DNA of 64,000 nucleotides, from positions 1-64,000 of the forward strand of contig NZ_JADDRL010000026.1 in assembly GCF_021538895.1 (NCBI RefSeq), in the 5' to 3' direction. The translations under genes were made by a program, and so were the position numbers. Source of the stretch: Streptomyces olivochromogenes. Its GTDB lineage: Bacteria; Actinomycetota; Actinomycetes; Streptomycetales; Streptomycetaceae. The notes under the pieces were generated by a model. That model worked only from the letters and a program-made list of their open reading frames with translations, had not been told where the DNA came from and made no database searches. Shown piece after piece: positions 1 to 64,000 of this stretch (positions are counted from its first letter, which is position 1; each line of letters starts with the position of its first letter).

Positions 1-465
1 CTTCGCGGTGGTGGTCGCGGTGGTGGTCGGGGTCGCGGCCACGGAGCGCGGCGGGGCGGTGATCGCCTCGGGGGCGAGGGGGGTGGTCGCGGTGGGCCGC
101 AGGGCGGCGGGGCTGGGGACGCCCTTGACGGTGCCGCCGGGGTCGACGAAGGCCGGGTCGCCGCCGGGGACCATGCCGAGCTCGCGGGCGCGGCGCTGGA
201 GGGCGTCGGGGGAGGAGTAGGCGTCGATGTCGCGTTGCAGGGCCTGCTGTTCGTCGGTGAGGTTCTTCGTCTGCTTGCGCAGGTCGTCGAGTTGGAACGC
301 CCCTTCGCTGAGTGCCGAGTTCAGCACGAGCAGCCCGATCAGACCGCCGCCGAGGAGCAGGACGACGAGGAGGACGAACGGCGTCTTGGCCGCCTGGGCG
401 GACCTGGCCGGCAGGAGCCGCGCGAGGCGGGCGGCCCTCCCCTTCAGTTCGGGTTTCCTACTCAC
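1..465 (-). CDS. ftsL: FtsL-type cell division protein, partial (C-terminus off the left edge)
   Basis: Bitopic division protein that acts with FtsQ/DivIC partners to activate septal peptidoglycan synthesis. 155 codons are visible and the reading frame runs off the window. The GTG start at 465 has GGAGG six bases upstream. Residues about 1-28 are a basic cytoplasmic tail, 29-50 a membrane helix (FVLLVVLLLGGGLIGLLVL), then a short coiled coil (LDDLRKQTKNLTDEQQAL) typical of FtsL/DivIC, then a Thr/Pro/Ala-rich tail. It lies 42 bases after rsmH on the same strand, the normal dcw order. Assignment rests on architecture and position, because FtsL sequences are poorly conserved. Confidence 0.82.
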   Translation of the reverse strand, partial: MSRKPELKGRAARLARLLPARSAQAAKTPFVLLVVLLLGGGLIGLLVLNSALSEGAFQLDDLRKQTKNLTDEQQALQRDIDAYSSPDALQRRARELGMVPGGDPAFVDPGGTVKGVPSPAALRPTATTPLAPEAITAPPRSVAATPTTTATTTAK

Positions 466-507
466 ATGCCCTCCGGTGAGTCCCCGGACCGCGCTCACTC
501 ACGCACC

Positions 508-1464
508 TCATACGACGTCTTCCCTGATTCGCTGGGCCCCGCGCAGCCGCGCCGGAGCCGCCCGGCGGTTCTCGGCGACCTCTTCCTCGGTGGGAAGTTC
601 GGCACCGCGCGTGAGCAGCTTGAGCCGGGGCTGGTAGCGCTCGGGCACGACCGGCAGTCCGGGCGGCGCGGTGGACGCGGCACCGGCCGCGAACACCTGC
701 TTGACCAGGCGGTCCTCCAGCGAGTGGTAGGACAGCACGGCGATCCGCCCGCCCACGTCGAGCGTCTTGACCGCGGCCGGGATCGCCCGCTCCAGAACGG
801 ACAGCTCTCCGTTGACCTCGATCCGCAGCGCCTGGAAGGTGCGCTTGGCCGGGTTGCCGCCGGTGCGCTTGGCGGCCTGCGGCAGCGCGTCCCGGATCAG
901 CTCCACGAGCCGCGCGCTGTTGCTGAACGGCTCCTTCTCGCGCTCGCGCACGATCGCGCCGACGATCCGCTTGGCCTGCTTCTCCTCCCCGTACGCGCGC
1001 AGGATCCGCACCAGCTCACCGGGCGGGTAGGTGTTGAGGACCTCGGCGGCGCTCATGCCGGTCGTCTGGTCCATGCGCATGTCGAGAGGTGCGTCCTGGG
1101 CGTAGGCGAAGCCGCGGTCGGCCTCGTCGAGCTGCATGGAGGAGACGCCGAGGTCGAACAGCACGCCCTGTACGCGCGGGATGCCGAGCCGGTCCAGTAC
1201 GTCGGGGAGCTCGTCGTAGACGGCGTGCACCAGGGTGGCCCGCTCGCCGAAGGGCGCGAGCCGCTCGCCGGACAGCCGCAGGGCCTCCTTGTCGCGGTCG
1301 AGGGCGACGAGCCGGGCCTCGGGGAACCGGGTGAGCAGCGCCTCGCTGTGGCCGCCGAGGCCCAGGGTGCAGTCGACGACCACCGCTCCGGGCCGCTCCA
1401 GGGCGGGTGCCAGCAGATCCAGGCACCGCTGGAGCATCACCGGGACGTGTCGACTCTGGCTCAA
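508..1464 (-). CDS. rsmH: 16S rRNA (cytosine(1402)-N(4))-methyltransferase RsmH
   Basis: Transfers a methyl group from SAM to N4 of C1402 in the ribosomal P site. The 318-residue protein is full family length. The N-terminus has [13 protein letters not shown] and the SAM-binding loop [27 protein letters not shown], the DMRMD segment and the C-terminal [11 protein letters not shown] signature are all present. It is the first gene of the dcw cluster here and ftsL follows on the same strand. A mraZ gene, usual upstream in many bacteria, is not present: the next gene upstream is a divergent carbonic anhydrase. A good promoter lies about 220 bases upstream, implying a long leader. Confidence 0.97.
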
Positions 1465-1884
1465 GGGGGCCTCTCAGGTCCGGCGCGGCCGCACGCACCG
1501 CCGGGTCCCCACCCGCTCGGTGAAGGGGAGGCCTGCCGGCGCCGGAAGCGTCAGCCGACCGGGAGCGGGAGGAGGCCGAGCCGTACGTACGCGCCGCGCA
1601 CGTGGGGAGACGGTCCGGGCGGGTGCCGGGGTCTCCGGTGGAATTCAGTCCAGCAGGGAGCCTCGCCTCCCGCTTCGCGTCACTTTAGTCCACCCTGTCT
1701 CGCGGTCAATCAACCGGCCTGCGCGTCGCGCACCGCACCTCGGCCGGAGCGCGATTTCGGCGCTGTTCACCCGTCCGGCCCATGTTTGCCCTCCGTGTGG
1801 GGTACCTCACAACAAGCCACGATGACGTTCTTTGTCCACTCTCACAGCAGGACCGGAACGCGGGTGAACAGTAACGTCGTCACC
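1465..1884. other. Divergent intergenic region between rsmH and the carbonic anhydrase gene
   Basis: This 420-base stretch holds no convincing gene on either strand. It contains the rsmH promoter (annotated separately) and must contain the carbonic anhydrase promoter, which I could not place with confidence. If rsmH transcription starts near 1675, about 210 bases of untranslated leader precede it. Confidence 0.6.
1682..1709 (-). promoter_or_regulatory. Probable vegetative promoter of rsmH-ftsL
   Basis: On the minus strand TTGACC (1709-1704) and TAAAGT (1687-1682) are separated by 16 bases, a good match to the HrdB-type consensus in Streptomyces. The predicted start lies near 1675, giving an rsmH leader of roughly 210 bases. 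No transcript data support it; the assignment is by consensus only. Confidence 0.55.
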
Positions 1885-2433
1885 ATGACGACTTCTGCAG
1901 CAGTTCCCGCCGGGCCCGAAGGCGCCATAACCCGCGACGACACCGTCACGGACGGCCTGGTAGAGGCCAACCAGCGGTACGCCGCCGCCTTCACCGACCC
2001 CGGGATGGACGCCCGTCCCGTTCTGCACGTCGCCGTCGTGGCCTGCATGGACGCCCGACTCGACCTGCACGCCGCGCTCGGCCTCGAACTCGGCGACTGC
2101 CACACCATCCGCAACGCGGGCGGCGTGGTCACCGACGACGTGATCCGCTCCCTGACGATCAGCCAGCGGGCGCTCGGCACCCGCAGCGTCGTCCTGATCC
2201 ATCACACCGGCTGCGGTCTGGAGTCCCTCACCGAGGAGTTCCGGGTCGAGCTGGAGATGGAGGTGGGCCAGCGTCCGGCCTGGGCCGTGGAGTCCTTCCG
2301 GGACGTTGACCAGGACGTACGGCAGTCCATGCAGCGGGTGCGCACCTCGCCGTTCCTGCTGCACACCGACGACGTGCGCGGCTTCGTGTTCGACGTCAGG
2401 ACGGGTCTGCTGCGCGAGATCGACCCGGCCTGA
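1885..2433 (+). CDS. Beta-class carbonic anhydrase
   Basis: Zinc enzyme interconverting CO2 and bicarbonate in the cytoplasm. The 182-residue product has the class signature CMDAR (zinc Cys plus the Asp-Arg dyad) near residue 52 and the second zinc pair in HHTGCG near 110, with RNAGG between them. It resembles the short actinobacterial Rv1284 type rather than plant-type enzymes. The ATG at 1885 has no clear ribosome site; an in-frame GTG at 1864 with AGGA 11 bases upstream would add seven residues and is a real alternative. It is divergent from rsmH and followed 249 bases later by the moxR operon. Confidence 0.9.
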   Translation: MTTSAAVPAGPEGAITRDDTVTDGLVEANQRYAAAFTDPGMDARPVLHVAVVACMDARLDLHAALGLELGDCHTIRNAGGVVTDDVIRSLTISQRALGTRSVVLIHHTGCGLESLTEEFRVELEMEVGQRPAWAVESFRDVDQDVRQSMQRVRTSPFLLHTDDVRGFVFDVRTGLLREIDPA

Positions 2434-2682
2434 CCGGCTCCGGACCGGCCCCCGCCCCGACGACATCCCGCCGTCCGACGTCGAAAGGCCGGTCGAAAGG
2501 GCCGTAAGTCCGACATAGTGCGGGCAGTTGTCCACAGTCGAGTGACACGAATCGGTAACGGCGGCAAGAATGCGGGAGTGACGTCACGCGGAACCATTCC
2601 CGCGTGGTGTCCGTGTTCCGGGGTGGGCCGGTCCGCATCGCAGAGCGACGGCCCGGAGTAAGAACGGGCCGAGGAGGGCCGG

Positions 2683-3723
2683 GTGACGACCTATGACGAT
2701 CGAGCGAGCCTCACTGATCTGACCGCCACTGTGGAGCGTGTCCGCAGTTCGGTGGAAGGAGTGATCGAGGGCAAGCCCGAGGTCGTACGGCTTTCGCTGA
2801 CCGTACTTCTCGCCGAGGGGCATCTTCTGATCGAGGATGTCCCCGGCGTGGGCAAGACGATGCTCGCCAAGGCGCTGGCACGGTCCATCGACTGTTCGGT
2901 GCGACGCATCCAGTTCACGCCCGACCTGCTGCCGTCGGACATCACCGGCGTGTCCATCTGGGACCAGCAGCGTCGGGACTTCGAGTTCAAGCCGGGCGCC
3001 ATCTTCGCGCAGATCGTGATCGGCGACGAGATCAACCGCGCCTCGCCCAAGACCCAGTCGGCGCTGCTGGAGTCGATGGAGGAGCGCCAGGTCACCATCG
3101 ACGGGCAGACCTACGAACTACCCAGCCCCTTCATGGTGGTGGCCACGCAGAACCCGGTCGAGATGGAGGGCACGTACCCGCTGCCCGAGGCCCAGCGCGA
3201 CCGTTTCATGGCCCGGGTCTCGGTGGGCTACCCCAGCGTCGAGGCCGAGCTGCAGATGCTCGACGTCCACGGCGGGGTGAGCCCGCTGGAGGACCTGCAG
3301 CCGGTGGCGCACGCGCACGACGTCGTGAAGCTGATCGAGGCCGTGCGGACCGTCCACGTCGCCGAGCCGGTCCGCCGGTACGCGGTGGAACTGGTCGCGG
3401 CCACGCGCACGCACCCCGACCTGAGACTCGGTGCCTCCCCGCGCGCCACGCTGCACCTGCTGCGCGCGGCGAAGGCGTCGGCGGCCCTGAGCGGCCGGGA
3501 GTACGCGCTGCCGGACGACATCCAGGCCCTCGCCGTCGCCGTCCTGGCGCACCGGCTGCTGCCCACGGCCCAGGCCCAGCTCAACCGGCGTACGTCGGAG
3601 CAGGTGGTCCAGGAGATCCTCCAGCGCATTCCGGTGCCCGCCGCGCCGCAGCAGCAGAGCGGCTTCGGCGGCCTGGGCCGCGGCGCTCCGGCTTATCCCT
3701 CGCAGCCGCCGCGGAGGCTGTGA
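2683..3723 (+). CDS. MoxR-family AAA+ ATPase
   Basis: Chaperone-like AAA+ ATPase of the MoxR/RavA group, 346 residues. Walker A is GVGKTM (about residue 56), Walker B VIGDEIN (about 111), sensor 1 ATQNP and an arginine-rich lid follow, covering AAA_3 and the lid domain with a short Pro/Gln-rich tail. The GTG start at 2683 has GAGGAGG six bases upstream. It begins a three-gene operon with a DUF58 protein and a transglutaminase-like membrane protein, the recurrent MoxR-DUF58-TgpA arrangement, where the ATPase is thought to mature partner proteins. The stop overlaps the next start by one base. Confidence 0.95.
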
Positions 3724-5087
3724 TGACGGCCGGGGGGACCGGACAGACGGAGGCCGACCGTGAGGAGAGAGGCGGCGTCAGTACCGCCCTGGCCGGGCTG
3801 ACCACGCGCGGGCGCTCCTTCCTGGCCGCCGGGGTCGCCGCCGCGATCTGCGCGTACGTGCTGGGCCAGAGCGACCTGCTGCGGGTCGGGATGCTGCTGG
3901 CCGCGCTGCCCCTGATCTGCGCGGGCGTGCTCTACCGCACCCGCTACCGGGTGGCCGGCAGCCGTCGGCTCTCGCCCTCGCGGGTACCGGCCTGCAGCGA
4001 GGCCCGGGTCCATCTGCGGATGGACAACGTCTCGCGGCTGCCCACGGGACTGCTGATGCTCCAGGACCGGGTGCCGTACGTCCTCGGTCCGCGGCCCCGG
4101 TTCGTCCTGGACCGGGTGGAGCCGGGCGGCCGCCGCGAGGTGTCCTACCGGGTCCGCTCGGACCTGCGCGGCCGCTATCCGCTGGGCCCGCTCCAGCTGC
4201 GGCTGACCGATCCGTTCGGGATGTGCGAACTGACCCGGTCCTTCTCGACGTTCGACACCCTGACCGTGATCCCGCGCGTGGATGCCCTGGCGCCGGTCCG
4301 CTTCAGCGGCGAGGCGAAGGGGTACGGCGACGGGCGGCAGCGCTCGCTGGCCCTGGCGGGCGAGGACGACGTGATCCCGCGCGGCTACCGCTACGGCGAC
4401 GACCTGCGCCGCGTCCACTGGCGTTCCACGGCCCGCTACGGCGAGTTGATGGTGCGCCGGGAGGAGCAGCCGCAGCGCTCCCGCTGCACGGTCCTGCTCG
4501 ACACCCGGGGCATCGCCTTCGGGGGCGCGGGCCCGGACTCGGCGTTCGAATGGGCCGTCTCGGGCACCGCGTCGGTCCTGGTGCACATGCTGGAACGCGG
4601 CTTCTCGGTGCGCCTGTTGACCGACACCGGCAACGCGGTGCCCGGCGAGGGCGGCGACGGTTTCGCGGGCGCCAGCCAGGAGACGGCGGACGCGGCCGGA
4701 CTGATGATGGACACCCTCGCGGTGATCGACCACTCGGACGGCACGGGCCTGTCCCGGGCCTACGACGTGCTGCGCGGCGGCAACGAGGGACTGCTGGTCG
4801 CCTTCCTGGGCGACCTCGACGACGAACAGGCGGCGGTGGTCGCCAAGATGCGCCAGCGCAGCGGCGGCGCCGTCGCCTTCCTGCTGGACCCCGACGCGTG
4901 GATGCGGGAGCCGACGGACGTGCCCGGCCCCAACAGCCAGCACGGCGAGCGCCTGCGCATGCTGCGCGAGGCGGGCTGGACGGCGGTGAGCGTCCCGCGC
5001 GGCGCCTCGCTGAACGAACTGTGGCGCCAGGCGGACCGGGAGCGCTCGGGCCTGGTCGCGGCGAGCGGCGGGGAGGCTCTGTCATGA
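3723..5087 (+). CDS. DUF58 (VWA-like) membrane protein
   Basis: 454-residue protein with two adjacent N-terminal membrane helices (about residues 30-65), an extracytoplasmic stretch, and the DUF58 core containing the diagnostic RRVHWRSTARYGELMVRREEQ-type segment near residue 235. DUF58 proteins pair with MoxR ATPases; the exact substrate is unknown. ATG at 3723 is preferred over GTG at 3720 because GGAGG (3713-3717) is then five bases away rather than two. It shares one base with the moxR stop and four bases with the next gene, so the three are translationally coupled. Confidence 0.9.
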   Translation: MTAGGTGQTEADREERGGVSTALAGLTTRGRSFLAAGVAAAICAYVLGQSDLLRVGMLLAALPLICAGVLYRTRYRVAGSRRLSPSRVPACSEARVHLRMDNVSRLPTGLLMLQDRVPYVLGPRPRFVLDRVEPGGRREVSYRVRSDLRGRYPLGPLQLRLTDPFGMCELTRSFSTFDTLTVIPRVDALAPVRFSGEAKGYGDGRQRSLALAGEDDVIPRGYRYGDDLRRVHWRSTARYGELMVRREEQPQRSRCTVLLDTRGIAFGGAGPDSAFEWAVSGTASVLVHMLERGFSVRLLTDTGNAVPGEGGDGFAGASQETADAAGLMMDTLAVIDHSDGTGLSRAYDVLRGGNEGLLVAFLGDLDDEQAAVVAKMRQRSGGAVAFLLDPDAWMREPTDVPGPNSQHGERLRMLREAGWTAVSVPRGASLNELWRQADRERSGLVAASGGEALS

Positions 5088-7465
5088 GCGGGCGGGCGCG
5101 GCTGTCGCTGTGCGCGGCGGCGGCCACACTGATGGCGGCATGTTCGCTGCTGCCGCTGGTGGACCAGCCCACGTGGCTGTTGCAGGCGACATTCCTGGTC
5201 GCGGTGCAGACGGGGGTGGGGGCCGCGACCCGGCGGGTGCCGCTGGCCCGGCCGTTGACCGTGGCGGCGCAGGCCCTCGTCACGCTGATGCTGCTGACCC
5301 TGGTCTTCGCCCGGGAGCACGCCCTCATCGGCCTGATCCCCGGCCCGGACGCCTTCCGTCACTTCGCCGACCTGTTCCAGCAGGGCTCGAACGACGTGCA
5401 GGAGTACGCGATCCCGGCCCCGGTGTCCGACGGCATCCGGCTGATGCTGATCGGCGGCGTGCTGCTGATCGGGCTGCTCGTGGACACCCTCGCGGTGACC
5501 TTCCGCAGCGCGGCCCCGGCCGGTCTGCCACTGCTCGCGCTGTACTCCGTCGCCGCCGGCCTGTCCGACGGCGCCGCGGACTGGCTGTGGTTCCTGATCG
5601 CGGCGGCCGGCTATCTGATGCTGCTCCTCGCCGAGGGCCGGGAGCGGCTCGCGCAGTGGGGCCGGGTCTTCGGCGGGGCCCAGCGCACGCCGGGCCGGCC
5701 GGAGGGCAGCGCCGTGGCGCCGGTCCGTACCGGCCGGCGCATCGGCGCGGTCGCGCTCGGTGTCGCCCTGGCGGTGCCGCTCGCGCTGCCGGCGATGCAG
5801 GGCGGCCTGCTCGACGGCACCGGAGCGGGCGTGGGTGCGGGCAACGGGAACGGCGGCACGATCTCCGCGGTCAACCCCCTGGTGTCCCTGCGCGACAGCC
5901 TGAACGTGAACGAGAACCGCCAGGTCATGTCGCTGAAGAGCGATACGAACGACATCTCGGACCTGTATCTGCGGATCGTCTCGCTGGACGACTTCGACGG
6001 CACCACCTGGAAGCCGTCCCAGCGGCACATCGTCGCCGTGCCGAAGCAGTTGCCCACGCCGGTCGGTCTCGGCCCCGACATCAAACGGAGGACGGTCACG
6101 ACGACCGTCTCGGCGGCGGACTGGTACGCCCAGGACTGGCTGCCGATGCCGTACCCGCCGAGCAGCGTGAAGATCGGCGGCAAGTGGCGCTACGAGCCGG
6201 TGGGCATGACGCTCGTCGGCGACCACGGCCAGAACACCCGCGGCGCCACGTACCAGGTGACCAGCCTGTCCGTGCAGCCGACCGCGGAGCAGCTGGCCGC
6301 GGCGCCGGAGGCGACGGCGATGAAGCGCGACTACACCAAGGTGCCGTCCTCGCTGCCGTCGGTCGTGGCGAAGACCGCCAAGGAGGTCACCAAGGGCGCG
6401 ACGAGCCACTACGAGGAGGCGGTCAAGCTCCAGGACTACTTCGCCGTGACGGGCGGCTTCCAGTACGACACCAAGGTGGAGGTCGGCCGGGGCCGTGGCG
6501 CCATAGCGAACTTCCTGAAGAAGAAGCAGGGCTTCTGCGTCCACTTCTCCTTCGCGATGGCCGCGATGGCCCGCGCCCTGGGCATCCCGGCCCGGGTCGC
6601 GGTGGGCTTCGCCCCGGGCACCCCGCAGGGGGACGGGACGGTGTCGGTCGGTCTGACGGACGCGCACGCCTGGCCCGAGCTGTACTTCGAGGGCGTGGGC
6701 TGGACCCGCTTCGAGCCGACCCCGACCCGGGGCACGGCGCCGCCGTACACCCAGTCGGACACGCCCGGCCACTCCCAGCCGGACGACGTGCGCCCCTCGC
6801 GGTCGGCGGCCGCACTGCCCCCGGCACAGGTCTCGCCGAGCGAGAGCTGCACGTCGCAGCAGCGCAAACTGGAGGCGTGCTCCAGCCCGTCCGCGGCCGA
6901 GGCACAGCTCACGCACCACGACGGCCGGGACTGGTGGCAGTACGCGCTGTGGGGCCTCGGCGGCCTGGTCGTCGTGGCGATCCCGCTGTCCCCGCTGATG
7001 TGGCGGCTGCGGCTGCGTGCCGTGCGCCTGGGCGCCCATGCCCGCACCGAGCAGGGCGCGGCGGCCCACACGCTGGCGGTCTGGCAGGAACTGAGCGACA
7101 CCGCGTGGGACTTCGGCATCCCGCCGGACGAGTCGCAGACCCCGCGCAAGGCGGCCGCCCGGATCGTCCGGCTCGGGCGCCTCGACGCGGCGGCCGGTGC
7201 CGCGGTGCAGCGGGTGGCGGGCGCCGTGGAGCAGGTCCTCTACGCTCCCCGGCCGCAGCCGATGGCGGGTCTGGCGCAGGACGCGCGCCAGGTGATCAGC
7301 GCGTTGAGCACCACGGTCAACCGCCGTACGCAGGCACGGGCGCTGTTCGCCCCACGGTCCGCCGTACGGGTGCTGTGGGCGGTGTCGGACTGGTGGACGG
7401 CGCTGCGGGCCCGGGCCGTGGCGGCCCGGCCGAGCCTGGGCAAGCCGTCGGGACAGCGGGGCTGA
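5084..7465 (+). CDS. TgpA-like membrane transglutaminase-like protein (DUF3488 plus transglutaminase core)
   Basis: 793-residue polytopic protein. About residues 1-250 carry six or seven membrane helices (DUF3488-like), then an extracytoplasmic transglutaminase-like domain, another helix near 620 and a cytoplasmic DUF4129-like tail. The catalytic Cys is in KQGFCVHFSFAMAAMAR and the His and acidic partner in DAHAWPELYFEGVGW; the typical RFEPTPTRG follows. It is the last gene of the moxR operon, starting with an ATGA overlap. The family cleaves or crosslinks peptide bonds at the envelope; the true substrate is not known. A strong hairpin follows the stop. Confidence 0.92.
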   Translation: MSGRARLSLCAAAATLMAACSLLPLVDQPTWLLQATFLVAVQTGVGAATRRVPLARPLTVAAQALVTLMLLTLVFAREHALIGLIPGPDAFRHFADLFQQGSNDVQEYAIPAPVSDGIRLMLIGGVLLIGLLVDTLAVTFRSAAPAGLPLLALYSVAAGLSDGAADWLWFLIAAAGYLMLLLAEGRERLAQWGRVFGGAQRTPGRPEGSAVAPVRTGRRIGAVALGVALAVPLALPAMQGGLLDGTGAGVGAGNGNGGTISAVNPLVSLRDSLNVNENRQVMSLKSDTNDISDLYLRIVSLDDFDGTTWKPSQRHIVAVPKQLPTPVGLGPDIKRRTVTTTVSAADWYAQDWLPMPYPPSSVKIGGKWRYEPVGMTLVGDHGQNTRGATYQVTSLSVQPTAEQLAAAPEATAMKRDYTKVPSSLPSVVAKTAKEVTKGATSHYEEAVKLQDYFAVTGGFQYDTKVEVGRGRGAIANFLKKKQGFCVHFSFAMAAMARALGIPARVAVGFAPGTPQGDGTVSVGLTDAHAWPELYFEGVGWTRFEPTPTRGTAPPYTQSDTPGHSQPDDVRPSRSAAALPPAQVSPSESCTSQQRKLEACSSPSAAEAQLTHHDGRDWWQYALWGLGGLVVVAIPLSPLMWRLRLRAVRLGAHARTEQGAAAHTLAVWQELSDTAWDFGIPPDESQTPRKAAARIVRLGRLDAAAGAAVQRVAGAVEQVLYAPRPQPMAGLAQDARQVISALSTTVNRRTQARALFAPRSAVRVLWAVSDWWTALRARAVAARPSLGKPSGQRG

Positions 7466-7490
7466 GGCAGGGGGTCGGCGCAGGCACAGA

Positions 7491-7526
7491 ACTGAGGGGT
7501 GACCACCCGGGTGGTCACCCCTCAGT
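7491..7526. terminator. 36-base perfect palindrome between convergent genes, probable bidirectional terminator
   Basis: Arms of 18 bases beginning ACTGAGGGGTGACCACCC pair without mismatch and without a loop. It lies between the convergent ends of the transglutaminase operon (7465) and the DUF3040 gene (7573). There is no U-tract, which is usual for Streptomyces terminators. A protein-binding site cannot be excluded because the palindrome has no spacer. Confidence 0.7.
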
Positions 7527-7572
7527 ACGTGTCACTGCGTCTGCGCAGAACTGCGGATGCGCGAGCGAGGCT

Positions 7573-7968
7573 CTAGTGGCCGCCCTGTTCGTCTCGACGG
7601 CGCTGCCAGCGTTGTTCGATGCGGTCCATCATGGAGCGCTTCGGCCGCCCCTGCCGGCGCCCCTGCTGCGGGGCACCCGCGGGCTGCTCGCCCGGCTTGG
7701 GGGCCTTGCGCCAGCCCGTTACGGCGAGCACCGCACAACCCAGCATGACGAGGAAGCCCACCACGCTGACCCAAATCTGCTGTGCGACCATTCCGGCCAT
7801 GAGGAGCGCGATACCTACGAGGAAACCCACGACCGCCTGGTAGACCCGCCGTCGGGTGTACGTGCGCAGCCCGTTTCCCTCAAGCGCTGTCGCGAACTTG
7901 GGATCTTCGGCGTACAGCGCTCGCTCCATCTGCTCGAGCATGCGCTGCTCGTGCTCCGAGAGCGGCAC
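7573..7968 (-). CDS. DUF3040 membrane protein
   Basis: 131-residue actinobacterial protein. It starts with the family hallmark PLSEHEQRMLEQMERALYAEDPKFA, followed by two close membrane helices (about residues 43-65 and 66-85) and a basic Gln/Arg-rich tail. The GTG start at 7968 has AGGAGG six bases upstream. The biochemical function of DUF3040 is not known. It is transcribed towards the moxR operon and is separated from it by a long palindrome. Confidence 0.9.
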   Translation of the reverse strand: MPLSEHEQRMLEQMERALYAEDPKFATALEGNGLRTYTRRRVYQAVVGFLVGIALLMAGMVAQQIWVSVVGFLVMLGCAVLAVTGWRKAPKPGEQPAGAPQQGRRQGRPKRSMMDRIEQRWQRRRDEQGGH

Positions 7969-8244
7969 GGAGTCCTCCTCATCGTGCAGTCGCCGGGGCG
8001 ACCCGGGGGGTCCCTTCAGGATAGGCAGGGAATCGCCCCCGTGAAACCCGCCCCTCTACGCCAATTGGCCAACCGGAATCCCGCCATGGCCGGCCCGGCT
8101 CGCTGAGGCTTCCATTCCCCGGCGGCCGGCCCGTCATGCCGGGCGGTCTCCCTCGATCATACGGCGCAAACCCCTCGATCGGGGGGCCTGTGGCGTACTC
8201 CATGTGCCGCCACGGCCCTGATCAGGCGCACCTCGGGAGGCGCC

Positions 8245-9072
8245 TCAGGCCTCCGCGGTCCCCCGGCTCTCGCCCAGCACATGCAACTGGGTGGCGACGG
8301 AATGGAAGGCCGGATTCTCCGCCGCGGCTGCCTCCAGCTTCAGCAGGGCGTCGAGCGCTCCTGGCTCGGTGTCCACGAGGACGCCGGGAACGAGGTCGGC
8401 GAAGACCCGTACGCCGTGCACGGCGCCCACCGCGAGGCCCGCGTCCTCGACGAGCGCGGTGAGCTGCTCGGTGGTGAAGCGGTGCGGCACGGGGTCGCCC
8501 GCGCCCCAGCGGCCGGCCGGGTCGTCGAGGGCCTGCTTGGCCTCTTTGAAGTGGCCGGCGAGGGCGCGGGCCAGCACGGCGCCGCCGAGGCCGGCCGCGA
8601 GCAGGCTGAGGACGCCCTCGGGGCGCAGCGCGGCCACGGCGTTGCGGACGCCCTCGGCCGGGTCGTCCACGTACTCCAGGACGCCGTGGCACAGCACCAC
8701 GTCGTAGCCGCCGCGCTCGACCACGTCGAAGAGGCCGTGGGCGTCGCCCTGCACGCCCTGGACCCGCTCGACGACGCCGGCCTCGGCGGCCCGGCGCTCC
8801 AGCGCGAACAGCGCGTTGGGGCTGGGGTCGACGACCGTGACGCGATGACCGAGGCGGGCCAGGGGCACCGCGAAGTTGCCGCTGCCGCCTCCGGTGTCGA
8901 GGATGTCCAGCGACTCCCGACCCGTGGCCTTGACGCGGCGGTCGAGGGCGTCCTGGAGGACCTCCCAGACCACGGCGGTACGGAGAGAGGCGCGGGGCCG
9001 AGAGGGGTCGGAGCGCAGCGACGCCGGTTGAGGGTGGTGGTGGGAGACGGGCGGGCGCATCGGGTCCGACAC
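8245..9072 (-). CDS. Class I SAM-dependent methyltransferase
   Basis: 275-residue soluble methyltransferase. Motif I is ILDTGGGSGNFAVPLARLG (about residue 57), motif II VTVVDPSPNALFALERR, motif III a QGDAHGL acidic loop and motif IV VVLCHGVLEYVDDP, in the order of Methyltransf_11 proteins such as SmtA/CmoA relatives. The GTG start at 9072 has GGAG nine bases upstream. The substrate cannot be read from the sequence. The next gene in the same direction starts far upstream, so it may be monocistronic. Confidence 0.85.
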   Translation of the reverse strand: MSDPMRPPVSHHHPQPASLRSDPSRPRASLRTAVVWEVLQDALDRRVKATGRESLDILDTGGGSGNFAVPLARLGHRVTVVDPSPNALFALERRAAEAGVVERVQGVQGDAHGLFDVVERGGYDVVLCHGVLEYVDDPAEGVRNAVAALRPEGVLSLLAAGLGGAVLARALAGHFKEAKQALDDPAGRWGAGDPVPHRFTTEQLTALVEDAGLAVGAVHGVRVFADLVPGVLVDTEPGALDALLKLEAAAAENPAFHSVATQLHVLGESRGTAEA

Positions 9073-9277
9073 GGCAGTTGACTCCTCGGCGCGGCACCGC
9101 CTGTTGCCCGGCGGCGCGAAGGGGGTGCCTCCCCCGCCCGGGATACGGGAGGTGGGAAGGCCTCAGGCGCCCTCCACCCTATTGCCTCCGGTGCCCTGAC
9201 CGGTCATCGCGCCGGTGTGCTGCCACGTCCGTCTCGTACGGCGGACGCGCCGACGCGTTCACGTGGTCCGTGGGTGA

Positions 9278-9877
9278 TCAGCCCGCGTCCGGCAGCTCCC
9301 TTCCGGCGGCTCGGCCCACCGGACCCACAGCGCCCACGGCGCCGTCCGCGGGCTGCGTGCCGTCCGTGTCCTGGCGGGGCTGGGGCAGGACCGGCTGGAG
9401 CACCAGCATGCGCTCGACGATACGGACGAACATCCCCACGTCCCGTATCAGGTCGTCGGCGTCGCGGCGGGTGGCGGCGCCCTGGATGCCCGCCTCGGCG
9501 CGGGCGCGGCGGGTGGCTCCGGCGGCGAACAGCGCGCTCCACTCGGTGAGCTCGGGAGCGATCTCGGGGAGCACTTCCCAGGCGCTGCGGATGCGTGCGC
9601 GGCGTCGTGGTGAGGTCTCCGGGCGGCCGAGGGCGGCCAGGACGGCGGCGGCGGTGCGCAGGGCGGCCAGGTGGGCCGTCGCATAGCGCTCGTTGGGGGT
9701 TTCGAGGACGGCGGCCTCGTCCAGTCCGGCACGGGCCTGGGCGAGCAGGTCGAGGGCGGCGGGCGGGGCCGTGGCCCGGCGGAGCACGGGGTGCACGTCG
9801 CTCGCCGGGCCGTTCAGTGAGGGGGCAGGGCCGGTGGCGCGGCGCCGGCGGGCGGCGGCTGCGGGCGAGTTGGCCAT
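9278..9877 (-). CDS. SAV_6107-like HEPN-domain protein
   Basis: 199-residue helical protein of the SAV_6107-like HEPN family. The centre contains RYATAH (about residues 64-69), matching the Rx4-6H motif that forms the RNase active site in catalytic HEPN proteins. The N-terminus is an Arg/Ala-rich disordered tail and the C-terminus is Pro/Gly-rich. AGGAGG lies seven bases before the ATG. No MNT nucleotidyltransferase or other antitoxin is next to it, so a toxin role is not supported by context. A small inverted repeat lies upstream. Confidence 0.82.
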   Translation of the reverse strand: MANSPAAAARRRRATGPAPSLNGPASDVHPVLRRATAPPAALDLLAQARAGLDEAAVLETPNERYATAHLAALRTAAAVLAALGRPETSPRRRARIRSAWEVLPEIAPELTEWSALFAAGATRRARAEAGIQGAATRRDADDLIRDVGMFVRIVERMLVLQPVLPQPRQDTDGTQPADGAVGAVGPVGRAAGRELPDAG

Positions 9878-9901
9878 GACGAACCTCCTGTCGTCTGGGT
9901 G

Positions 9902-9928
9902 ACGGCATGCCCTGATACGGGATGCCGT
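9902..9928. promoter_or_regulatory. Imperfect inverted repeat upstream of the HEPN gene
   Basis: Arms ACGGCAT and ATGCCGT flank a 13-base centre that itself pairs CCC with GGG, giving a stem with one bulge. It sits 25 bases upstream of the HEPN start and could be an operator or leader hairpin. I have no evidence for a specific binding protein. Confidence 0.35.
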
Positions 9929-10005
9929 ATGTGCCCATCGTGAGGTATGGCACTGACAATCCGTTCTGACCTGGGCTTTTGCTTCGATCGCAGGTTCGGG
10001 TTAGT

Positions 10006-10031
10006 TTTTGCACTGACCAGTCAGTTCAAAA
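10006..10031. promoter_or_regulatory. Probable TetR-family operator controlling the ABC/YhgE/TetR operon
   Basis: A 26-base dyad: inner arms ACTGAC and GTCAGT around a CA centre, one mismatched pair, then outer arms TTTTG and CAAAA. A second degenerate half-site (GTCGGTTCAAAC) follows directly at 10035-10046. It ends 27 bases before the first gene of an operon whose last gene encodes a TetR repressor, so autoregulation is the natural reading. The symmetry is seen in the sequence; the identity of the binder is inferred. Confidence 0.72.
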
Positions 10032-10058
10032 CCAGTCGGTTCAAACAAAGGGGGGACC

Positions 10059-10862
10059 GTGGACGGCGTCGCTGTCACAGCCGAGGGCCTGGGACTCAAA
10101 GGGCCTCGCGGCTGGGCGTTCCGCGGGATCACCGTCGATGCCGCGCCCGGCGCGCTGATCGCGGTGGAGGGCCCGTCCGGGTCCGGCCGCACCTGCCTGC
10201 TGCTCGCGCTCACCGGCCGTATGAAGGCCACCGAGGGGTCGGCGACCGTGGCCGGGGCACGGCTGCCCAAGCAGCTGGCCGCGGTGCGCCGCGTCAGCGC
10301 GCTGGCCCATGTCGCCGGGGTCACCGACCTGGACCCGGCCCTGACCGTCGGCGAGCACCTGCGCGAACGGGCGCTGCTGCAGCGGCGGTTCGGGGACTCG
10401 CTGCGCGGGCTGCTGCGGCCGCGCCGGGAGCGGTCCCTGGAGGCCGGCCTGCGGATCGAGGCCGCGCTGGCCGCCGCCGGGCTCGACCGGGAGGACCTGC
10501 CCAAGGGTTCCCGGACGGCCGTGCGGGACCTGGAGCGGATGGAGGCGCTGCGGCTCTCCGTCGCCCTGGCCCTCATCGGGCGCCCGCAGTTGCTCGGCGT
10601 GGACGACGTCGATCTGAAGCTCTCGGGCACGGAGCGGGTCGAGGTCTGGAAGCTGCTGAAGTCCCTGGCCGACGCCGGGACGACGGTCGTCGCGGTGTGC
10701 AGCGAGGCCCCCGAGGGCGCCGTCGTCGTGCGCACCGGAGCGTCCGCGGACGACGCGCCGGCCGCGAAGGACGCCACGGCCGCGGACGAGAAGAACACGA
10801 CGGACGAGGGCAACGAGGGGAAGGAGGCCGGCGATGCGCTCGTCGCGACTGGCCGCGCTTGA
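10059..10862 (+). CDS. Degenerate ABC-transporter-like ATP-binding protein
   Basis: 267-residue ABC-fold protein. The Walker A site reads GPSGSGRT, with Arg in place of the nearly invariant Lys. The signature region is LERMEALRLSVALALIGRP instead of LSGGQ, and the Walker B end is LLGVDDVD, with Asp where the catalytic Glu normally sits. These changes suggest weak or no ATP hydrolysis. The C-terminal 45 residues are Asp/Ala/Lys-rich and disordered. GTG at 10059 has a GGGGGG ribosome site. The end overlaps the YhgE-type gene by 29 bases, so the two are probably made together and interact. Confidence 0.75.
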   Translation: MDGVAVTAEGLGLKGPRGWAFRGITVDAAPGALIAVEGPSGSGRTCLLLALTGRMKATEGSATVAGARLPKQLAAVRRVSALAHVAGVTDLDPALTVGEHLRERALLQRRFGDSLRGLLRPRRERSLEAGLRIEAALAAAGLDREDLPKGSRTAVRDLERMEALRLSVALALIGRPQLLGVDDVDLKLSGTERVEVWKLLKSLADAGTTVVAVCSEAPEGAVVVRTGASADDAPAAKDATAADEKNTTDEGNEGKEAGDALVATGRA

Positions 10863-12918
10863 GCTGAGGCGGTTCGGCCGGGGGAAGCTGCCGCGTGCCG
10901 CGCTGGTCGCGCTCACGGTGCTCCCCCTGCTCTACGGCGCCCTGTACCTGTGGTCCTTCTGGGACCCGTACAGCCGGCTCGACCGCATCCCCGTGGCGCT
11001 CGTGAACGACGACCGGGGGGCGACCGCGGCCGGCAAGAAGGTCTCGGCGGGCGACGACATCGTCGCGGGACTGCGCGACAGCGACACCTTCGAGTGGCAC
11101 GAGGTGAGCGCCCGTGAGGCGCGCCGGGGCGTCGAGGACGGCACCTACTACCTCTCGCTCACCATGCCCACCGACTTCAGCCGGCGCGTCGCCTCCAGCT
11201 CGGGCAGCTCTCCCGAGACGGGCGCCCTCCAGGTGCGGACGAACGACGCCAACAACTACATCGTCGGGCAGATCTCCCGGACGGTGTTCAGCGAGGTGCG
11301 CACGGCCGCGTCCACCAAGACGTCCCGGTCCTTCCTGGACCGGATCTTCATCTCCTTCTCCGACATCCACGGCGAGACCGTGAAGGCCGCGAAGGGCGCC
11401 GACAAGCTGAACGGCGGCATCGGGAAGGCCGAGCGGGGCTCCAAGGACCTCGCCGACGGCCTGACGGACGCCAAGAGCGGCAGCGGCAAGCTCTCCAAGG
11501 GCCTGAAGAAGCTCAACAAGGGCGCGGGCGACCTGGAGGACGGCACGAAGCGGGTCGCCGAGGGCACGCAGACCCTGGCCGACAACGTCAACGGGGTCTA
11601 CGCGAAGGCCGGCCCGTTCGTGAAGGACAACGAGAAGACCATCGGCGACACGGCCCAGCTCGTCGCCGACTCGGCCAAGGCGGTCCGCCACAACCTCGAC
11701 GTCCTGGTGAGGACCGCCCCGACCGCCGCCAAGGCCGCCCACGCGGCCTCCACCACGCTGAACGAGGTCTACACGGCGCGCTGCGAGACCGCGACGCTGC
11801 CCGACGTCATCTGCCCGGACCTGAAGAAGGCCAAGGAGGCCGCCGCCGACGTCGCGACGATCGCGGACGACCTCAACACCCTGATCGCCGACCAGGACGG
11901 GGACCTGAAGACGCTCCGCGCGAACCTGAGCACGCTCCAGAAGCAGGCCCAGGGGCTCGCCGACCGCTCGCCGCACCTGTACGAGGACATCGACGACGCC
12001 GTCAAGCGGATCAACCGGCTGAACGACGGCGCCGGCAAGGTGGCATCGGGCGCGAGGCAGCTGCACACCGGGCTCGGCACGGCCAGGACCGGCGCGACCG
12101 ACCTGGACGAGGGCGTCGGCAAGCTCAAGACCGGCGCCGAGGACCTCAACGGCGGCATGTACAAGCTGGTCGACGGCTCCGGAAAGCTGGCCGGCGGGCT
12201 GCACGACGGGGCGCGGCAGATCCCCGACTACGACCGGCAGGACCGCGACCGGCGCACCGGGGTGATGGCCGACCCGGTCCAGCTCGCCGCCAAGGACCTG
12301 CACAAGGCACCCAACTACGGCACCGGGTTCGCCCCTTACTTCATCCCGCTGTCCCTGTGGGTGGGCGCGATGGTGGCGTACATGCTGATCCCGCCGCTCA
12401 ACCGGCGTGCCCTCGCGGCCGGTTCGGCCGCCTGGCGGATCGCGCTGGCGGGCTGGCTGCCGGTGGTGGCGGTCGGCGTGGTGCAGACCCTGGCCCTGAT
12501 GTCCGTCCTGCACTGGGCGATCGGCCTGCAGCTGGCGCGGGCGGCCGGGACGGTCGGCTTCCTGTGCCTGGTGACGGCGTGCTTCGCGGCGCTCGTGCAG
12601 TGGCTGAACGCGCGCTTCGGAGCGGCGGGCCGGATCCTCGTCCTCGCCCTGCTGATGCTCCAGCTCACCTCGGCCGGCGGCACCTATCCCGTGCAGACCA
12701 GCCCGGGCTTCTTCAACGCGATCCACCCCTTCCTGCCGATGAGCTACGTCGTCGCGGCCCTGCGGAGGCTGATCACGGGCGGCGGCCTCGGCCCGGTGTG
12801 GCAGGCCTGCGCCGTGCTGTTCGCCTTCACGGCCGGTGCCCTGGCGCTCACCGCGCTGTCCGCCCGCCGCCGCCAGGTGTGGACCCTGGACCGGCTGCAC
12901 CCGGAGCTGAGCCTGTGA
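10834..12918 (+). CDS. YhgE/Pip-family membrane protein
   Basis: 694-residue membrane protein. It has one N-terminal helix (ALVALTVLPLLYGALYLWSF), a large extracytoplasmic region of about 480 residues and five C-terminal helices (about residues 505-680), the YhgE/Pip (ABC-2-like) layout. The middle repeats a Lys/Leu/Gly-rich heptad-like pattern (GSKDLADGL, GSGKLSKGL, GAGDLEDGT, GATDLDEGV) typical of the family and expected to form long helices. AAGGAGG precedes the ATG at 10834, inside the upstream gene. Relatives include the phage infection protein Pip; the physiological role is unclear. Confidence 0.88.
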   Translation: MRSSRLAALELRRFGRGKLPRAALVALTVLPLLYGALYLWSFWDPYSRLDRIPVALVNDDRGATAAGKKVSAGDDIVAGLRDSDTFEWHEVSAREARRGVEDGTYYLSLTMPTDFSRRVASSSGSSPETGALQVRTNDANNYIVGQISRTVFSEVRTAASTKTSRSFLDRIFISFSDIHGETVKAAKGADKLNGGIGKAERGSKDLADGLTDAKSGSGKLSKGLKKLNKGAGDLEDGTKRVAEGTQTLADNVNGVYAKAGPFVKDNEKTIGDTAQLVADSAKAVRHNLDVLVRTAPTAAKAAHAASTTLNEVYTARCETATLPDVICPDLKKAKEAAADVATIADDLNTLIADQDGDLKTLRANLSTLQKQAQGLADRSPHLYEDIDDAVKRINRLNDGAGKVASGARQLHTGLGTARTGATDLDEGVGKLKTGAEDLNGGMYKLVDGSGKLAGGLHDGARQIPDYDRQDRDRRTGVMADPVQLAAKDLHKAPNYGTGFAPYFIPLSLWVGAMVAYMLIPPLNRRALAAGSAAWRIALAGWLPVVAVGVVQTLALMSVLHWAIGLQLARAAGTVGFLCLVTACFAALVQWLNARFGAAGRILVLALLMLQLTSAGGTYPVQTSPGFFNAIHPFLPMSYVVAALRRLITGGGLGPVWQACAVLFAFTAGALALTALSARRRQVWTLDRLHPELSL

Positions 12919-13610
12919 CCTCGCCCGAGGCCCCCGGTTCCGGGTCCGCCGGGCAGGCCGTTCCTGTGAGAATCGGGGGCATGGAAAGCAGCAGCGCCAC
13001 GTCCGGCGGCAGCACCCGCCGCGAGGCCACCCGGCAGAAGCTCTACGAGGCCGCCGTCACGCTCATCGCCGAGCAGGGCTTCTCCGCCACCACCGTGGAC
13101 GAGATCGCCGAGCGGGCCGGGGTCGCGAAGGGCACGGTCTACTACAACTTCGCGAGCAAGTCGGTCCTCTTCGAGGAGCTGCTGCGGCACGGCGTGGGGC
13201 TCCTCACCGCCTCGCTGCGGGAGGCGGCCGAGCTGACCGAGCGCACGGGCGGCAACAAGGTCGACGCGCTGGACGCGATGGTCCGCGCCGGGCTCGTCTT
13301 CATCGACCGCTACCCGGCCTTCACCCAGCTGTACGTGGCGGAGCTGTGGCGCACCAACCGGGCCTGGCAGTCCACACTGATGGTGGTCCGGCAGGAGGCC
13401 GTCGCCGTCGTGGAGGGCGTGCTGCGCGACGGCGTGGCGAACGGCGAGTTCAGCGAGGAGATCGACGTCCAGCTGACGGCGGCCGCGCTGGTCGGCATGG
13501 TCCTGGTGGCCGCGCTGGACTGGAAGTCGTTCCAGCCTGAGCGTTCCCTGGACGACGTCCACTCGGCGCTGTCCCGCCTGCTCCAGGGCCGGGTGAGCGG
13601 CAGGCGCTGA
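12915..13610 (+). CDS. TetR/AcrR-family transcriptional regulator
   Basis: Classic TetR repressor with the helix-turn-helix at RREATRQKLYEAAVTLI through GVAKGTVYYNFASKSVLFEELL, followed by an all-helical ligand domain. GTG at 12915 overlaps the YhgE stop (GTGA), gives 231 residues and keeps Streptomyces codon bias, so coupling is likely; an ATG at 12981 (209 residues) is an alternative. As the last gene of the operon it probably represses the operon through the dyad at 10006-10031. The inducer is unknown. Confidence 0.9.
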   Translation: MTSPEAPGSGSAGQAVPVRIGGMESSSATSGGSTRREATRQKLYEAAVTLIAEQGFSATTVDEIAERAGVAKGTVYYNFASKSVLFEELLRHGVGLLTASLREAAELTERTGGNKVDALDAMVRAGLVFIDRYPAFTQLYVAELWRTNRAWQSTLMVVRQEAVAVVEGVLRDGVANGEFSEEIDVQLTAAALVGMVLVAALDWKSFQPERSLDDVHSALSRLLQGRVSGRR

Positions 13611-13621
13611 GCCACCGAGGC

Positions 13622-13639
13622 GGTGCCCGACCGGGCACC
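13622..13639 (+). terminator. Hairpin after tetR, probable terminator
   Basis: Arms GGTGCCCG and CGGGCACC pair perfectly around a two-base AC loop, 12 bases after the tetR stop codon. There is no U-tract. The position makes it the best candidate for ending the ABC/YhgE/TetR transcript. Confidence 0.6.
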
Positions 13640-13672
13640 CTTCACGGCCCCCACGCGCGCGTACACGCGAAA

Positions 13673-13723
13673 GCGCCGGTCCGCCGTGCCCGCGTCCCCC
13701 GCGGGCCACCGTCGGACCGGCGC
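13673..13723. terminator. Large two-part hairpin
   Basis: Outer arms GCGCCGGTCCG and CGGACCGGCGC pair perfectly, with an inner CCCGC/GCGGG pair. It is the second stem-loop after tetR and may back up termination. It could also fold in a small RNA; nothing in the sequence decides this. Confidence 0.45.
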
Positions 13724-13762
13724 CTGTCGTGCTCCCCCGTTCCCGTGTTTCCCCGAATCTCG

Positions 13763-13786
13763 CTTCCGCCGACGGATCGGCGGAAG
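13763..13786. repeat. Perfect 10-base-pair hairpin
   Basis: Arms CTTCCGCCGA and TCGGCGGAAG are fully complementary around a CGGA tetraloop. It is 223 bases upstream of the phytoene-desaturase-like gene and 150 bases after tetR. A terminator, an operator or a structural RNA element are all possible. Confidence 0.5.
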
Positions 13787-14008
13787 GAGCGGAACAAGGG
13801 CGCGGGCTCCGTTCCGCCGCCCCGTGTCGGCGGTGCCGGCGCTGCGCCCCTCTCCGTGCCTCCACTGTCTCGTTCGCGCGGGCCGCTCCCCATCCGTGCG
13901 CGTACTCATCTCCGCGCCTAGGTACGGATACTCAGTCCTGCGCACTCAGGCTCACGGCGCCGGGCCTCGCGGACGGGACTGTCGGTGGCGGCGGATAAAG
14001 TCGCGGTC

Positions 14009-15517
14009 ATGGCACGGATTGCGGTGATCGGCGCCGGGACGGGCGCGATGGCGGCCGCCGCCCGGCTGGCCGTCGCGGGCCACCGGGTGGTGGTGTACGA
14101 GCGTACGGAGACGTACGGCGGCGCGGTGCGCCGGTTCGAGCGGGACGGGTTCGGCTTCGACACCGGCCCCGGTCTGCTGACCCTGCCCGCCGTCTACCGC
14201 GATCTGTTCGTCAAGACGGGCAAGGAACCGCTGGAGGACCGCGTCGAGCTGGTCCAGGTCGACCCGTCGTCCCGGCACGTCTTCGCGGACGGCACCGCCG
14301 TGTCCCTGCCGAACGCCTCGCGCGCGGGCGTCGTCTCGGCGCTGGACGAGGCCCTCGGGGCGGGCGCGGGACAGCGCTGGGGCGACTTCCTGGTACGGGC
14401 CCGCGAGGCCTGGGACCGCACCCGGCGGCCCCTGCTGGAGGAGCCCCTGTGGGCCGACTGGCGGGTCCTGACCGAGCGCGAGCCCTATCCGGCCGTGCCG
14501 CACAAGCGCCTGCTGCGCACCCGCCGGGCGGCCACGCTCGCCGAGATCGGCGCCTGGGAGCTGCGCGACCGCCGACTGGCCGCGCTGCTGGACAGCTACG
14601 CGCTCGCGTACGGCGTCGATCCCGGGACGGCCCCGGCGAGCGCCGCCGTACTGCCGTACATGGAGCACGCCTTCGGCACCTGGTACGTGCGCGGCGGCAT
14701 CCGGGAGCTGGCCCGCGCGGTCCACGAGCGGTGCGAGAAGCGGCGGGTCGAGTTCGCCTTCGGCGCCGAGGTCACCGGGATCGTGGACAAGGACGGCCGG
14801 GCCGCCGGGGTGGAGCTGGCCGACGGGACGGTGGCCGAGGCGGACTTCGTGGTCGGCCCCGGCCCCGGGCGGCTGGGCACGCTGATGGCGGGCCGGCGGC
14901 TGTACGGCGCGGACGCCGTGCGGCCGCGGGCGGAGGGCGACCGCCCGGGCCGTGTGGTGGTGTGTCTCGCGCTGCGCGGCGGGCGGGAGCCGGACGCGGC
15001 CCACCTCACCGTGGTGCACTCGCCCGACACCGAGGGCGAGCTCGGCGCGTACGCGACCGGGGTGGGCCCCGAGCGGCCCACGGTCCGGGTCCACCGCCCG
15101 GACGACCCGGCCCTGCGCCCCGACGCGGCGCACGAGTCCGTGGTGCTGACGGCGACGGTGCCGTCCGCGGCGGGGTACGACTGGGCGGCGCCAGGTGCCG
15201 CCGACGCCTTCGCGGACCGGATGGTCGGCGCCGCCGAGCGCGCGGTCCCGGGGCTGCGCGAGCGGACGCTGTGGCGCGAGGTCCGTACGCCCGTGGACAC
15301 CGAGCGGGAGACGGGGGCCGTGGGCGGCGCCGTCCCGCCGCCCGCGCTGGCCGCCGCGGAGACAGCCCTGTATCCGGCCAACGGCACGGCGATCGAGGGC
15401 CTGTTCAGTGTGGGCGGCTGGTCGCACCCGGGCGGCGGTCTGCCGCACGCCGGCATGTCGGGCGCGCTGGTGGCCGGACTGATCGTGGAGGGGCCGAAGT
15501 TCCCCGGCTCACAGTGA
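14009..15517 (+). CDS. CrtI/phytoene-desaturase-like FAD-dependent oxidoreductase
   Basis: 502-residue amine-oxidase/CrtI-superfamily flavoprotein. The Rossmann FAD motif is at the extreme N-terminus (IAVIGAGTGAMAAAARLAVAG) followed by the YERTETYGG and FDTGPGLLTLP segments of CrtI-like desaturases. The C-terminus has FSVGGWSHPGGGLPHAGMSG, the second FAD contact. No other carotenoid genes lie nearby, so the substrate is unknown. ATG at 14009 has no ribosome site but a possible -10 lies just upstream, consistent with a leaderless mRNA. It converges with the next gene, with only 10 bases between stops. Confidence 0.85.
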   Translation: MARIAVIGAGTGAMAAAARLAVAGHRVVVYERTETYGGAVRRFERDGFGFDTGPGLLTLPAVYRDLFVKTGKEPLEDRVELVQVDPSSRHVFADGTAVSLPNASRAGVVSALDEALGAGAGQRWGDFLVRAREAWDRTRRPLLEEPLWADWRVLTEREPYPAVPHKRLLRTRRAATLAEIGAWELRDRRLAALLDSYALAYGVDPGTAPASAAVLPYMEHAFGTWYVRGGIRELARAVHERCEKRRVEFAFGAEVTGIVDKDGRAAGVELADGTVAEADFVVGPGPGRLGTLMAGRRLYGADAVRPRAEGDRPGRVVVCLALRGGREPDAAHLTVVHSPDTEGELGAYATGVGPERPTVRVHRPDDPALRPDAAHESVVLTATVPSAAGYDWAAPGAADAFADRMVGAAERAVPGLRERTLWREVRTPVDTERETGAVGGAVPPPALAAAETALYPANGTAIEGLFSVGGWSHPGGGLPHAGMSGALVAGLIVEGPKFPGSQ

Positions 15518-15527
15518 GCCGGGGCGT

Positions 15528-16469
15528 TCAGAAACGGTACTGCTCGTCGTACCCGTTGCCCGGCTGCTGCTGGTTGCCCTGGTACGGGTAGGGCTGCTCG
15601 GCGGGGAGTTCGCCGCCGTAGGTCTCGTCGGTGCGCTGCTGCGGGACCCAGACGCCGCCGGCCGGGGTCGTCTCGCCGTAGCCGCCGGTGGCGTACTGGT
15701 CCTGGCCGTAGGACTGCTGCCCGTAGGACTGCTGGCCGCCGTAGGAGGTGTCGTACCCGGCGTCGTAGGTCTGGGTGCCGATGTACGGGTCGGAGTAGTT
15801 GGCGTACTGCTGCTGGCCGGTGGTGTCGTAGCCGTACTGCTGCTGGCCGTAGCCGGAGTAGTCGTACGCGTAGGTCTGGTCGGTGCCCTGGGCGGTGGCC
15901 GCGTAGGCCTGGCCCTGCGACTGGGCCTGGCCGGCGGAGGCGTAGGCGGAGTCGCCGTATATGCCGTAGGAGCCGGTGTCGTCCGGGAGGGGCTGCGGCT
16001 CGTAGACGGCGGTCGCCTCGGCCGCGGTGGGCTGGCCGGCACCGGAGGGCGTGAACACGTCGTCGCGGTCGTAGTCGTCGTCGCCGTACGCGACGTCGTC
16101 GCGGCCGTAGCCGTCCCGGTCGTCGTAGCCGCCCTCGGTCTCCAGGTCGGAGACCTCGAGCGTGGGGTCCTGGTGGTCCGGCTCGCCGCGGCGGCGCTTG
16201 CTGCCGCCCGCGTCGGGACGGTTGACCGCCCAGCCGGAGGCGAACCCGCGGCGGAACGACAGCGTGACGTAGGTCTGGCCGATCGCGAAGGCGGCGGCGC
16301 CCAGTCCGATCACGACGACCGACGGAATCAGGACACCGAGCACGACGCCGACGAAGCCCGCGAAGGCGAGCAGCCGCCAGCGCAGACGCGCCTTGTACTG
16401 CAACAGGACCTCGCCGAGCAGCCACAGCGCAACGATTCCGAACGCGATGTAGAGGACCGTCAAGCCCAT
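15528..16469 (-). CDS. Small membrane protein with a Tyr/Gln/Gly-rich prion-like cytoplasmic or exposed tail
   Basis: 313-residue protein of unknown function, recognisable as a conserved Streptomyces hypothetical next to metF. Residues about 1-70 hold two or three membrane helices (VLYIAFGIVALWLLGEVLL; LLAFAGFVGVVLGVLIPSVV). A charged linker rich in Asp/Arg follows (about 85-145). The last 155 or so residues are low complexity with about 26 tyrosines and many Gln, Gly and Ser, including GQQSYGQQSYGQDQY and GYGQQQYGYD, similar in style to the SYGQ repeats of FUS-type prion-like domains. The ATG has GGGAGAGGGG upstream. Confidence 0.8.
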   Translation of the reverse strand: MGLTVLYIAFGIVALWLLGEVLLQYKARLRWRLLAFAGFVGVVLGVLIPSVVVIGLGAAAFAIGQTYVTLSFRRGFASGWAVNRPDAGGSKRRRGEPDHQDPTLEVSDLETEGGYDDRDGYGRDDVAYGDDDYDRDDVFTPSGAGQPTAAEATAVYEPQPLPDDTGSYGIYGDSAYASAGQAQSQGQAYAATAQGTDQTYAYDYSGYGQQQYGYDTTGQQQYANYSDPYIGTQTYDAGYDTSYGGQQSYGQQSYGQDQYATGGYGETTPAGGVWVPQQRTDETYGGELPAEQPYPYQGNQQQPGNGYDEQYRF

Positions 16470-16525
16470 GTACGCCCCTCTCCCAGTGACCGCTACGCAG
16501 TGTGTCGTATTTTGGTGCGGCTGGT

Positions 16526-17484
<959 letters not shown>

Positions 17485-17516
17485 CCGAGCGGCGGCAAAT
17501 TGCCCGAATTGCCGAC

Positions 17517-17541
17517 TTCCTGTCCACCCCTTGGACAGGAA
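17517..17541. terminator. Perfect hairpin between thiE and metF
   Basis: Arms TTCCTGTCCA and TGGACAGGAA surround a five-base CCCCT loop, 39 bases after the thiE stop and about 33 bases upstream of the metF -35. Position fits a thiE terminator; an operator for metF is the alternative. A further GGACAGG copy follows at 17544-17550. Confidence 0.6.
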
Positions 17542-17579
17542 TCGGACAGGAGGAGGACATGCGGGCTGCTGTGCGGGGG

Positions 17580-18230
17580 TTACTCCGCGTGCCGGAGCCG
17601 CTTGGCGAACTGGGCCGCCGCCGCTCCCGGGTCGTCCGCCTCGGTGATCGCGCGGACCACCACCACCCGGCGGGCGCCCGCCTCCAGCACCTCGTCGAGG
17701 TTGCCGAGGTCGATGCCGCCGATGGCGAACCAGGGGCGGTCGGTGCCCAGCGAGGCCGTGTGGCGGAGCAGGTCCAGGCCGGGGGCGTGGCGGCCGGGCT
17801 TGGTGGGGGTGGGCCAGCACGGCCCGGTGCAGAAGTAGTCCACGCCCTCCTGGACGGCGGCGGCCTCCGCCTCGGACGCGGCGTGCGTGGACCGGCCGAT
17901 CAGCACGTCGTCGCCGAGGATCGCGCGGGCCGCGGGCACCGGGATGTCGCCCTGGCCCAGGTGCAGCACGTCGGCACCGGCGGCGTGGGCGACGTCCGCG
18001 CGGTCGTTGACCGCGAGCAGTCTGCCGTACCGGGCGCAGGCGTCGGCGAAGACCTCCAGGTGCGCCAGCTCCTCGGCCGCCTCCATGCCCTTGTCGCGCA
18101 GCTGCACGATGTCGACACCGCCGGCCAGGACCGCGTCCAGGAACTCCGGCAGGTCGCCCTGGCGCCTGCGGGCGTCGGTGCACAGGTAGACGCGGGCGTC
18201 GGCGAGCCGGGCGCGGGCGGTGTCGGGCAT
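17580..18230 (-). CDS. thiE: Thiamine-phosphate synthase
   Basis: Couples the pyrimidine pyrophosphate (HMP-PP) with thiazole phosphate to form thiamine phosphate. The 216-residue TIM-barrel protein shows [68 protein letters not shown] and [11 protein letters not shown], all matching the active-site loops. GGGGGAG precedes the ATG. Unlike thiO-thiS-thiG 2 kb away, no TPP riboswitch is seen in front of it. Confidence 0.95.
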
Positions 18231-18358
18231 GCGTGTCTCCCCCGTTGTCGGTGCTGTAGCGGTGGCTCAGGGGCCGCGGCGAGCCGTGGCCCGGGCCGCG
18301 CTCGGGCGTGACCCGGGTCCGCGGCGGGCCGCGGCCCGTGAGCCGGACGGTGTTCGGT

Positions 18359-18724
18359 TCAGACGGCGAGCGCCTGGGCCCGGCGCTTCACCTCCGTGCC
18401 GCGATTCTCGCTCAGGGCCTGCGCGGGGGTGCCGGGCAGGGTCGGGTCGGGGGTGAAGAGCCACTCGATCATCTCTTCCACCGTGAAACCGTCGTCCCTC
18501 AGGAGCGTCAGGGTCCCGGACAGGCCCTTGACGACCTTGTCCCCGTCGATGAAGGCGGCGGGGACGTGCAGTGCTCGGTTCTCGCCCCGGCGTACGGCGA
18601 CGAGCTGGCCCTCCTTGACCAGCTGCCGCACACGTGTCACCTCGACGCCGAGTTGTTCGGCGATGTCGGGGAGGGTGAGCCAGGCGGGGACGAGAACATC
18701 AATCTTTGCGTCAATCTCGGTCAC
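18359..18724 (-). CDS. Rv2175c-type DNA-binding protein
   Basis: 121-residue protein with an N-terminal winged-helix/HTH (WLTLPDIAEQLGVEVTRVRQLVKEGQLVAVRRGEN) and a C-terminal domain (VKGLSGTLTLLRDDGFTVEEMIEWLF) characteristic of the Rv2175c family. In M. tuberculosis Rv2175c is next to, and phosphorylated by, the PASTA kinase PknL; here a PASTA kinase lies 4 kb away with the thiamine genes between. The tuberculosis phospho-site Thr-9 cannot be matched with confidence. GTG start without a clear ribosome site. The target genes are unknown. Confidence 0.85.
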   Translation of the reverse strand: MTEIDAKIDVLVPAWLTLPDIAEQLGVEVTRVRQLVKEGQLVAVRRGENRALHVPAAFIDGDKVVKGLSGTLTLLRDDGFTVEEMIEWLFTPDPTLPGTPAQALSENRGTEVKRRAQALAV

Positions 18725-18784
18725 GGCAACAGCCTGCCATCCCGGACTGACAGTCGGAAGCCGGACCCGTCCAACCTGGGGTTT

Positions 18785-20020
18785 TCATGACGCAACCGTG
18801 GCGGACTTCAGCGGCCGGGCCGGATCGGTGAGCAGGTTCGGGTCCATCGGCGCGCCGGCCTCGATGAGCCGTCGGCCCTGGGCCAGGTCGCGGGGCCGGC
18901 CCACCGCCAGCAGGGCGACCAGCCGGTTCTCGCGCAGCCAGCACACGGACCAGGCGGGCCCCGCGGGGTCGCCGCGCCACAGCAGGGTGTCGGCCGCGGG
19001 GTGGTGACCTGCGTACTGCACGAAGCGGCCGAACTGCTCCGACCAGAAGTACGGGACCGGGTCGTAGACCGCCGGGGCCTCGCCGATGATGTTGGCGGCG
19101 ACCGTGCGCGGGCCCTGGAGCGCGTTGTCCCAGTGGTGGACCAGCAGCCGCTCGCCGTACCGCCGGGACGGGAAGGAGGCGCAGTCGCCGACCGCATACA
19201 CGTCCGGGGCCGAGGTGCGCAGGTGGTCGTCGGCGACGATCTCGTGGCGGTCACCCAGCTCGATGCCGGAGTCCGCGAGCCATGCGGTGGCGGGGCGCGC
19301 GCCGATGCCGACGACCACGGCGCCGGCGGGCAGCCGCGTGCCGTCGTCGAGCAGCACCGCGCCCGGCTCGACGCGCGCCACGCGCGCGTGGGTGCGCAAC
19401 TCGGCGCCGCTGTCGGCGTACCAGGCCGTCATCGGCGCGGCCACCTCGGCGGGGAGTGCTCCCGCGAGCGGGCGGTCGGCGGCCTCGACGACGGTCACCG
19501 CGCAGCCGGCCTCGCGGGCCGCCGTGGCGAACTCGGCGCCGATCCAGCCCGCGCCGACGACCACGATGTCGTGCTGCCGGGCGAGCACCGGCCGCAGCCG
19601 TTCGGCGTCGTCCAGGGTGCGCAGCAGGTGCACCCCGGGGACGCCCTCCGCACCGGGCAGCCGCATCGGTTCAGCACCGGTCGCGAGGACCAGGACGTCG
19701 TACGGCTCGGGACCGGCCTCGGTGTCCAGTTCGTGGTCGCCGGGGCGGATGCCGAGCGCCTCGCGGCCCAGCAGGAGGTCGATGCCGAGCGCGTCGAAGT
19801 CCACCTCGAAGGCGGAGCCCTCGGCCTTGCCGAGCAGCACGGCCTTGGACAGGGGCGGCCGGTCGTACGGCTGGTGCGGCTCCGCGCCGATCAGGGTGAC
19901 GGTGCCGGTGAAGCCCTGTTCCCGCAGGGCCACCGCGGTCTGCACCCCGGCCATGCCCGCGCCGACGACGACCACGCGCCGCCCCTGCGACCTGCTGTGT
20001 TGCTGCGTCTGCTCGCTCAC
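18785..20020 (-). CDS. FAD-dependent ferredoxin-reductase-like oxidoreductase
   Basis: 411-residue pyridine nucleotide-disulfide oxidoreductase fold of the BphA4/ThcD ferredoxin-reductase type. The FAD motif is VVVVGAGMAGVQTAVALREQG near residue 17, the NAD(P)-binding motif VVVGAGWIGAEFATAAREAG near 150, and the second FAD contact DVYAVGDCASFP near 275. C-terminal segments VHHWDNALQGP and PYFWSEQFG are typical of this subgroup. No ferredoxin or oxygenase lies next to it, so its electron acceptor is unknown. It faces away from the small gene at 20053. Confidence 0.9.
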   Translation of the reverse strand: MSEQTQQHSRSQGRRVVVVGAGMAGVQTAVALREQGFTGTVTLIGAEPHQPYDRPPLSKAVLLGKAEGSAFEVDFDALGIDLLLGREALGIRPGDHELDTEAGPEPYDVLVLATGAEPMRLPGAEGVPGVHLLRTLDDAERLRPVLARQHDIVVVGAGWIGAEFATAAREAGCAVTVVEAADRPLAGALPAEVAAPMTAWYADSGAELRTHARVARVEPGAVLLDDGTRLPAGAVVVGIGARPATAWLADSGIELGDRHEIVADDHLRTSAPDVYAVGDCASFPSRRYGERLLVHHWDNALQGPRTVAANIIGEAPAVYDPVPYFWSEQFGRFVQYAGHHPAADTLLWRGDPAGPAWSVCWLRENRLVALLAVGRPRDLAQGRRLIEAGAPMDPNLLTDPARPLKSATVAS

Positions 20021-20052
20021 CTGATCACCATAGACAACTGACGAACCGTCAG

Positions 20053-20433
20053 TCAGCGCTCAGGCCGAGTGACGTGCTCCACAACGGCTTCCTGCGCGGC
20101 GACTTCTTCCACGACGCTCGTGCCGCTGCCGGGCCCCGACTCCCACTCCCAGCTCTCGTCGAGCCGCACCCGGCCGTCGGGCAGTTCGACGACCGTCGAG
20201 ACGCAGTGCCCGGACGAGGTGGTCCCGTCGTGCTTGAGCTGGACGTACCGGAAGTCGAGCCGGTCGCCCTGCCGGGTACCCACGAGGTGCCCGCGCACGA
20301 CGTCGCCGCCCGCGTAGTCGGCCCAGATCTCGCCGTTCTTCTCGTGGTACGCGAACCGGGTGCGGGTACCCACCTGACCTGGGGCTTGATCCGCGACGGG
20401 GGCGAGGATCAGACCGTCGAGCGAGCGGGCCAT
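20053..20433 (-). CDS. Conserved hypothetical lipocalin-like/DUF1579-like small protein
   Basis: 126-residue soluble protein, probably a beta-barrel: alternating strands such as TRFAYHEKNGEIWADYAGGDVVRGHLVG, DRLDFRYVQLKHDG, GHCVSTVVELPDGRVRLDESWEW. I know this layout from actinobacterial proteins sometimes named after N-acetylglutamate synthase, without evidence for that activity. ATG at 20433 is chosen because GGGAG lies nine bases upstream; an ATG 33 bases further upstream is possible. It is divergent from the TPP riboswitch and thiO. Confidence 0.7.
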   Translation of the reverse strand: MARSLDGLILAPVADQAPGQVGTRTRFAYHEKNGEIWADYAGGDVVRGHLVGTRQGDRLDFRYVQLKHDGTTSSGHCVSTVVELPDGRVRLDESWEWESGPGSGTSVVEEVAAQEAVVEHVTRPER

Positions 20434-20494
20434 GAACGGAGGCTCCCTTACTGAGGAAAACGGCACGGGCTAGGGTGGCCAACGTACAAGCACT

Positions 20495-20583
20495 CGCGGG
20501 AGCCCGGACGCACCGGGCTGAGAGGGAGGCTGGCGGCCTCCGACCGTACGAACCTGATCCGGGTCATGCCGGCGAAGGGAGGG
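20495..20583 (+). promoter_or_regulatory. TPP (THI-element) riboswitch controlling thiOSG
   Basis: All conserved blocks of the thi-box are present in order: GGGAGCCC, CTGAGAGG after a GC stem, a variable hairpin (GGAGGCTGGCGGCCTCC), ACGAACCTGATC, and CCGGGTCATGCCGGCGAAGG. The 3' end (AGGGAGGGG, 20577-20584) is also the only ribosome site for thiO, ten bases before its ATG, so TPP binding probably blocks translation initiation. This is direct sequence recognition of a known RNA family. Confidence 0.95.
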
Positions 20584-20594
20584 GCTGGACGCCC

Positions 20595-21755
20595 ATGTCG
20601 TCACGTACGTCAGACGTCCTCGTCATCGGGGGCGGAATCATCGGCCTGGTCACGGCCTGGCGGGCGGCGCAACGCGGGTTCGCCACCGCCGTGGTGGACC
20701 CGGAGCCCGGCGGCGGGGCCGCCCAGGTGGCGGCCGGGATGCTGGCCGCGGTCACCGAACTGCACTACGGCGAGCAGACGCTGCTCGGGCTGAACCTGGA
20801 GTCGGCCCGCCGCTACCCGGACTTCGCGGCCGAACTCACCGACCTGACCGGCCACGACCTCGGCTACCGCCGCTGCGGCACCCTGGCCGTCGCGCTGGAC
20901 GCCGACGACCGTGCCCATCTGCGCGAACTGCACGCCCTGCAGCTGCGGTCGGGGCTGGACGCCGAGTGGCTGTCCGGGCGGGACTGCCGCCGCCTCGAAC
21001 CGATGCTCGCGCCGGGTGTGCGCGGCGGGCTGCGGGTGGACGGCGACCACCAGATCGACCCGCGACGGCTGGCGGCCGCCCTGGTGGACGCCTGCCAGCG
21101 GGCGGGCGTGGTGTTCCACCGCGCGTGGGTGGACCGGCTCGACGTGGTACGCGGCCGGGCGGCCGGCGTCACCACGACGGACGGCACCGCGCTGGGCGCG
21201 GACCAGGTGGTGCTCGCGGCCGGCAGCCTGAGCGGTCGGCTCGCGGGTGTGCCGGACGAGGTGCTGCCGCCGGTGCGGCCGGTGAAGGGCCAGGTGGTGC
21301 GGCTGACCGTGCCGCGGCGGTACGCGCCGTTCCTGAGCCGCACCGTGCGGGCCATGGTGCGCGGCAGCCATGTCTACCTGGTGGCCCGGGAGAACGGCGA
21401 GCTGGTCGTGGGGGCGACCAGCGAGGAGCTGGGCTGGGACACGACGGTGACCGCGGGCGGTGTGTACGAGCTGCTGCGCGACGCCCACGAACTGGTCCCG
21501 GGGATCACCGAACTGCCGCTGACCGAGACGCGGGCCGGGCTGCGGCCCGGTACCCCGGACAACGCGCCGCTGCTCGGCCCCACCCCTCTGGACGGGCTGC
21601 TGCTGGCCACCGGGCACTTCCGCAACGGCGTGCTGCTCACGCCGGTCACCGGTGACGCCATGGCGCACGTCCTGGCCACCGGTGAACTCCCGGAGGTGGC
21701 CCGCCCCTTCACGCCCCAGCGCTTCGGCGCCGTCCTCACGGAGCAGCCCGCATGA
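20595..21755 (+). CDS. thiO: Glycine oxidase ThiO
   Basis: FAD-dependent oxidase converting glycine to the imine used for the thiazole ring in aerobic thiamine synthesis. 386 residues with the DAO-family Rossmann motif VLVIGGGIIGLVTAWRAAQRG, QVAAGMLAAVTE, the substrate-domain segment VRPVKGQVVRL and C-terminal TRAGLRPGTPDNAPLLGPT and GHFRNGVLLTP. ATG at 20595 sits right after the TPP riboswitch whose 3' strand supplies the ribosome site. Its stop overlaps thiS by four bases. Confidence 0.95.
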   Translation: MSSRTSDVLVIGGGIIGLVTAWRAAQRGFATAVVDPEPGGGAAQVAAGMLAAVTELHYGEQTLLGLNLESARRYPDFAAELTDLTGHDLGYRRCGTLAVALDADDRAHLRELHALQLRSGLDAEWLSGRDCRRLEPMLAPGVRGGLRVDGDHQIDPRRLAAALVDACQRAGVVFHRAWVDRLDVVRGRAAGVTTTDGTALGADQVVLAAGSLSGRLAGVPDEVLPPVRPVKGQVVRLTVPRRYAPFLSRTVRAMVRGSHVYLVARENGELVVGATSEELGWDTTVTAGGVYELLRDAHELVPGITELPLTETRAGLRPGTPDNAPLLGPTPLDGLLLATGHFRNGVLLTPVTGDAMAHVLATGELPEVARPFTPQRFGAVLTEQPA

Positions 21756-21964
21756 TCCTCTCCGTCAGCATCTCCGTCAACGGCGAGCGCCGGGAGATCG
21801 CGCCCGGCACCGCTCTCGACACCCTGGTGCGGTCCCTCACCCCGGCGCCGTCCGGGGTGGCCGCCGCGCTCAACGAAACCGTCGTCCCGCGCGCGCAGTG
21901 GTCCGCCACGGCCCTGGCCGAGGGGGACCGCGTGGAAGTCCTCACCGCCGTGCAAGGAGGCTGA
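21752..21964 (+). CDS. thiS: Sulfur carrier protein ThiS
   Basis: 70-residue ubiquitin-like carrier that delivers sulfur as a C-terminal thiocarboxylate to ThiG. It has the beta-grasp pattern and ends in VQGG, the Gly-Gly needed for adenylation. Start overlaps thiO (ATGA), and thiG begins three bases after the stop, so the three are one operon. No thiF is in the window; MoeB-type enzymes elsewhere would have to activate it. Confidence 0.95.
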   Translation: MILSVSISVNGERREIAPGTALDTLVRSLTPAPSGVAAALNETVVPRAQWSATALAEGDRVEVLTAVQGG

Positions 21965-22762
<798 letters not shown>

Positions 22763-22860
22763 GGCCGCCTTCCGGTCGCTTCCCGTCGCGCAACAGTCAC
22801 AGGTCTGCTGCATTCCGTCCCCCGTGCGGCGCAACGGGCGGGTGTGTCGGTCTCGGCTCG

Positions 22861-22866
22861 TACACT
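22861..22866 (+). promoter_or_regulatory. -10 element of a leaderless kinase transcript
   Basis: TACACT ends seven bases before the GTG at 22874, the spacing expected when transcription starts at the start codon. No ribosome site precedes this GTG. A convincing -35 is not visible. Confidence 0.45.
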
Positions 22867-22873
22867 CACCTGC

Positions 22874-24811
22874 GTGGATACGACCCTTCAGGACCCGCTC
22901 GTCGGGCAGGTGCTCGACAGCCGTTACCGCGTCGACGCGAGGATCGCGGTCGGTGGCATGGCCACGGTCTACCGGGCCCTGGACACCCGCCTGGACCGGG
23001 TCCTCGCGCTGAAGGTGATGCACCCGACGCTGGCCGCCGACGGCTCCTTCGTCGAGCGGTTCATCCGGGAGGCGAAGTCCGTCGCCCGACTGGCGCACCC
23101 CAATGTCGTGCAGGTCTTCGACCAGGGGACCGACGGGTCGTACGTGTATCTCGCCATGGAGTACATCGCCGGGTGCACCCTGCGCGACGTGCTGCGCGAC
23201 CGCGGGGCCCTGCAGCCGCGGGCCGCGCTGGACATCCTGGAGCCGGTGCTCGCCGCGCTCGGCGCCGCGCACCGCGCCGGGTTCGTGCACCGGGACATGA
23301 AGCCCGAGAACGTCCTCATAGGGGACGACGGCCGGGTCAAGGTGGCCGACTTCGGGCTCGTGCGGTCCGTGGACACGGTGACCAGCACCACCGGTGCCGT
23401 GCTCGGGACCGTGTCGTATCTCGCGCCGGAGCAGATCGAGCACGGCACCGCCGACCCCCGCGTCGACGTGTACGCCTGCGGTGTCGTCCTGTACGAGATG
23501 CTGACCGGCGGGAAGCCGCACGCCGGGGACTCCCCGGCCCAGGTGCTCTACAAGCACATCCACGAGGACGTGCCGCCGCCCTCGGCCACCGTGCCGGGGC
23601 TGCCGTACGCGCTGGACGAGCTGGTCGCCGCGGCCACCGCGCGCACCCCGGACATCCGGCCGCAGGACGCCGTGGCGCTGCTCGCCCTGGTGCGGGAGGC
23701 CCGCGCGGGGCTCAGCGACGCCCAGCTGGACGCCGTGCCGCCGCAGGCGATCTCCGCCGAGCACGACAGCGCCGAGGACCGGACGAGTGTGATCCCGCGC
23801 TCGCTGACCGTGCCCCGTCTGCTGCCGGTCAACCCGATCGACGACCACGCGGGCGTGGGCGGCGCGGGGGTCGACCGGACCAGCCGGCTGGAGGCGCCGC
23901 CCGCTCCGCCGCGGCGGCTGACGCGGCCCCGGCGCGGGCTCGTGACGGTCATCGCGGCCGTGCTGGTGGTCTTCGGCGTCGGCGCCGGTGTCTGGTACAT
24001 CAACTCCGGCCAGTTCACCCGGGTTCCGCCGCTGCTGGCCAAGACCGAGGCGCAGGCGAAGGCGCGGCTGGAGCAGGACGGGCTCGACGTCAAGCGGGTC
24101 GAGCACGAGTACAACGACACGGTCAAGCGTGGCACGGTCATCAGCACCGACCCGAAGGCCGGTGCCCGGATCCGCAGCAACGACTCCGTGACGCTCACCA
24201 TCTCCCTCGGCCCCGAGATCGTGCGGGTCCCGGACCTGACGGGCCGGCGGCTCGACAAGGCGCAGGACCTGCTGAAGAAGAACGCGCTGGAGCCGGGCAT
24301 GGTGACCCGGGAGTTCAGCGACAGCGTCGACAAGGGCACGGTGATCCGTACCGAGCCCGGCGCCGGCACCAAGCGGCACGCGGGCTCGGCGATCGCGCTC
24401 GTCGTCAGCAAGGGCAGCCCGGTCGACGTCCCGGACGTCACCGACGAGGACCTGGACAGCGCGCGGTCGGACCTTCAGGACGCCGGTCTCCAGGTGAAGA
24501 TCGCCCCGCAGCGGGTCAACTCCGAGTACGACAAGGGGAAGGTCGCCCTGCAGACGCCCAAGGGCGACAGCGAGGCGGCCGAGGGCGACACGGTGACCCT
24601 GACGCTTTCCAAGGGCCCGGAGATGATCGAGGTTCCGGACGTGGTCGGCGACAGCGTCGACGACGCGAAGCGGACGCTTCAGGACGCCGGTTTCGAGGTC
24701 GATGTGGACCGCGGGCTGCTCGGGCTGTTCGGCGACACCGTGAAGAAGCAGTCGGTGGGCGGCGGCGACACGGCGCCCAAGGGGTCGACGATCACGATCA
24801 CCATCCGGTGA
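22874..24811 (+). CDS. PASTA-domain Ser/Thr protein kinase (PknL/PknB type)
   Basis: 645-residue receptor kinase. The kinase domain (about residues 12-275) has the glycine loop IAVGGMATVYRA, the catalytic Lys in LALKVM, HRDMKPEN, DFG and the GTVSYLAPEQ activation segment. A disordered juxtamembrane part follows, one membrane helix (VTVIAAVLVVFGVGAGVWYI near 365) and four extracytoplasmic PASTA repeats. Such kinases sense muropeptides or lipid II. Proximity to the Rv2175c homologue and to the class II DAHP synthase recalls the tuberculosis pknL locus. The GTG is chosen for the leaderless promoter. Confidence 0.93.
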   Translation: MDTTLQDPLVGQVLDSRYRVDARIAVGGMATVYRALDTRLDRVLALKVMHPTLAADGSFVERFIREAKSVARLAHPNVVQVFDQGTDGSYVYLAMEYIAGCTLRDVLRDRGALQPRAALDILEPVLAALGAAHRAGFVHRDMKPENVLIGDDGRVKVADFGLVRSVDTVTSTTGAVLGTVSYLAPEQIEHGTADPRVDVYACGVVLYEMLTGGKPHAGDSPAQVLYKHIHEDVPPPSATVPGLPYALDELVAAATARTPDIRPQDAVALLALVREARAGLSDAQLDAVPPQAISAEHDSAEDRTSVIPRSLTVPRLLPVNPIDDHAGVGGAGVDRTSRLEAPPAPPRRLTRPRRGLVTVIAAVLVVFGVGAGVWYINSGQFTRVPPLLAKTEAQAKARLEQDGLDVKRVEHEYNDTVKRGTVISTDPKAGARIRSNDSVTLTISLGPEIVRVPDLTGRRLDKAQDLLKKNALEPGMVTREFSDSVDKGTVIRTEPGAGTKRHAGSAIALVVSKGSPVDVPDVTDEDLDSARSDLQDAGLQVKIAPQRVNSEYDKGKVALQTPKGDSEAAEGDTVTLTLSKGPEMIEVPDVVGDSVDDAKRTLQDAGFEVDVDRGLLGLFGDTVKKQSVGGGDTAPKGSTITITIR

Positions 24812-24845
24812 CCTCGGGCGGCGGCCCGCATGACACCCTGAACAG

Positions 24846-25736
24846 GTGAGCAGTCAGCAGTCCGGTGCCGCCCCCGGCCCCTCCCGCAATCCCGTCGGCG
24901 GCCATGTGCCGGTGGCCGGCGGGCTCCACTCCGTGGGCCTGTCCTACGCCCGTGACCTCAAGGCCGAGACCGTGCAGGTCTTCGTCGCCAACCCGCGCGG
25001 CTGGGCCACCCCGGTCGGCAACCCTCGGCAGGACGAGGAGTTCCGGGCGGCGTGCGCGGCCGAGGGGATCCCGGCGTACGTGCACGCCCCCTACCTGATC
25101 AACTTCGGCTCGCACACCGCGGCGACCGTGGAGAAGTCGGTGGAGTCGCTCAGGCACTCGCTGCGGCGGGGCCGCGAGATCGGCGCCCTCGGTGTGGTCG
25201 TGCACACCGGGAGCGCCACGGGCGGGCGTGAGCGGTCGGTGGCGCTGAAGCAGGTGCGCGAGTACCTGCTGCCGCTGCTGGACGAGCTCACCCACGACGA
25301 CGATCCGTTCCTGCTGCTGGAGTCGACCGCGGGCCAGGGGGCCTCGCTGTGCTCCCGCACCTGGGACTTCGGGCCGTACTTCGAGGCGCTGGACGCGCAT
25401 CCCCGGCTGGGCGTGTGCCTGGACACCTGTCACATCTTCGCCGCCGGGCACGACCTGACCGGCCCGTCGGGCATGCACCGGACGCTGGACCTGCTCGTGG
25501 AGACGGTCGGCGAGGGGCGGCTGAAGCTGATCCACGCCAACGACTCCAAGGACGTGGTCGGCGCGCACAAGGACCGGCACGAGAACATCGGTGCCGGTCA
25601 CATCGGTGAGGATCCCTTCCGGGCGCTGATGACCCACCCCGCGACCGAGGGCGTACCGCTGATCATCGAGACGCCCGGGGGCAAGGAGGGGCACGCGGCG
25701 GACGTGGAGCGGCTGAAGAAACTGCGCGATTCCTGA
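24846..25736 (+). CDS. nfo: Endonuclease IV (AP endonuclease family 2)
   Basis: Zinc-dependent AP endonuclease of base-excision repair, 296 residues. The TIM barrel shows VQVFVANPRGW, YVHAPYLINFGSH, LGVVVHTGSATG, LLLESTAGQG, VCLDTCHIFAAGHDL, LIHANDSKDVVGAHKDRHENIGAGHIG and PLIIETPG, containing the trinuclear-zinc His, Glu and Asp ligands. GTG start 34 bases after the kinase stop; possibly cotranscribed with it. Confidence 0.93.
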   Translation: MSSQQSGAAPGPSRNPVGGHVPVAGGLHSVGLSYARDLKAETVQVFVANPRGWATPVGNPRQDEEFRAACAAEGIPAYVHAPYLINFGSHTAATVEKSVESLRHSLRRGREIGALGVVVHTGSATGGRERSVALKQVREYLLPLLDELTHDDDPFLLLESTAGQGASLCSRTWDFGPYFEALDAHPRLGVCLDTCHIFAAGHDLTGPSGMHRTLDLLVETVGEGRLKLIHANDSKDVVGAHKDRHENIGAGHIGEDPFRALMTHPATEGVPLIIETPGGKEGHAADVERLKKLRDS

Positions 25737-25740
25737 TGCG

Positions 25741-25769
25741 TTGAGGAATACCCCAGGGGGGTATACGGT
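25741..25769 (+). promoter_or_regulatory. Promoter of the DUF4396 gene
   Basis: TTGAGG (25741-25746) and TACGGT (25764-25769) are 17 bases apart. The spacer is filled by a CsoR-like dyad, the standard geometry for metal-released repression. It begins five bases after the nfo stop codon. Confidence 0.6.
25748..25764. promoter_or_regulatory. CsoR-like operator
   Basis: Arms ATACCCC and GGGGTAT flank AGG. The pattern matches G/C-tract dyads with flanking TA bases bound by the CsoR/RcnR/CstR family, including Streptomyces CsoR copper operators. It lies between the -35 and -10 of the DUF4396 promoter. No csoR gene is in the window. Confidence 0.68.
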
Positions 25770-25791
25770 TCCTGTCCGGTGCAGGAACCGT
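25765..25791 (+). repeat. Hairpin at the start of the DUF4396 leader
   Basis: Arms ACGGTTCCTG and CAGGAACCGT pair perfectly around a seven-base loop. The stem begins inside the -10 region and covers the expected transcription start. It may stabilise the leader or be a second binding site. Confidence 0.5.
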
Positions 25792-25813
25792 CGTCAGGTA
25801 TTGGGGGACTCTC

Positions 25814-26389
25814 ATGCAACACGAAGCACATGAGACGCATACGGAACACGGTCTCCACCACGCTCACGAGGAGCACGCGCACACCGGTACCTATCAGGAG
25901 CACGCGCACCACAGCGCCCACGAGGGCCACGCACACCACGGCGCGGCCGGCTCCGCCTCCTGGTCCATGGCCGCGCAGGCCACGCTGCACTGCCTCACCG
26001 GCTGCGCCATCGGCGAGGTGCTCGGCATGGTGATCGGCACGGCGCTCGGCTGGGGCAACCTGCCGACGACCGTCCTGGCGATCGTGCTCGCGTTCTTCTT
26101 CGGCTACTCGCTGACGCTGCGCGGCGTCCTGAAGGCGGGCGTCGACTTCCGCACCGCCTTCAGGGTCGCGCTGGCCGCGGACACCCTGTCCATCGCCGTG
26201 ATGGAGCTGATCGACAACGGCGTGATCCTGTTCTGGCCGAACGCGATGGACGCCCAGCTGTCCGACCTGCTGTTCTGGGCCTCGCTGGCGATCTCGCTCG
26301 CGGTGGCCTTCGTGGTCACGACGCCGGTCAACAAGTGGACGATCGGCCGGGGCAAGGGCCATGCGGTGGTGCACCAGTACCACCACTGA
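25814..26389 (+). CDS. His-rich DUF4396 membrane protein, probably metal-responsive
   Basis: 191-residue protein. The first 43 residues carry about 16 histidines in HxH and HH pairs (for example HGLHHAHEEHAHT), a likely metal-binding tail. Four membrane helices follow (about 52-75, 82-103, 113-140, 147-168), the DUF4396 domain, with Cys-59 and Cys-63 in the first (HCLTGCAIGE). The promoter carries a CsoR-like dyad, which points to copper or a related thiophilic ion. Export, storage or import are all possible; the family has no established function. GGGGGA precedes the ATG. Confidence 0.85.
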   Translation: MQHEAHETHTEHGLHHAHEEHAHTGTYQEHAHHSAHEGHAHHGAAGSASWSMAAQATLHCLTGCAIGEVLGMVIGTALGWGNLPTTVLAIVLAFFFGYSLTLRGVLKAGVDFRTAFRVALAADTLSIAVMELIDNGVILFWPNAMDAQLSDLLFWASLAISLAVAFVVTTPVNKWTIGRGKGHAVVHQYHH

Positions 26390-26426
26390 CCGCACCGACC
26401 GCCGCGGGCGGCCGACCGGGGGGGCG

Positions 26427-27068
26427 TCAGAGCTCGGGGCCGTCCCCGGGCTCCTCCTGGTAGGAGTAGCGCTGTTCCTTCCAGGGGTCGCCGATGTTGT
26501 GATAGCCGCGCTCCTCCCAGAAGCCGCGGCGGTCGGCGGTCATGTACTCGACGCCGCGGACCCACTTGGGGCCCTTCCAGGCGTACAGATGAGGCACCAC
26601 CAGGCGGACCGGGAAGCCGTGCTCGGCGGTGAGGAGCTCACCGTCCTTGTGGGTGGCGAAGAGCGTGCGGTCGGCGGCGAAGTCCGCCAGGCGCAGGTTC
26701 GAACTGAAGCCGTACTCGGCCCAGACCATCACATGGGTGACGTTCGGGGCGGGCGGAGCGCTCTCCAGGATGGTCCGCGCCGGGATGCCGCCCCATTCGG
26801 CGCCGAGCATGCTGAACTTCGTCACGCAGTGCAGATCGGCCACGACGGTGGTGTACGGCAGGGCCGTGAACTCCTCGTGGTTCCAGCAGTGCTTCTCGCC
26901 GTCGGCAGTGGCGCCGAAGACCCTGAACTCCCAGCGCTCGGGCCGGAACTTGGGTACCGGGCCGTAGTGAGTGACCGGCCAGCCCCGCTGCAGTCGCTGT
27001 CCCGGCGGAAGCACGGACGCTACGGCCTCTCCGGATTCTCCAGACGCGCGCTCCACCGGATGACCCAT
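26427..27068 (-). CDS. Sulfite oxidase-like molybdopterin oxidoreductase
   Basis: 213-residue oxidoreductase molybdopterin-binding domain, similar to YedY/MsrP and plant-type sulfite oxidase cores. The molybdenum-ligand Cys is in VADLHCVTKFS; the AEYGFSSNLRL and GFPVRLVVPHLYAWKGPKWV segments are typical. No Tat signal or heme domain is present, so it is probably cytoplasmic. ATG at 27068 is preferred over a start 60 bases upstream because of AGGA at a normal distance. It converges with the DUF4396 gene and is divergent from bfr. Confidence 0.85.
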   Translation of the reverse strand: MGHPVERASGESGEAVASVLPPGQRLQRGWPVTHYGPVPKFRPERWEFRVFGATADGEKHCWNHEEFTALPYTTVVADLHCVTKFSMLGAEWGGIPARTILESAPPAPNVTHVMVWAEYGFSSNLRLADFAADRTLFATHKDGELLTAEHGFPVRLVVPHLYAWKGPKWVRGVEYMTADRRGFWEERGYHNIGDPWKEQRYSYQEEPGDGPEL

Positions 27069-27147
27069 GACTCCATCCTGACAGACCCGGAGCAGTGCAT
27101 CTGACCAGGCAGCCCTTGAATCGGACAAGTCGCAACAACAAAGGACT

Positions 27148-27160
27148 TACTTACTAAGTA
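27148..27160. promoter_or_regulatory. AT-rich palindrome between the sulfite-oxidase-like gene and bfr
   Basis: Arms TACTTA and TAAGTA flank one C, inside a longer run with three ACTTAC copies (27145-27170). The A/T content is striking against the local background. It lies 84 bases before the bfr start and 80 bases before the divergent gene, suitable for a TetR- or MarR-type repressor acting on either promoter. Confidence 0.5.
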
Positions 27161-27243
27161 CGCACTTACTGGACGATCTTCGGAGCCGGTGCAATCATTC
27201 CGCCGCAACCTCCCCATTCCTCCCAGGCGGAAGGAGCCTCGCG

Positions 27244-27723
27244 ATGCAGGGCGACCCCGAGGTCATCGAATTCCTCAACGAGCAGCTCACCGGTGAGCTC
27301 ACCGCGATCAACCAGTACTTCCTGCACGCGAAGATGCAGGACAACTTCGGCTGGTACAAGCTCGCGAAGTACACGCGGCACGAGTCGTTCGACGAGATGA
27401 AGCACGCCGAGGTGCTGACCGACCGGATCCTGTTCCTGGAGGGGCTGCCCAACTACCAGCGACTGTTCCATGTGCGGGTGGGACAGACCGTGAAGGAGAT
27501 GTTCGAGGCGGACCGGGAGATCGAGCTGGAGGCGATCGACCGGCTCAAGCGCGGTATCAAGGTGATGCGCGAGAAGGGCGACATCACGTCCGCGAACATC
27601 TTCGAGTCGATCCTGGCGGACGAGGAGCACCACATCGACTACCTCGACACCCAGCTGGAGCTGCTGGAGAAGCTCGGTGAGGCGCTCTACCTGGCCCAGC
27701 TGATCGAACAGCCGGAGAGCTAG
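27244..27723 (+). CDS. bfr: Bacterioferritin
   Basis: Iron-storage protein forming a heme-containing 24-mer. The 159-residue four-helix bundle keeps the ferroxidase ligands (ELTAINQYFLHAKM, HESFDEMKHAE, ADREIELEAI, ILADEEHHIDYLD) and the heme-ligand Met-52 region (DEMKHAE). It is convergent with its partner bfd, 14 bases apart. GGCGGAAGGAG-type ribosome site precedes the ATG. No iron box was found in front of it, unlike bfd. Confidence 0.96.
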   Translation: MQGDPEVIEFLNEQLTGELTAINQYFLHAKMQDNFGWYKLAKYTRHESFDEMKHAEVLTDRILFLEGLPNYQRLFHVRVGQTVKEMFEADREIELEAIDRLKRGIKVMREKGDITSANIFESILADEEHHIDYLDTQLELLEKLGEALYLAQLIEQPES

Positions 27724-27741
27724 CCGCGGCCGGAGAGCTAG
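27711..27741. repeat. 18-base tandem duplication across the bfr and bfd stop codons
   Basis: GCCGGAGAGCTAG occurs at 27711-27723 and again at 27729-27741. The CTAG of the first copy supplies the TAG stop of bfr, and the self-complementary CTAG of the second supplies the TAG stop of bfd on the other strand. Confidence 0.7.
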
Positions 27742-27977
27742 GCGGCCTCTTCGAGGTCCGCCGACGGGAGGTCGGAGAGGACCGGCCTGCCCTGGTCGAC
27801 CAGCTCGCGGCGGGGGCAGGTGCCGCGGCCGAGGATCGACTGGATGCGCCGGACGCACGAACCGCAGTCCGTGCCGGCCTTGGAGGCGGAGGCGATCTGA
27901 CGGGGGGTGCAGGCCCCGTCCTCCGCGTGCTTCTTGACCTGCGCCTCTGTCACGCCGAAACAGCTGCAGACGTACAC
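27738..27977 (-). CDS. bfd: Bacterioferritin-associated ferredoxin (2Fe-2S)
   Basis: 79-residue BFD-like [2Fe-2S] protein that passes electrons to bacterioferritin to release iron. Cluster ligands are in MYVCSCFGV and GTDCGSCVRR, the C-x-C...C-x2-C pattern. An iron box lies 54 bases upstream, so expression should rise when iron is scarce, which fits a mobilisation role. The C-terminal 25 residues are an extension beyond the Fer2_BFD core. Confidence 0.93.
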   Translation of the reverse strand: MYVCSCFGVTEAQVKKHAEDGACTPRQIASASKAGTDCGSCVRRIQSILGRGTCPRRELVDQGRPVLSDLPSADLEEAA

Positions 27978-28030
27978 GCGGATTCACCTCCCGACGGGAT
28001 CGATCAGTCTTGCCCATCCCGATTGATCGG

Positions 28031-28049
28031 TGAGGCTAACCTAACCTTA
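28031..28049. promoter_or_regulatory. DtxR/IdeR (DmdR) iron box of bfd
   Basis: The minus-strand sequence TAAGGTTAGGTTAGCCTCA matches the 19-base consensus TTAGGTTAGGCTAACCTAA at 15 positions by my count. It lies in the bfd promoter region. DmdR1 is the Streptomyces regulator of this type. Confidence 0.8.
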
Positions 28050-28076
28050 CCCATCCCACGGGATCGGCAAAAGAGG

Positions 28077-28112
28077 AGTGGGGCGCGGATCGTATGTGAT
28101 CCCCGCCCCACT
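28077..28112 (-). terminator. Terminator after the DAHP synthase gene
   Basis: Stem AGTGGGGCG/CGCCCCACT, a C-C mismatch, then GGATC/GATCC around a six-base loop, starting 27 bases after the stop at 28139. It also shields the bfd promoter from read-through. Confidence 0.7.
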
Positions 28113-28138
28113 TCAGCTTCCGACGACAGGCGAACCCG

Positions 28139-29491
28139 TCACTGGTCCCGGTACATCTCCGCGACCAGGAACGCCAGGTCGAGGGACTGGCTGCGGTTCA
28201 GACGCGGGTCGCAGGCCGTCTCGTAGCGCTGGTGCAGGTCGTCGACGAAGATCTCGTCGCCGCCGCCCACGCACTCGGTGACGTCGTCACCGGTGAGCTC
28301 GACGTGGATGCCGCCCGGGTGGGTGCCCAGCCCCTTGTGGACCTCGAAGAAGCCCTTGACCTCGTCGAGCACGTCGTCGAAGCGGCGGGTCTTGTGCCCG
28401 GAGGCCGCCTCGAAGGTGTTGCCGTGCATCGGGTCGGTCACCCAGGCCACCGTCGCGCCGGACGCCGTGACCTTCTCGACCAGCTCGGGGAGCTTGTCGC
28501 GGATCTTGTCGGCGCCCATGCGGACGATGAAGGTCAGCCGGCCCGGCTCGCGCTCGGGGTCGAGGCGGTCGATGTAGCGCAGCGCCTCCTCGGCCGTCGT
28601 GGACGGGCCGAGCTTGATGCCGAGCGGGTTGCGGATCTTCGAGGCGAACTCAATGTGCGCGTGGTCCAGCTGCCGGGTGCGCTCGCCGACCCACACCATG
28701 TGCGCCGAGACGTCGTACAGCCGGCCCGTGCGGGAGTCGGTCCTGGTCAGGGCGGACTCGTAGTCGAGCAGCAGCGCCTCGTGCGAGGAGAAGAACTCGA
28801 CGGTCTTGAACTCCTCCGGGTCCGCGCCGCAGGCGTGCATGAAGTTCAGCGCGTTGTCGATCTCGCGCGCGAGCTGCTCGTAGCGCTGGCCGGACGGGGA
28901 GGACCGGACGAAGTCCTGGTTCCAGGCGTGCACCTGGCGCAGGTCGGCGTAGCCACCGGTGGTGAAGGCGCGGACCAGGTTCAGCGTCGAGGCGGACGCG
29001 TGGTACATCCGCTTCAGTCGCTCGGGGTCCGGGATCCGGCTCGCCTCGGTGAAGTCGAAGCCGTTGACGGAGTCGCCGCGGTACGTCGGCAGGGTCACGC
29101 CGTCGCGGGTCTCGGTCGGCTTGGAGCGCGGCTTGGAGTACTGGCCGGCGATGCGGCCGACCTTCACCACGGGCACGGACGCGGCGTACGTGAGCACGGC
29201 GCCCATCTGGAGCAGGGTCTTGAGCTTGTTGCGGATGTGGTCGGCGGACACCGCGTCGAAGGCCTCGGCGCAGTCACCCCCCTGGAGGAGGAACGCCTCT
29301 CCCTTGGCGACGGCCGCCATCCGGGCGCGCAGCTGGTCGCACTCGCCCGCGAAGACGAGCGGCGGATACGACTCCAGCTCCGCAACGACTGCGCGCAGAG
29401 CCTCGGCGTCGGGGTACTCGGGCTGCTGCGCCGCGGGCAGGTTTCGCCAGGTGTTGCCAGCGCTCGCGCTGGTCTTAGCGTTCACGGTCAC
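28139..29491 (-). CDS. aroH: Class II 3-deoxy-7-phosphoheptulonate (DAHP) synthase
   Basis: First step of the shikimate pathway, joining PEP and erythrose 4-phosphate. The 450-residue class II (plant/AroG-Mtb type) protein shows TWRNLPAAQQPEYPD, FLLQGGDCAEAF, KPRSKPTETRDG, FSSHEALLLDYE, HMVWVGERTRQLDHAH, NPLGIKLGPS and WVTDPMHGNT. GTG at 29491 is used; another GTG six bases further in is equally possible. It is divergent from the trp leader and trpEG, putting the entry step and tryptophan branch side by side. The symbol follows Streptomyces usage; the Mtb name is aroG. Confidence 0.95.
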   Translation of the reverse strand: MTVNAKTSASAGNTWRNLPAAQQPEYPDAEALRAVVAELESYPPLVFAGECDQLRARMAAVAKGEAFLLQGGDCAEAFDAVSADHIRNKLKTLLQMGAVLTYAASVPVVKVGRIAGQYSKPRSKPTETRDGVTLPTYRGDSVNGFDFTEASRIPDPERLKRMYHASASTLNLVRAFTTGGYADLRQVHAWNQDFVRSSPSGQRYEQLAREIDNALNFMHACGADPEEFKTVEFFSSHEALLLDYESALTRTDSRTGRLYDVSAHMVWVGERTRQLDHAHIEFASKIRNPLGIKLGPSTTAEEALRYIDRLDPEREPGRLTFIVRMGADKIRDKLPELVEKVTASGATVAWVTDPMHGNTFEAASGHKTRRFDDVLDEVKGFFEVHKGLGTHPGGIHVELTGDDVTECVGGGDEIFVDDLHQRYETACDPRLNRSQSLDLAFLVAEMYRDQ

Positions 29492-29574
29492 GTCATCAAC
29501 ATTACGGGGTGCCGTGCCCGCTTCCTGCCGATGCCCAGCAAATGAGACACCGAGTACGCACTGCGGACATGCGG

Positions 29575-29580
29575 TAGGGT
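29575..29580 (+). promoter_or_regulatory. -10 element of the trp leader transcript
   Basis: TAGGGT ends seven bases before the trpL ATG, so the leader mRNA probably begins at the start codon. The -35 is not obvious. Confidence 0.5.
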
Positions 29581-29587
29581 GCCTGGC

Positions 29588-29644
29588 ATGTTCGCGCTTT
29601 CGACCCAGAACTGGTGGTGGACCGCTCATCCGGCGGCCCACTGA
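29588..29644 (+). CDS. trpL: Tryptophan attenuation leader peptide
   Basis: An 18-residue frame, MFALSTQNWWWTAHPAAH, with three consecutive Trp codons (29612-29620). It has no ribosome site but follows a -10 at leaderless distance. A strong GC hairpin 22 bases after its stop and the trpEG gene behind it complete a ribosome-mediated attenuator, as described for Streptomyces trpE leaders. It is too short for ordinary gene calling. Confidence 0.9.
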   Translation: MFALSTQNWWWTAHPAAH

Positions 29645-29665
29645 CTGCGCGTACGCAAGACTTCG

Positions 29666-29692
29666 CGAAGGCCGCCCGAGGGGCGGCCTTCG
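29666..29692 (+). terminator. trp attenuator hairpin
   Basis: Twelve-base arms CGAAGGCCGCCC and GGGCGGCCTTCG around a GAG loop, between trpL and trpEG. When Trp-tRNA is scarce, a ribosome stalled on the three Trp codons should allow an alternative fold and read-through. No U-tract follows. Confidence 0.85.
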
Positions 29693-29747
29693 GCGTTCTC
29701 CGGGGTCGTTCCTCTCCGTCTGGAAGACCGAGAAGGATCACCGACCC

Positions 29748-31691
29748 ATGAATCTGCTGGACCTGCTGCACGACCCACGCCCTTTCGCCCTGCTCCGCCG
29801 CCGCACCCCGGGCCGTGACGAGAACACCGTGGAGGTGTTCCTGGGCCCGGTCACCACCCACGAGCGGCTGGCCGACCTGCCCGACGAGGGCCTCGCCCTC
29901 GTCCCCTTCCGGCAGATCCGCGAACGCGGCTTCGACGTCCGTGACGACGGGACACCGCTGGCGGTGCTGATCCCCCAGGAGACCCACACCCTGCCCCTGG
30001 CCGACGCCCTGGCGCAGCTGCCCGCGCACGACGTGCGGGTCGAGGGCGGTGGCTTCGACGTGGGCGACGAGGAGTACGGCGAGATCGTCGGCCGCGTGCT
30101 GCGCGACGAGATCGGGCGGGGCGAGGGCGCGAACTTCGTGATCCGGCGGACGTACGAGGGTGGGATCCCCGGGTTCGGCCGGGCGGACGCCCTCGCGCTG
30201 TTCCGGCGGCTGCTGGAGGGCGAGCGGGGCGTGTACTGGACCTTCGTCGTCCACACCGGAAATGGAAAGGGGCCCGAAGGGCCTTCCTTGGAAGGGCGGG
30301 GGCGGGAGACGGGTGGGCGGACGCTGGTCGGGGCGAGCCCCGAGGTGCACGTGCGGATGTCCGGCGGCACGGTCGTGATGAACCCGATCAGCGGCACGTA
30401 CCGCTACCCGGACGGCGGCCCGACCCCCGAGCACCTGCTGGACTTCCTCGCCGACGGCAAGGAGATCGAGGAGCTGTCGATGGTGGTCGACGAGGAGCTC
30501 AAGATGATGTGCACGGTCGGCGACATGGGCGGGGTGGTGATCGGCCCGCGGCTGAAGGAGATGGCGCACCTCGCGCACACCGAGTACGAGCTGCGCGGCA
30601 AGTCCTCCCTGGACGTGCGGGAGGTCCTGAAGGAGACCATGTTCGCCGCCACGGTGACCGGCTCGCCGGTGCAGAACGCCTGCCGGGTCATCGAGCGGCA
30701 CGAAGTCGGGGGCCGCGGCTACTACGCGGGCGCGCTGGCCCTCATCGGCCGGGACTCCGGCGGCGCCCAGACCCTGGACTCCCCCATCCTGATCCGTACC
30801 GCCGACATCGACGCGGCCGGGCGGCTGCGCGTGCCGGTCGGCGCCACCCTGGTCCGGGGGTCGGATCCGGCGGGCGAGGTGGCGGAGACGCACGCCAAGG
30901 CGGCGGGCGTGCTCGCGGCGCTCGGCGTACGGCCCTCCCGGCCCCGTGGGGAGCACACCCGCCCCCGGCTGGCCGACGACCCGCGGGTGCGGGCGGCGCT
31001 GGACGGGCGCCGGGCCTCGCTCGCCCCGTTCTGGCTGCGGATGCAGGAGCGGTCCGAGACCCTGGACGGCCACGCGCTCGTCGTCGACGGGGAGGACACC
31101 TTCACGGCGATGCTCGCGCACGTGCTGCGGTCGAGCGGACTGGGGGTGACCGTCCGGCGCTACGACGAGCCGGGGCTGCGCGCGGCGGTGCTCGGGCACG
31201 AGGGCCCGGTCGTCCTGGGCCCCGGCCCCGGTGACCCGTCCGACCTGGCCGACCCCAAGATGCGGTTCCTGCGGGAGCTGACCGCCGAGGTGATCAGGGA
31301 GCACCGGCACGGCGTCCTCGGCGTCTGCCTCGGGCACGAGCTGATCGCGGCCGAGCTGGGGCTGGAGATCGTCCGCAAGGAGGTGCCGTACCAGGGGGCG
31401 CAGACGTCGGTCGATCTGTTCGGGCGGGCCGAGACCGTCGGCTTCTACAACAGCTTCGTGGCGCGCTGCGACGAGGAGGTCCTCCGGGAGCTGGCGGCGC
31501 ACCGCGTGGAGGTGAGCCGTGCCGCGAACGGGGAGGTGCATGCGCTGCGGGGTCCCGGGTTCGCCGGGGTGCAGTTCCACCCGGAGTCGGTGCTGACCCT
31601 GAACGGGGCGGTGATCGTGCGGGAGTTGATCGGCCGGCTGCGCGGGGCGGGCACAGCGCCGGACGGACCGGGTTTCGCCGACCGGCGCTGA
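29748..31691 (+). CDS. trpE: Fused anthranilate synthase (TrpE plus TrpG)
   Basis: 647-residue fusion. Residues about 1-420 are the chorismate-binding aminase (FVIRRTYEGGIPG, VGASPEVHVRM, NPISGTYRYP, KEIEELSMVVDEELKMM, VTGSPVQNA) and about 440-640 a class I glutamine amidotransferase with GVCLGHE nucleophile Cys and QFHPES. The usual LLES feedback motif is absent near the N-terminus (FALLRRRTPG), so tryptophan inhibition may be weak. PhzE-type ADIC synthases share this layout, but the trp leader in front argues for tryptophan synthesis. AAGGA is ten bases before the ATG. Confidence 0.93.
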   Translation: MNLLDLLHDPRPFALLRRRTPGRDENTVEVFLGPVTTHERLADLPDEGLALVPFRQIRERGFDVRDDGTPLAVLIPQETHTLPLADALAQLPAHDVRVEGGGFDVGDEEYGEIVGRVLRDEIGRGEGANFVIRRTYEGGIPGFGRADALALFRRLLEGERGVYWTFVVHTGNGKGPEGPSLEGRGRETGGRTLVGASPEVHVRMSGGTVVMNPISGTYRYPDGGPTPEHLLDFLADGKEIEELSMVVDEELKMMCTVGDMGGVVIGPRLKEMAHLAHTEYELRGKSSLDVREVLKETMFAATVTGSPVQNACRVIERHEVGGRGYYAGALALIGRDSGGAQTLDSPILIRTADIDAAGRLRVPVGATLVRGSDPAGEVAETHAKAAGVLAALGVRPSRPRGEHTRPRLADDPRVRAALDGRRASLAPFWLRMQERSETLDGHALVVDGEDTFTAMLAHVLRSSGLGVTVRRYDEPGLRAAVLGHEGPVVLGPGPGDPSDLADPKMRFLRELTAEVIREHRHGVLGVCLGHELIAAELGLEIVRKEVPYQGAQTSVDLFGRAETVGFYNSFVARCDEEVLRELAAHRVEVSRAANGEVHALRGPGFAGVQFHPESVLTLNGAVIVRELIGRLRGAGTAPDGPGFADRR

Positions 31692-31720
31692 GCGGCGGGC
31701 CCTGGCTCGGCCGGCCCGGG

Positions 31721-32749
31721 TCAGCCGAAGAACACGCCGACTTCCTCGTACAGCTTCGGGTCCACGGTCTTCAGCTTGGCCGTGGCCTCGGCGATCGGGA
31801 CGCGGACGATGTCGGTGCCGCGCAGGGCGACCATCTTGCCGAAGTCGCCGTCGCGGACGGCGTCGATGGCGTGCAGGCCGAAGCGGGTGGCGAGCCAGCG
31901 GTCGAAGGCGCTCGGGGTGCCGCCGCGCTGGATGTGCCCGAGGACGGTGGTCCGGGCCTCCTTGCCGGTGCGCTTCTCGATCTCCTTGGCCAGCCACTCG
32001 CCGACGCCGGACAGGCGCACATGTCCGAAGGAGTCCAGCGACCCGTCCTTGAGCACGACGTCGCCGTCCTTCGGCATGGCGCCCTCGGCGACGACCACGA
32101 TCGGGGCGTAGGACGCCTTGAAGCGGGAGGTGATCCAGGCGCAGACCTGGTCGAGATCGAAGCGCTGCTCGGGGATGAGGATGACGTTCGCGCCGCCCGC
32201 GAGCCCGGAGTGCAAGGCGATCCAGCCGGCGTGCCGGCCCATCACCTCGCAGACCAGGACCCGCATGTGGGACTCGGCGGTGGTGTGCAGCCGGTCGATG
32301 GCCTCGGTGGCGATGCCGACGGCGGTGTCGAAGCCGAAGGTGTAGTCGGTGGCGGACAGGTCGTTGTCGATGGTCTTCGGTACGCCGACGCACGGCATGC
32401 CGTACTCGTCGGACAGCCGCGCGGCCACGCCCAGGGTGTCCTCGCCGCCGATCGCGACGAGCGCCCCGATCTCGTGCTTGGCGAGGTTCTCCTTGATGCG
32501 GCGGATGCCGTCCTCCTGCTTCAGCGGGTTCGTCCGCGAGGAGCCGAGGATGGTGCCGCCGCGGGGCAGGATGCCGCGCACGGCCGGGATGTCGAGACGG
32601 ACGGTGTCGCCTTCGAGGGGTCCTCGCCAGCCGTCCCGGAAGCCGACGAAGTCATAGCCGTACTCCTGTACGCCCTTGCGTACGACGCCCCGGATGACGG
32701 CGTTGAGCCCGGGGCAGTCGCCGCCTCCGGTCAGTACTCCGACCCGCAT
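31721..32749 (-). CDS. pfkA: 6-phosphofructokinase
   Basis: 342-residue group III-type phosphofructokinase. The N-terminus RVGVLTGGGDCPGLNAVIRG binds the phosphoryl donor; TIDND carries the catalytic Asp, and the MGRHAGWIALHSGLAGGAN, PEQ and HIQRGGTPSAFDR segments bind fructose 6-phosphate. The donor-specifying positions read GGEDT and PKTIDND, the Asp/Lys pair usually linked to pyrophosphate use, though Streptomyces enzymes of this group have been reported to use ATP. ATG at 32749 has AAGGGA upstream; a longer start is unlikely. Corresponds by context to S. coelicolor PfkA2. Confidence 0.93.
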   Translation of the reverse strand: MRVGVLTGGGDCPGLNAVIRGVVRKGVQEYGYDFVGFRDGWRGPLEGDTVRLDIPAVRGILPRGGTILGSSRTNPLKQEDGIRRIKENLAKHEIGALVAIGGEDTLGVAARLSDEYGMPCVGVPKTIDNDLSATDYTFGFDTAVGIATEAIDRLHTTAESHMRVLVCEVMGRHAGWIALHSGLAGGANVILIPEQRFDLDQVCAWITSRFKASYAPIVVVAEGAMPKDGDVVLKDGSLDSFGHVRLSGVGEWLAKEIEKRTGKEARTTVLGHIQRGGTPSAFDRWLATRFGLHAIDAVRDGDFGKMVALRGTDIVRVPIAEATAKLKTVDPKLYEEVGVFFG

Positions 32750-32876
32750 GGAAAAGTCCCTTCGCCGCGGTTGCCTGATGAAGGTCACGCTAATGGTGAT
32801 ACCGGTCACACAGGGATGGGCGGGAAGGGCAATTCCGGTGAAATGCGGGGCGGTTGGTTGACGCTCGCGACGGGCT

Positions 32877-33554
32877 CTACTCGTCGTCGAGGCCGCGCTC
32901 GATGGCGTACCGCACGAGTTCCACCCGGTTGTGCAACTGGAGCTTGCCGAGGGTGTTCTGGACGTGGTTCTGGACCGTGCGGTGCGAGATGACCAGGCGT
33001 TCGGCGATCTGCTTGTAGCTCAACCCCTTGGCGACCAGCCGCAGTACCTCGGTCTCGCGGTCGGTCAGCCGGGGCGCGTCCGGCTCGCCCGCGTCCGGGG
33101 CGGGCGCGGGCTCGGAGGCCAGCCGGCGGTACTCGCCGAGGACCAGACCGGCGAGGCCGGGCGTGAACACCGGGTCGCCGACGGCCGTTCGGCGCACCGC
33201 GTCCAGGAGTTCCTCCGTCGAGGCGGACTTGAGCAGATACCCGGTCGCGCCGGACTTCACCGCCTCCAGCACGTCGGCGTGCTCGCCGCTCGCCGACAGC
33301 ACCAGGACGCGCAGCGCCGGGTTGGCGCCGACCAGTTCCTTGCACACCTGCACGCCGGGCTTGGCAGGCAGGTTGAGGTCCAGGACCAGGACCTCCGGCG
33401 CGGCCGCCTTGGCGCGCCGCACCGCCTGCTCGCCGTCCCCGGCGGTGGCGACCACCTCGAAGCCGGACTCGGTCAGGTCCCGGGCGACCGCGTCCCGCCA
33501 CATGGGGTGGTCGTCGACCACCATGACCCTGATCGGGTCCCGTCGCTCACTCAT
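32877..33554 (-). CDS. macR: NarL/LuxR-family response regulator MacR
   Basis: 225-residue response regulator. The receiver has the acidic pair in VMVVDDHPMWRDAV, phospho-Asp in VLVLDLNLP and the conserved Lys in GYLLKSAS. The C-terminal LuxR HTH (LTDRETEVLRLVAKGLSYKQ through RTVQNHVQNTLGKL) is complete. ATG overlaps the stop of its sensor kinase by four bases. Position after pfkA matches the S. coelicolor MacRS pair, which controls development and actinorhodin; the symbol rests on that synteny. Confidence 0.9.
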   Translation of the reverse strand: MSERRDPIRVMVVDDHPMWRDAVARDLTESGFEVVATAGDGEQAVRRAKAAAPEVLVLDLNLPAKPGVQVCKELVGANPALRVLVLSASGEHADVLEAVKSGATGYLLKSASTEELLDAVRRTAVGDPVFTPGLAGLVLGEYRRLASEPAPAPDAGEPDAPRLTDRETEVLRLVAKGLSYKQIAERLVISHRTVQNHVQNTLGKLQLHNRVELVRYAIERGLDDE

Positions 33555-34777
33555 CGCTGCTCCGCCTTCCCCCGCGTCTTCGTCGCGTCCTTCGGTACCT
33601 TCAGTTCGACCTCCGTGCCCTGCCCCGGCACCGAGATCAGTTCGGCACCACCGCCCAGGTCGCGCAGCCGCCCCCGGATCGACTGGGCCACCCCGAGCCG
33701 TCCCTCGCCCTCGGCCTGGGCGAGCCGGCCCTCCGGGATGCCGGGGCCGTCGTCCCGGACGGTCACCACGATCTCGTCCGGCTCGTCCTCGACCAGGATC
33801 CAGGCCCGGGCGTCCTCCCCCGCGTGCCGGCGGACGTTGTCCAGCGCGGCGCCGACGGCGGCGGCCAGTTCCCACGCGGCGACGGACGGCAGCGGCACCG
33901 GGGCGCCCGGCTCGGCGAGGCTGACCCGGGCACCGGCGTACGGGACGAGCAGGGTGCGCAGGTCGACCGGGCCGGTGGGATCGTCGGGCTCCTCCACGGT
34001 CCGTACGACCGCCCCCTCGGACGCGTCTTGCGACACGCGCGGCACGGGCAGCAGACCGCCGGAGACGAGCGCGCGCAGCGCCACCTCCTGCTCCCCCGCC
34101 ATGCGGCCCAGCTCGGCCGCCTCGCCGCCGATGACCGCGCCGCGCCGCTGCACCATCGCCAGCACCTGCAGCACGCTGTCGTGGATGTCGCGGGCGAGCC
34201 GCTCCCGCTCCCGGGTCGCGGCCTCGATCTCCAGGGCACGGGCGAGGGTGCGCTCGGAGGCGCGGGCGACCTCCACGACGTACCCGATGGCGATGGAGGC
34301 CACCCAGACCAGGATCACGTTGTGGACGGTGTCGCGGGCCGGGTGGCCGCGCTCGATCAGATTGGCTGCGGCGACGGGCGTGGAGGCGAGCGCGGCCCAG
34401 CGCCAGCCGCCCTTGAGGGCGAAGGCGAGCACCGAGCCTGCCGTCCATATCGACGGCAGCGTGGGGCCGCCGCGGGCGATGTGGTGGTCGGTGACGGCCC
34501 ACGGGGTGAGGACGATGCCGGTGAGCGCGATCGCCAGGTCGACGGCGAGGAAGCGCTTGGTGCAGGCCACCGCGTTCTGCACCCGGGGCAGCGTGGCGAG
34601 CGTCCAGACGCACAGGACGGCGTAGTAGACGATGCAGACGACGGGGCGGTCGTACTCGTGGTAGGCGGAGGCGAACAGGCCGACCGCGTACAGCATCGTC
34701 AGGACCCGGTAGGCGGTGAGCGCACGCCACAGCGGCAGCTCGACCGACATCCTCATGACTCTCTCGCGCTTCGGCAT
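33551..34777 (-). CDS. macS: MacS-family sensor histidine kinase (DUF5931)
   Basis: 408-residue NarX-type kinase. Four or five membrane helices fill about residues 20-170 (DUF5931 sensor), then the H-box RERLARDIHDSVLQVLAMVQRRG and a HATPase domain with DNVRRHAG (N-box) and RDDGPGIPEGR (G1). It pairs with the overlapping response regulator gene. The first ATG has a G-rich upstream sequence; ATG codons at residues 8 and 10 are possible starts. The signal is unknown. Confidence 0.9.
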   Translation of the reverse strand: MPKRERVMRMSVELPLWRALTAYRVLTMLYAVGLFASAYHEYDRPVVCIVYYAVLCVWTLATLPRVQNAVACTKRFLAVDLAIALTGIVLTPWAVTDHHIARGGPTLPSIWTAGSVLAFALKGGWRWAALASTPVAAANLIERGHPARDTVHNVILVWVASIAIGYVVEVARASERTLARALEIEAATRERERLARDIHDSVLQVLAMVQRRGAVIGGEAAELGRMAGEQEVALRALVSGGLLPVPRVSQDASEGAVVRTVEEPDDPTGPVDLRTLLVPYAGARVSLAEPGAPVPLPSVAAWELAAAVGAALDNVRRHAGEDARAWILVEDEPDEIVVTVRDDGPGIPEGRLAQAEGEGRLGVAQSIRGRLRDLGGGAELISVPGQGTEVELKVPKDATKTRGKAEQR

Positions 34778-34832
34778 TCCCCCCGCCCCCCATTTTCGGC
34801 TCGTCCCGGACCTCCCTGTCCGGGGCCCCTGC

Positions 34833-35567
34833 CTAGGACTCGGCCTTCTTCTCCGCCTTCTCGGCCTCCTTGGAGGCCTTGGCCGCGTCCGCGATCTGCC
34901 GCTTGGCGGCGGTCGCGTAGATGTCGACGTACTCCTGCCCGGACAGCTTCATGATCTCGTACATGACCTCGTCGGTCACCGCGCGGAGCACGAAGCGGTC
35001 GTGCTCCATGCCCTGGTAGCGGGCGAAGTCCATCGGCTTGCCGATGCGGATGCCGGGCCGCATCAGCTTCGGGACGACCTTGCCGGGCGGCTGGATCTTC
35101 TCCGTGTCGATCATCGCGACCGGGATGACCGGAGCGCCGGTGGCGAGGGCCACGCGCGCGAGGCCGCCGGGCTTGCCCCGGTACAGGCGGCCGTCGGGCG
35201 AGCGGGTGCCCTCCGGATAGATGCCGAACAGCTCACCGCGTTCCAGGACCTCTATGCCGCTCTTGATCGCCGCCTCGCCCGCGCCGCGGGCGCCGGAACG
35301 GTCCACCGGGAGCTGGCCGACGCCCTTGAAGAAGGCCGCCGTCAGCCGGCCCTTCACGCCGGGCGTCGTGAAGTACTCCGCCTTCGCGATGAAGGTGACC
35401 TTGCGGTCGAGGACCGCCGGCAGGAAGAACGAGTCCGAGAAGGAGAGGTGATTGCTCGCCAGGATGGCGGCGCCCTCGGCGGGAATGTTCTCCAGGCCTT
35501 CCACCCAGGGTCTGAAGGCGACCTTCAGCGGTCCCCCGATGGCGACCTTCATCGTGCCGTACAACAA
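34833..35567 (-). CDS. plsC: 1-acyl-sn-glycerol-3-phosphate acyltransferase
   Basis: 244-residue membrane-associated acyltransferase making phosphatidic acid. Catalytic block I reads ASNHLSFSDSFFLP and block III GIYPEGTRSPDGRLYRG, both diagnostic; block IV VIPVAMID follows. The C-terminus is a Lys/Ala/Glu-rich helix. TTG at 35567 is the start because AGGAGG is seven bases upstream, while the in-frame ATG at 35552 is 22 bases away. The order plsC near glk and an ArsA-like ATPase is shared with mycobacteria. Confidence 0.92.
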   Translation of the reverse strand: MLYGTMKVAIGGPLKVAFRPWVEGLENIPAEGAAILASNHLSFSDSFFLPAVLDRKVTFIAKAEYFTTPGVKGRLTAAFFKGVGQLPVDRSGARGAGEAAIKSGIEVLERGELFGIYPEGTRSPDGRLYRGKPGGLARVALATGAPVIPVAMIDTEKIQPPGKVVPKLMRPGIRIGKPMDFARYQGMEHDRFVLRAVTDEVMYEIMKLSGQEYVDIYATAAKRQIADAAKASKEAEKAEKKAES

Positions 35568-35713
35568 CCGAGTGCCTCCTGTTTCCGTCGGTCAGACCTT
35601 AACCCGGAGTGCGGGCAATGGGACCGACGGCCCTGGTCGGTGTCAGTGCGGTCGCGTACGGTGAAGCACATCTGGTGTCGTTCACGCCCCACTCATGGAC
35701 AGGAGACCGAAAA

Positions 35714-36493
35714 GTGCCGGTTCTCCCCGGAGCCGAGCCGTACCGCCACGAGGGCGGGGAGGTGGGTGTTCTCCTCTGTCACGGCTTCACCGGCTCGCCG
35801 CAGTCGCTGCGCCCCTGGGCGAAGCATCATGCCGCGCACGGGCTGACGGTGTCGCTTCCGCTGCTGCCCGGGCACGGCACGCGCTGGGAGGACATGCAGC
35901 TCACGGGCTGGCAGGACTGGTACGCGGAGGTGGACCGCGAGCTGCGCCTGCTGCGCGAGCGCTGCGCGCGGGTGTTCGTGGCGGGCCTGTCGGCGGGCGG
36001 GGCGCTGGCCCTGCGGCTGGCGGCGAAGCACGGCGCGACCGTCGACGGCGTGGTGCTCGTCAACCCGGCGAACAAGGTGCACGGCTTCGCCGCGTACGCC
36101 CTGCCGGTGGCCCGGCACCTGGTGCGCACGACGAAGGGCATCGCCAGCGACATCGCGAAGGGGGGCGCCGCACTGGTGGGCTACGACCGGGTGCCGCTGC
36201 ACGCCGTCCACTCCCTGCGGTCCTTCTTCCGCATGCTGGACGGTGAGCTGCCGCAGGTGACCCAGCCGCTGCTGCTCCTGCACAGCGCGCAGGACCATGT
36301 GGTGCCGCCCGCCGACTCGGTCCGCATCCTGAGCCGGGTGTCTTCCACAGACGTAACGGAGGTCGTGCTGGAACAGAGTTACCACGTGGCGACGTTGGAC
36401 CATGACGCGGACCGGATCTTCGAGGAGAGCCTCGCCTTCATCGGCCGGCTCGCACCCAGTGTCGGCAAGGAAGGGACGGCCGCAGTTGGCTGA
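35714..36493 (+). CDS. Alpha/beta hydrolase (carboxylesterase/monoacylglycerol lipase type)
   Basis: 259-residue serine hydrolase. Oxyanion segment LLCHGFTGSPQSL near residue 20, nucleophile elbow GLSAGG, acid in HSAQDHVVPP and catalytic His in QSYHVATLDHD, matching Est30-like carboxylesterases. GTG at 35714 is chosen because AGGAGA is eight bases upstream. Its 3' end overlaps the next frame. The substrate is unknown; the neighbouring plsC hints at lipids but is on the other strand. Confidence 0.88.
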   Translation: MPVLPGAEPYRHEGGEVGVLLCHGFTGSPQSLRPWAKHHAAHGLTVSLPLLPGHGTRWEDMQLTGWQDWYAEVDRELRLLRERCARVFVAGLSAGGALALRLAAKHGATVDGVVLVNPANKVHGFAAYALPVARHLVRTTKGIASDIAKGGAALVGYDRVPLHAVHSLRSFFRMLDGELPQVTQPLLLLHSAQDHVVPPADSVRILSRVSSTDVTEVVLEQSYHVATLDHDADRIFEESLAFIGRLAPSVGKEGTAAVG

Positions 36494-37085
36494 GCACGAC
36501 TCCGACCGCGAGGATCGCGAGCCGGACGAGAAGGGTGTGCCCTTCGACGAGGAGGCCGCCTGGGCGGCGATCGTCGCCGGGTACGGCACGGAGCCGCCGG
36601 ACCCGCCGGGCGCCCGGCCGTACAGGCCGGTCGAGGATCTCGCGCTGCCCGAAACGGACACGACCGAGGACGGCGCGGACGCCAAGGACGCCGCGGACGG
36701 CAGGAGCGGCAAGGACGCCAAGGACGGCAAGGGGGAGCCCGCCAAGCCGCTGGGGAGCTCCGTGTCCTTCGCGCCCGGCGTGGGCCCGCGGGACTACACG
36801 GCGCCGGAGCCGTCCGACGACGACTTCGACGAGGACGACGAGGGCCACTTCGTGCCGCCCGAGCCGCCGCCTCTGCCCGCCGCCGACACGACCGCCAAGT
36901 TCGCCTGGCTGGGCGTGGTGGGCGGTCCGATCCTGCTCCTGCTGGCCGTGCTGCTCGGCTGGGACATGACGTGGTGGCTGGCGACGCTCGGCATCGGCGG
37001 CTTCCTCGGCGGTTTCGTCACGCTGGTCACGCGCATGAAGACGGACGACGGGGACGACGATCCGGGGCGGGGCGCGGTCGTCTGA
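36486..37085 (+). CDS. Conserved hypothetical membrane protein with acidic N-terminal region
   Basis: 199 residues from a TTG start that overlaps the esterase stop by eight bases and has GGAAGGGA about ten bases upstream. The first 135 residues are acidic and disordered (EHDSDREDREPDEKG; SDDDFDEDDEG). Two C-terminal membrane helices (KFAWLGVVGGPILLLLAVLL; WLATLGIGGFLGGFVTLV) and an Asp-rich end follow. I do not recognise a characterised family. Coupling to the esterase suggests cotranscription. Confidence 0.78.
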   Translation: MAEHDSDREDREPDEKGVPFDEEAAWAAIVAGYGTEPPDPPGARPYRPVEDLALPETDTTEDGADAKDAADGRSGKDAKDGKGEPAKPLGSSVSFAPGVGPRDYTAPEPSDDDFDEDDEGHFVPPEPPPLPAADTTAKFAWLGVVGGPILLLLAVLLGWDMTWWLATLGIGGFLGGFVTLVTRMKTDDGDDDPGRGAVV

Positions 37086-37130
37086 GCGGGGCGACCGGCC
37101 GGCGCCGCGGGCATGCGGCGTCCTACGGCC

Positions 37131-37886
37131 TCACGCCGCGGGAATTCTGAGGGCGGCCAGGACCGGGAGGTGGTCCGTGGCCGCCCTCAGGTCTGCCTCG
37201 GTGATGCCGGGATGATCGAGCGGGACCCCGCAGCCCAGGACCTCGATGCCCTTCGTCGCGAAGATCGCGTCGATGCGCTGGTGGGGGTCGGCGGGGGTGG
37301 AGGTGTACTCGCCGCCCCAGGGGGCGGTGGCCCGGCAGTCCTGGAGGCCTTCGGCAAGGCGCCGGAAGGTGGGGCCGCCGGGGCGCTCGTTGAGGTCGCC
37401 GCCGACGACGGCGTGCTCCGCGTGCATTCCGGCCAGCCGGTCGAGGAGCATGCCGGCCTGCTCGTGGCGCTCGTCCTTCTGCAGGCTGAGATGGCAGCTG
37501 AGGACGCCGAGGCGGGCGCCGGCGATGCGGACGACGGCGGTGGCGAAGCCGCGTCGGTGCAGGCCGGGGGTGAGCGGGAGGAGGACGTCCTCGGTCCGCT
37601 CCACGGTCGCCCGCAGGGAGCACAGGATCGCCGGTCCGGCCGCGGTGGCGCCGCCGGTGAGGAGGACCTGGCCCGAGGCCGCCGCGAGCCGGGCGAGCTT
37701 CTTGCGCCAGCGGAAGAAGCGGGGGGCCTCCTGGATCAGGACCAGGTCGGGGGCGCAGGCGGTGATCACACGGGCGAGGGCGGTGGTGTCGTCGCGCATC
37801 GAGCGGATGTTGTAGCTGAGGACGCGGACGACTGCGGAACCGTCCGGCTCCGTGCGGGAGTTGGGGAGCGGTGGGGGTGTCGGCAT
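37131..37886 (-). CDS. Endonuclease/exonuclease/phosphatase-family protein
   Basis: 251-residue EEP-fold hydrolase. Catalytic motifs are in order: LSYNIRSM, LIQEAPRF, CHLSLQ, VGGDLNERP, RIDAIFAT and ATDHLPVLAAL. No signal peptide. TAAATT lies six bases before the ATG, consistent with a leaderless start. Family members act on DNA, phosphoinositides or sphingomyelin; the specificity here cannot be read. Confidence 0.87.
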   Translation of the reverse strand: MPTPPPLPNSRTEPDGSAVVRVLSYNIRSMRDDTTALARVITACAPDLVLIQEAPRFFRWRKKLARLAAASGQVLLTGGATAAGPAILCSLRATVERTEDVLLPLTPGLHRRGFATAVVRIAGARLGVLSCHLSLQKDERHEQAGMLLDRLAGMHAEHAVVGGDLNERPGGPTFRRLAEGLQDCRATAPWGGEYTSTPADPHQRIDAIFATKGIEVLGCGVPLDHPGITEADLRAATDHLPVLAALRIPAA

Positions 37887-38057
37887 GGCGTCAATTTACG
37901 CCGGGGACGGGGTTCGGCCGCCCAATGGCTCGGGGCGCGAGGCTCGTGTGCGACTGCCGGATCTCCGTGGCTTGTCGCGCCCACGCGGCACAGCCGCATG
38001 TCTACACAGCCTCGCGCCCCTGAGGAAGGCACGGTCAATATGTATTGAAAAGTGGTG

Positions 38058-39011
38058 CTACATGATCGGGTCGGGCTCGCGGGCCAGGTCTGCCGCTCCG
38101 ACCAGGCCGGCCTTGTTGCCCAGTTCGGCGGCGATCACGTCGGCGACCGGGCGCCAGTTGCCGCCGACCAGCCAGCGCTTGTACGACTTACGGATGGGGT
38201 CGAGGACCAGTTCGCCCTCTTCGGAGAGGCCGCCACCGACGATGAACGCGGAGGGGTCGAAGAGGGAGGCCAGGTCGGCGAGGCCGGCACCGGCCCAGCG
38301 GGCGAGCTCACGGTAGGAGTCCACGGCGACCGGGTCGCCCTGGCGGGCGGCCATGGAGATGTGCTTGCCCTCGATGCCCTCGGGGGTGCCGTCGCCGAGG
38401 CCGAGCAGGATCTCGGCGGACTCGGGGGTGGCGTTGGCGCGCTGCTTGGCGTATCTGACCAGGGCGCGGCCGGACGCGTACTGCTCCCAGCAGCCCTGCG
38501 AGCCGCAGCCGCACAGCAGGCCGTCCGGGACCATCCGGATGTGGCCGAACTCGGCGGCCACGCCGAAGTGGCCGCGGCGCAGCTTGTTGCCGATGATGAT
38601 GCCGCCGCCGAGGCCGGTGCCGAGCGTGATGCAGATGACGTTGCGGTGGCCCTTGCCTGCGCCGAACTTGTACTCGCCCCACGCGGCCGCGTTGGCGTCG
38701 TTCTCCACGACGACCGGGAGGCCGACGCGGGCCTCGACCTTCTCCTTGAGCGGCTCCTGGCGCCAGTCGATGTTGGGGGCGAAATAGACGGTCGAGCGCT
38801 GCCGGTTCACGTATCCGGCCGCACCGATGCCCACGCCGACGATGTCGTGCCCGGCGCGCGCGCCCTCCACCGCGGAGGCGATGGCGTCCACGATGCCCTC
38901 CGGCGTGCCCGGGGTCGGCACCTTGAAGGTCGAGAGGATGTTGCCTTCCTCATCGACCACGCCGGCCGCGATCTTCGTGCCGCCGATGTCGACGCCGATG
39001 GTGAGTCCCAT
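38058..39011 (-). CDS. glkA: ROK-family glucokinase
   Basis: 317-residue ATP-dependent glucose kinase. The ATP motif GVDIGGTKIAAGVVD, VVENDANAAAWGEYKFGAG with catalytic Asp, TLGTGLGGG, the ROK signature and the zinc motif CGCGSQGCWE are intact. GAGGGA precedes the ATG. By synteny it is S. coelicolor glkA, which besides phosphorylating glucose is needed for carbon catabolite repression. It stands alone, with terminator-poor flanks. Confidence 0.95.
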   Translation of the reverse strand: MGLTIGVDIGGTKIAAGVVDEEGNILSTFKVPTPGTPEGIVDAIASAVEGARAGHDIVGVGIGAAGYVNRQRSTVYFAPNIDWRQEPLKEKVEARVGLPVVVENDANAAAWGEYKFGAGKGHRNVICITLGTGLGGGIIIGNKLRRGHFGVAAEFGHIRMVPDGLLCGCGSQGCWEQYASGRALVRYAKQRANATPESAEILLGLGDGTPEGIEGKHISMAARQGDPVAVDSYRELARWAGAGLADLASLFDPSAFIVGGGLSEEGELVLDPIRKSYKRWLVGGNWRPVADVIAAELGNKAGLVGAADLAREPDPIM

Positions 39012-39066
39012 GAATCCCTCAGTTTCGGTCGAGCCCCGCTACGGCCAACCGTACCCGAGGGGGCTG

Positions 39067-39558
39067 TCAGTCCAAGTCGATGTGTTCGCCGGGGCTGGTG
39101 CCTTCGCCCCGGTCCTTGCCGTGGCTGAAGTCGTCCTTCAGGTCTGTAGGGCCGGAGGTCCAGCGGCGTTCCTGGTTCTGGACCGCGGAGCGGTAGGCCG
39201 CCAGCAGTTCGTTGCCGGCCGCCGCGAGATGGTCGAAGACGTCCGGGTTGCGCTCTATGACGGGCTCGACGGCGGCCTTGGCCTGCTGCACGACCTGCCG
39301 CACCACCTGCTGGGCGGCGGGCCCGGCGACCGCGCCGAGGAGCGGGTTCTGGAGGCCGGACAGCTTGTCGGCGACGGCGTCGACGAGTTTGCGCAGTTCC
39401 TCTGCGGCCGAGCCCGGGGGCGTCCCGTACTCGGCACGGCGGCGAGCCCGCTCGGCCTCCAGGTCCTCGGCACAGGCCTTGGCCCAGGCGTCCTCGTCGG
39501 TCACCCGCACGTCGTCGTCCGCCGCGGTGGCGTCAGGTGTGGGGTGCTCTTCACTCAT
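39067..39558 (-). CDS. DUF5304-like conserved Streptomyces protein
   Basis: 163-residue hydrophilic protein. Acidic N- and C-terminal ends surround a helical middle with amphipathic pattern (LRKLVDAVADKLSGLQNPLLG; QQVVRQVVQQAKAAVEPVIE). No catalytic motif. AGGAG precedes the ATG. It is followed by the ArsA-like ATPase gene about 110 bases upstream in the same direction, so they may be cotranscribed. Function unknown. Confidence 0.75.
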   Translation of the reverse strand: MSEEHPTPDATAADDDVRVTDEDAWAKACAEDLEAERARRRAEYGTPPGSAAEELRKLVDAVADKLSGLQNPLLGAVAGPAAQQVVRQVVQQAKAAVEPVIERNPDVFDHLAAAGNELLAAYRSAVQNQERRWTSGPTDLKDDFSHGKDRGEGTSPGEHIDLD

Positions 39559-39668
39559 GACGGACTCCTGACTACGGTTCGTCTCTACGACGTTACCCGA
39601 ATGGGCGTACGTGGTTCACCGCCCGCGGAGCGGACTCCCTCGTCCCTCCGGCGCGGGGCGAGGTGGAA

Positions 39669-40838
39669 TCACTTCTCCCGCGGCCACAGCTCGGGGTCGG
39701 GGGCGAAGCGGATGCGCAGTTCGCCGTCCCGCAGCGCGGCGCCCGCGACGGTGCAGCGGCGCAGGGCGGACGGCAGCGGGACGATCCGGCGGAACCGGCC
39801 GGCCGTGAGGACGAGCTCGTCCGTGCGCCGGACGAGGTCGAGTTCGTCGCGTATCGCGCCGGGCAGCGGGATGTGCCAGACGAGCACGCCGTCCTCGGCG
39901 ATCCGGTCGGTGACCGGCCACTCGACCGGGGTGGCCGCCGGGTTGACGCCGGGCACGGCGAGGGCGGCGAGGTCGTCGCCGCCGTGCGGGTCGCGGCCGA
40001 GATGGGCGACCGCGTGGACGTCGTACGTCTCCTGCCAGTCGGCGAGGGCCTTGCGCTGCTGGGCGACGAGCGAGGCGAGCCAGCCGTCCGCGGTGCTCTC
40101 GGGCAGGACGCGGTTGGCGACCAGGTTCTCGGGGCGCAGGCCGCGCACGGCGAGGCCGAGGCCGGCGGTGCGGACGGCGTCGGCGCCGGCCGGGCCGGGT
40201 TCGGCGACGAGGTGCACGGCGGTGCGGCGGTCGGTGAGGACGGCCTCCACGGCGGCCAGTTCGAGGTCCCAGCGGGCCGCCGTTTCGTAGAGCCAGTCGG
40301 CGGGCATCGGGACGCCGGCGAGACGGCCGAGGACCGGGCGCAGGGCGCGGGCCGCCTGCCGTTCCGGCGGGAGCAGTCGGCGCAGATAGCGGCGCAGTTC
40401 CTCCGGGAGGGCGAGCAGGGCGAGGGCCTGCGCGGTGGGCGGGAGGTCGACGACCAGGAGGTCGTAGCGCTCGGAGAGGGCGGCGTCCCGCAGGGCGCGC
40501 AGGAAGGACAGTTCCTCGGCCCCGGGCAGTGGGGTGACCTCCTCGGCGTCCAGGCGCGCGGCGCCGAGCAGGTCGAGGACGCCGGCGGCGCGTTCCTGGA
40601 AGGCGGTGAGGTCGTCGCGGAACCGTTCGGTCGCGTCCGGGCGCCAGGCCGTCAGGTGCGGGGCGACCGGGCCGGGGACCGGTCCCGTCGCCGCGCCCAG
40701 CGCCGCCCCGAGGGTGTCCGTGCGGTCCGCGCTGAGGACGAGGGTCTCGCTGCCCTCGCGCGCGGCCCGCAGCGCGGTGGCAGCGGCAACGGTCGTACGT
40801 CCGGATCCGCCGGGGCCCGTGATCAGGATGGTGCGCAT
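39669..40838 (-). CDS. ArsA/GET3-like ATPase with altered P-loop
   Basis: 389-residue SIMIBI-class ATPase of the actinobacterial ArsA-like family (Mtb Rv2184c context). The deviant Walker A reads TGPGGSGRTTVAAATALRAA, so both signature lysines of KGGVGKT are missing, one replaced by Arg. Switch II-like DLLVVDLPPTAQALALLALP is present. The C-terminal alpha-crystallin-like domain (IPLPGAIRDELDLVRRTDELVLTAGRFRRIV) is typical. No arsenite or TRC40 Cys pairs are seen. Next to an SRPBCC gene as in mycobacteria. Function unknown. Confidence 0.85.
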   Translation of the reverse strand: MRTILITGPGGSGRTTVAAATALRAAREGSETLVLSADRTDTLGAALGAATGPVPGPVAPHLTAWRPDATERFRDDLTAFQERAAGVLDLLGAARLDAEEVTPLPGAEELSFLRALRDAALSERYDLLVVDLPPTAQALALLALPEELRRYLRRLLPPERQAARALRPVLGRLAGVPMPADWLYETAARWDLELAAVEAVLTDRRTAVHLVAEPGPAGADAVRTAGLGLAVRGLRPENLVANRVLPESTADGWLASLVAQQRKALADWQETYDVHAVAHLGRDPHGGDDLAALAVPGVNPAATPVEWPVTDRIAEDGVLVWHIPLPGAIRDELDLVRRTDELVLTAGRFRRIVPLPSALRRCTVAGAALRDGELRIRFAPDPELWPREK

Positions 40839-40892
40839 GAGGGTGAACGGTACCTTCGCGCGGAAGGCCCGGACGCCGCCCTGCTTCTCGCC

Positions 40893-41336
40893 CTACTTCT
40901 CGCCCGACTCCACGCGCTTCTTCAGGCCGGCCAGCGCGCGGTCGATGATGACCTTCTCGGCCTTGCGCTTGATCATGCCGAGCATGGGGATCTTGACGTC
41001 GACGGTGAGCTGGTAGGTCACCTCGGTGGCGCCGGGGCCCGCGGGCCTGAGGAGGTAGGAGCCGTCCAGGGAGCGCAGCATCTGGGACTTCACCAGGGTC
41101 CAGGAGACCTCGTTCTGCCCGGTCCAGGTGTAGCCGAGGGTCTGGTCGTCCTTGATCGCGCCGGCGTCCATGACGAGGCGGACCTGCTCGGCGCGGCCCT
41201 GGTCGTCGGTCTTGAGGACCTCGGCCTCCTTCACCTCGCCGGTCCAGTCCGGGTAGCGGGCGAAGTCGGCGATCACCGCCATGACGTCGGCCGGAGCCGC
41301 CTCGATCGTGATGCTCGAACTGGTGTGTTCCGCCAT
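40893..41336 (-). CDS. SRPBCC-family (START/Bet v 1-like) protein
   Basis: 147-residue polyketide-cyclase/dehydratase-like fold: SSSITIEAAPADVMAVIADFARYPDWTGEVKEAEV opening, SYTWTGQNEVSWTL-type strands and a long C-terminal helix with RALAGLKKRVES. Binds a hydrophobic ligand in relatives. It lies 54 bases upstream of the ArsA-like gene in the same direction and the pair is conserved in mycobacteria (Rv2185c/Rv2184c context), suggesting a shared lipid- or membrane-related role. GGAGGAG precedes the ATG. Confidence 0.87.
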   Translation of the reverse strand: MAEHTSSSITIEAAPADVMAVIADFARYPDWTGEVKEAEVLKTDDQGRAEQVRLVMDAGAIKDDQTLGYTWTGQNEVSWTLVKSQMLRSLDGSYLLRPAGPGATEVTYQLTVDVKIPMLGMIKRKAEKVIIDRALAGLKKRVESGEK

Positions 41337-41462
41337 CGCCGTGGCTCCTCCAGATGCGGGCCGTTAGTCAGGTCGCCGTGCGCGGGCGTGCGCACGTGTG
41401 TGCAGCGTGAAGGCTACCGCGCGCCCGACCAGCCGCATTCACCCCGTCCGCGCATGGGCCGT

Positions 41463-42260
41463 TCACCATTCCAGCGCCCAGGGTGTGCCCGTCCCGGCGA
41501 AGTGCCCCACGTTCACGCACTCGGTCGCCCCGATCCGCATCCGCCGCACCAGCGGCTGGTGGACATGTCCGAAGAGCGAGTAGCGGGGCCGGGTGCGGCG
41601 GATGGCGTCCAGCAGGGCGCGGCTGCCGCGTTCGAAGCGGCGCGCGACCGTGTCGTAGACCAGCTCCGGCACCTCCGGCGGTATGTGCGTGCACAGCACG
41701 TCGACCTCGCCGATTGCCTCGATCTTCGCGGCGTACTCCTCGTCGCTGATCTCGTACGGCGTCCGCATCGGGCTCTTCAGCCCGCCGCCGACGAAGCCGA
41801 AGGTCCAGCCGCCTATCTCCACCCGCTCACCGTCCAGGACGGTGGTGCCCGGCGCGGCGTACTCCCGCCACAGTGGCGGCATGTCGACATTGCCGTAGGT
41901 GGCGTACGTCGGGGCCGGGAACGCGGCGAACATCTCGGCGTACTGCTTGCGCACCGCCCCCTCGATCGCGGCGGCCCGGTCGTTGCCGATGCCCGCCCAC
42001 AGCCGGGCCCCGAACGCGCGCGCCTCCTCGTAGCGGCGGGCGGTGCGCAGTTCCACGATGCGGTCGGCGTTCGCCGTCCCGAACAGGTCCGGGAAGATGC
42101 CGCGCGAGTGGTCGGCGTAGTCCAGGAAGAGGACCAGGTCACCCAGGCAGATCAGGGCGTCGGCGCCGTCGCCGGCCCGGGCCAGGTCACGGGCGTTGCC
42201 GTGCACATCGCTGACCACATGGACGCGTGTCCTGCGGTTGCCGACGGGTGTAGGTGCCAT
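41463..42260 (-). CDS. Calcineurin-like metallophosphoesterase
   Basis: 265-residue metallophosphoesterase. Metal ligands are in VSDVHGN, ICLGDLVLFLDY, YGNVD, LCTHIPPE and FGHVHQP, the full D-x-H, GD, GN(V)D, H, GH-x-H set. No signal sequence. TACCCT eight bases before the ATG may be a -10 for a leaderless transcript. Substrate unknown; the mid-domain insertion of about 60 residues after the second motif is longer than in YfcE-type enzymes. Confidence 0.88.
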   Translation of the reverse strand: MAPTPVGNRRTRVHVVSDVHGNARDLARAGDGADALICLGDLVLFLDYADHSRGIFPDLFGTANADRIVELRTARRYEEARAFGARLWAGIGNDRAAAIEGAVRKQYAEMFAAFPAPTYATYGNVDMPPLWREYAAPGTTVLDGERVEIGGWTFGFVGGGLKSPMRTPYEISDEEYAAKIEAIGEVDVLCTHIPPEVPELVYDTVARRFERGSRALLDAIRRTRPRYSLFGHVHQPLVRRMRIGATECVNVGHFAGTGTPWALEW

Positions 42261-42576
42261 GGTGATCAAGGGTAGGGGTGTGCGGGCCAGGTGAACAGTG
42301 GCGGCCGGACCTGCGGTTACTGGCCAGTCAGGAAGGGCGTGGACTACCGTACGCCAAGGAACACCAACCTGTGTGACGCAGCGAACATCTCGCCGGGACC
42401 CCCTGTCGAAGAAGCCATACCGGCGGGTAACGTCCGGGCAGTCCCATCGTGCTCTGGAATTCAACCAACGAGCCCGCGTGGCTCGTGGCGGACTCTCGAG
42501 CACGAGCCCGAGCCGTGGACCGCACCGTCGCATCGCACAACGTCGTGGCGCCGGCGCCCTATGAGGAGCAGCAGTC
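42261..42576. other. Intergenic region between metallophosphoesterase and fadD genes
   Basis: 316 bases with no supportable gene. The left end holds the metallophosphoesterase promoter. The right end has several CGAGCCCG-like imperfect repeats (42470-42520) and the fadD ribosome site; I could not place the fadD promoter. Confidence 0.5.
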
Positions 42577-44373
42577 TTGCGCGAGTTCAGCCTTCCGGCT
42601 TTGTACGAGGTCCCTGCGGACGGCAATCTGACCGACATCGTCCGCAGAAACGCCGCGCAGCATCCCGACGTCGCCGTCATCGCCCGCAAGGTGGGCGGTG
42701 CCTGGCAGGACGTGTCGGCGACCGTCTTCCTCGCCGAGGTGCGAGCCGCCGCCAAGGGCCTCATCGCCTCCGGCGTGCGGCCCGGCGACCGGGTCGCGCT
42801 GATGTCCCGCACCCGCTACGAGTGGACGCTGCTGGACTTCGCGATCTGGAGCGCGGGCGCGGTCACCGTGCCGGTGTACGAGACCAGCTCCCCGGAGCAG
42901 GTGCAGTGGATCCTCGGCGACTCGGGCGCGACCGCCGCGCTCGTGGAGCTGGACACCCACGCCGCCGCCGTCGAGTCGGTGCGCGACCGGCTGCCCGCGC
43001 TCAAGAACGTCTGGCAGATCGAGGCCGGAGGGCTGGCGGAGCTCGGACGGCTCGGTCAGGACGTCGCGGACGCGACGGTCGAGGAGCGCAGCTCGCTGGC
43101 GAAGGCCGACGACCCGGCGACCATCGTGTACACGAGCGGCACCACCGGCCGCCCCAAGGGCTGTGTGCTCACCCACCGCGCCTTCTTCGCCGAGTGCGGC
43201 AACATCGTCGAGCGGCTGCGCCCGCTGTTCCGCACCGGCGAGTGCTCGGTCCTGCTGTTCCTGCCGCTGGCGCACGTCTTCGGCCGCCTGGTGCAGGTCG
43301 CGCCGATGATGGCGCCGATCAAGCTGGGCTGCGTCCCGGACATCAAGAACCTCACCGACGAGCTGGCCGCGTTCCGGCCGACGCTGATCCTGGGCGTCCC
43401 GCGCGTCTTCGAGAAGGTCTACAACTCGGCCCGCGCCAAGGCCCAGGCGGACGGCAAGGGCAAGATCTTCGACAAGGCCGCCGACACGGCGATCGCCTAC
43501 AGCAAGGCGCTGGACACCCCGTCGGGTCCGTCCCTCGGCCTGCGGATCAAGCACAAGACGTTCGACAAGCTCGTCTACAGCAAGCTGCGCGCGGTGCTCG
43601 GCGGCCGGGGCGAGTACGCCATCTCGGGCGGCGCCCCGCTGGGCGAGCGCCTGGGCCACTTCTTCCGGGGCATCGGCTTCACGGTCCTGGAGGGCTACGG
43701 TCTGACCGAGTCCTGCGCGGCGACCGCGTTCAACCCCTGGGACCGGCAGAAGATCGGCACGGTCGGCCAGCCGCTGCCGGGCTCGGTGGTGCGGATCGCG
43801 GACGACGGCGAGGTGCTGCTGCACGGCGAGCACCTGTTCAAGGAGTACTGGAACAACCCGGGCGCGAGTGCTGAGGCGCTCGCCGACGGCTGGTTCCACA
43901 CCGGTGACATCGGCACCCTCGACGAGGACGGCTACCTCAGGATCACCGGCCGCAAGAAGGAGATCATCGTCACCGCGGGCGGCAAGAACGTCGCCCCGGC
44001 CGTGATCGAGGACCGTATCCGGGCGCACGCGCTGGTCGCAGAGTGCATGGTGGTGGGCGACGGGCGGCCGTTCGTGGGCGCACTGGTCACCGTCGACGAG
44101 GAGTTCCTGGACCGCTGGGCCGCCGAGCACGGCAAGCCCACGGGCTCCACCGCGGCGTCGCTGCGTGACGACCCGGATCTGATCGCTGCGATCCAGACGG
44201 CGGTCGACGACGGCAACGCCGCGGTGTCGAAGGCGGAATCGGTGCGGAAGTTCCGCATTCTGTCCTCCCAGTTCACGGAGGAGTCGGGCCACCTCACGCC
44301 GTCCCTGAAGCTCAAGCGTGTCGTGGTGGCGAAGGACTACGCGGCCGAGATCGAGGCGCTCTACCAGAAGTAG
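42577..44373 (+). CDS. fadD: Long-chain fatty acid-CoA ligase (AMP-forming), FadD15 type
   Basis: 598-residue adenylate-forming enzyme activating fatty acids to acyl-CoA. The AMP motif TIVYTSGTTGRPKGCVLTHR near residue 180, the GYGLTES motif near 375, DGWFHTGDIGTLDEDGYL and the ITGRKKEIIVTAGGKNVAP hinge are complete. Start is a TTG with AGGAG eight bases upstream. Its place before the PimB-like transferase parallels Rv2187 fadD15 and Rv2188c. Confidence 0.95.
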   Translation: MREFSLPALYEVPADGNLTDIVRRNAAQHPDVAVIARKVGGAWQDVSATVFLAEVRAAAKGLIASGVRPGDRVALMSRTRYEWTLLDFAIWSAGAVTVPVYETSSPEQVQWILGDSGATAALVELDTHAAAVESVRDRLPALKNVWQIEAGGLAELGRLGQDVADATVEERSSLAKADDPATIVYTSGTTGRPKGCVLTHRAFFAECGNIVERLRPLFRTGECSVLLFLPLAHVFGRLVQVAPMMAPIKLGCVPDIKNLTDELAAFRPTLILGVPRVFEKVYNSARAKAQADGKGKIFDKAADTAIAYSKALDTPSGPSLGLRIKHKTFDKLVYSKLRAVLGGRGEYAISGGAPLGERLGHFFRGIGFTVLEGYGLTESCAATAFNPWDRQKIGTVGQPLPGSVVRIADDGEVLLHGEHLFKEYWNNPGASAEALADGWFHTGDIGTLDEDGYLRITGRKKEIIVTAGGKNVAPAVIEDRIRAHALVAECMVVGDGRPFVGALVTVDEEFLDRWAAEHGKPTGSTAASLRDDPDLIAAIQTAVDDGNAAVSKAESVRKFRILSSQFTEESGHLTPSLKLKRVVVAKDYAAEIEALYQK

Positions 44374-44392
44374 GGCGGCCCCTGACGGCGCG

Positions 44393-47228
<2,836 letters not shown>

Positions 47229-47357
47229 CGCCGCCGACCCTACCCAACCCGGGTGACCGACCGCTCGGGGGAGCCGTCGGCCGCGCCTCACGGGCCTCGC
47301 ACAGGTGCGCGGGGGATCATGTGGCCGCACCCAGGCGGACCGACGACAGGGGCTCAG

Positions 47358-48593
47358 GTGGCGAGAACGGGCGCGGCACGGTCCCTGGTCCTGCCGCTAG
47401 TGGTCTGGGGAGCCGCCCGGACGGTCCTGCTGCTCTACGTCCTGCGGGTGTTCGTCTTCCCGGGCGTGGACGTCACGACCGACGTCTGGGTGATCTACCA
47501 GGGCTGGTACGAGACACTGTGCCAGGGCACCTTCCCGCTGGACGACGTCACCTGGCAGTACCCGCCGGCCGCCGCGCTCGCGATCCTCTCCCCCGCCCTG
47601 CTGCCCTTCCTCGACTACGCCATCGCCTTCTTCGTGCTGGCCCTCCTCGCCGACCTGGCCGTGCTGTGCGCGCTGCTGTCCGCGGGCCGGCGCCCCGGCC
47701 GCAGCCCGCACGGCGCCTGGGTGTGGATCGTGGGCGTCCCGCTGCTCGGCCCGACGGTGTACGCCCGCTACGACGTGCTGGTGACCGCGGTGGCGGTGGC
47801 CGCGCTGCTCGCGGGGGCCCGGCACCCGCGGGTGATGGGGGCGCTGGCGGGGTTCGGGGCGATGGTGAAGGTGTGGCCGGCGCTGCTGCTCGTGGGGGCC
47901 GTGCGGCGGGGGGCGTGGTCCGCGGCGGCGGTGACCGCGGGCGCGCTGGCCGCGCTGTTCGCCACCGCCATGCCCGGGGCCTTCGCCTTCCTCGCCTTCC
48001 AACGCGACCGGGGCACCGAGGTGGAGTCGGTGGGCGCGCTGGTCTTCCACGTGGCCCGGCACTTCGGCTGGAGCGGCGAGATGCTGCTCAACTACGGCTC
48101 GGTGGAGTTCCTCGGCCCGTACGTGAGCGCGGTGAGCACGGCCGCCCTCGCCCTCACCGGCGCGACCCTCGGCTGGCTGCTGCTGTGGCGGCTGCGGGCG
48201 ACCCGCTTCGGGCCGCACACGCTCGCGGACGCGGCCTTCACGGCGGTGCTGCTGTTCACGGTCACCAGCCGGGTGATCAGCCCGCAGTACCTGGTGTGGC
48301 TGATCGGTCTGGCCGGTGTCTGCCTGTGCCACCGGGAGAGCCGGATGCGCCCGCCCGCCCTCCTGCTGCTCGCCGCGGCCCTCGTCACAGTCCTGGAGTT
48401 CCCGGCGGGCTTCGCGCACGTCGTGTCCAGCGACGCGTACGGCGTCGGACTCCTCGCCCTGCGCAACGGCCTGCTGGCCGTCGCCGGCGTCCTGGCGGCC
48501 CGGCGGCTGTGGCGCTCCACCGGCTCCGGGGCTCCGGTGGTCCCCGTGCCACCTCAGGCCGCCCGTACGAAGGAGAGCCCGGTCTCCTCCTGA
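47358..48593 (+). CDS. GT87-family membrane glycosyltransferase (polyprenol-phosphate-mannose type)
   Basis: 411-residue polytopic protein with about ten membrane helices and the DUF2029/GT87 segments DVTWQYPPAAALAILSPALLP and GPTVYARYDVLVTAVAVAALLAG. The loop Asp and the YPP motif are typical of GT-C enzymes using lipid-linked sugars outside the membrane. GTG at 47358 has AGGGG five bases upstream; an ATG at 47319 would add 13 residues. Divergence from a PimB-like gene suggests a role in glycolipid or glycoprotein mannosylation, which is inference. Confidence 0.85.
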   Translation: MARTGAARSLVLPLVVWGAARTVLLLYVLRVFVFPGVDVTTDVWVIYQGWYETLCQGTFPLDDVTWQYPPAAALAILSPALLPFLDYAIAFFVLALLADLAVLCALLSAGRRPGRSPHGAWVWIVGVPLLGPTVYARYDVLVTAVAVAALLAGARHPRVMGALAGFGAMVKVWPALLLVGAVRRGAWSAAAVTAGALAALFATAMPGAFAFLAFQRDRGTEVESVGALVFHVARHFGWSGEMLLNYGSVEFLGPYVSAVSTAALALTGATLGWLLLWRLRATRFGPHTLADAAFTAVLLFTVTSRVISPQYLVWLIGLAGVCLCHRESRMRPPALLLLAAALVTVLEFPAGFAHVVSSDAYGVGLLALRNGLLAVAGVLAARRLWRSTGSGAPVVPVPPQAARTKESPVSS

Positions 48594-48660
48594 CGCCGGG
48601 CCCGCCGCCGCAGCACCGCGACGGCCGCGCACTGCACCGCCGCCGCGAGCGCCGGCGCGA

Positions 48661-48765
48661 GGCGCCGCGGGCAGGCTCGACCAGTGCACGGAGGACGGCG
48701 CGAGTGCCGCCCCGCGCCGCGTGCTCTCACTGACCGCCGTCGGCCGCGAGGACCTCCTGAAACCC
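48661..48765 (+). pseudogene. Possible remnant of a PadR/MarR-like regulator
   Basis: Between two genes, 35 codons read like the wing and last helix of a winged-helix regulator (GRLDQCTEDG ... RRVLSLTAVGREDLLKP). There is no start, no recognition helix in frame and no ribosome site. A chance frame in GC-rich DNA is a fair alternative. Confidence 0.28.
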
Positions 48766-48774
48766 GCGGCCCGC

Positions 48775-49965
48775 TCAGTCCAGCTGGGCCCTCAGGTAGT
48801 CGCGCCACCGCTCGGTGAACTCCTCCGGCGTCGTCCCGAGCACCTTGCGCAGCGCCTCCTCGACCGCGCCCGCCCGTTTCCCGTGCTTGCCGACGGCGCG
48901 GTAGAACTCGCCGAGCCGGACCTCGCCCCAGTGGTCGGCGATCATCCGGCAGGCCAGCCAGCCGCTCTCGTAGGCCTGGGCGAGCCTGGTGGCCTCGCCG
49001 CTGAAGCCGAAGTCCCGGTCCGGCGGCAGCTGCCGGGGCAGCTTGCCCTCCTGGACGGCGCGCGCCAGCTCGGGCGCGGCCTGGACCGCCGTACGGCCCG
49101 TGCCGAGGTAGCCGATCCAGTCGGCGTAGCCCTCGGAGAGCCACAGCGGGGTGGCCGCGGTCGTGTCCGCGCGGGTGGCCACATGGGTCGCCTCGTGGGT
49201 GAGCACGACCTGCCGGCCGGTAGCGCCTAGGAGGGCGTACGCCTCCGGGTTGACGACGATCCGGTCCGCGGGCGCCCTGCCCGATCCGCCCGCCTCGCCC
49301 GTGGTGACCGCGGCGATCCCGCGGTAGGAGGAGGCGGGCGAGCCGAGCAGGCCCGCCATGTCCTCCAGGGAGTCCGGTACGAGCACGACGACCCGCCGCG
49401 CCCAGTCCGTGCCCCACGCCTGCGACACGGCCGGCACCGCGCGGTCGGCCAGCGCCGCGTACCCGCGCAGCGTGTGGCCGGTCTGTCCGACCCCGAGGAT
49501 CAGGCTGTGCTCGCCCTTGACGGCCGCCACCTCGCCCTGGTCCCACAACAGCTCGTCGGCCTTCTTCGCGGGCCGGTCCGAGGCGACGTACCAGTGCCCG
49601 TCGGCGGTGCGGCTGAGGCCGAGCGTGCGGGCGGCGGTGACCGGGGCCCGGTCGTAGCCGCCGACGCGGTAGCTGAGCTCGGCGTCGGCGGTGGCGGCGG
49701 AGCCGTCGCGGTGCAGGCCGGTCAGCCGGTAGCTCCAGGACGCCAACGGGACGGAGCGGACGTTCTCGTACGGGGCGCGCGTGCCCGTGCGGCCGTACGC
49801 CGTCTCGTCGTGGCCGAGCAGGGCCACCGCCCGGCGGTCGAGCACCTGCTGCACCTCGGTGCGCGCCGTGTCGGCCGTGGGCCGCCCGCCGCAGCCGGCC
49901 AGGGGCACGAACAGCAGACAGAGCCCCGCCACCGCGGAACGCCACGCCCGTCTACGACCAGCCAC
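48775..49965 (-). CDS. Secreted lipoprotein with gluzincin metallopeptidase-like domain
   Basis: 396 residues. The signal peptide ends in the lipobox LAGC (Cys-25). An N-terminal NTF2/SnoaL-like region (about 30-120) precedes a peptidase-MA-like domain with HEATH at about 258 and LSEGYADWIGY 20 residues later, the HExxH plus distal Glu of gluzincins. It is likely anchored outside the membrane. The proteolytic target is unknown. It is followed by a long NlpC/P60 gene in the same direction 27 bases upstream. Confidence 0.87.
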   Translation of the reverse strand: MAGRRRAWRSAVAGLCLLFVPLAGCGGRPTADTARTEVQQVLDRRAVALLGHDETAYGRTGTRAPYENVRSVPLASWSYRLTGLHRDGSAATADAELSYRVGGYDRAPVTAARTLGLSRTADGHWYVASDRPAKKADELLWDQGEVAAVKGEHSLILGVGQTGHTLRGYAALADRAVPAVSQAWGTDWARRVVVLVPDSLEDMAGLLGSPASSYRGIAAVTTGEAGGSGRAPADRIVVNPEAYALLGATGRQVVLTHEATHVATRADTTAATPLWLSEGYADWIGYLGTGRTAVQAAPELARAVQEGKLPRQLPPDRDFGFSGEATRLAQAYESGWLACRMIADHWGEVRLGEFYRAVGKHGKRAGAVEEALRKVLGTTPEEFTERWRDYLRAQLD

Positions 49966-49992
49966 TTCCCGATCGTACGGCCCGCCGCGGGG

Positions 49993-51003
49993 TCAGACCC
50001 GGGTGACCGACGAGACGGGCATCATCCCGACCGGGTCGTAGCGGACCGCGGCGCCGGGATAGGGGGCGTGGATCACCTGGCCGTTGCCCACGTACATCGC
50101 CACATGGCTGGCGTCGGAGCGGTAGACGACGAGGTCACCGGGCCGGGCCTGGGAGAGCGGGACCTGCCGGCCGGCGTACCGCTGCTCCTGCGAGGTGCGC
50201 GGCAGCTGGATCCCGGCATGCTCGTACGACCACTGCATCAGGCCCGAACAGTCGAAGCCGGAGGGGCCGTTGGCGCCCCAGACGTAGGGGCGGCCGAGCG
50301 CGGAGCGGGCGGCGGCGAGAGCCGACGCGGAGCGGGCGTCCGGGGCGACCACGCCCGAGACGTCGGGGAAGTGCAGGCGGCCGTCGCGCGAGGCCCGCTC
50401 GTAGGCGGCACGCTGCTCGTTCGGCAGGGAGTTGAGCAGCCTTCGGGCCTTGGCGAGCTTCTGCTCCACGGTCCGCTTGTGCGTGGCGACCGCCGTCCGG
50501 CTCTTCTCCAGCTCGGCGAGCTTCCCGGCGGCCTCGGAGCGCTCCTGGGCGAGTTGGCGCAGGGCCGACCGGAGCTCCTTGAGCTCGGCCGCCTGACGGG
50601 CGCCGATCCGGTCGAGGGTGGACGCCTTGTCGAGGTAGTCGGCCGGGTCGTCGGAGAAGAGCAGGGCCACGGTGGGATCGATGCCGCCGGAGCGGTACTG
50701 GGCGCCGGCCAGCGAACCGAGCGCCTCCCGCATGGTGTTGATGCGCTCCTGCTGCCGGGCGATGTGGTCCTGCGCCAGGCCCACCTCCCGGCGCAGCACG
50801 CCCGCGCGTTCCCCGGCCCTGTCGTAGGCCTGGGTCGCCCGCTCGGCCTCCGTGTAGAGGCGGTCCACCTCGGCACGGGTGTCGGTGTGCGGAGCGGCGC
50901 TCGCCGGTACGGCGCCGAAGGCGGCGGCCGCCGCGGACAACATGCACAGGGCTACGGCTCCCCGGTCGAACCCGGACGGTACAAGGCGGCGATGGAACCC
51001 CAC
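49993..51003 (-). CDS. Secreted NlpC/P60 peptidoglycan hydrolase with coiled coil (paralogue 1)
   Basis: 336-residue RipA-like endopeptidase that should cut the D-Glu to mDAP bond of stem peptides. Signal peptide, about 160 residues of coiled coil, then the NlpC/P60 domain (about 225-336) with catalytic Cys in GFDCSGLMQWSYEHAG, His in SDASHVAMYVGNG and the third polar residue in VIHAPYPG. GTG at 51003 has AAGGAG upstream. It is a tandem paralogue of the next gene, as with Mtb Rv2190c at the same place. Confidence 0.93.
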   Translation of the reverse strand: MGFHRRLVPSGFDRGAVALCMLSAAAAAFGAVPASAAPHTDTRAEVDRLYTEAERATQAYDRAGERAGVLRREVGLAQDHIARQQERINTMREALGSLAGAQYRSGGIDPTVALLFSDDPADYLDKASTLDRIGARQAAELKELRSALRQLAQERSEAAGKLAELEKSRTAVATHKRTVEQKLAKARRLLNSLPNEQRAAYERASRDGRLHFPDVSGVVAPDARSASALAAARSALGRPYVWGANGPSGFDCSGLMQWSYEHAGIQLPRTSQEQRYAGRQVPLSQARPGDLVVYRSDASHVAMYVGNGQVIHAPYPGAAVRYDPVGMMPVSSVTRV

Positions 51004-51111
51004 GGGAAGCCGCGCTCCTTCCGCTGGCGGACGTCTGACTGCTCGAAAGCTCGCCAGACAGTAGCCGCGCGGACACACACCGTCCAAAGGCCACAGGGGC
51101 CGCACAACGCG

Positions 51112-51147
51112 ACGCCCCGCCGATGACGCAGGTCACCGGCGGGGCGT
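51112..51147 (-). terminator. Terminator after the second NlpC/P60 gene
   Basis: Arms ACGCCCCGCCG and CGGCGGGGCGT pair perfectly around a 14-base loop, 52 bases after the stop at 51199. It separates the two paralogues, so each probably has its own promoter. Confidence 0.72.
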
Positions 51148-51198
51148 GGAGTCAGTTTGGGTTGTCGCGAATCGCCCGTTCGGGCGGCAGCCGCAGGG

Positions 51199-52233
51199 TC
51201 AGACGCGGACGCCGAACTGGAACGGCATGTTGCCGATCGCCTCGTAGCGCACGACGGCACCGGTGTGCGGGGCGTGCAGCACCTGGCCGTTGCCGGCGTA
51301 GAGGCCGACGTGGTGGGCGTCGCCGTAGAAGATGACGAGGTCGCCGACCTGGAGGTCGCTCTGGCTGTAGATGCGCGTACCAGCGCCGGCCTGGGCCTCG
51401 GAGGTACGCGGGATGGAGACGCCGGCCTGGGCGTAGGCCCAGGAGGTCAGGCCCGAGCAGTCGAAGGAGGACGGGCCGGAGGCGCCGTAGACGTAGGGCG
51501 AGCCGAGCTTGCTCTTGGCGGCGGCGAAGGCGGCGGCGGCCCGGCCGGAGGCGGGGGTGTCGTTGCCGAGGTCCACGCGCTCGCTGGCGGAACGGCTGGC
51601 GCGAGCCTGGTCGGCGGCGAGCGCCGCCTTCTCCTTGGCCGTCAGGGTGTTGAGCAGCTTCTGCGCCTCGGCGAGCTTGCCCTGGACTTCCTTCTTCTTC
51701 TTGCCCAGCTCGGTGCGGGTGGAAGCGAGGTCCTTGAGCTTGTCGGTGGCTTCCGTCCGCTCCTGGGCCAGTTCGCGCTGCTTGTCCTGAATCTTCTTCA
51801 GGGCCTCGACCTGCTGGCCGCTCAACTGGTCGAGCGTGGAGGCCTTGTCGAGGTAGTTGTCCGGGTCGGACGAGAGGAAGAGCTGGAGGGACGGGTCTAT
51901 GCCGCCGGACCGGTACTGGGCGGTGGCCATCGAACCCAGGCCGTCGCGCAGCTTGTTGAGGTCCTCCTGGCCGCGGGCCACGTTGTCCTGGATGGTGGAG
52001 ATCTCCTTCTGGAGCTTCTCCTGCTTCTCCTTGGCCCCGTTGTACTTCTCGGTGGCCTGCTCCGCCTGCTCGTAGAGCTTGTCGACCTTTGCCTTGACCT
52101 CGTCCTTGCTGAGCTTCTCGCTCGGTGCCGCGTTGGCGGCGTTCGCGCTCAGGACGACGGCAGCGGCGGCTGCGGTGGTCAGCACGGTCACGCGCGTGCG
52201 GCTCGGCTGCTTGGGTCGACGGTGGGACGCCAC
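51199..52233 (-). CDS. Secreted NlpC/P60 peptidoglycan hydrolase with coiled coil (paralogue 2)
   Basis: 344 residues with the same layout as its neighbour: signal peptide ending ANAA, a long Lys/Glu-rich coiled coil (SKDEVKAKVDKLYEQAEQA onward) and a C-terminal NlpC/P60 domain with SFDCSGLTSWAYAQAG, HHVGLYAGNG and VLHAPHTG. Coiled-coil regions like this may dock to FtsEX-type activators. GTG at 52233 is used because AAGGAG is nine bases upstream; a longer start at 52263 is less likely. Confidence 0.94.
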   Translation of the reverse strand: MASHRRPKQPSRTRVTVLTTAAAAAVVLSANAANAAPSEKLSKDEVKAKVDKLYEQAEQATEKYNGAKEKQEKLQKEISTIQDNVARGQEDLNKLRDGLGSMATAQYRSGGIDPSLQLFLSSDPDNYLDKASTLDQLSGQQVEALKKIQDKQRELAQERTEATDKLKDLASTRTELGKKKKEVQGKLAEAQKLLNTLTAKEKAALAADQARASRSASERVDLGNDTPASGRAAAAFAAAKSKLGSPYVYGASGPSSFDCSGLTSWAYAQAGVSIPRTSEAQAGAGTRIYSQSDLQVGDLVIFYGDAHHVGLYAGNGQVLHAPHTGAVVRYEAIGNMPFQFGVRV

Positions 52234-52285
52234 GGAGACGGGCTCCTTCTTTTGAGTGATCACCCGTGTGGAGGTTCGAGCCCAG

Positions 52286-52315
52286 ACCCTAGTGACCTTG
52301 CTGTGATCAGTTCAA
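52286..52315 (-). promoter_or_regulatory. Promoter of the second NlpC/P60 gene
   Basis: On the minus strand TTGAAC (52315-52310) and TAGGGT (52291-52286) are 18 bases apart, about 53 bases before the GTG. The leader also contains a GTGATCAC palindrome. I looked for a c-di-AMP riboswitch here and did not see one. Confidence 0.5.
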
Positions 52316-52444
52316 ATCCTCACACCAAAAAATCCTGTCCCGCAATCCATTCTTTGCACACAACTCACACGCGGTGATCCCCGATTGACGCTACGTCGAG
52401 CGACGATTCGACCAATTCGGTCATTGCGTATGCGCGTTGAATGT

Positions 52445-53788
52445 TCAGGACAGTCGCTTGAGAAGTACCGCAGACGCGACAGGTCGGGCACCGGCCTTCG
52501 CGACCCCGTCGGCGACCTCGCGGTCGGTCGAGGCGACGATCACCGGGCGGCCCGGCGGCTCCGCGCGGACGAGCTGGCGGATGAGCTCGTCGGCGGTGAC
52601 GCCCGGCTTGGAGAACAGCACCCGGACGCCCCGTGGGGGCGCCAGCAGGACCGGCGCGGCCAGTTCGGCGCCGTCGAAGACGCACGTGACCTCGGCGCCG
52701 GTCTGCGCGGCGAGCTGCGAGAGCTGACCGAGCAGCCGCAGCCGCTGCTTCTCCAGCGGCATCTGCGGATAGCCGGTCTTGGTGACGTTGTAGCCGTCGA
52801 CCACCAAGTGCGCCTGCGGCAGGGCGAGAAGCTGGTCGAGAATGGCCGGATCGCTGTCGGACAGCGCCCGTGCGGCGATGTCCTTCGGGGTCATTCGTCC
52901 CGGTTCGACCGCGTCCACGGTCTCGGCCGGGCGCACCGAGACGGGCGGCAGGGCCAACTCCCGGCGCAGCCCCTGGGCCGCGTCCAGGACGGTGTCGAGC
53001 AGCAGCCGTACGCGCATGTCCTCGACGCTGCGCCCCTCACGGGCCGCCCGGCGGGTGGCCTCCAAGGTGGCCTCCGCCTCCCCCAGACGGGCCTTGAGCC
53101 GCCGGTTCTCGCTCTCGGCGGCCGAGACCTGCGCGTGCCCCTCCGTGCGGACGGCCTCCATCTCGCCGTGCGCCTTGCGCAGTGCCGCCTCGCCGCGCTT
53201 CACGTCGCTCTGGGCCGCACGCAGCTTGCGATGAAGCGATTCCGCTTCCTTCTTCGCCGACTCCAGCTCGACGCGCAGCCGCTCCGTCTCGGCCCGGATC
53301 TGCTCGCGGGCCCGGTCCAGCTCCTCGCGCAGCCGCTCCAGTTCGGCCCGGCTCTCCTCGTCGGCGCGCTCGGCGTCCGCCCGCTGGGCCTCCTCGCCGG
53401 CCGCGGTCACCAGCTTCACCCAGCCCGTGGGGCGCAGTACATAGGCCGCGGCCGCCACGTCGAGCGGGTCCGCGGCCGGGGGCGGCGAGCCGGAGTCGAG
53501 AGCGCCGGCGAGTTCCGGCTGGGCCTCTCTCAGTTTCTCGCCGATGCGCTGCCGGAACAGTGGGTCGGTCTCCAGGGCCGCGGCCATGGCGTTGCCCGCG
53601 AACTTGGCCCGACGGTTCGGGGCGAACCGGGCGTACTGCCGCAACTGGGCGGGCAGTTCGCCGACGGTCAGCCCGCCGAAACCGTCCGAGACGATCTGCA
53701 CGACCCGGCGTCGCACACCGTCGGGCAGCGGACGGTCAAGCACCTCGGCGGTGCCGTCGCCCGGCCCCCCGCCTGTGGTCTCCACCAT
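52445..53788 (-). CDS. NYN-domain (YacP-like) RNA-binding protein with coiled coil
   Basis: 447 residues. An N-terminal helical region (about 1-110), a long charged coiled coil (about 130-265, AELERLREELDRAREQIRAE) and a C-terminal NYN/PIN-like nuclease domain with HLVVDGYNVTKTGYPQ, VTCVFDGAEL and VIVASTDREVADGV, supplying the acidic metal sites. The family is thought to cleave or process RNA. It is conserved in Streptomyces near the NlpC genes; partner unknown. Confidence 0.88.
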   Translation of the reverse strand: MVETTGGGPGDGTAEVLDRPLPDGVRRRVVQIVSDGFGGLTVGELPAQLRQYARFAPNRRAKFAGNAMAAALETDPLFRQRIGEKLREAQPELAGALDSGSPPPAADPLDVAAAAYVLRPTGWVKLVTAAGEEAQRADAERADEESRAELERLREELDRAREQIRAETERLRVELESAKKEAESLHRKLRAAQSDVKRGEAALRKAHGEMEAVRTEGHAQVSAAESENRRLKARLGEAEATLEATRRAAREGRSVEDMRVRLLLDTVLDAAQGLRRELALPPVSVRPAETVDAVEPGRMTPKDIAARALSDSDPAILDQLLALPQAHLVVDGYNVTKTGYPQMPLEKQRLRLLGQLSQLAAQTGAEVTCVFDGAELAAPVLLAPPRGVRVLFSKPGVTADELIRQLVRAEPPGRPVIVASTDREVADGVAKAGARPVASAVLLKRLS

Positions 53789-53824
53789 CCGTCACACCCC
53801 ATCACCTGTGCGGGCCGCTCCTGC

Positions 53825-54064
53825 TCAGGAGTCGGCGCCCGGCCTGTCCACGAGTTCCACCTGGTCCACCGCGTTGCACCAGCGGCAGCGGACCGACTCG
53901 ATGGTCTCACTGACCACCTCGCGCTCCTCGACCTTCGGCTCACCGGCCAGGTCGAGATGGACGTACTCGACGACCTTCGACGAGCGCGTCACGTCGAAGC
54001 GCGTGAGGTTGCCGCAGAGGGTGCAGCGCCAACGCGTCGTGGTGGTCGGCAGGGGAACCGGCAT
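53825..54064 (-). CDS. Small zinc-ribbon protein
   Basis: 79 residues with two CxxC knuckles, RWRCTLCGNLTRFD and ESVRCRWCNAVD, 47 residues apart, forming a probable zinc ribbon around a beta-rich core. It starts at an ATG with a weak ribosome site. It is about 36 bases upstream of the NYN gene on the same strand, so cotranscription is likely. Function unknown. Confidence 0.8.
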   Translation of the reverse strand: MPVPLPTTTTRWRCTLCGNLTRFDVTRSSKVVEYVHLDLAGEPKVEEREVVSETIESVRCRWCNAVDQVELVDRPGADS

Positions 54065-54218
54065 CGTGGCTCTTCGCTTCCTTCTGTGTCCGTGACGCGC
54101 CGTCTGCCCGGCGCGTGTGGCTCGTAACCCTACGGCCTGGCGGGTACTCGTCGCCCGTCTGTCCACGGCGGCGAGGCGGTCTGTGCCAGTGCGTCCCGTT
54201 ACGTCATGCTCTGTGTTC

Positions 54219-54965
54219 ATGATCCGCAACTGGAGCACGGCGACCGGCAGGACCCTCAGGGCGATCCGGACCTCCCCGGCGCCGATGACGTACGCCCTCA
54301 TCGCCCTGTGCTGCCTGGTCTTCGTGACCGGCCCGGCATCCGGGCTCAATCCGGCGTACGGCTCCGGCGACGCGCTGCTCGCGGCGCAGCGGGCGTACTT
54401 CCGGCACTGGGGTGTCGTGCCCGCGGACCTGTTCGACGGCCCCGCCCGGGAGGCCCTCACGCCCATCACGGCCCTGTTCGTGCACGGCAGCTGGGTGCAT
54501 CTGCTCGGCAACATGCTCTTCCTCTACGTCTTCGGGGCGATGACCGAGGAACGGATGGGCCGCGTGCAGTTCACCCTGTTCTACGTCTGCTGCGGATATC
54601 TGGCCCTGCTCGGCTACGCGGCCGCCAACGCCACCGCCGAGCAGTCGCTGGTCGGCGCCTCCGGGGCGATCTCGGCGGTCCTCGGCGCCTTCCTCTACCT
54701 GTTCCCCGGAGCCCGTGTCACCAGTCTCCTCCCGTTCCTGTTCTTCCTCCCGCTGCGCTTCCCCGCCTGGGTCGTGCTGCCCTTCTGGGTGGCCCTGCAG
54801 TGGCTGGCGGCGGGCCGCGCTCCCCAGGGGCCCGGGGTGGCCTATCTCGCGCACCTGGTGGGCTTCTCGCTGGGCTTCGTCTTCGCGTGGGTGCGTTTCG
54901 GACGGGCGACTAGAGTGAAGGCCGCCCCAGCGACGCCGGCCTCCGAGGGAGAGAACCAGCCGTGA
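54219..54965 (+). CDS. Rhomboid-family intramembrane serine protease
   Basis: 248-residue polytopic protein with six helices. The rhomboid signatures are HLLGNMLFLYVFG, catalytic Ser in VGASGAISAVLG and catalytic His in YLAHLVGFSLG. It should cleave membrane helices of client proteins. The start is uncertain: ATG at 54219, GTG at 54213 or ATG at 54285; none has a ribosome site. The stop overlaps the next gene by four bases. Confidence 0.9.
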   Translation: MIRNWSTATGRTLRAIRTSPAPMTYALIALCCLVFVTGPASGLNPAYGSGDALLAAQRAYFRHWGVVPADLFDGPAREALTPITALFVHGSWVHLLGNMLFLYVFGAMTEERMGRVQFTLFYVCCGYLALLGYAAANATAEQSLVGASGAISAVLGAFLYLFPGARVTSLLPFLFFLPLRFPAWVVLPFWVALQWLAAGRAPQGPGVAYLAHLVGFSLGFVFAWVRFGRATRVKAAPATPASEGENQP

Positions 54966-55243
54966 TCACCGCGATCGTGCTCATCAAGACCAGCGTGGAC
55001 CGGATCCCCGAGATCGCGGAGCGGATCGCCTCGCTGGACAGCGTCAGCGAGGTCTTCTCCGTCACCGGCACCTACGACCTGATCGCCATGGTCCGGGTCC
55101 AGCAGCACGAGGACCTGGCCGAGGTCATCCCCGGCCGCATCAGCAAGATCCCGGGCGTCGAGGCCACCGACACGCACGTCGCGTTCCGCACGTACTCCCA
55201 GCACGACCTGGAGGCGGCGTTCTCCATCGGACTGGACAACTAG
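54962..55243 (+). CDS. Stand-alone Lrp/AsnC effector-binding (RAM) domain protein
   Basis: 93 residues comprising only the ligand-binding RAM domain (AIVLIKTSVDRIPEIAERIA; VFSVTGTYDLIAMVRVQQHEDL) with no HTH. Such proteins bind amino acids and may modulate full-length Lrp relatives. GTG overlaps the rhomboid stop (GTGA), so the two are coupled. Confidence 0.9.
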   Translation: MITAIVLIKTSVDRIPEIAERIASLDSVSEVFSVTGTYDLIAMVRVQQHEDLAEVIPGRISKIPGVEATDTHVAFRTYSQHDLEAAFSIGLDN

Positions 55244-55266
55244 GACGGCCCCTGGCCGGGGGCCTG

Positions 55267-55319
55267 CGCGGCACCACGCCCCGGCGCCGCTGCGAGCGCC
55301 CCCGGGGCGTGGTGCCGCG
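55267..55319. terminator. Strong 18-base-pair hairpin between convergent genes
   Basis: Arms CGCGGCACCACGCCCCGG (55267-55284) and CCGGGGCGTGGTGCCGCG (55302-55319) are perfectly complementary around a 17-base loop. It follows the RAM-domain gene by 23 bases and serves as the likely bidirectional terminator. Its right half lies in a duplicated segment. Confidence 0.8.
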
Positions 55320-55591
55320 GTCAGACCGCCGGGACGCAGCGGCCGTCCTGGGTGCGGTACTGCCACTTGGCGCCGTCAAGGACCAGTCCCTTCACGACAC
55401 CGACAGAGCACTCGACGTGCCTTCCGCACCCGCCTCCCGGCGCCCCGGCCGAGGGCGCCGCTGCGAGCGCCCCCGGGGCGTAGTACCGGGTTCAGACCGC
55501 CGGGACGCAGCGGCCGTCCTGGGTGCGGTACTGCCACTTGGCGCCGTCGCAAACCAGTTCCCGTACGGCGCCGACGAAGCGCTCGACGTGC
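55283..55591. repeat. Direct duplication of the 3' end of the aminotransferase gene (171-base offset)
   Basis: 55283-55420 matches 55454-55591 at about 88 percent by my hand count (16 differences in 138), and 57 consecutive bases (55321-55377) are identical. The offset is 171 bases, exactly 57 codons. Both copies keep the frame end GAKWQYRTQDGRCVPAV and the stop. The gene now ends at the inner copy (55492); the outer copy is a remnant that still carries the intact terminator. Confidence 0.92.
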
Positions 55592-56853
55592 TCGTCCGGG
55601 GTGCCCGCGCCGAAGCTGACGCGGATGGCGTTGAGGGACTTCTCGCCGGGGGCGGCCTCGGGGGCGCCGCACTCGCCCTGGGCCTGCGGGTCGCCGCCGA
55701 GGAGGGTGCGCACCAGCGGGTGGGCGCAGAAGAGGCCGTCGCGCACGCCGATGCCGTACTCGGCGGAGAGCGCGGCGGCGAAGTGGGAGCTGTTCCAGCC
55801 CTCGACCACGAAGGACAGGACGCCGACGCGGGGGGCGTCGTCGCCGAAGAGGGACAGGATCCTGACCTCGGGGACCTCCGCCAGGCCCGCGCGGACGGTG
55901 TCGACCAGGTACCGCTCGCGGGCGACCAGGGCGTCGAAGCCCGCCTCCGTGAGCGCCTTGCAGGCGGACGCGACGGCATAGGCGCCGATGACGTTCGGCG
56001 AGCCGGCCTCGTGGCGGGCGGCGGTCTCGTGCCACTCCACGTCCACTCCCCCGTCCTCGCGCCGCGTGACCGCGCGGCTCGCGCCGCCGCCCGCGAGGTA
56101 CGGCTCGGCCGCGCGCAGCCAGTCGGCGCGGCCGGCCAGGACGCCGGTACCGAACGGGGCGTACAGCTTGTGCCCGGAGAAGGCGACCCAGTCGACGTCG
56201 AGGTCCTGGACGGAGACCGGGTGGTGCGGGGCCAGCTGGGCGGCGTCCAGGACGATCCGGGCGCCGTGCGCGTGCGCGGCGGCGGCCAGCTCACGGACCG
56301 GCCACAGCTCGCCGGTGACGTTCGAGGCGCCGGTGACGCAGACCAGGGCCGGTCCGTGCGGGTCCCGGTCGGCCAGGGCGCGCTCCAGGGTCTCGACGGC
56401 CCGCCGCGGGGTGCGCGGGGCGTCCAGGTAGGTGACCCGGGCGTCCTTCCAGGGCAGCAGGGAGGCGTGGTGCTCGGTCTCGAAGACGAAGACCTGGCAG
56501 TCGGCGGGCAGCGCGGCGGCGAGCAGGTTGAGCGAGTCGGTGGTGGACCGGGTGAAGATCACCTGGTCGGCCTCGCGGCAGCCGAGGAACTCGGCGACCG
56601 TCCTGCGGGCGTTCTCGAAGAGGTCGGTGGAGAGCTGCGAGAGGTAGCCGGCGCCGCGGTGGACGCTGCCGTAGTACGGCGCGTAGGCCGCCACGTCGTC
56701 CCAGACGCGCTGGAGGGCGGGGGCGCTCGCCGCGTAGTCGAGGGCCGCGTAGGTGACTTCGCCGCCGGTCACGAGCGGGACGGTGACATCCCGGCCCAGA
56801 ACGGGCAGCGGGGCACAAACGGACTGGGCGGGGACAGCGGTGGAGACAGACAT
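55492..56853 (-). CDS. Class V (PLP) aminotransferase / cysteine-desulfurase-like protein under SAM-IV control
   Basis: 453-residue fold-type I PLP enzyme. YAASAPALQRVWDDV opening, STTDSLNLLA, ETEHHASLLPW, LDAAQLAPHHPV and the Schiff-base Lys in AFSGHKLYAPFG are present. It resembles SufS/CsdA-like and isopenicillin-epimerase-like proteins; no reactive-loop Cys typical of desulfurases is obvious. A SAM-IV riboswitch about 190 bases upstream ties it to methionine or sulfur metabolism. ATG at 56853 has GGGAG eight bases upstream; an in-frame GTG at 56910 would add a Cys-containing 19-residue extension. The 3' end is duplicated downstream. Confidence 0.85.
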   Translation of the reverse strand: MSVSTAVPAQSVCAPLPVLGRDVTVPLVTGGEVTYAALDYAASAPALQRVWDDVAAYAPYYGSVHRGAGYLSQLSTDLFENARRTVAEFLGCREADQVIFTRSTTDSLNLLAAALPADCQVFVFETEHHASLLPWKDARVTYLDAPRTPRRAVETLERALADRDPHGPALVCVTGASNVTGELWPVRELAAAAHAHGARIVLDAAQLAPHHPVSVQDLDVDWVAFSGHKLYAPFGTGVLAGRADWLRAAEPYLAGGGASRAVTRREDGGVDVEWHETAARHEAGSPNVIGAYAVASACKALTEAGFDALVARERYLVDTVRAGLAEVPEVRILSLFGDDAPRVGVLSFVVEGWNSSHFAAALSAEYGIGVRDGLFCAHPLVRTLLGGDPQAQGECGAPEAAPGEKSLNAIRVSFGAGTPDEHVERFVGAVRELVCDGAKWQYRTQDGRCVPAV

Positions 56854-57043
56854 GGGGGTACTCCCGTGAGGCAGGTGTGAACAACACGCGAGCGCACGTG
56901 CCTCGGGCACGGCTCGACGTGGGAAAGGGTGAAAAGGGGTGTGCGGAGGCGGGGCTCTGCGGCCCTATCGCATTCGCTTGCTCACGGAAGGCTCCCTCGA
57001 CGACCAGGACCCCTGGTACTGCGCTCCTGCGGAGCGGGCGAGG

Positions 57044-57160
57044 GGTCCGCGCTTGCCGCAGACCTCGTTGCCTGCGACCTGGTCTTCACCCGGGGCACCC
57101 CGCCACGGACGGAGGGTTGCCGGACAGTCGGCCGGGGCCGAATGACTGTCACTCATGACC
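57044..57160 (-). promoter_or_regulatory. SAM-IV riboswitch
   Basis: On the minus strand the element begins GGTCATGAGTGACAG, continues with GGCCCCGGCC, CCGGCAACCCTCC, GGCGGGGTGCCCCGGGTGA, GACCAGG, and ends with TGCGGCAAGCGCGGACC. These blocks match the SAM-IV consensus in order, including the SAM-binding core and the outer pseudoknot partner. It lies between the trpD terminator and the aminotransferase gene and has its own promoter. SAM binding should lower expression. Confidence 0.93.
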
Positions 57161-57166
57161 TGGTTC

Positions 57167-57197
57167 AGTATCCTGCCACACGATCTTCGGCGCGCAA
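57167..57197 (-). promoter_or_regulatory. Promoter of the SAM-IV/aminotransferase transcript
   Basis: TTGCGC (57197-57192) and GATACT (57172-57167) on the minus strand are 19 bases apart, and the expected start falls at or next to the first base of the riboswitch. Confidence 0.5.
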
Positions 57198-57224
57198 GGC
57201 GCAGTCCGGCATCCGGACTGCGCC
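57198..57224 (-). terminator. trpD terminator
   Basis: Arms GGCGCAGTCCGG and CCGGACTGCGCC pair perfectly around CAT, 23 bases after the trpD stop. It insulates the riboswitch gene from trpD. Confidence 0.8.
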
Positions 57225-57246
57225 CCGCGTCACATCGTGCCGGGGG

Positions 57247-58311
57247 TCAGGCGTTGCTGACCGCCACCCAGCGCTCCAGCGTGCGCTTGGCCGCCCCCGA
57301 GTCGATCGACTCCGCCGCCTTGGCCATGCCGGCCCGCAGCTGCTCGGCCAGCGGCTCCCCCGTCGGATCCAGGGCCACCAGGGCCGCCGCCGAGTTCAGC
57401 AGCACCGCGTCCCGTACCGGGCCCTTCTCGCCGTCCAGCAGGCGCCGCGCGACCTCCGCGTTGTAGGACGGGTCGGCGCCGCGCAGGGCGTCCACCGGCA
57501 CCAGTTCGAGGCCGACGTCGCGCGGGTCGAAGGTCTCCTCGGAGACCTTGCCGTCCCGGACGACCCAGACGTGGGAGGTGGACGTCGTGGTCAGCTCGTC
57601 GAGACCGTCGTCGCCGCGGAACACCAGGGAGGAGTTGCCGCGTTCGGCGAGGACGCCCGCGATGATCGGCGCCATGCGCGGGTCGGCGACACCGATCGCC
57701 TGGGACTTCACCTTCGCCGGGTTGGTCAGCGGGCCGAGGGCGTTGAAGACGGTCCGGATGCCCAACTGGCCGCGCGCCGCGGCGACATGACGCAGCGCCG
57801 GGTGGAACTTGACCGCGAAGCAGAAGGTGATGCCCGCCTCCTCCGCCACCTCGGCCACCCGCTGGGGGGTCAGGTCGAGGTTGACGCCGAGCTTCTCCAG
57901 GACGTCCGAGGAGCCCGAGGCGGACGAGGCCGCGCGGTTGCCGTGCTTGACGACCTTCGCGCCCGTGCCGGCCACCACGAGCGCCGACATGGTGGAGATG
58001 TTCACCGTCTTCGCGCCGTCGCCGCCGGTGCCGACGATGTCGACCGTGCGGCCCGACACCTCGATCACCTTGGCGTGCTCGTACATCGCCCGGACCACAC
58101 CGGTGATCTCCTCGACGGTCTCGCCCTTGGCCCGTAGGGCCACCACGAACCCGGCGATCTGCGCGTCGGTCGCCTCGCCGCGCATGATCCGGTCCATGGC
58201 CCAGGCCGTCGCGTCGGCGCTCTGGTCACGGCCGTCGAGCAGGGCGTTCAGTACCTCGGGCCAGGAACGGCCCGCCGCGGTGTCGCCTCCAGCGGGGGTC
58301 ACAGCGCTCAT
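57247..58311 (-). CDS. trpD: Anthranilate phosphoribosyltransferase
   Basis: Second step of tryptophan synthesis, joining PRPP and anthranilate. 354 residues with the PRPP loop [70 protein letters not shown] and [19 protein letters not shown] precedes the ATG. It is 28 kb from trpEG and 130 bases after the qcrB stop on the same strand; a hairpin separates them. This trpD-qcr linkage is shared with mycobacteria. Confidence 0.96.
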
Positions 58312-58393
58312 AAGCCGCTCCTGGGTGAGGTCCCGGATTCCGGGACGCGAGTCTCGACGAGGTCCACCCTATCCAGCCGCAGGACACGGCGAA

Positions 58394-58422
58394 GGGCCCC
58401 GTCCGAACACCGGACGGGGCCC
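58394..58422 (-). terminator. Terminator of the ctaE-qcrCAB operon
   Basis: Arms GGGCCCCGTCCG and CGGACGGGGCCC with a five-base loop, 27 bases after the qcrB stop. Strong GC stem without U-tract. Confidence 0.8.
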
Positions 58423-58448
58423 CTGCCGTGGCGTGGCGTGCGCAGCGA

Positions 58449-60086
58449 TCAGTGGTGGCCGTGGCCGCTCGTGATCTCCTTGTACTCCTCGACAGTGGGC
58501 TTCGGGATCTGGGAGTCCTCGCCGTAGAGCGCGTCGCTGAGCTTGGCGCGCAGCTTCTGCGTGCCCGCCACCTTGCGCTCGACACCGTTCTCGTCGACCA
58601 GCGGGCCGATCTCGGCCGGCTCGTACTGGTGGTGAGCCGTGAGGGTGTGCAGCTGCTCCTGGCTCAGCGGCTCGTGGACCTCGATGAACTCACCGTGCGG
58701 CAGGCGCTTGATGATGCCGGTCTCGCGACCGTGCAGCACCTTGTCCCGGTCCCGGCGCTGCAGGCCGAGGCAGATCCGCTTGGTGATGAGGAACGCGAGG
58801 ACCGGTCCGACGAACACGAAGATCCGGACGAACCAGGTGACCGCGTTGATCGACAGGTGGAAGTGCGTGGCCCACAGGTCGTTGCCGCCGCCGATCAGCA
58901 GCGTCAGGTACACCGTCATCCAGGCGACACCGAGGCCGGTGCGCGTCGGGGCGTTGCGCGGGCGGTCCAGGATGTGGTGCTCGCTCTTGTCGCCGGTGAC
59001 CCAGGACTCGATGAACGGGTAGACCGCGATCGCGACCAGGACCAGCGGGAAGATCACCAGCGGGATGAACACGCCCAGGACGAGCGTGTGACCCCAGAAG
59101 TTGATCTCCCAGCCCGGCATGAAGCGGATCAGCCCCTCGGAGAAGCCCATGTACCAGTCGGGCTGGGCGCCGGTGGACACCTGGTCCGGACGGTAGGGGC
59201 CCATGGCCCAGATCGGGTTGATCTGCGCGATCGCGGAGATGGCCGCGATGACACCGAAGACCAGGAAGAAGAAGCCACCGGCCTTGGCCGCGTACACCGG
59301 CAGCAGCGGCATGCCGACGACGTTCTTCTCGGACTTTCCGGGACCCGCGAACTGCGTGTGCTTGTGGTAGATGACCAGGATCAGGTGGCCCACCACCAAG
59401 CCGAGCATGATGCCCGGCAGCAGCAGGATGTGGATCGAGTAGAACCGGGCGACGAAGTCGTGGCCGGGGAACTGACCGCCGAAGAGGAAGAACGACAGGT
59501 ACGTGCCGACGATCGGCACGGACAGGACCGCGCCCTCCATGAAGCGGACACCGGTGCCGGAGAGCAGGTCGTCCGGGAGCGAGTAACCGGTGAAGCCGGT
59601 GAACATGCCCAGGACGAACAGCAGGAAGCCGAACAGCCAGTTGATCTCACGCGGCTTGCGGAACGCGCCGGTGAAGAACACGCGCATCATGTGCACGAAC
59701 ATGCCGGCGAGGAAGATCAGCGCGGCCCAGTGGTGGATCTGCCGGACGAGCAGACCACCGCGCACGTCGAAGGAGATGTGCAGGGTCGAGCTGAACGCCT
59801 CGGACATCAGCTGTCCCTGCAGCGGGACGTAGCTGCCGTGGTACTCCACCTCGTTCATCGACGGGTGGAAGAACAGCGTCAGGTACACACCCGTGAGGAT
59901 GATGATGAGGAAGCTGTACAGGCACACTTCGCCCAACATGAACGACCAGTGGTCGGGGAAGATCTTGCGCATGTTGGACTTGGCCAGGGCGTAGATCCCG
60001 AGTCGGCCGTCGGCCCAGTCGGCGACGCGCTCGCCGGCCGGAGCCTTCCCGCGGCTGCGGGTCTCTTCGTTCGCTGCAGTACTCAT
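58449..60086 (-). CDS. qcrB: Cytochrome bc1 (bcc) complex cytochrome b subunit
   Basis: 545-residue quinol-oxidising subunit of the actinobacterial bcc complex. Eight or more helices; the two heme b pairs are in HISFDVRGGLLVRQIHHW and FYSIHILLLPGIMLGLVVGHLILV. The Qo-site PDW(Y) is in TGAQPDWYMGFSEG. The C-terminal 130 residues form the actinobacterial cytoplasmic extension ending GHGHH. ATGA overlap with qcrA. Forms a supercomplex with the aa3 oxidase. Confidence 0.97.
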   Translation of the reverse strand: MSTAANEETRSRGKAPAGERVADWADGRLGIYALAKSNMRKIFPDHWSFMLGEVCLYSFLIIILTGVYLTLFFHPSMNEVEYHGSYVPLQGQLMSEAFSSTLHISFDVRGGLLVRQIHHWAALIFLAGMFVHMMRVFFTGAFRKPREINWLFGFLLFVLGMFTGFTGYSLPDDLLSGTGVRFMEGAVLSVPIVGTYLSFFLFGGQFPGHDFVARFYSIHILLLPGIMLGLVVGHLILVIYHKHTQFAGPGKSEKNVVGMPLLPVYAAKAGGFFFLVFGVIAAISAIAQINPIWAMGPYRPDQVSTGAQPDWYMGFSEGLIRFMPGWEINFWGHTLVLGVFIPLVIFPLVLVAIAVYPFIESWVTGDKSEHHILDRPRNAPTRTGLGVAWMTVYLTLLIGGGNDLWATHFHLSINAVTWFVRIFVFVGPVLAFLITKRICLGLQRRDRDKVLHGRETGIIKRLPHGEFIEVHEPLSQEQLHTLTAHHQYEPAEIGPLVDENGVERKVAGTQKLRAKLSDALYGEDSQIPKPTVEEYKEITSGHGHH

Positions 60087-61141
60087 CCGCGCTCCCAGAA
60101 AGCAGGACCGACGGGCTCTTCGAAGTCGCCGAGCGCCTCGAGGTAGCCCTCGTCGTTCACGCCGATGCGGAGCTGCGGCAGGGCGTGACCGGCGGGACCG
60201 AAGATCACTCGGGCACCGTCGGAGAGGTCGAAGGTGGACTGGTGGCAGGGGCACAGCACGTGGTGCGTCTGCTGCTCGTACAGCGAGATCGGGCAACCGA
60301 CGTGGGTGCAGATCTTCGAGTACGCCACGATGCCCTCGTGCGACCACTCGAGCTCGCGCTTGTCCTTGATGTTGTCCGGCTGGAGCCGGACGATCATCAG
60401 GGCCGCCTTGGCGATCTCGGTCTGGAACTCCTCGTCGGTCTCCTCCAGGCCCTCGGGCTTGGCGAAGGTCAGCGAGCCGACGGCGACGTCCTCGGGACGC
60501 AGCGGCTCGTTGGTGTTCATGTTGACGAGCAGCTTGCCCTTGGACCACAGCGTGTGGCGGAGCGAGGTCCCGGGCAGCGGGCCGAGGTCGCGCAGCAGCA
60601 CGACGCCGGCGAGCGGCACCAGCGTGAGCGCACCGAACATCGTGGTGCGGATCAGACCGCGACGGCCGATCGCGGATTCCTTGGCGCCCTGCTTGAAGTC
60701 CGCGATGACCTTCGCGCGGACGTCGGCCGGGGCCGCGATCGGGTGACGCTCGTCGGTGATCTCCACGTCGGACATCAGGGTGCGGGCCCAGTGGACCGCG
60801 CCCGCGCCGATGCAGAACAGCGCCGTGCCGAGGGTCAGCCCCAGCGCGAAGTTCAGCGCGCTGAGGTGGCCGATCGGGAAGACGAAGATCGACTTGTCGG
60901 ACGGGATCGCCACGTACGCGGCGATGAAGGCGACGGTGGCCAGCATCGACACCGTGAACAGCAGGGCGACGACGCGCTCGGACCGCTTGGCGGCCCGCTC
61001 GTCGGTGTCCTGGATCCGGTGCTCGTGCGGCGGGAGGCCCGGGTTGGCGAAGGGGTTCTTCTCGTCCGCGACGCCTACCGCGCCGTGCGCGGCTTCCTGC
61101 TCAGCGGGCAGGTTCTCATCTGGAATGTCTTGGCTACTCAT
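60083..61141 (-). CDS. qcrA: Cytochrome bcc complex Rieske iron-sulfur subunit
   Basis: 352 residues with three N-terminal helices (an actinobacterial feature) and a C-terminal Rieske domain with cluster ligands CTHVGCP and CPCHQS. The N-terminus is acidic. A Tat-like RRGLIRTTMFGALTL segment precedes the third helix, which is normal for this family. Starts overlap with qcrC (ATGA) and its stop overlaps qcrB. Confidence 0.97.
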   Translation of the reverse strand: MSSQDIPDENLPAEQEAAHGAVGVADEKNPFANPGLPPHEHRIQDTDERAAKRSERVVALLFTVSMLATVAFIAAYVAIPSDKSIFVFPIGHLSALNFALGLTLGTALFCIGAGAVHWARTLMSDVEITDERHPIAAPADVRAKVIADFKQGAKESAIGRRGLIRTTMFGALTLVPLAGVVLLRDLGPLPGTSLRHTLWSKGKLLVNMNTNEPLRPEDVAVGSLTFAKPEGLEETDEEFQTEIAKAALMIVRLQPDNIKDKRELEWSHEGIVAYSKICTHVGCPISLYEQQTHHVLCPCHQSTFDLSDGARVIFGPAGHALPQLRIGVNDEGYLEALGDFEEPVGPAFWERG

Positions 61142-61950
61142 GACTTCTTGGCCTTTGCGGTCCGAGCGGCGACCCAGACGGCGACCGCGATCAGCGCACC
61201 GAGGCCGAAGATCCAGGCGAACAGACCCTCGGTGACCGGCCCGAGGCCGCCCAGCTCGAGACCGCCGGGGTTCTCCGTCCCGCTGCCGTCGACCGCGTTC
61301 AGGTACGCGATGATGTCCTTCTTGTTCTTCTCCGTCATGGTGGTGTCGGGGAAGGACGGCATGTTCTGCGGGCCCGTCTGCATGGCCTCGTAGATGTGCT
61401 TCGGGTCGACACCCTCAAGGGTCGGAGCGTACTTGCCGTCGGTCAGCGCGCCACCCTTGCCGGTGAAGTTGTGGCACTGCGCGCAGTTGGTGCGGAACAG
61501 CTCGCCGCCCGCGGCGATGTCCGCACCCTCCGGGCCGTACTGCTCCTTCGTCGGCACCTCGGGACCGGCACCCAGCGAGGCGATGTACGCCGCGAGCATG
61601 TCGATCTGGGGCTGGGTGTAGGTGGGCTTCTTGCGCGGGACCTGGGCACCCTGGGAGGAGGCGGCGGGCATACGGCCGGTGCCGACCTGGAAGTCGACGG
61701 CCGCGGCGCCCACGCCGACCAGGCTCGGCCCGTCGGAGGAGCCCTGGCCACCGGTGCCGTGGCAGCTGGCGCAGCCGACCTCGTAGAGCTTCTTGCCCTG
61801 TTCGATGGTCAGGGACTGGGCGGTTTCATCTGCCTGCGCCTTGCTCGCGGGCGCGAACGCGGAGTACAGCCCCCCCGTGGCCGCCAGCGCGAGGAGTAGG
61901 ACGACGACCGCCGCCAACGGATGGCGTCGTCGTGCGGAGAGCTTTTTCAC
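61138..61950 (-). CDS. qcrC: Cytochrome bcc complex diheme cytochrome c subunit
   Basis: 270 residues with N-terminal signal-anchor, two heme c motifs (CASCHG near 60, CAQCHN near 160), distal Met ligands in GRMPAAS and NMPSFPD, and a C-terminal helix (WIFGLGALIAVAVWVAARTA). The diheme design lets it deliver electrons directly to oxidase without soluble cytochrome c. GTG start with GGGG nine bases upstream. Confidence 0.97.
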   Translation of the reverse strand: MKKLSARRRHPLAAVVVLLLALAATGGLYSAFAPASKAQADETAQSLTIEQGKKLYEVGCASCHGTGGQGSSDGPSLVGVGAAAVDFQVGTGRMPAASSQGAQVPRKKPTYTQPQIDMLAAYIASLGAGPEVPTKEQYGPEGADIAAGGELFRTNCAQCHNFTGKGGALTDGKYAPTLEGVDPKHIYEAMQTGPQNMPSFPDTTMTEKNKKDIIAYLNAVDGSGTENPGGLELGGLGPVTEGLFAWIFGLGALIAVAVWVAARTAKAKKS

Positions 61951-62030
61951 GGATTACCCCGGTGTCAGGATCTTCTGCGTCGATGCTTCTGGGAAGTGCG
62001 TTTCTGGAACGCACGCGGGATCGGGCCCGG

Positions 62031-62651
62031 CTACTTGATCATGTAGATCGTGGCGAAGAGGCCGATCCAGACGACATCGACGAAGTGCCAGTAGTAGGAC
62101 ACGACGATGGCCGCGGTCGCCTGCTCGTGGGTGAACCTCTTCGCCGCGTAGGTGCGGCCGAGGACGAACAGGAAGGCGATGAGGCCGCCCGTCACGTGCA
62201 TGCCGTGGAAACCGGTGGTCAGGTAGAACACCGAGCCGTACGGGTCGGAGGAGAGCGAGAGCCCGTCCTTCTTCACCAGCTCGGTGTACTCGTAGATCTG
62301 ACCGCCGATGAAGATCGCACCCATGATGAAGGTGACGATGAACCAGGCCCGGAGCTTCTTCACGTCGCCGCGCTCGGCCGCGAACACGCCCATCTGGCAG
62401 GTGAAGGAGGAGAGCACCAGGACCGTGGTGTTCGTCGCCGAGAAGGGGAAGTTCAAGGCCTCGGCCATGTGCTTCCAGTGCTCGGGACCGGTCACCGATC
62501 GCAGGGTGAAGTACATCGCGAAGAGGGCCGCGAAGAACATCAGCTCGGAACTCAGCCAGATGATGGTTCCGACGCTGGTGAGGTTCGGCCGGTTGACCGA
62601 CGGGTGCGCGTGCCCGGTATCTACTGTCGTTGCTGTCGCCACGACCGACAT
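62031..62651 (-). CDS. ctaE: Cytochrome c oxidase subunit III
   Basis: 206-residue COX3 with five helices: [83 protein letters not shown] and [21 protein letters not shown]. First gene of the ctaE-qcrCAB operon, 80 bases ahead of qcrC. A 21-base palindrome covers its start codon and it lacks a clear ribosome site, so a leaderless mRNA is possible. Confidence 0.96.
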
Positions 62652-62662
62652 TATGTCGGTCG
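62642..62662. promoter_or_regulatory. 21-base palindrome over the ctaE start codon
   Basis: Ten-base arms CGACCGACAT and ATGTCGGTCG flank a single base; the second ATG of the minus strand is the ctaE start. It could be an operator overlapping the transcription start or a hairpin that hides the start codon. Confidence 0.6.
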
Positions 62663-62767
62663 CTTATCCCGCCCTCACTCCGGGGGGTGCCGTTCGGAGT
62701 GTCCGTACCGTGTGTACTGCCCGGATGGCCCATCAAGGGGTCCTTCGAAGTCGTGTCCGAGCCAGTG

Positions 62768-62794
62768 TTGACAAGGTGTCGGAAGGGGTAGCAT
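62768..62794 (+). promoter_or_regulatory. Promoter of the receiver-like gene
   Basis: A perfect TTGACA (62768-62773) is followed after 15 bases by TAGCAT. The spacing is short, but no better -10 is nearby. The start would give a leader of about 40 bases. Confidence 0.5.
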
Positions 62795-62841
62795 CCGCCG
62801 CATCGGTCCTGTCCGTACGACGCTGACGTCCCGGAGGAACA

Positions 62842-63243
62842 ATGCAGCCGACCGCCACGGTGCTGGTCTACAGCGACGACTCCAACACCCGCGAACAAGT
62901 CCGGCTCGCCACAGGCCGGCGGCCGGCTCCGGACGTCCCCGTGGTGGAGTTCGTGGAGTGCGCGACGCCCCAGGCGGTGCTGGCCGAACTGGACAAGGGC
63001 GGGATCGACGTCTGCGTGCTCGACGGCGAGGCCGTGCCCATGGGCGGCATGGGGGTGTGCCGGCAGATCAAGGACGAGGTCTTCAACTGCCCGCCGGTGC
63101 TCCTGCTGATCGGACGCCCGCAGGACGCCTGGCTCGCCACGTGGAGCCGCGCGGACGGGGCTGTGACGCTGCCCGTGGAGCCCGTGGAGTTCGCGGAGGC
63201 CCTGGCCGCCCTGCTGCGCCGACAGAGGCTGCTGAGCGCCTAG
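62842..63243 (+). CDS. Atypical response-regulator receiver-like protein
   Basis: 133 residues with a CheY-like fold only: VLVYSDDSNTREQVRLA (acidic pair), VCVLDGEAVPMGGMG (Asp at the phospho position), PPVLLLIGRPQDAW and GAVTLPVEPVEFAEAL. The conserved Lys before the last loop is replaced (TLPVEP), so phosphorylation signalling may not work normally. GGAGGAAC precedes the ATG. Its TAG stop is formed at the junction with an inserted MITE. Confidence 0.78.
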   Translation: MQPTATVLVYSDDSNTREQVRLATGRRPAPDVPVVEFVECATPQAVLAELDKGGIDVCVLDGEAVPMGGMGVCRQIKDEVFNCPPVLLLIGRPQDAWLATWSRADGAVTLPVEPVEFAEALAALLRRQRLLSA

Positions 63244-63420
63244 GTCCTGTCGTCAAACTCACGTCGTCCGCCCGCAGGGCGGGCCTTGCGGCGTCAGGTG
63301 CGTGCTCTCGGCGTGCCGGCTCCTGGCCCTCGTACTGGATGTACTTGGGTCAGGGGCCGGTGCGGTGAGAGTGCGTGCATGGCGTCGCGAGGCAGGCGGG
63401 AGTTTGACGACAGGGCCTAG
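63240..63420. mobile_element. Non-autonomous MITE-like element with CTAG target duplication
   Basis: Terminal inverted repeats GTCCTGTCGTCAAACTC (63244-63260) and GAGTTTGACGACAGGGC (63400-63416) match at 16 of 17 positions. CTAG occurs immediately outside both ends (63240-63243 and 63417-63420), the expected target duplication. The 173-base interior has no transposase frame. The ends look like those of IS5-type elements seen in Streptomyces. The left CTAG supplies the TAG stop of the upstream gene. Confidence 0.85.
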
Positions 63421-63426
63421 CGGAGC

Positions 63427-63460
63427 GGGGTGCGGGGGGGTGTTGGACGCCCCGCACCCC
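63427..63460. terminator. Terminator after the L,D-transpeptidase gene
   Basis: Arms GGGGTGCGGGG and CCCCGCACCCC pair perfectly around a 12-base loop, between the MITE and the convergent transpeptidase gene, 51 bases after its stop. Confidence 0.72.
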
Positions 63461-63510
63461 AGGATGCCTCTCGTGGCCGTGCGGCCGCCTCTCACGGCCG
63501 TCCGGACGGG

Positions 63511-64000
63511 TCACACGGCCGTCGGCCGGAGCCGGTCCGCCTCCTCCGGCCTCGGGCTGTCCTTCTTACCCTGGACCAGGGCGCTGCCCGTGCGCCACTT
63601 CGCCCAGGCGACGTTCCAGTCGCCGAAGCCGTTGCCGAACGGCTCCATCACGTGGCCGTTGGAGTTGATGACCTGGACCAGGTCGCCCGGGTGGAAGGTG
63701 TTGAAGAACCATTCGGCGTTGGTGTTGTTCATGCCGGTGCAGCCGTGGCTGACGTTCTCGTAGCCCTGTGAGCCGACGGACCAGGGCGCGGCGTGCACGT
63801 ACTCGCCGGACCAGGTGACCCGGGTCGCGTAGTAGACCGGCAGATCGTACGAGTCGGGGTCGCCCTCGGAGATGCCGACCGTGGTGCCGCGCATGCGTAC
63901 GAAGTACTGCTTCTCCAGTACGACCTTGACACCGTTGCGGGTCTCGTAGCCGGCCTTGCCGGTGGTGATGGGGATCTGGTTGATCTCCTGGCCGTTCTTG
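63511..64000 (-). CDS. L,D-transpeptidase (YkuD), C-terminal part; N-terminus off the right edge
   Basis: 162 codons are visible and open at the window end. The catalytic YkuD motif is SHGCTGMNN, with the upstream His in YVHAAPWS. The visible start reads KNGQEINQIPITTGKAGYET, typical of LdtMt2-like enzymes, which have Ig-like domains and a lipobox further upstream. It would form 3-3 mDAP crosslinks in the wall. The C-terminal tail after WAKW is short and hydrophilic. Confidence 0.9.
   Translation of the reverse strand, partial: KNGQEINQIPITTGKAGYETRNGVKVVLEKQYFVRMRGTTVGISEGDPDSYDLPVYYATRVTWSGEYVHAAPWSVGSQGYENVSHGCTGMNNTNAEWFFNTFHPGDLVQVINSNGHVMEPFGNGFGDWNVAWAKWRTGSALVQGKKDSPRPEEADRLRPTAV

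Follow-up and report, generated by a model that had tools for sequence, protein, structure and literature searches.

At positions 10059-13610 of the window, by which we mean the whole 64,000-nucleotide stretch of Streptomyces olivochromogenes DNA analysed here, lies an operon of three plus-strand genes, encoding in order an ABC-ATPase-like protein (the pseudo-NBD, for nucleotide-binding domain), a YhgE/Pip membrane protein and a TetR-family regulator (Table 1). Open reading frames together with Pfam and NCBIfam matches bear out the first-pass annotation, which had placed a degenerate ATPase, a YhgE/Pip protein and a TetR regulator here, with a 29-base overlap of the first two genes (10834-10862). 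Among 80 named loci, the top-ranking 80 of 552 relatives and all titled Streptomyces, the three genes occur together in every case, the overlap is exactly 29 bases in 75, and the distance from the end of YhgE to the TetR start is between -7 and +83 bases in all 80; the first two genes are probably translationally coupled. A frameshift or assembly artefact is ruled out, as orthologues have the same motif state and overlap. At one locus, L252, the single ABC-like gene is split over two frames.

Table 1 Features of the pseudo-NBD/YhgE/TetR operon, in window coordinates.
Feature	Position	Strand	Basis
Extended near-palindrome TTTTGCACTGACCAGTCAGTTCAAAA, 26 bp, predicted TetR operator	10006..10031	.	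conservation
Palindrome core ACTGACCAGTCAGT	10012-10025	.	conservation
Pseudo-ABC nucleotide-binding domain protein, 267 aa	10059..10862	+	ABC_tran 41 bits, AlphaFold2, Foldseek
Walker A remnant GPSGSGRT, Lys to Arg, codon 10188-10190	10170..10193	+	sequence
Arg54 (R54) codon, pseudo-NBD family hallmark, GR[ML] after P-loop helix	10218..10220	+	family census
Place of the LSGGQ signature, reads LERME	10530..10544	+	sequence
Walker B LLGVDD, catalytic Glu to Asp	10590..10607	+	sequence
YhgE/Pip membrane protein, 694 aa	10834..12918	+	TIGR03061 and TIGR03062 over cut-off; ABC2_membrane_3 86 bits
YhgE residues 162-462, long hairpin of helices carrying xxxLxxG heptads, predicted to lie outside the membrane	11317..12219	+	model, TIGR03057
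YhgE C-terminal membrane domain (ABC-2 like)	12262..12876	+	TIGR03062 240 bits at residues 477-681
TetR-family regulator, 209 aa	12981..13610	+	TetR_N 66 bits (Pfam); start read from ATG at 12981

The ATPase-like protein scores 41 bits with Pfam ABC_tran against a gathering score of 25, and its AlphaFold2 model (pLDDT 86.5, pTM 0.82) shows the fold of an ABC nucleotide-binding domain, both of which place it in that family (PF00005); the best Foldseek match of the model is FtsE (6z4w, E 1.6e-14, TM 0.70 by target). The motifs of a functional ABC ATPase are missing from it: the losses of Walker A lysine, LSGGQ and catalytic glutamate described in the first-pass annotation are all real, the positions reading arginine, LERME and aspartate, and the Q-loop and H-loop are gone as well, with serine replacing the H-loop histidine. 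Across 54 distinct Streptomyces sequences, some of them paralogues of one genome, the Walker A lysine position is arginine in all 54, and all 54 retain the P-loop glycines with GRT, the Walker B aspartate and an acidic residue at the glutamate position. As a control, GxxxxGK[S/T] was found near the match start, in any frame, in 30 of 30 ABC domains of the same genome, a set that comprises the best 30 of its 150 scored NBDs and is biased to canonical ones. A matched-frame parse of these domains recovered the lysine in 28, SGG in 27, DE in 28 and the H-loop in 26, while two loci yielded no motif at all, probably because the wrong strand was read. The family has also gained a residue of its own, R54, which is arginine in 96% of 72 pseudo-NBD family members and at the equivalent place in 0 of 30 ordinary NBDs of this genome.

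To look beyond the genus, we used 100 phylum/class regions, hand-picked for diversity among the listed matches, so that the fractions they give are no population estimates; the profile that located NBDs in them drew in part on loci from the first 40. The census covers 71 relatives lying directly upstream of YhgE in other actinobacteria, three of 74 rows having been dropped (two L205 rows that came up a second time in L234, and L193_4979, in which the NBD is interrupted and continues in another frame). The Walker A lysine is kept in 10 of the 71, a glutamine in the Q-loop segment in 3, a histidine near the H-loop (within positions 212-217) in 4 and the catalytic glutamate in 1, and these are different proteins; in 23 the P-loop fits no relaxed pattern. 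The complete motif set was found in none of the 71. Orthologues with canonical Walker A and signature motifs, which the first-pass annotation had named as evidence that would count against it, were sought here, and the full signature likewise occurs in 0 of 71, two relatives having a partial LSG or ISG at the aligned position. A less strict search for the strings SGG or LSG had flagged 17 of the 71, of which only those two partial motifs remain at the aligned signature position.

Even strongly eroded members can be traced to the same family. The profile of one such sub-group (A4) can be aligned with that of Streptomyces (hhalign 99.0%, E 3.2e-18) and ranks ABC ATPases first in a search of the PDB, two tests that are independent of the NBD-finding profile, though the A4 members were themselves chosen with it. 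Only 8 of 16 A4 members match Pfam ABC_tran at E up to 1, and the family link would explain what such proteins are when Pfam fails to recognise an ABC domain in them. The median dN/dS is 0.31 for the pseudo-NBD (2191 non-independent pairs) and 0.37 for YhgE (3160 pairs); the pseudo-NBD is under purifying selection and is no recent wreck.

The second protein belongs to the YhgE/Pip family, exceeding the cut-offs of both NCBIfam models, TIGR03061 (194 bits, cut-off 96) and TIGR03062 (240 bits, cut-off 102), the latter at this one place only in the genome. It also matches the ABC-2 type permease family ABC2_membrane_3 (Pfam, 86 bits vs 31.6), and the hydrophobic segments of its C-terminal membrane domain lie between residues 499 and 678. 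The giant extracytoplasmic coiled region claimed for it in the first-pass annotation is supported: there are nine stretches of the xxxLxxG repeat (TIGR03057), and the model has long helices at residues 162-318, 327-353 and 355-462, with pLDDT 75-84 at residues 211-420, but this falls to about 46-66 near the base and the global confidence of the model is poor (pTM 0.36). A Foldseek search with this model gave no match at E<=0.001; its weak matches, mostly coiled coils, carry little weight. Chemoreceptor coils head these matches; rank 4 is a mycobacterial MmpL5 complex (E 5.9e-3, TM no higher than 0.12), and rank 20 is 3cni, an outer domain from an ABC-2 transporter (E 0.087).

Upstream of the operon, the palindrome core is exact in 76 of 80 regions (79 Streptomyces loci and the window), within one mismatch in 3 more and has 6 mismatches in the last, and of 395 randomly placed segments from these loci, which may overlap the site itself, 3 contained it. 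We propose, from the sequence, that the downstream TetR binds this palindrome; it would thereby repress the operon until a ligand, perhaps hydrophobic, releases repression. A wider TetR regulon was considered and set aside, the 10.2 Mb draft genome holding just one exact operator site; sites with one mismatch number four, vs 3 for a reversed control pattern.

The pseudo-NBD and YhgE genes travel together. They occur in the identical 163 of 199 Streptomyces genomes, and an NBD-like ORF lies directly upstream of 71 of the 79 YhgE in the main actinobacterial clade of our tree (window left out), a strong outcome for the co-occurrence check that had been suggested at the outset. The tree is a quick one with long-branch warnings, and it omits L129, L145, L153, L154, L155 and the L234 copies as well as pieces <500 aa. 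Because no upstream NBD was found for the other 8 of these 79 YhgE, the partner is not always needed; the other clade contributes 33 further YhgE without an upstream NBD, 32 of which come from tandem pairs. In one YhgE clade, the gene immediately preceding YhgE encodes an MMPL protein that ends in the pseudo-NBD as its C-terminal domain, a fusion that hints at how such a system could be energised. These fusions, like the P-loop losses in other lineages and the conserved operator, lie beyond what the first-pass annotation was able to see. As a general partner, MMPL is ruled out, since of the 100 regions 8 have it as a fusion and 1 (L212) as a free protein, and at the profile used it is absent from 80 of 80 Streptomyces loci. 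A plasmid search returned 19 records, all at <60% identity.

A conserved, motor-like protein stripped of its ATP-burning parts suggests a transporter rebuilt to work without its own engine. We consider it fairly probable that the locus encodes an envelope complex derived from an ABC-2 exporter, with a motor that has turned into a pseudo-ATPase and serves YhgE as a conserved scaffold or switch without hydrolysing ATP. YhgE would be an ABC-2-fold permease-like protein, probably a homodimer, whose very long helical hairpin could extend into or through the cell wall. The first-pass interpretation, a dead or slow ATPase as structural partner of YhgE, is supported in part. From sequence and gene order, we infer that the 267-residue protein is catalytically dead and physically binds YhgE as its cytoplasmic NBD partner, with the NBD fold kept and the family-specific R54 gained. 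It could not run the normal ABC hydrolysis cycle, and may instead act as a scaffold, a clamp or, in lineages such as Streptomyces that retain the P-loop, a nucleotide-binding switch, holding or gating YhgE.

Degenerate sites in ABC exporters are commonly paired with a canonical one, and the pseudo-NBD might likewise form a heterodimer in trans with a competent NBD encoded elsewhere. We regard this as unlikely: no second ABC-like gene was found in 80 of 80 Streptomyces loci (each ~12 kb or less, searched with pseudo-NBD family profiles, which a very different NBD could escape), and the 5 of 100 other regions with another ABC-like ORF in their flanks (L141, L142, L148, L192, L226) never have it directly beside YhgE, three of them lacking the pseudo-NBD altogether. 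The 23 relatives whose nucleotide-binding loop fits no relaxed pattern also speak against such a pairing. An ordinary ABC exporter with divergent motifs and a slow but active ATPase appears improbable to a similar degree. The lysine-to-arginine and glutamate-to-aspartate changes are conservative, the latter being common in degenerate sites (PMC7756269, in the part available), and with P-loop, Walker B aspartate and acidic residue preserved throughout Streptomyces, some residual slow hydrolysis is conceivable; against this, signature, Q-loop and H-loop are all missing together, and the P-loop itself has disappeared from other lineages that share this gene arrangement. That the pseudo-NBD is a decaying leftover on its way to loss, with YhgE acting alone as it may in the 8 of 79 and the 33 cases without an upstream NBD, is very improbable given its low dN/dS, its occurrence in the same Streptomyces genomes as YhgE and its conserved R54, absent from the ordinary NBDs compared.

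Extending the pseudo-ATPase scaffold or switch beyond this locus, we put forward a tentative and rather doubtful generalisation, in which a class of actinobacterial ABC-2-derived envelope machines would have abandoned ATP power. A pseudo-ATPase adaptor would hold the YhgE membrane domain and, in one clade, join it to a proton-driven MMPL/RND pump that passes proton motive force to a conduit of ABC fold, whose hairpin spans the wall; in other bacteria, YhgE standing alone would mark where this same path ends.

We found no description of the pseudo-NBD/YhgE pair in the open literature searched. The idea that a nearby DUF3040 protein (7573-7968) might be SepX was dropped: DUF3040 does not appear in the SepX paper, and a search of literature passages turned up nothing on the locus. 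EsaA/YueB of type VIIb secretion has an N-terminal domain related to that of YhgE, but membership in that system is ruled out by a TIGR03929 score of 57 bits vs a cut-off of 122 and by the neighbourhood, where no T7SS parts occur among 11 window ORFs scanned with Pfam (7 with a Pfam match; the scan covered ORFs other than the plus-strand ones between 3720 and 8106). Three of the four scanned ORFs that have no Pfam match may not be genes.

Closer parallels are found among transporters. With ABC-2/ABCA-type exporters (DrrAB-like), the locus shares the NBD fold, an ABC2_membrane_3 permease and an NBD gene that precedes the permease gene; among solved structures the NBDs of ABCA4 and ABCA3 are the closest in sequence to the pseudo-NBD profile, and the first NCBIfam match of the protein is the drrA model, at 49 bits far below cut-off. 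It differs from them in having a single NBD gene, whose product is without Walker A lysine, signature, Q-loop, catalytic glutamate and H-loop. Degenerate-site ABC exporters (ABCB2/B3, Pdr5, ABCG5/G8, TM287/288) show the same kinds of motif loss, and the available part of PMC7756269 reports the Walker A lysine-to-arginine change in ABCG5/G8 too. Those exporters retain one canonical site, whereas the only NBD gene of this locus is degenerate, and a homodimer would therefore have two dead sites. This would be a case of a locus whose sole NBD gene is inactive and has repeatedly lost its P-loop, yet is kept. With MMPL (RND) transporters, the connection is the C-terminal pseudo-NBD of one YhgE clade, the 80 Streptomyces loci showing no MMPL gene at the profile used.

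The YhgE/Pip family itself (phage infection protein of Lactococcus and Enterococcus; TCDB 9.B.74 PIP) shares with the window protein both family domains, the large outer heptad-repeat region and the six-TM type layout. According to the available passages of PMC4999554, phage infection of lactococci and enterococci depends on these proteins, the YhgE domain is without known function, and the C-terminal part of the enterococcal protein is interpreted as an MFS domain; a comparative-genomics study, as far as available, counts putative ABC-2 superfamily transporters among PIP homologues (PMC3924187). The available parts of both papers mention no NBD partner, in contrast to the two-gene unit described here. 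Streptomyces and many other actinobacteria appear, judged by their genes, to keep beside the YhgE envelope protein a motor-shaped protein minus its ATP-burning parts, and the link to this conserved pseudo-NBD would place the widespread YhgE/Pip family in an ABC-exporter lineage.

The operon genes lie where the first-pass annotation had placed them, at 10059-13610, in a 10.2-Mb Streptomyces-type draft genome of 281 contigs. That annotation's claim that the ABC-ATPase-like protein lacks the Walker A Lys, the LSGGQ signature and the catalytic Glu proved correct: Walker A reads GPSGSGRT, LERME stands at the LSGGQ place and Walker B reads LLGVDD. To these losses we add the Q-loop Gln and the H-loop His, likewise absent. 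This degenerate nucleotide-binding domain (pseudo-NBD) scores 41 bits against Pfam ABC_tran (cut-off 25). The YhgE/Pip protein encoded after it (YhgE) exceeds the cut-off for both YhgE/Pip domain models, with nine stretches matched by the xxxLxxG repeat model and an 86-bit ABC2_membrane_3 match; genome-wide, the TIGR03062 cut-off is exceeded only here, six weaker places staying below it. Some 9 kb away from the operon is an MraW methylase gene (511-1464, minus strand); MraW usually belongs to the division and cell-wall cluster.

Features of the operon and of the predicted YhgE model
Feature	Position	Strand	Basis or remark
Near-palindrome, 26 bp, containing ACTGACCAGTCAGT	10006-10031		conserved upstream of operon
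ABC-ATPase-like gene, 267 aa	10059-10862	+	ORF and sequence
YhgE/Pip gene, 694 aa; 29-base overlap with ATPase gene	10834-12918	+	ORF and sequence
TetR gene	12981-13610	+	ORF and sequence
YhgE transmembrane helix	residues 18-42		predicted model
YhgE small alpha/beta domain	residues 52-136		predicted model
YhgE long helical hairpin	residues 162-318 and 327-462		predicted model
YhgE membrane helices	residues 500 to 678		predicted model

The co-occurrence search proposed in the first-pass annotation placed both genes in the same 163 of 199 Streptomyces genomes (E<=1e-30 for the ATPase, E<=1e-60 for YhgE), the two genome lists being identical in full when compared by eye. A looser YhgE search (E<=1e-20) of 17 ATPase-less genomes found none in 16, the sole exception, G010, carrying a distant relative of 38% identity. 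In all 80 named Streptomyces loci (the best 80 relatives), the ATPase gene lies upstream of YhgE, and the distance from the end of YhgE to the TetR start is -7 to +83 bases; the ATPase and YhgE genes share exactly 29 bases in 75 loci and 14 bases in two, the overlap being indeterminate in three, owing to a run of N (L294) or odd ORF ends (L252, L276). The ATPase gene of L252 is divided between two frames. We found neither a second ABC-like gene nor an MMPL gene in these 80 loci. In one Streptomyces genome (G119, locus L054), a single open frame contains both an ATPase-like and a YhgE-like stretch, through either gene fusion or faulty assembly.

The degenerate motif state is conserved across the genus. 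Each of 54 distinct Streptomyces ATPase sequences, a set including some paralogues, has Arg in place of the Walker A Lys and DD as the Walker B pair, and SGG occurs in the signature region of none; as a control, the best 30 of 150 scored ordinary NBDs of the same draft genome all carry GxxxxGK[S/T]. The ATPase gene is under purifying selection, with a median pairwise dN/dS of 0.31 (0.37 for YhgE) by a simple Nei-Gojobori count, crude for GC-rich DNA and based on non-independent pairs.

The putative operator is conserved as well: ACTGACCAGTCAGT is exact in 76 and within one mismatch in 79 of 80 upstream regions (79 loci plus the window, one locus being left out with a Walker A outside the script's pattern), compared with 3 of 395 random windows of the same loci, perhaps the operon site itself. 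The genome holds a single exact copy, so TetR probably controls its own operon only. Among named families, TetR comes closest to FadR, a fatty-acid regulator (71 bits against a cut-off of 200), and to the ScbR type (64 bits against 150); both scores fall short, and the likeness hints weakly at a hydrophobic ligand.

AlphaFold2 predicted the ATPase as a confident NBD (56 sequences, pLDDT 86.5, pTM 0.82), with low confidence in the tail (241-267). Foldseek ranked FtsE first (6z4w, E 1.6e-14, TM 0.70 by target length), and a sequence-profile search of solved structures put the NBDs of ABCA4 and ABCA3 on top. The YhgE model is poor overall (pLDDT 66.4, pTM 0.36), yet its layout is clear. At 0.15 nm per residue, the first hairpin arm of this low-confidence model would measure ~23 nm, which could span much of a Gram-positive wall.

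Searches for YhgE N-terminal domains matched 53 of 246 genomes at phylum level (E<=1e-10) and, at E<=1e-28, 144 of 393 genomes at class level. We fetched 100 regions around non-Streptomyces matches and found an NBD-like ORF directly upstream of YhgE in 74 cases; the motif census covers 71 of these, three rows having been dropped. The Walker A Lys position holds Lys in 10, Arg in 37 and another residue in 24, and 10 have a canonical P-loop, 38 one of the GR[S/T] type (relaxed pattern) and 23 one that matches neither, with AETEQRPT as the extreme of loss. The Walker B Asp is present in 45, a Gln in the Q-loop segment in three, a His near the H-loop in four, and the catalytic Glu in one (L237, VDEAD, with Arg in Walker A). 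None of the 71 has the complete ABC motif set.

A strongly eroded sub-group of sixteen proteins (A4) aligned with the Streptomyces profile (hhalign 99.0%, E 3.2e-18), and its profile found ABC ATPases first in the PDB (best E 2.6e-6); therefore, the fold is retained while the site is lost. A single-sequence Pfam scan matched ABC_tran in 8 of the 16, L122 being among those without a match. Small proteins preceding YhgE in L122, L124, L127, L211, L240 and similar loci are often missed by such scans; profile comparison shows them to be eroded ABC NBDs. Residues kept across 72 pseudo-NBD sequences are G53 (99%), R54 (96%), G60 (99%) and A171 (97%). None of the 30 ordinary NBDs has Arg at the R54 place (Leu 18, Phe 6, Met 3, Ile 2, Glu 1), so R54 was gained and afterwards retained, which suggests a new role. 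Separately, two pseudo-NBD and YhgE modules flank one TetR gene in L193, L195 and L205, the first NBD of L193 being interrupted and spread over two frames.

In eight loci (L132, L144, L150, L152, L217, L218, L223, L227) the NBD-like domain forms the C-terminus of an MMPL protein, whose gene directly precedes YhgE. All eight match Pfam MMPL (258-310 bits) and five exceed the ABC_tran cut-off; the NBD domains of L144, L150 and L152, which have no ABC_tran match, were recognised via the family profile, alongside a 92.8% hhalign link from A4 to A5. A quickly built tree of 114 YhgE proteins (SH-aLRT support only, midpoint root, long branches flagged) places the fused ones in one group of nine (support 98), and the fusion needs two changes and the Lys state at least five; Lys to Arg is taken as the direction because the ancestor is assumed canonical. 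The main clade (79, window excluded) has an NBD upstream in 71 and none found for 8. The other holds 33 rows without an NBD, 32 of them from tandem YhgE pairs; of the 32, 30 belong to genomes that are not of the window's class. The tree separates first from second copies, in groups of 16 each, which suggests a heteromeric YhgE pair. Tandem genes with no NBD directly upstream occur in L130, L133-L143, L146, L148, L149 and L230, in genomes of the same phylum and another class, L230 being of the window's class. In L212 (low end, minus strand), an MMPL-like ORF begins ~1.9 kb past YhgE, behind TetR, and the NBD is unfused despite this neighbour. Independent support for a YhgE-MMPL association comes from Saccharopolyspora hirsuta, in which cholesterol raised the adjacent locus tags F1721_04135 (YhgE/Pip) 3.82-fold and F1721_04140 (MMPL) 3.33-fold (PMC9782250).

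We infer a complex in which YhgE, of putative ABC-2 fold, would be co-produced with the pseudo-NBD through probable translational coupling, the latter sitting beneath it like an NBD without hydrolysing ATP. In P-loop-bearing lineages the protein may still be a nucleotide-binding switch; in those without a P-loop the protein would be only a clamp or scaffold. Power for transport of any cargo would come from another source, in the fused clade plausibly the MMPL pump. The main rival readings are a canonical NBD acting in trans and a slow yet genuine ATPase.

Among the open-access papers listed for YhgE/Pip together with MmpL fusions, ABC transporters or pseudo-ATPase NBDs, or for phage infection proteins with ATP-binding partners, we saw none that describes the pair. 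Enterococcal PIP is required for phage infection; the authors of that study describe the YhgE/PIP domain as having no known function, interpret the C-terminal part of the protein as MFS-like, and speculate on small-molecule transport or a role with type VIIb secretion (PMC4999554). ABC-2 superfamily proteins are said to be among PIP homologues (PMC3924187), and a mutated YhgE gene turned up in Enterococcus faecalis isolates with reduced sensitivity to ginkgolic acid (PMC8754111). Degenerate ABC sites are themselves well known, but a canonical second site accompanies the degenerate one (PMC7756269).
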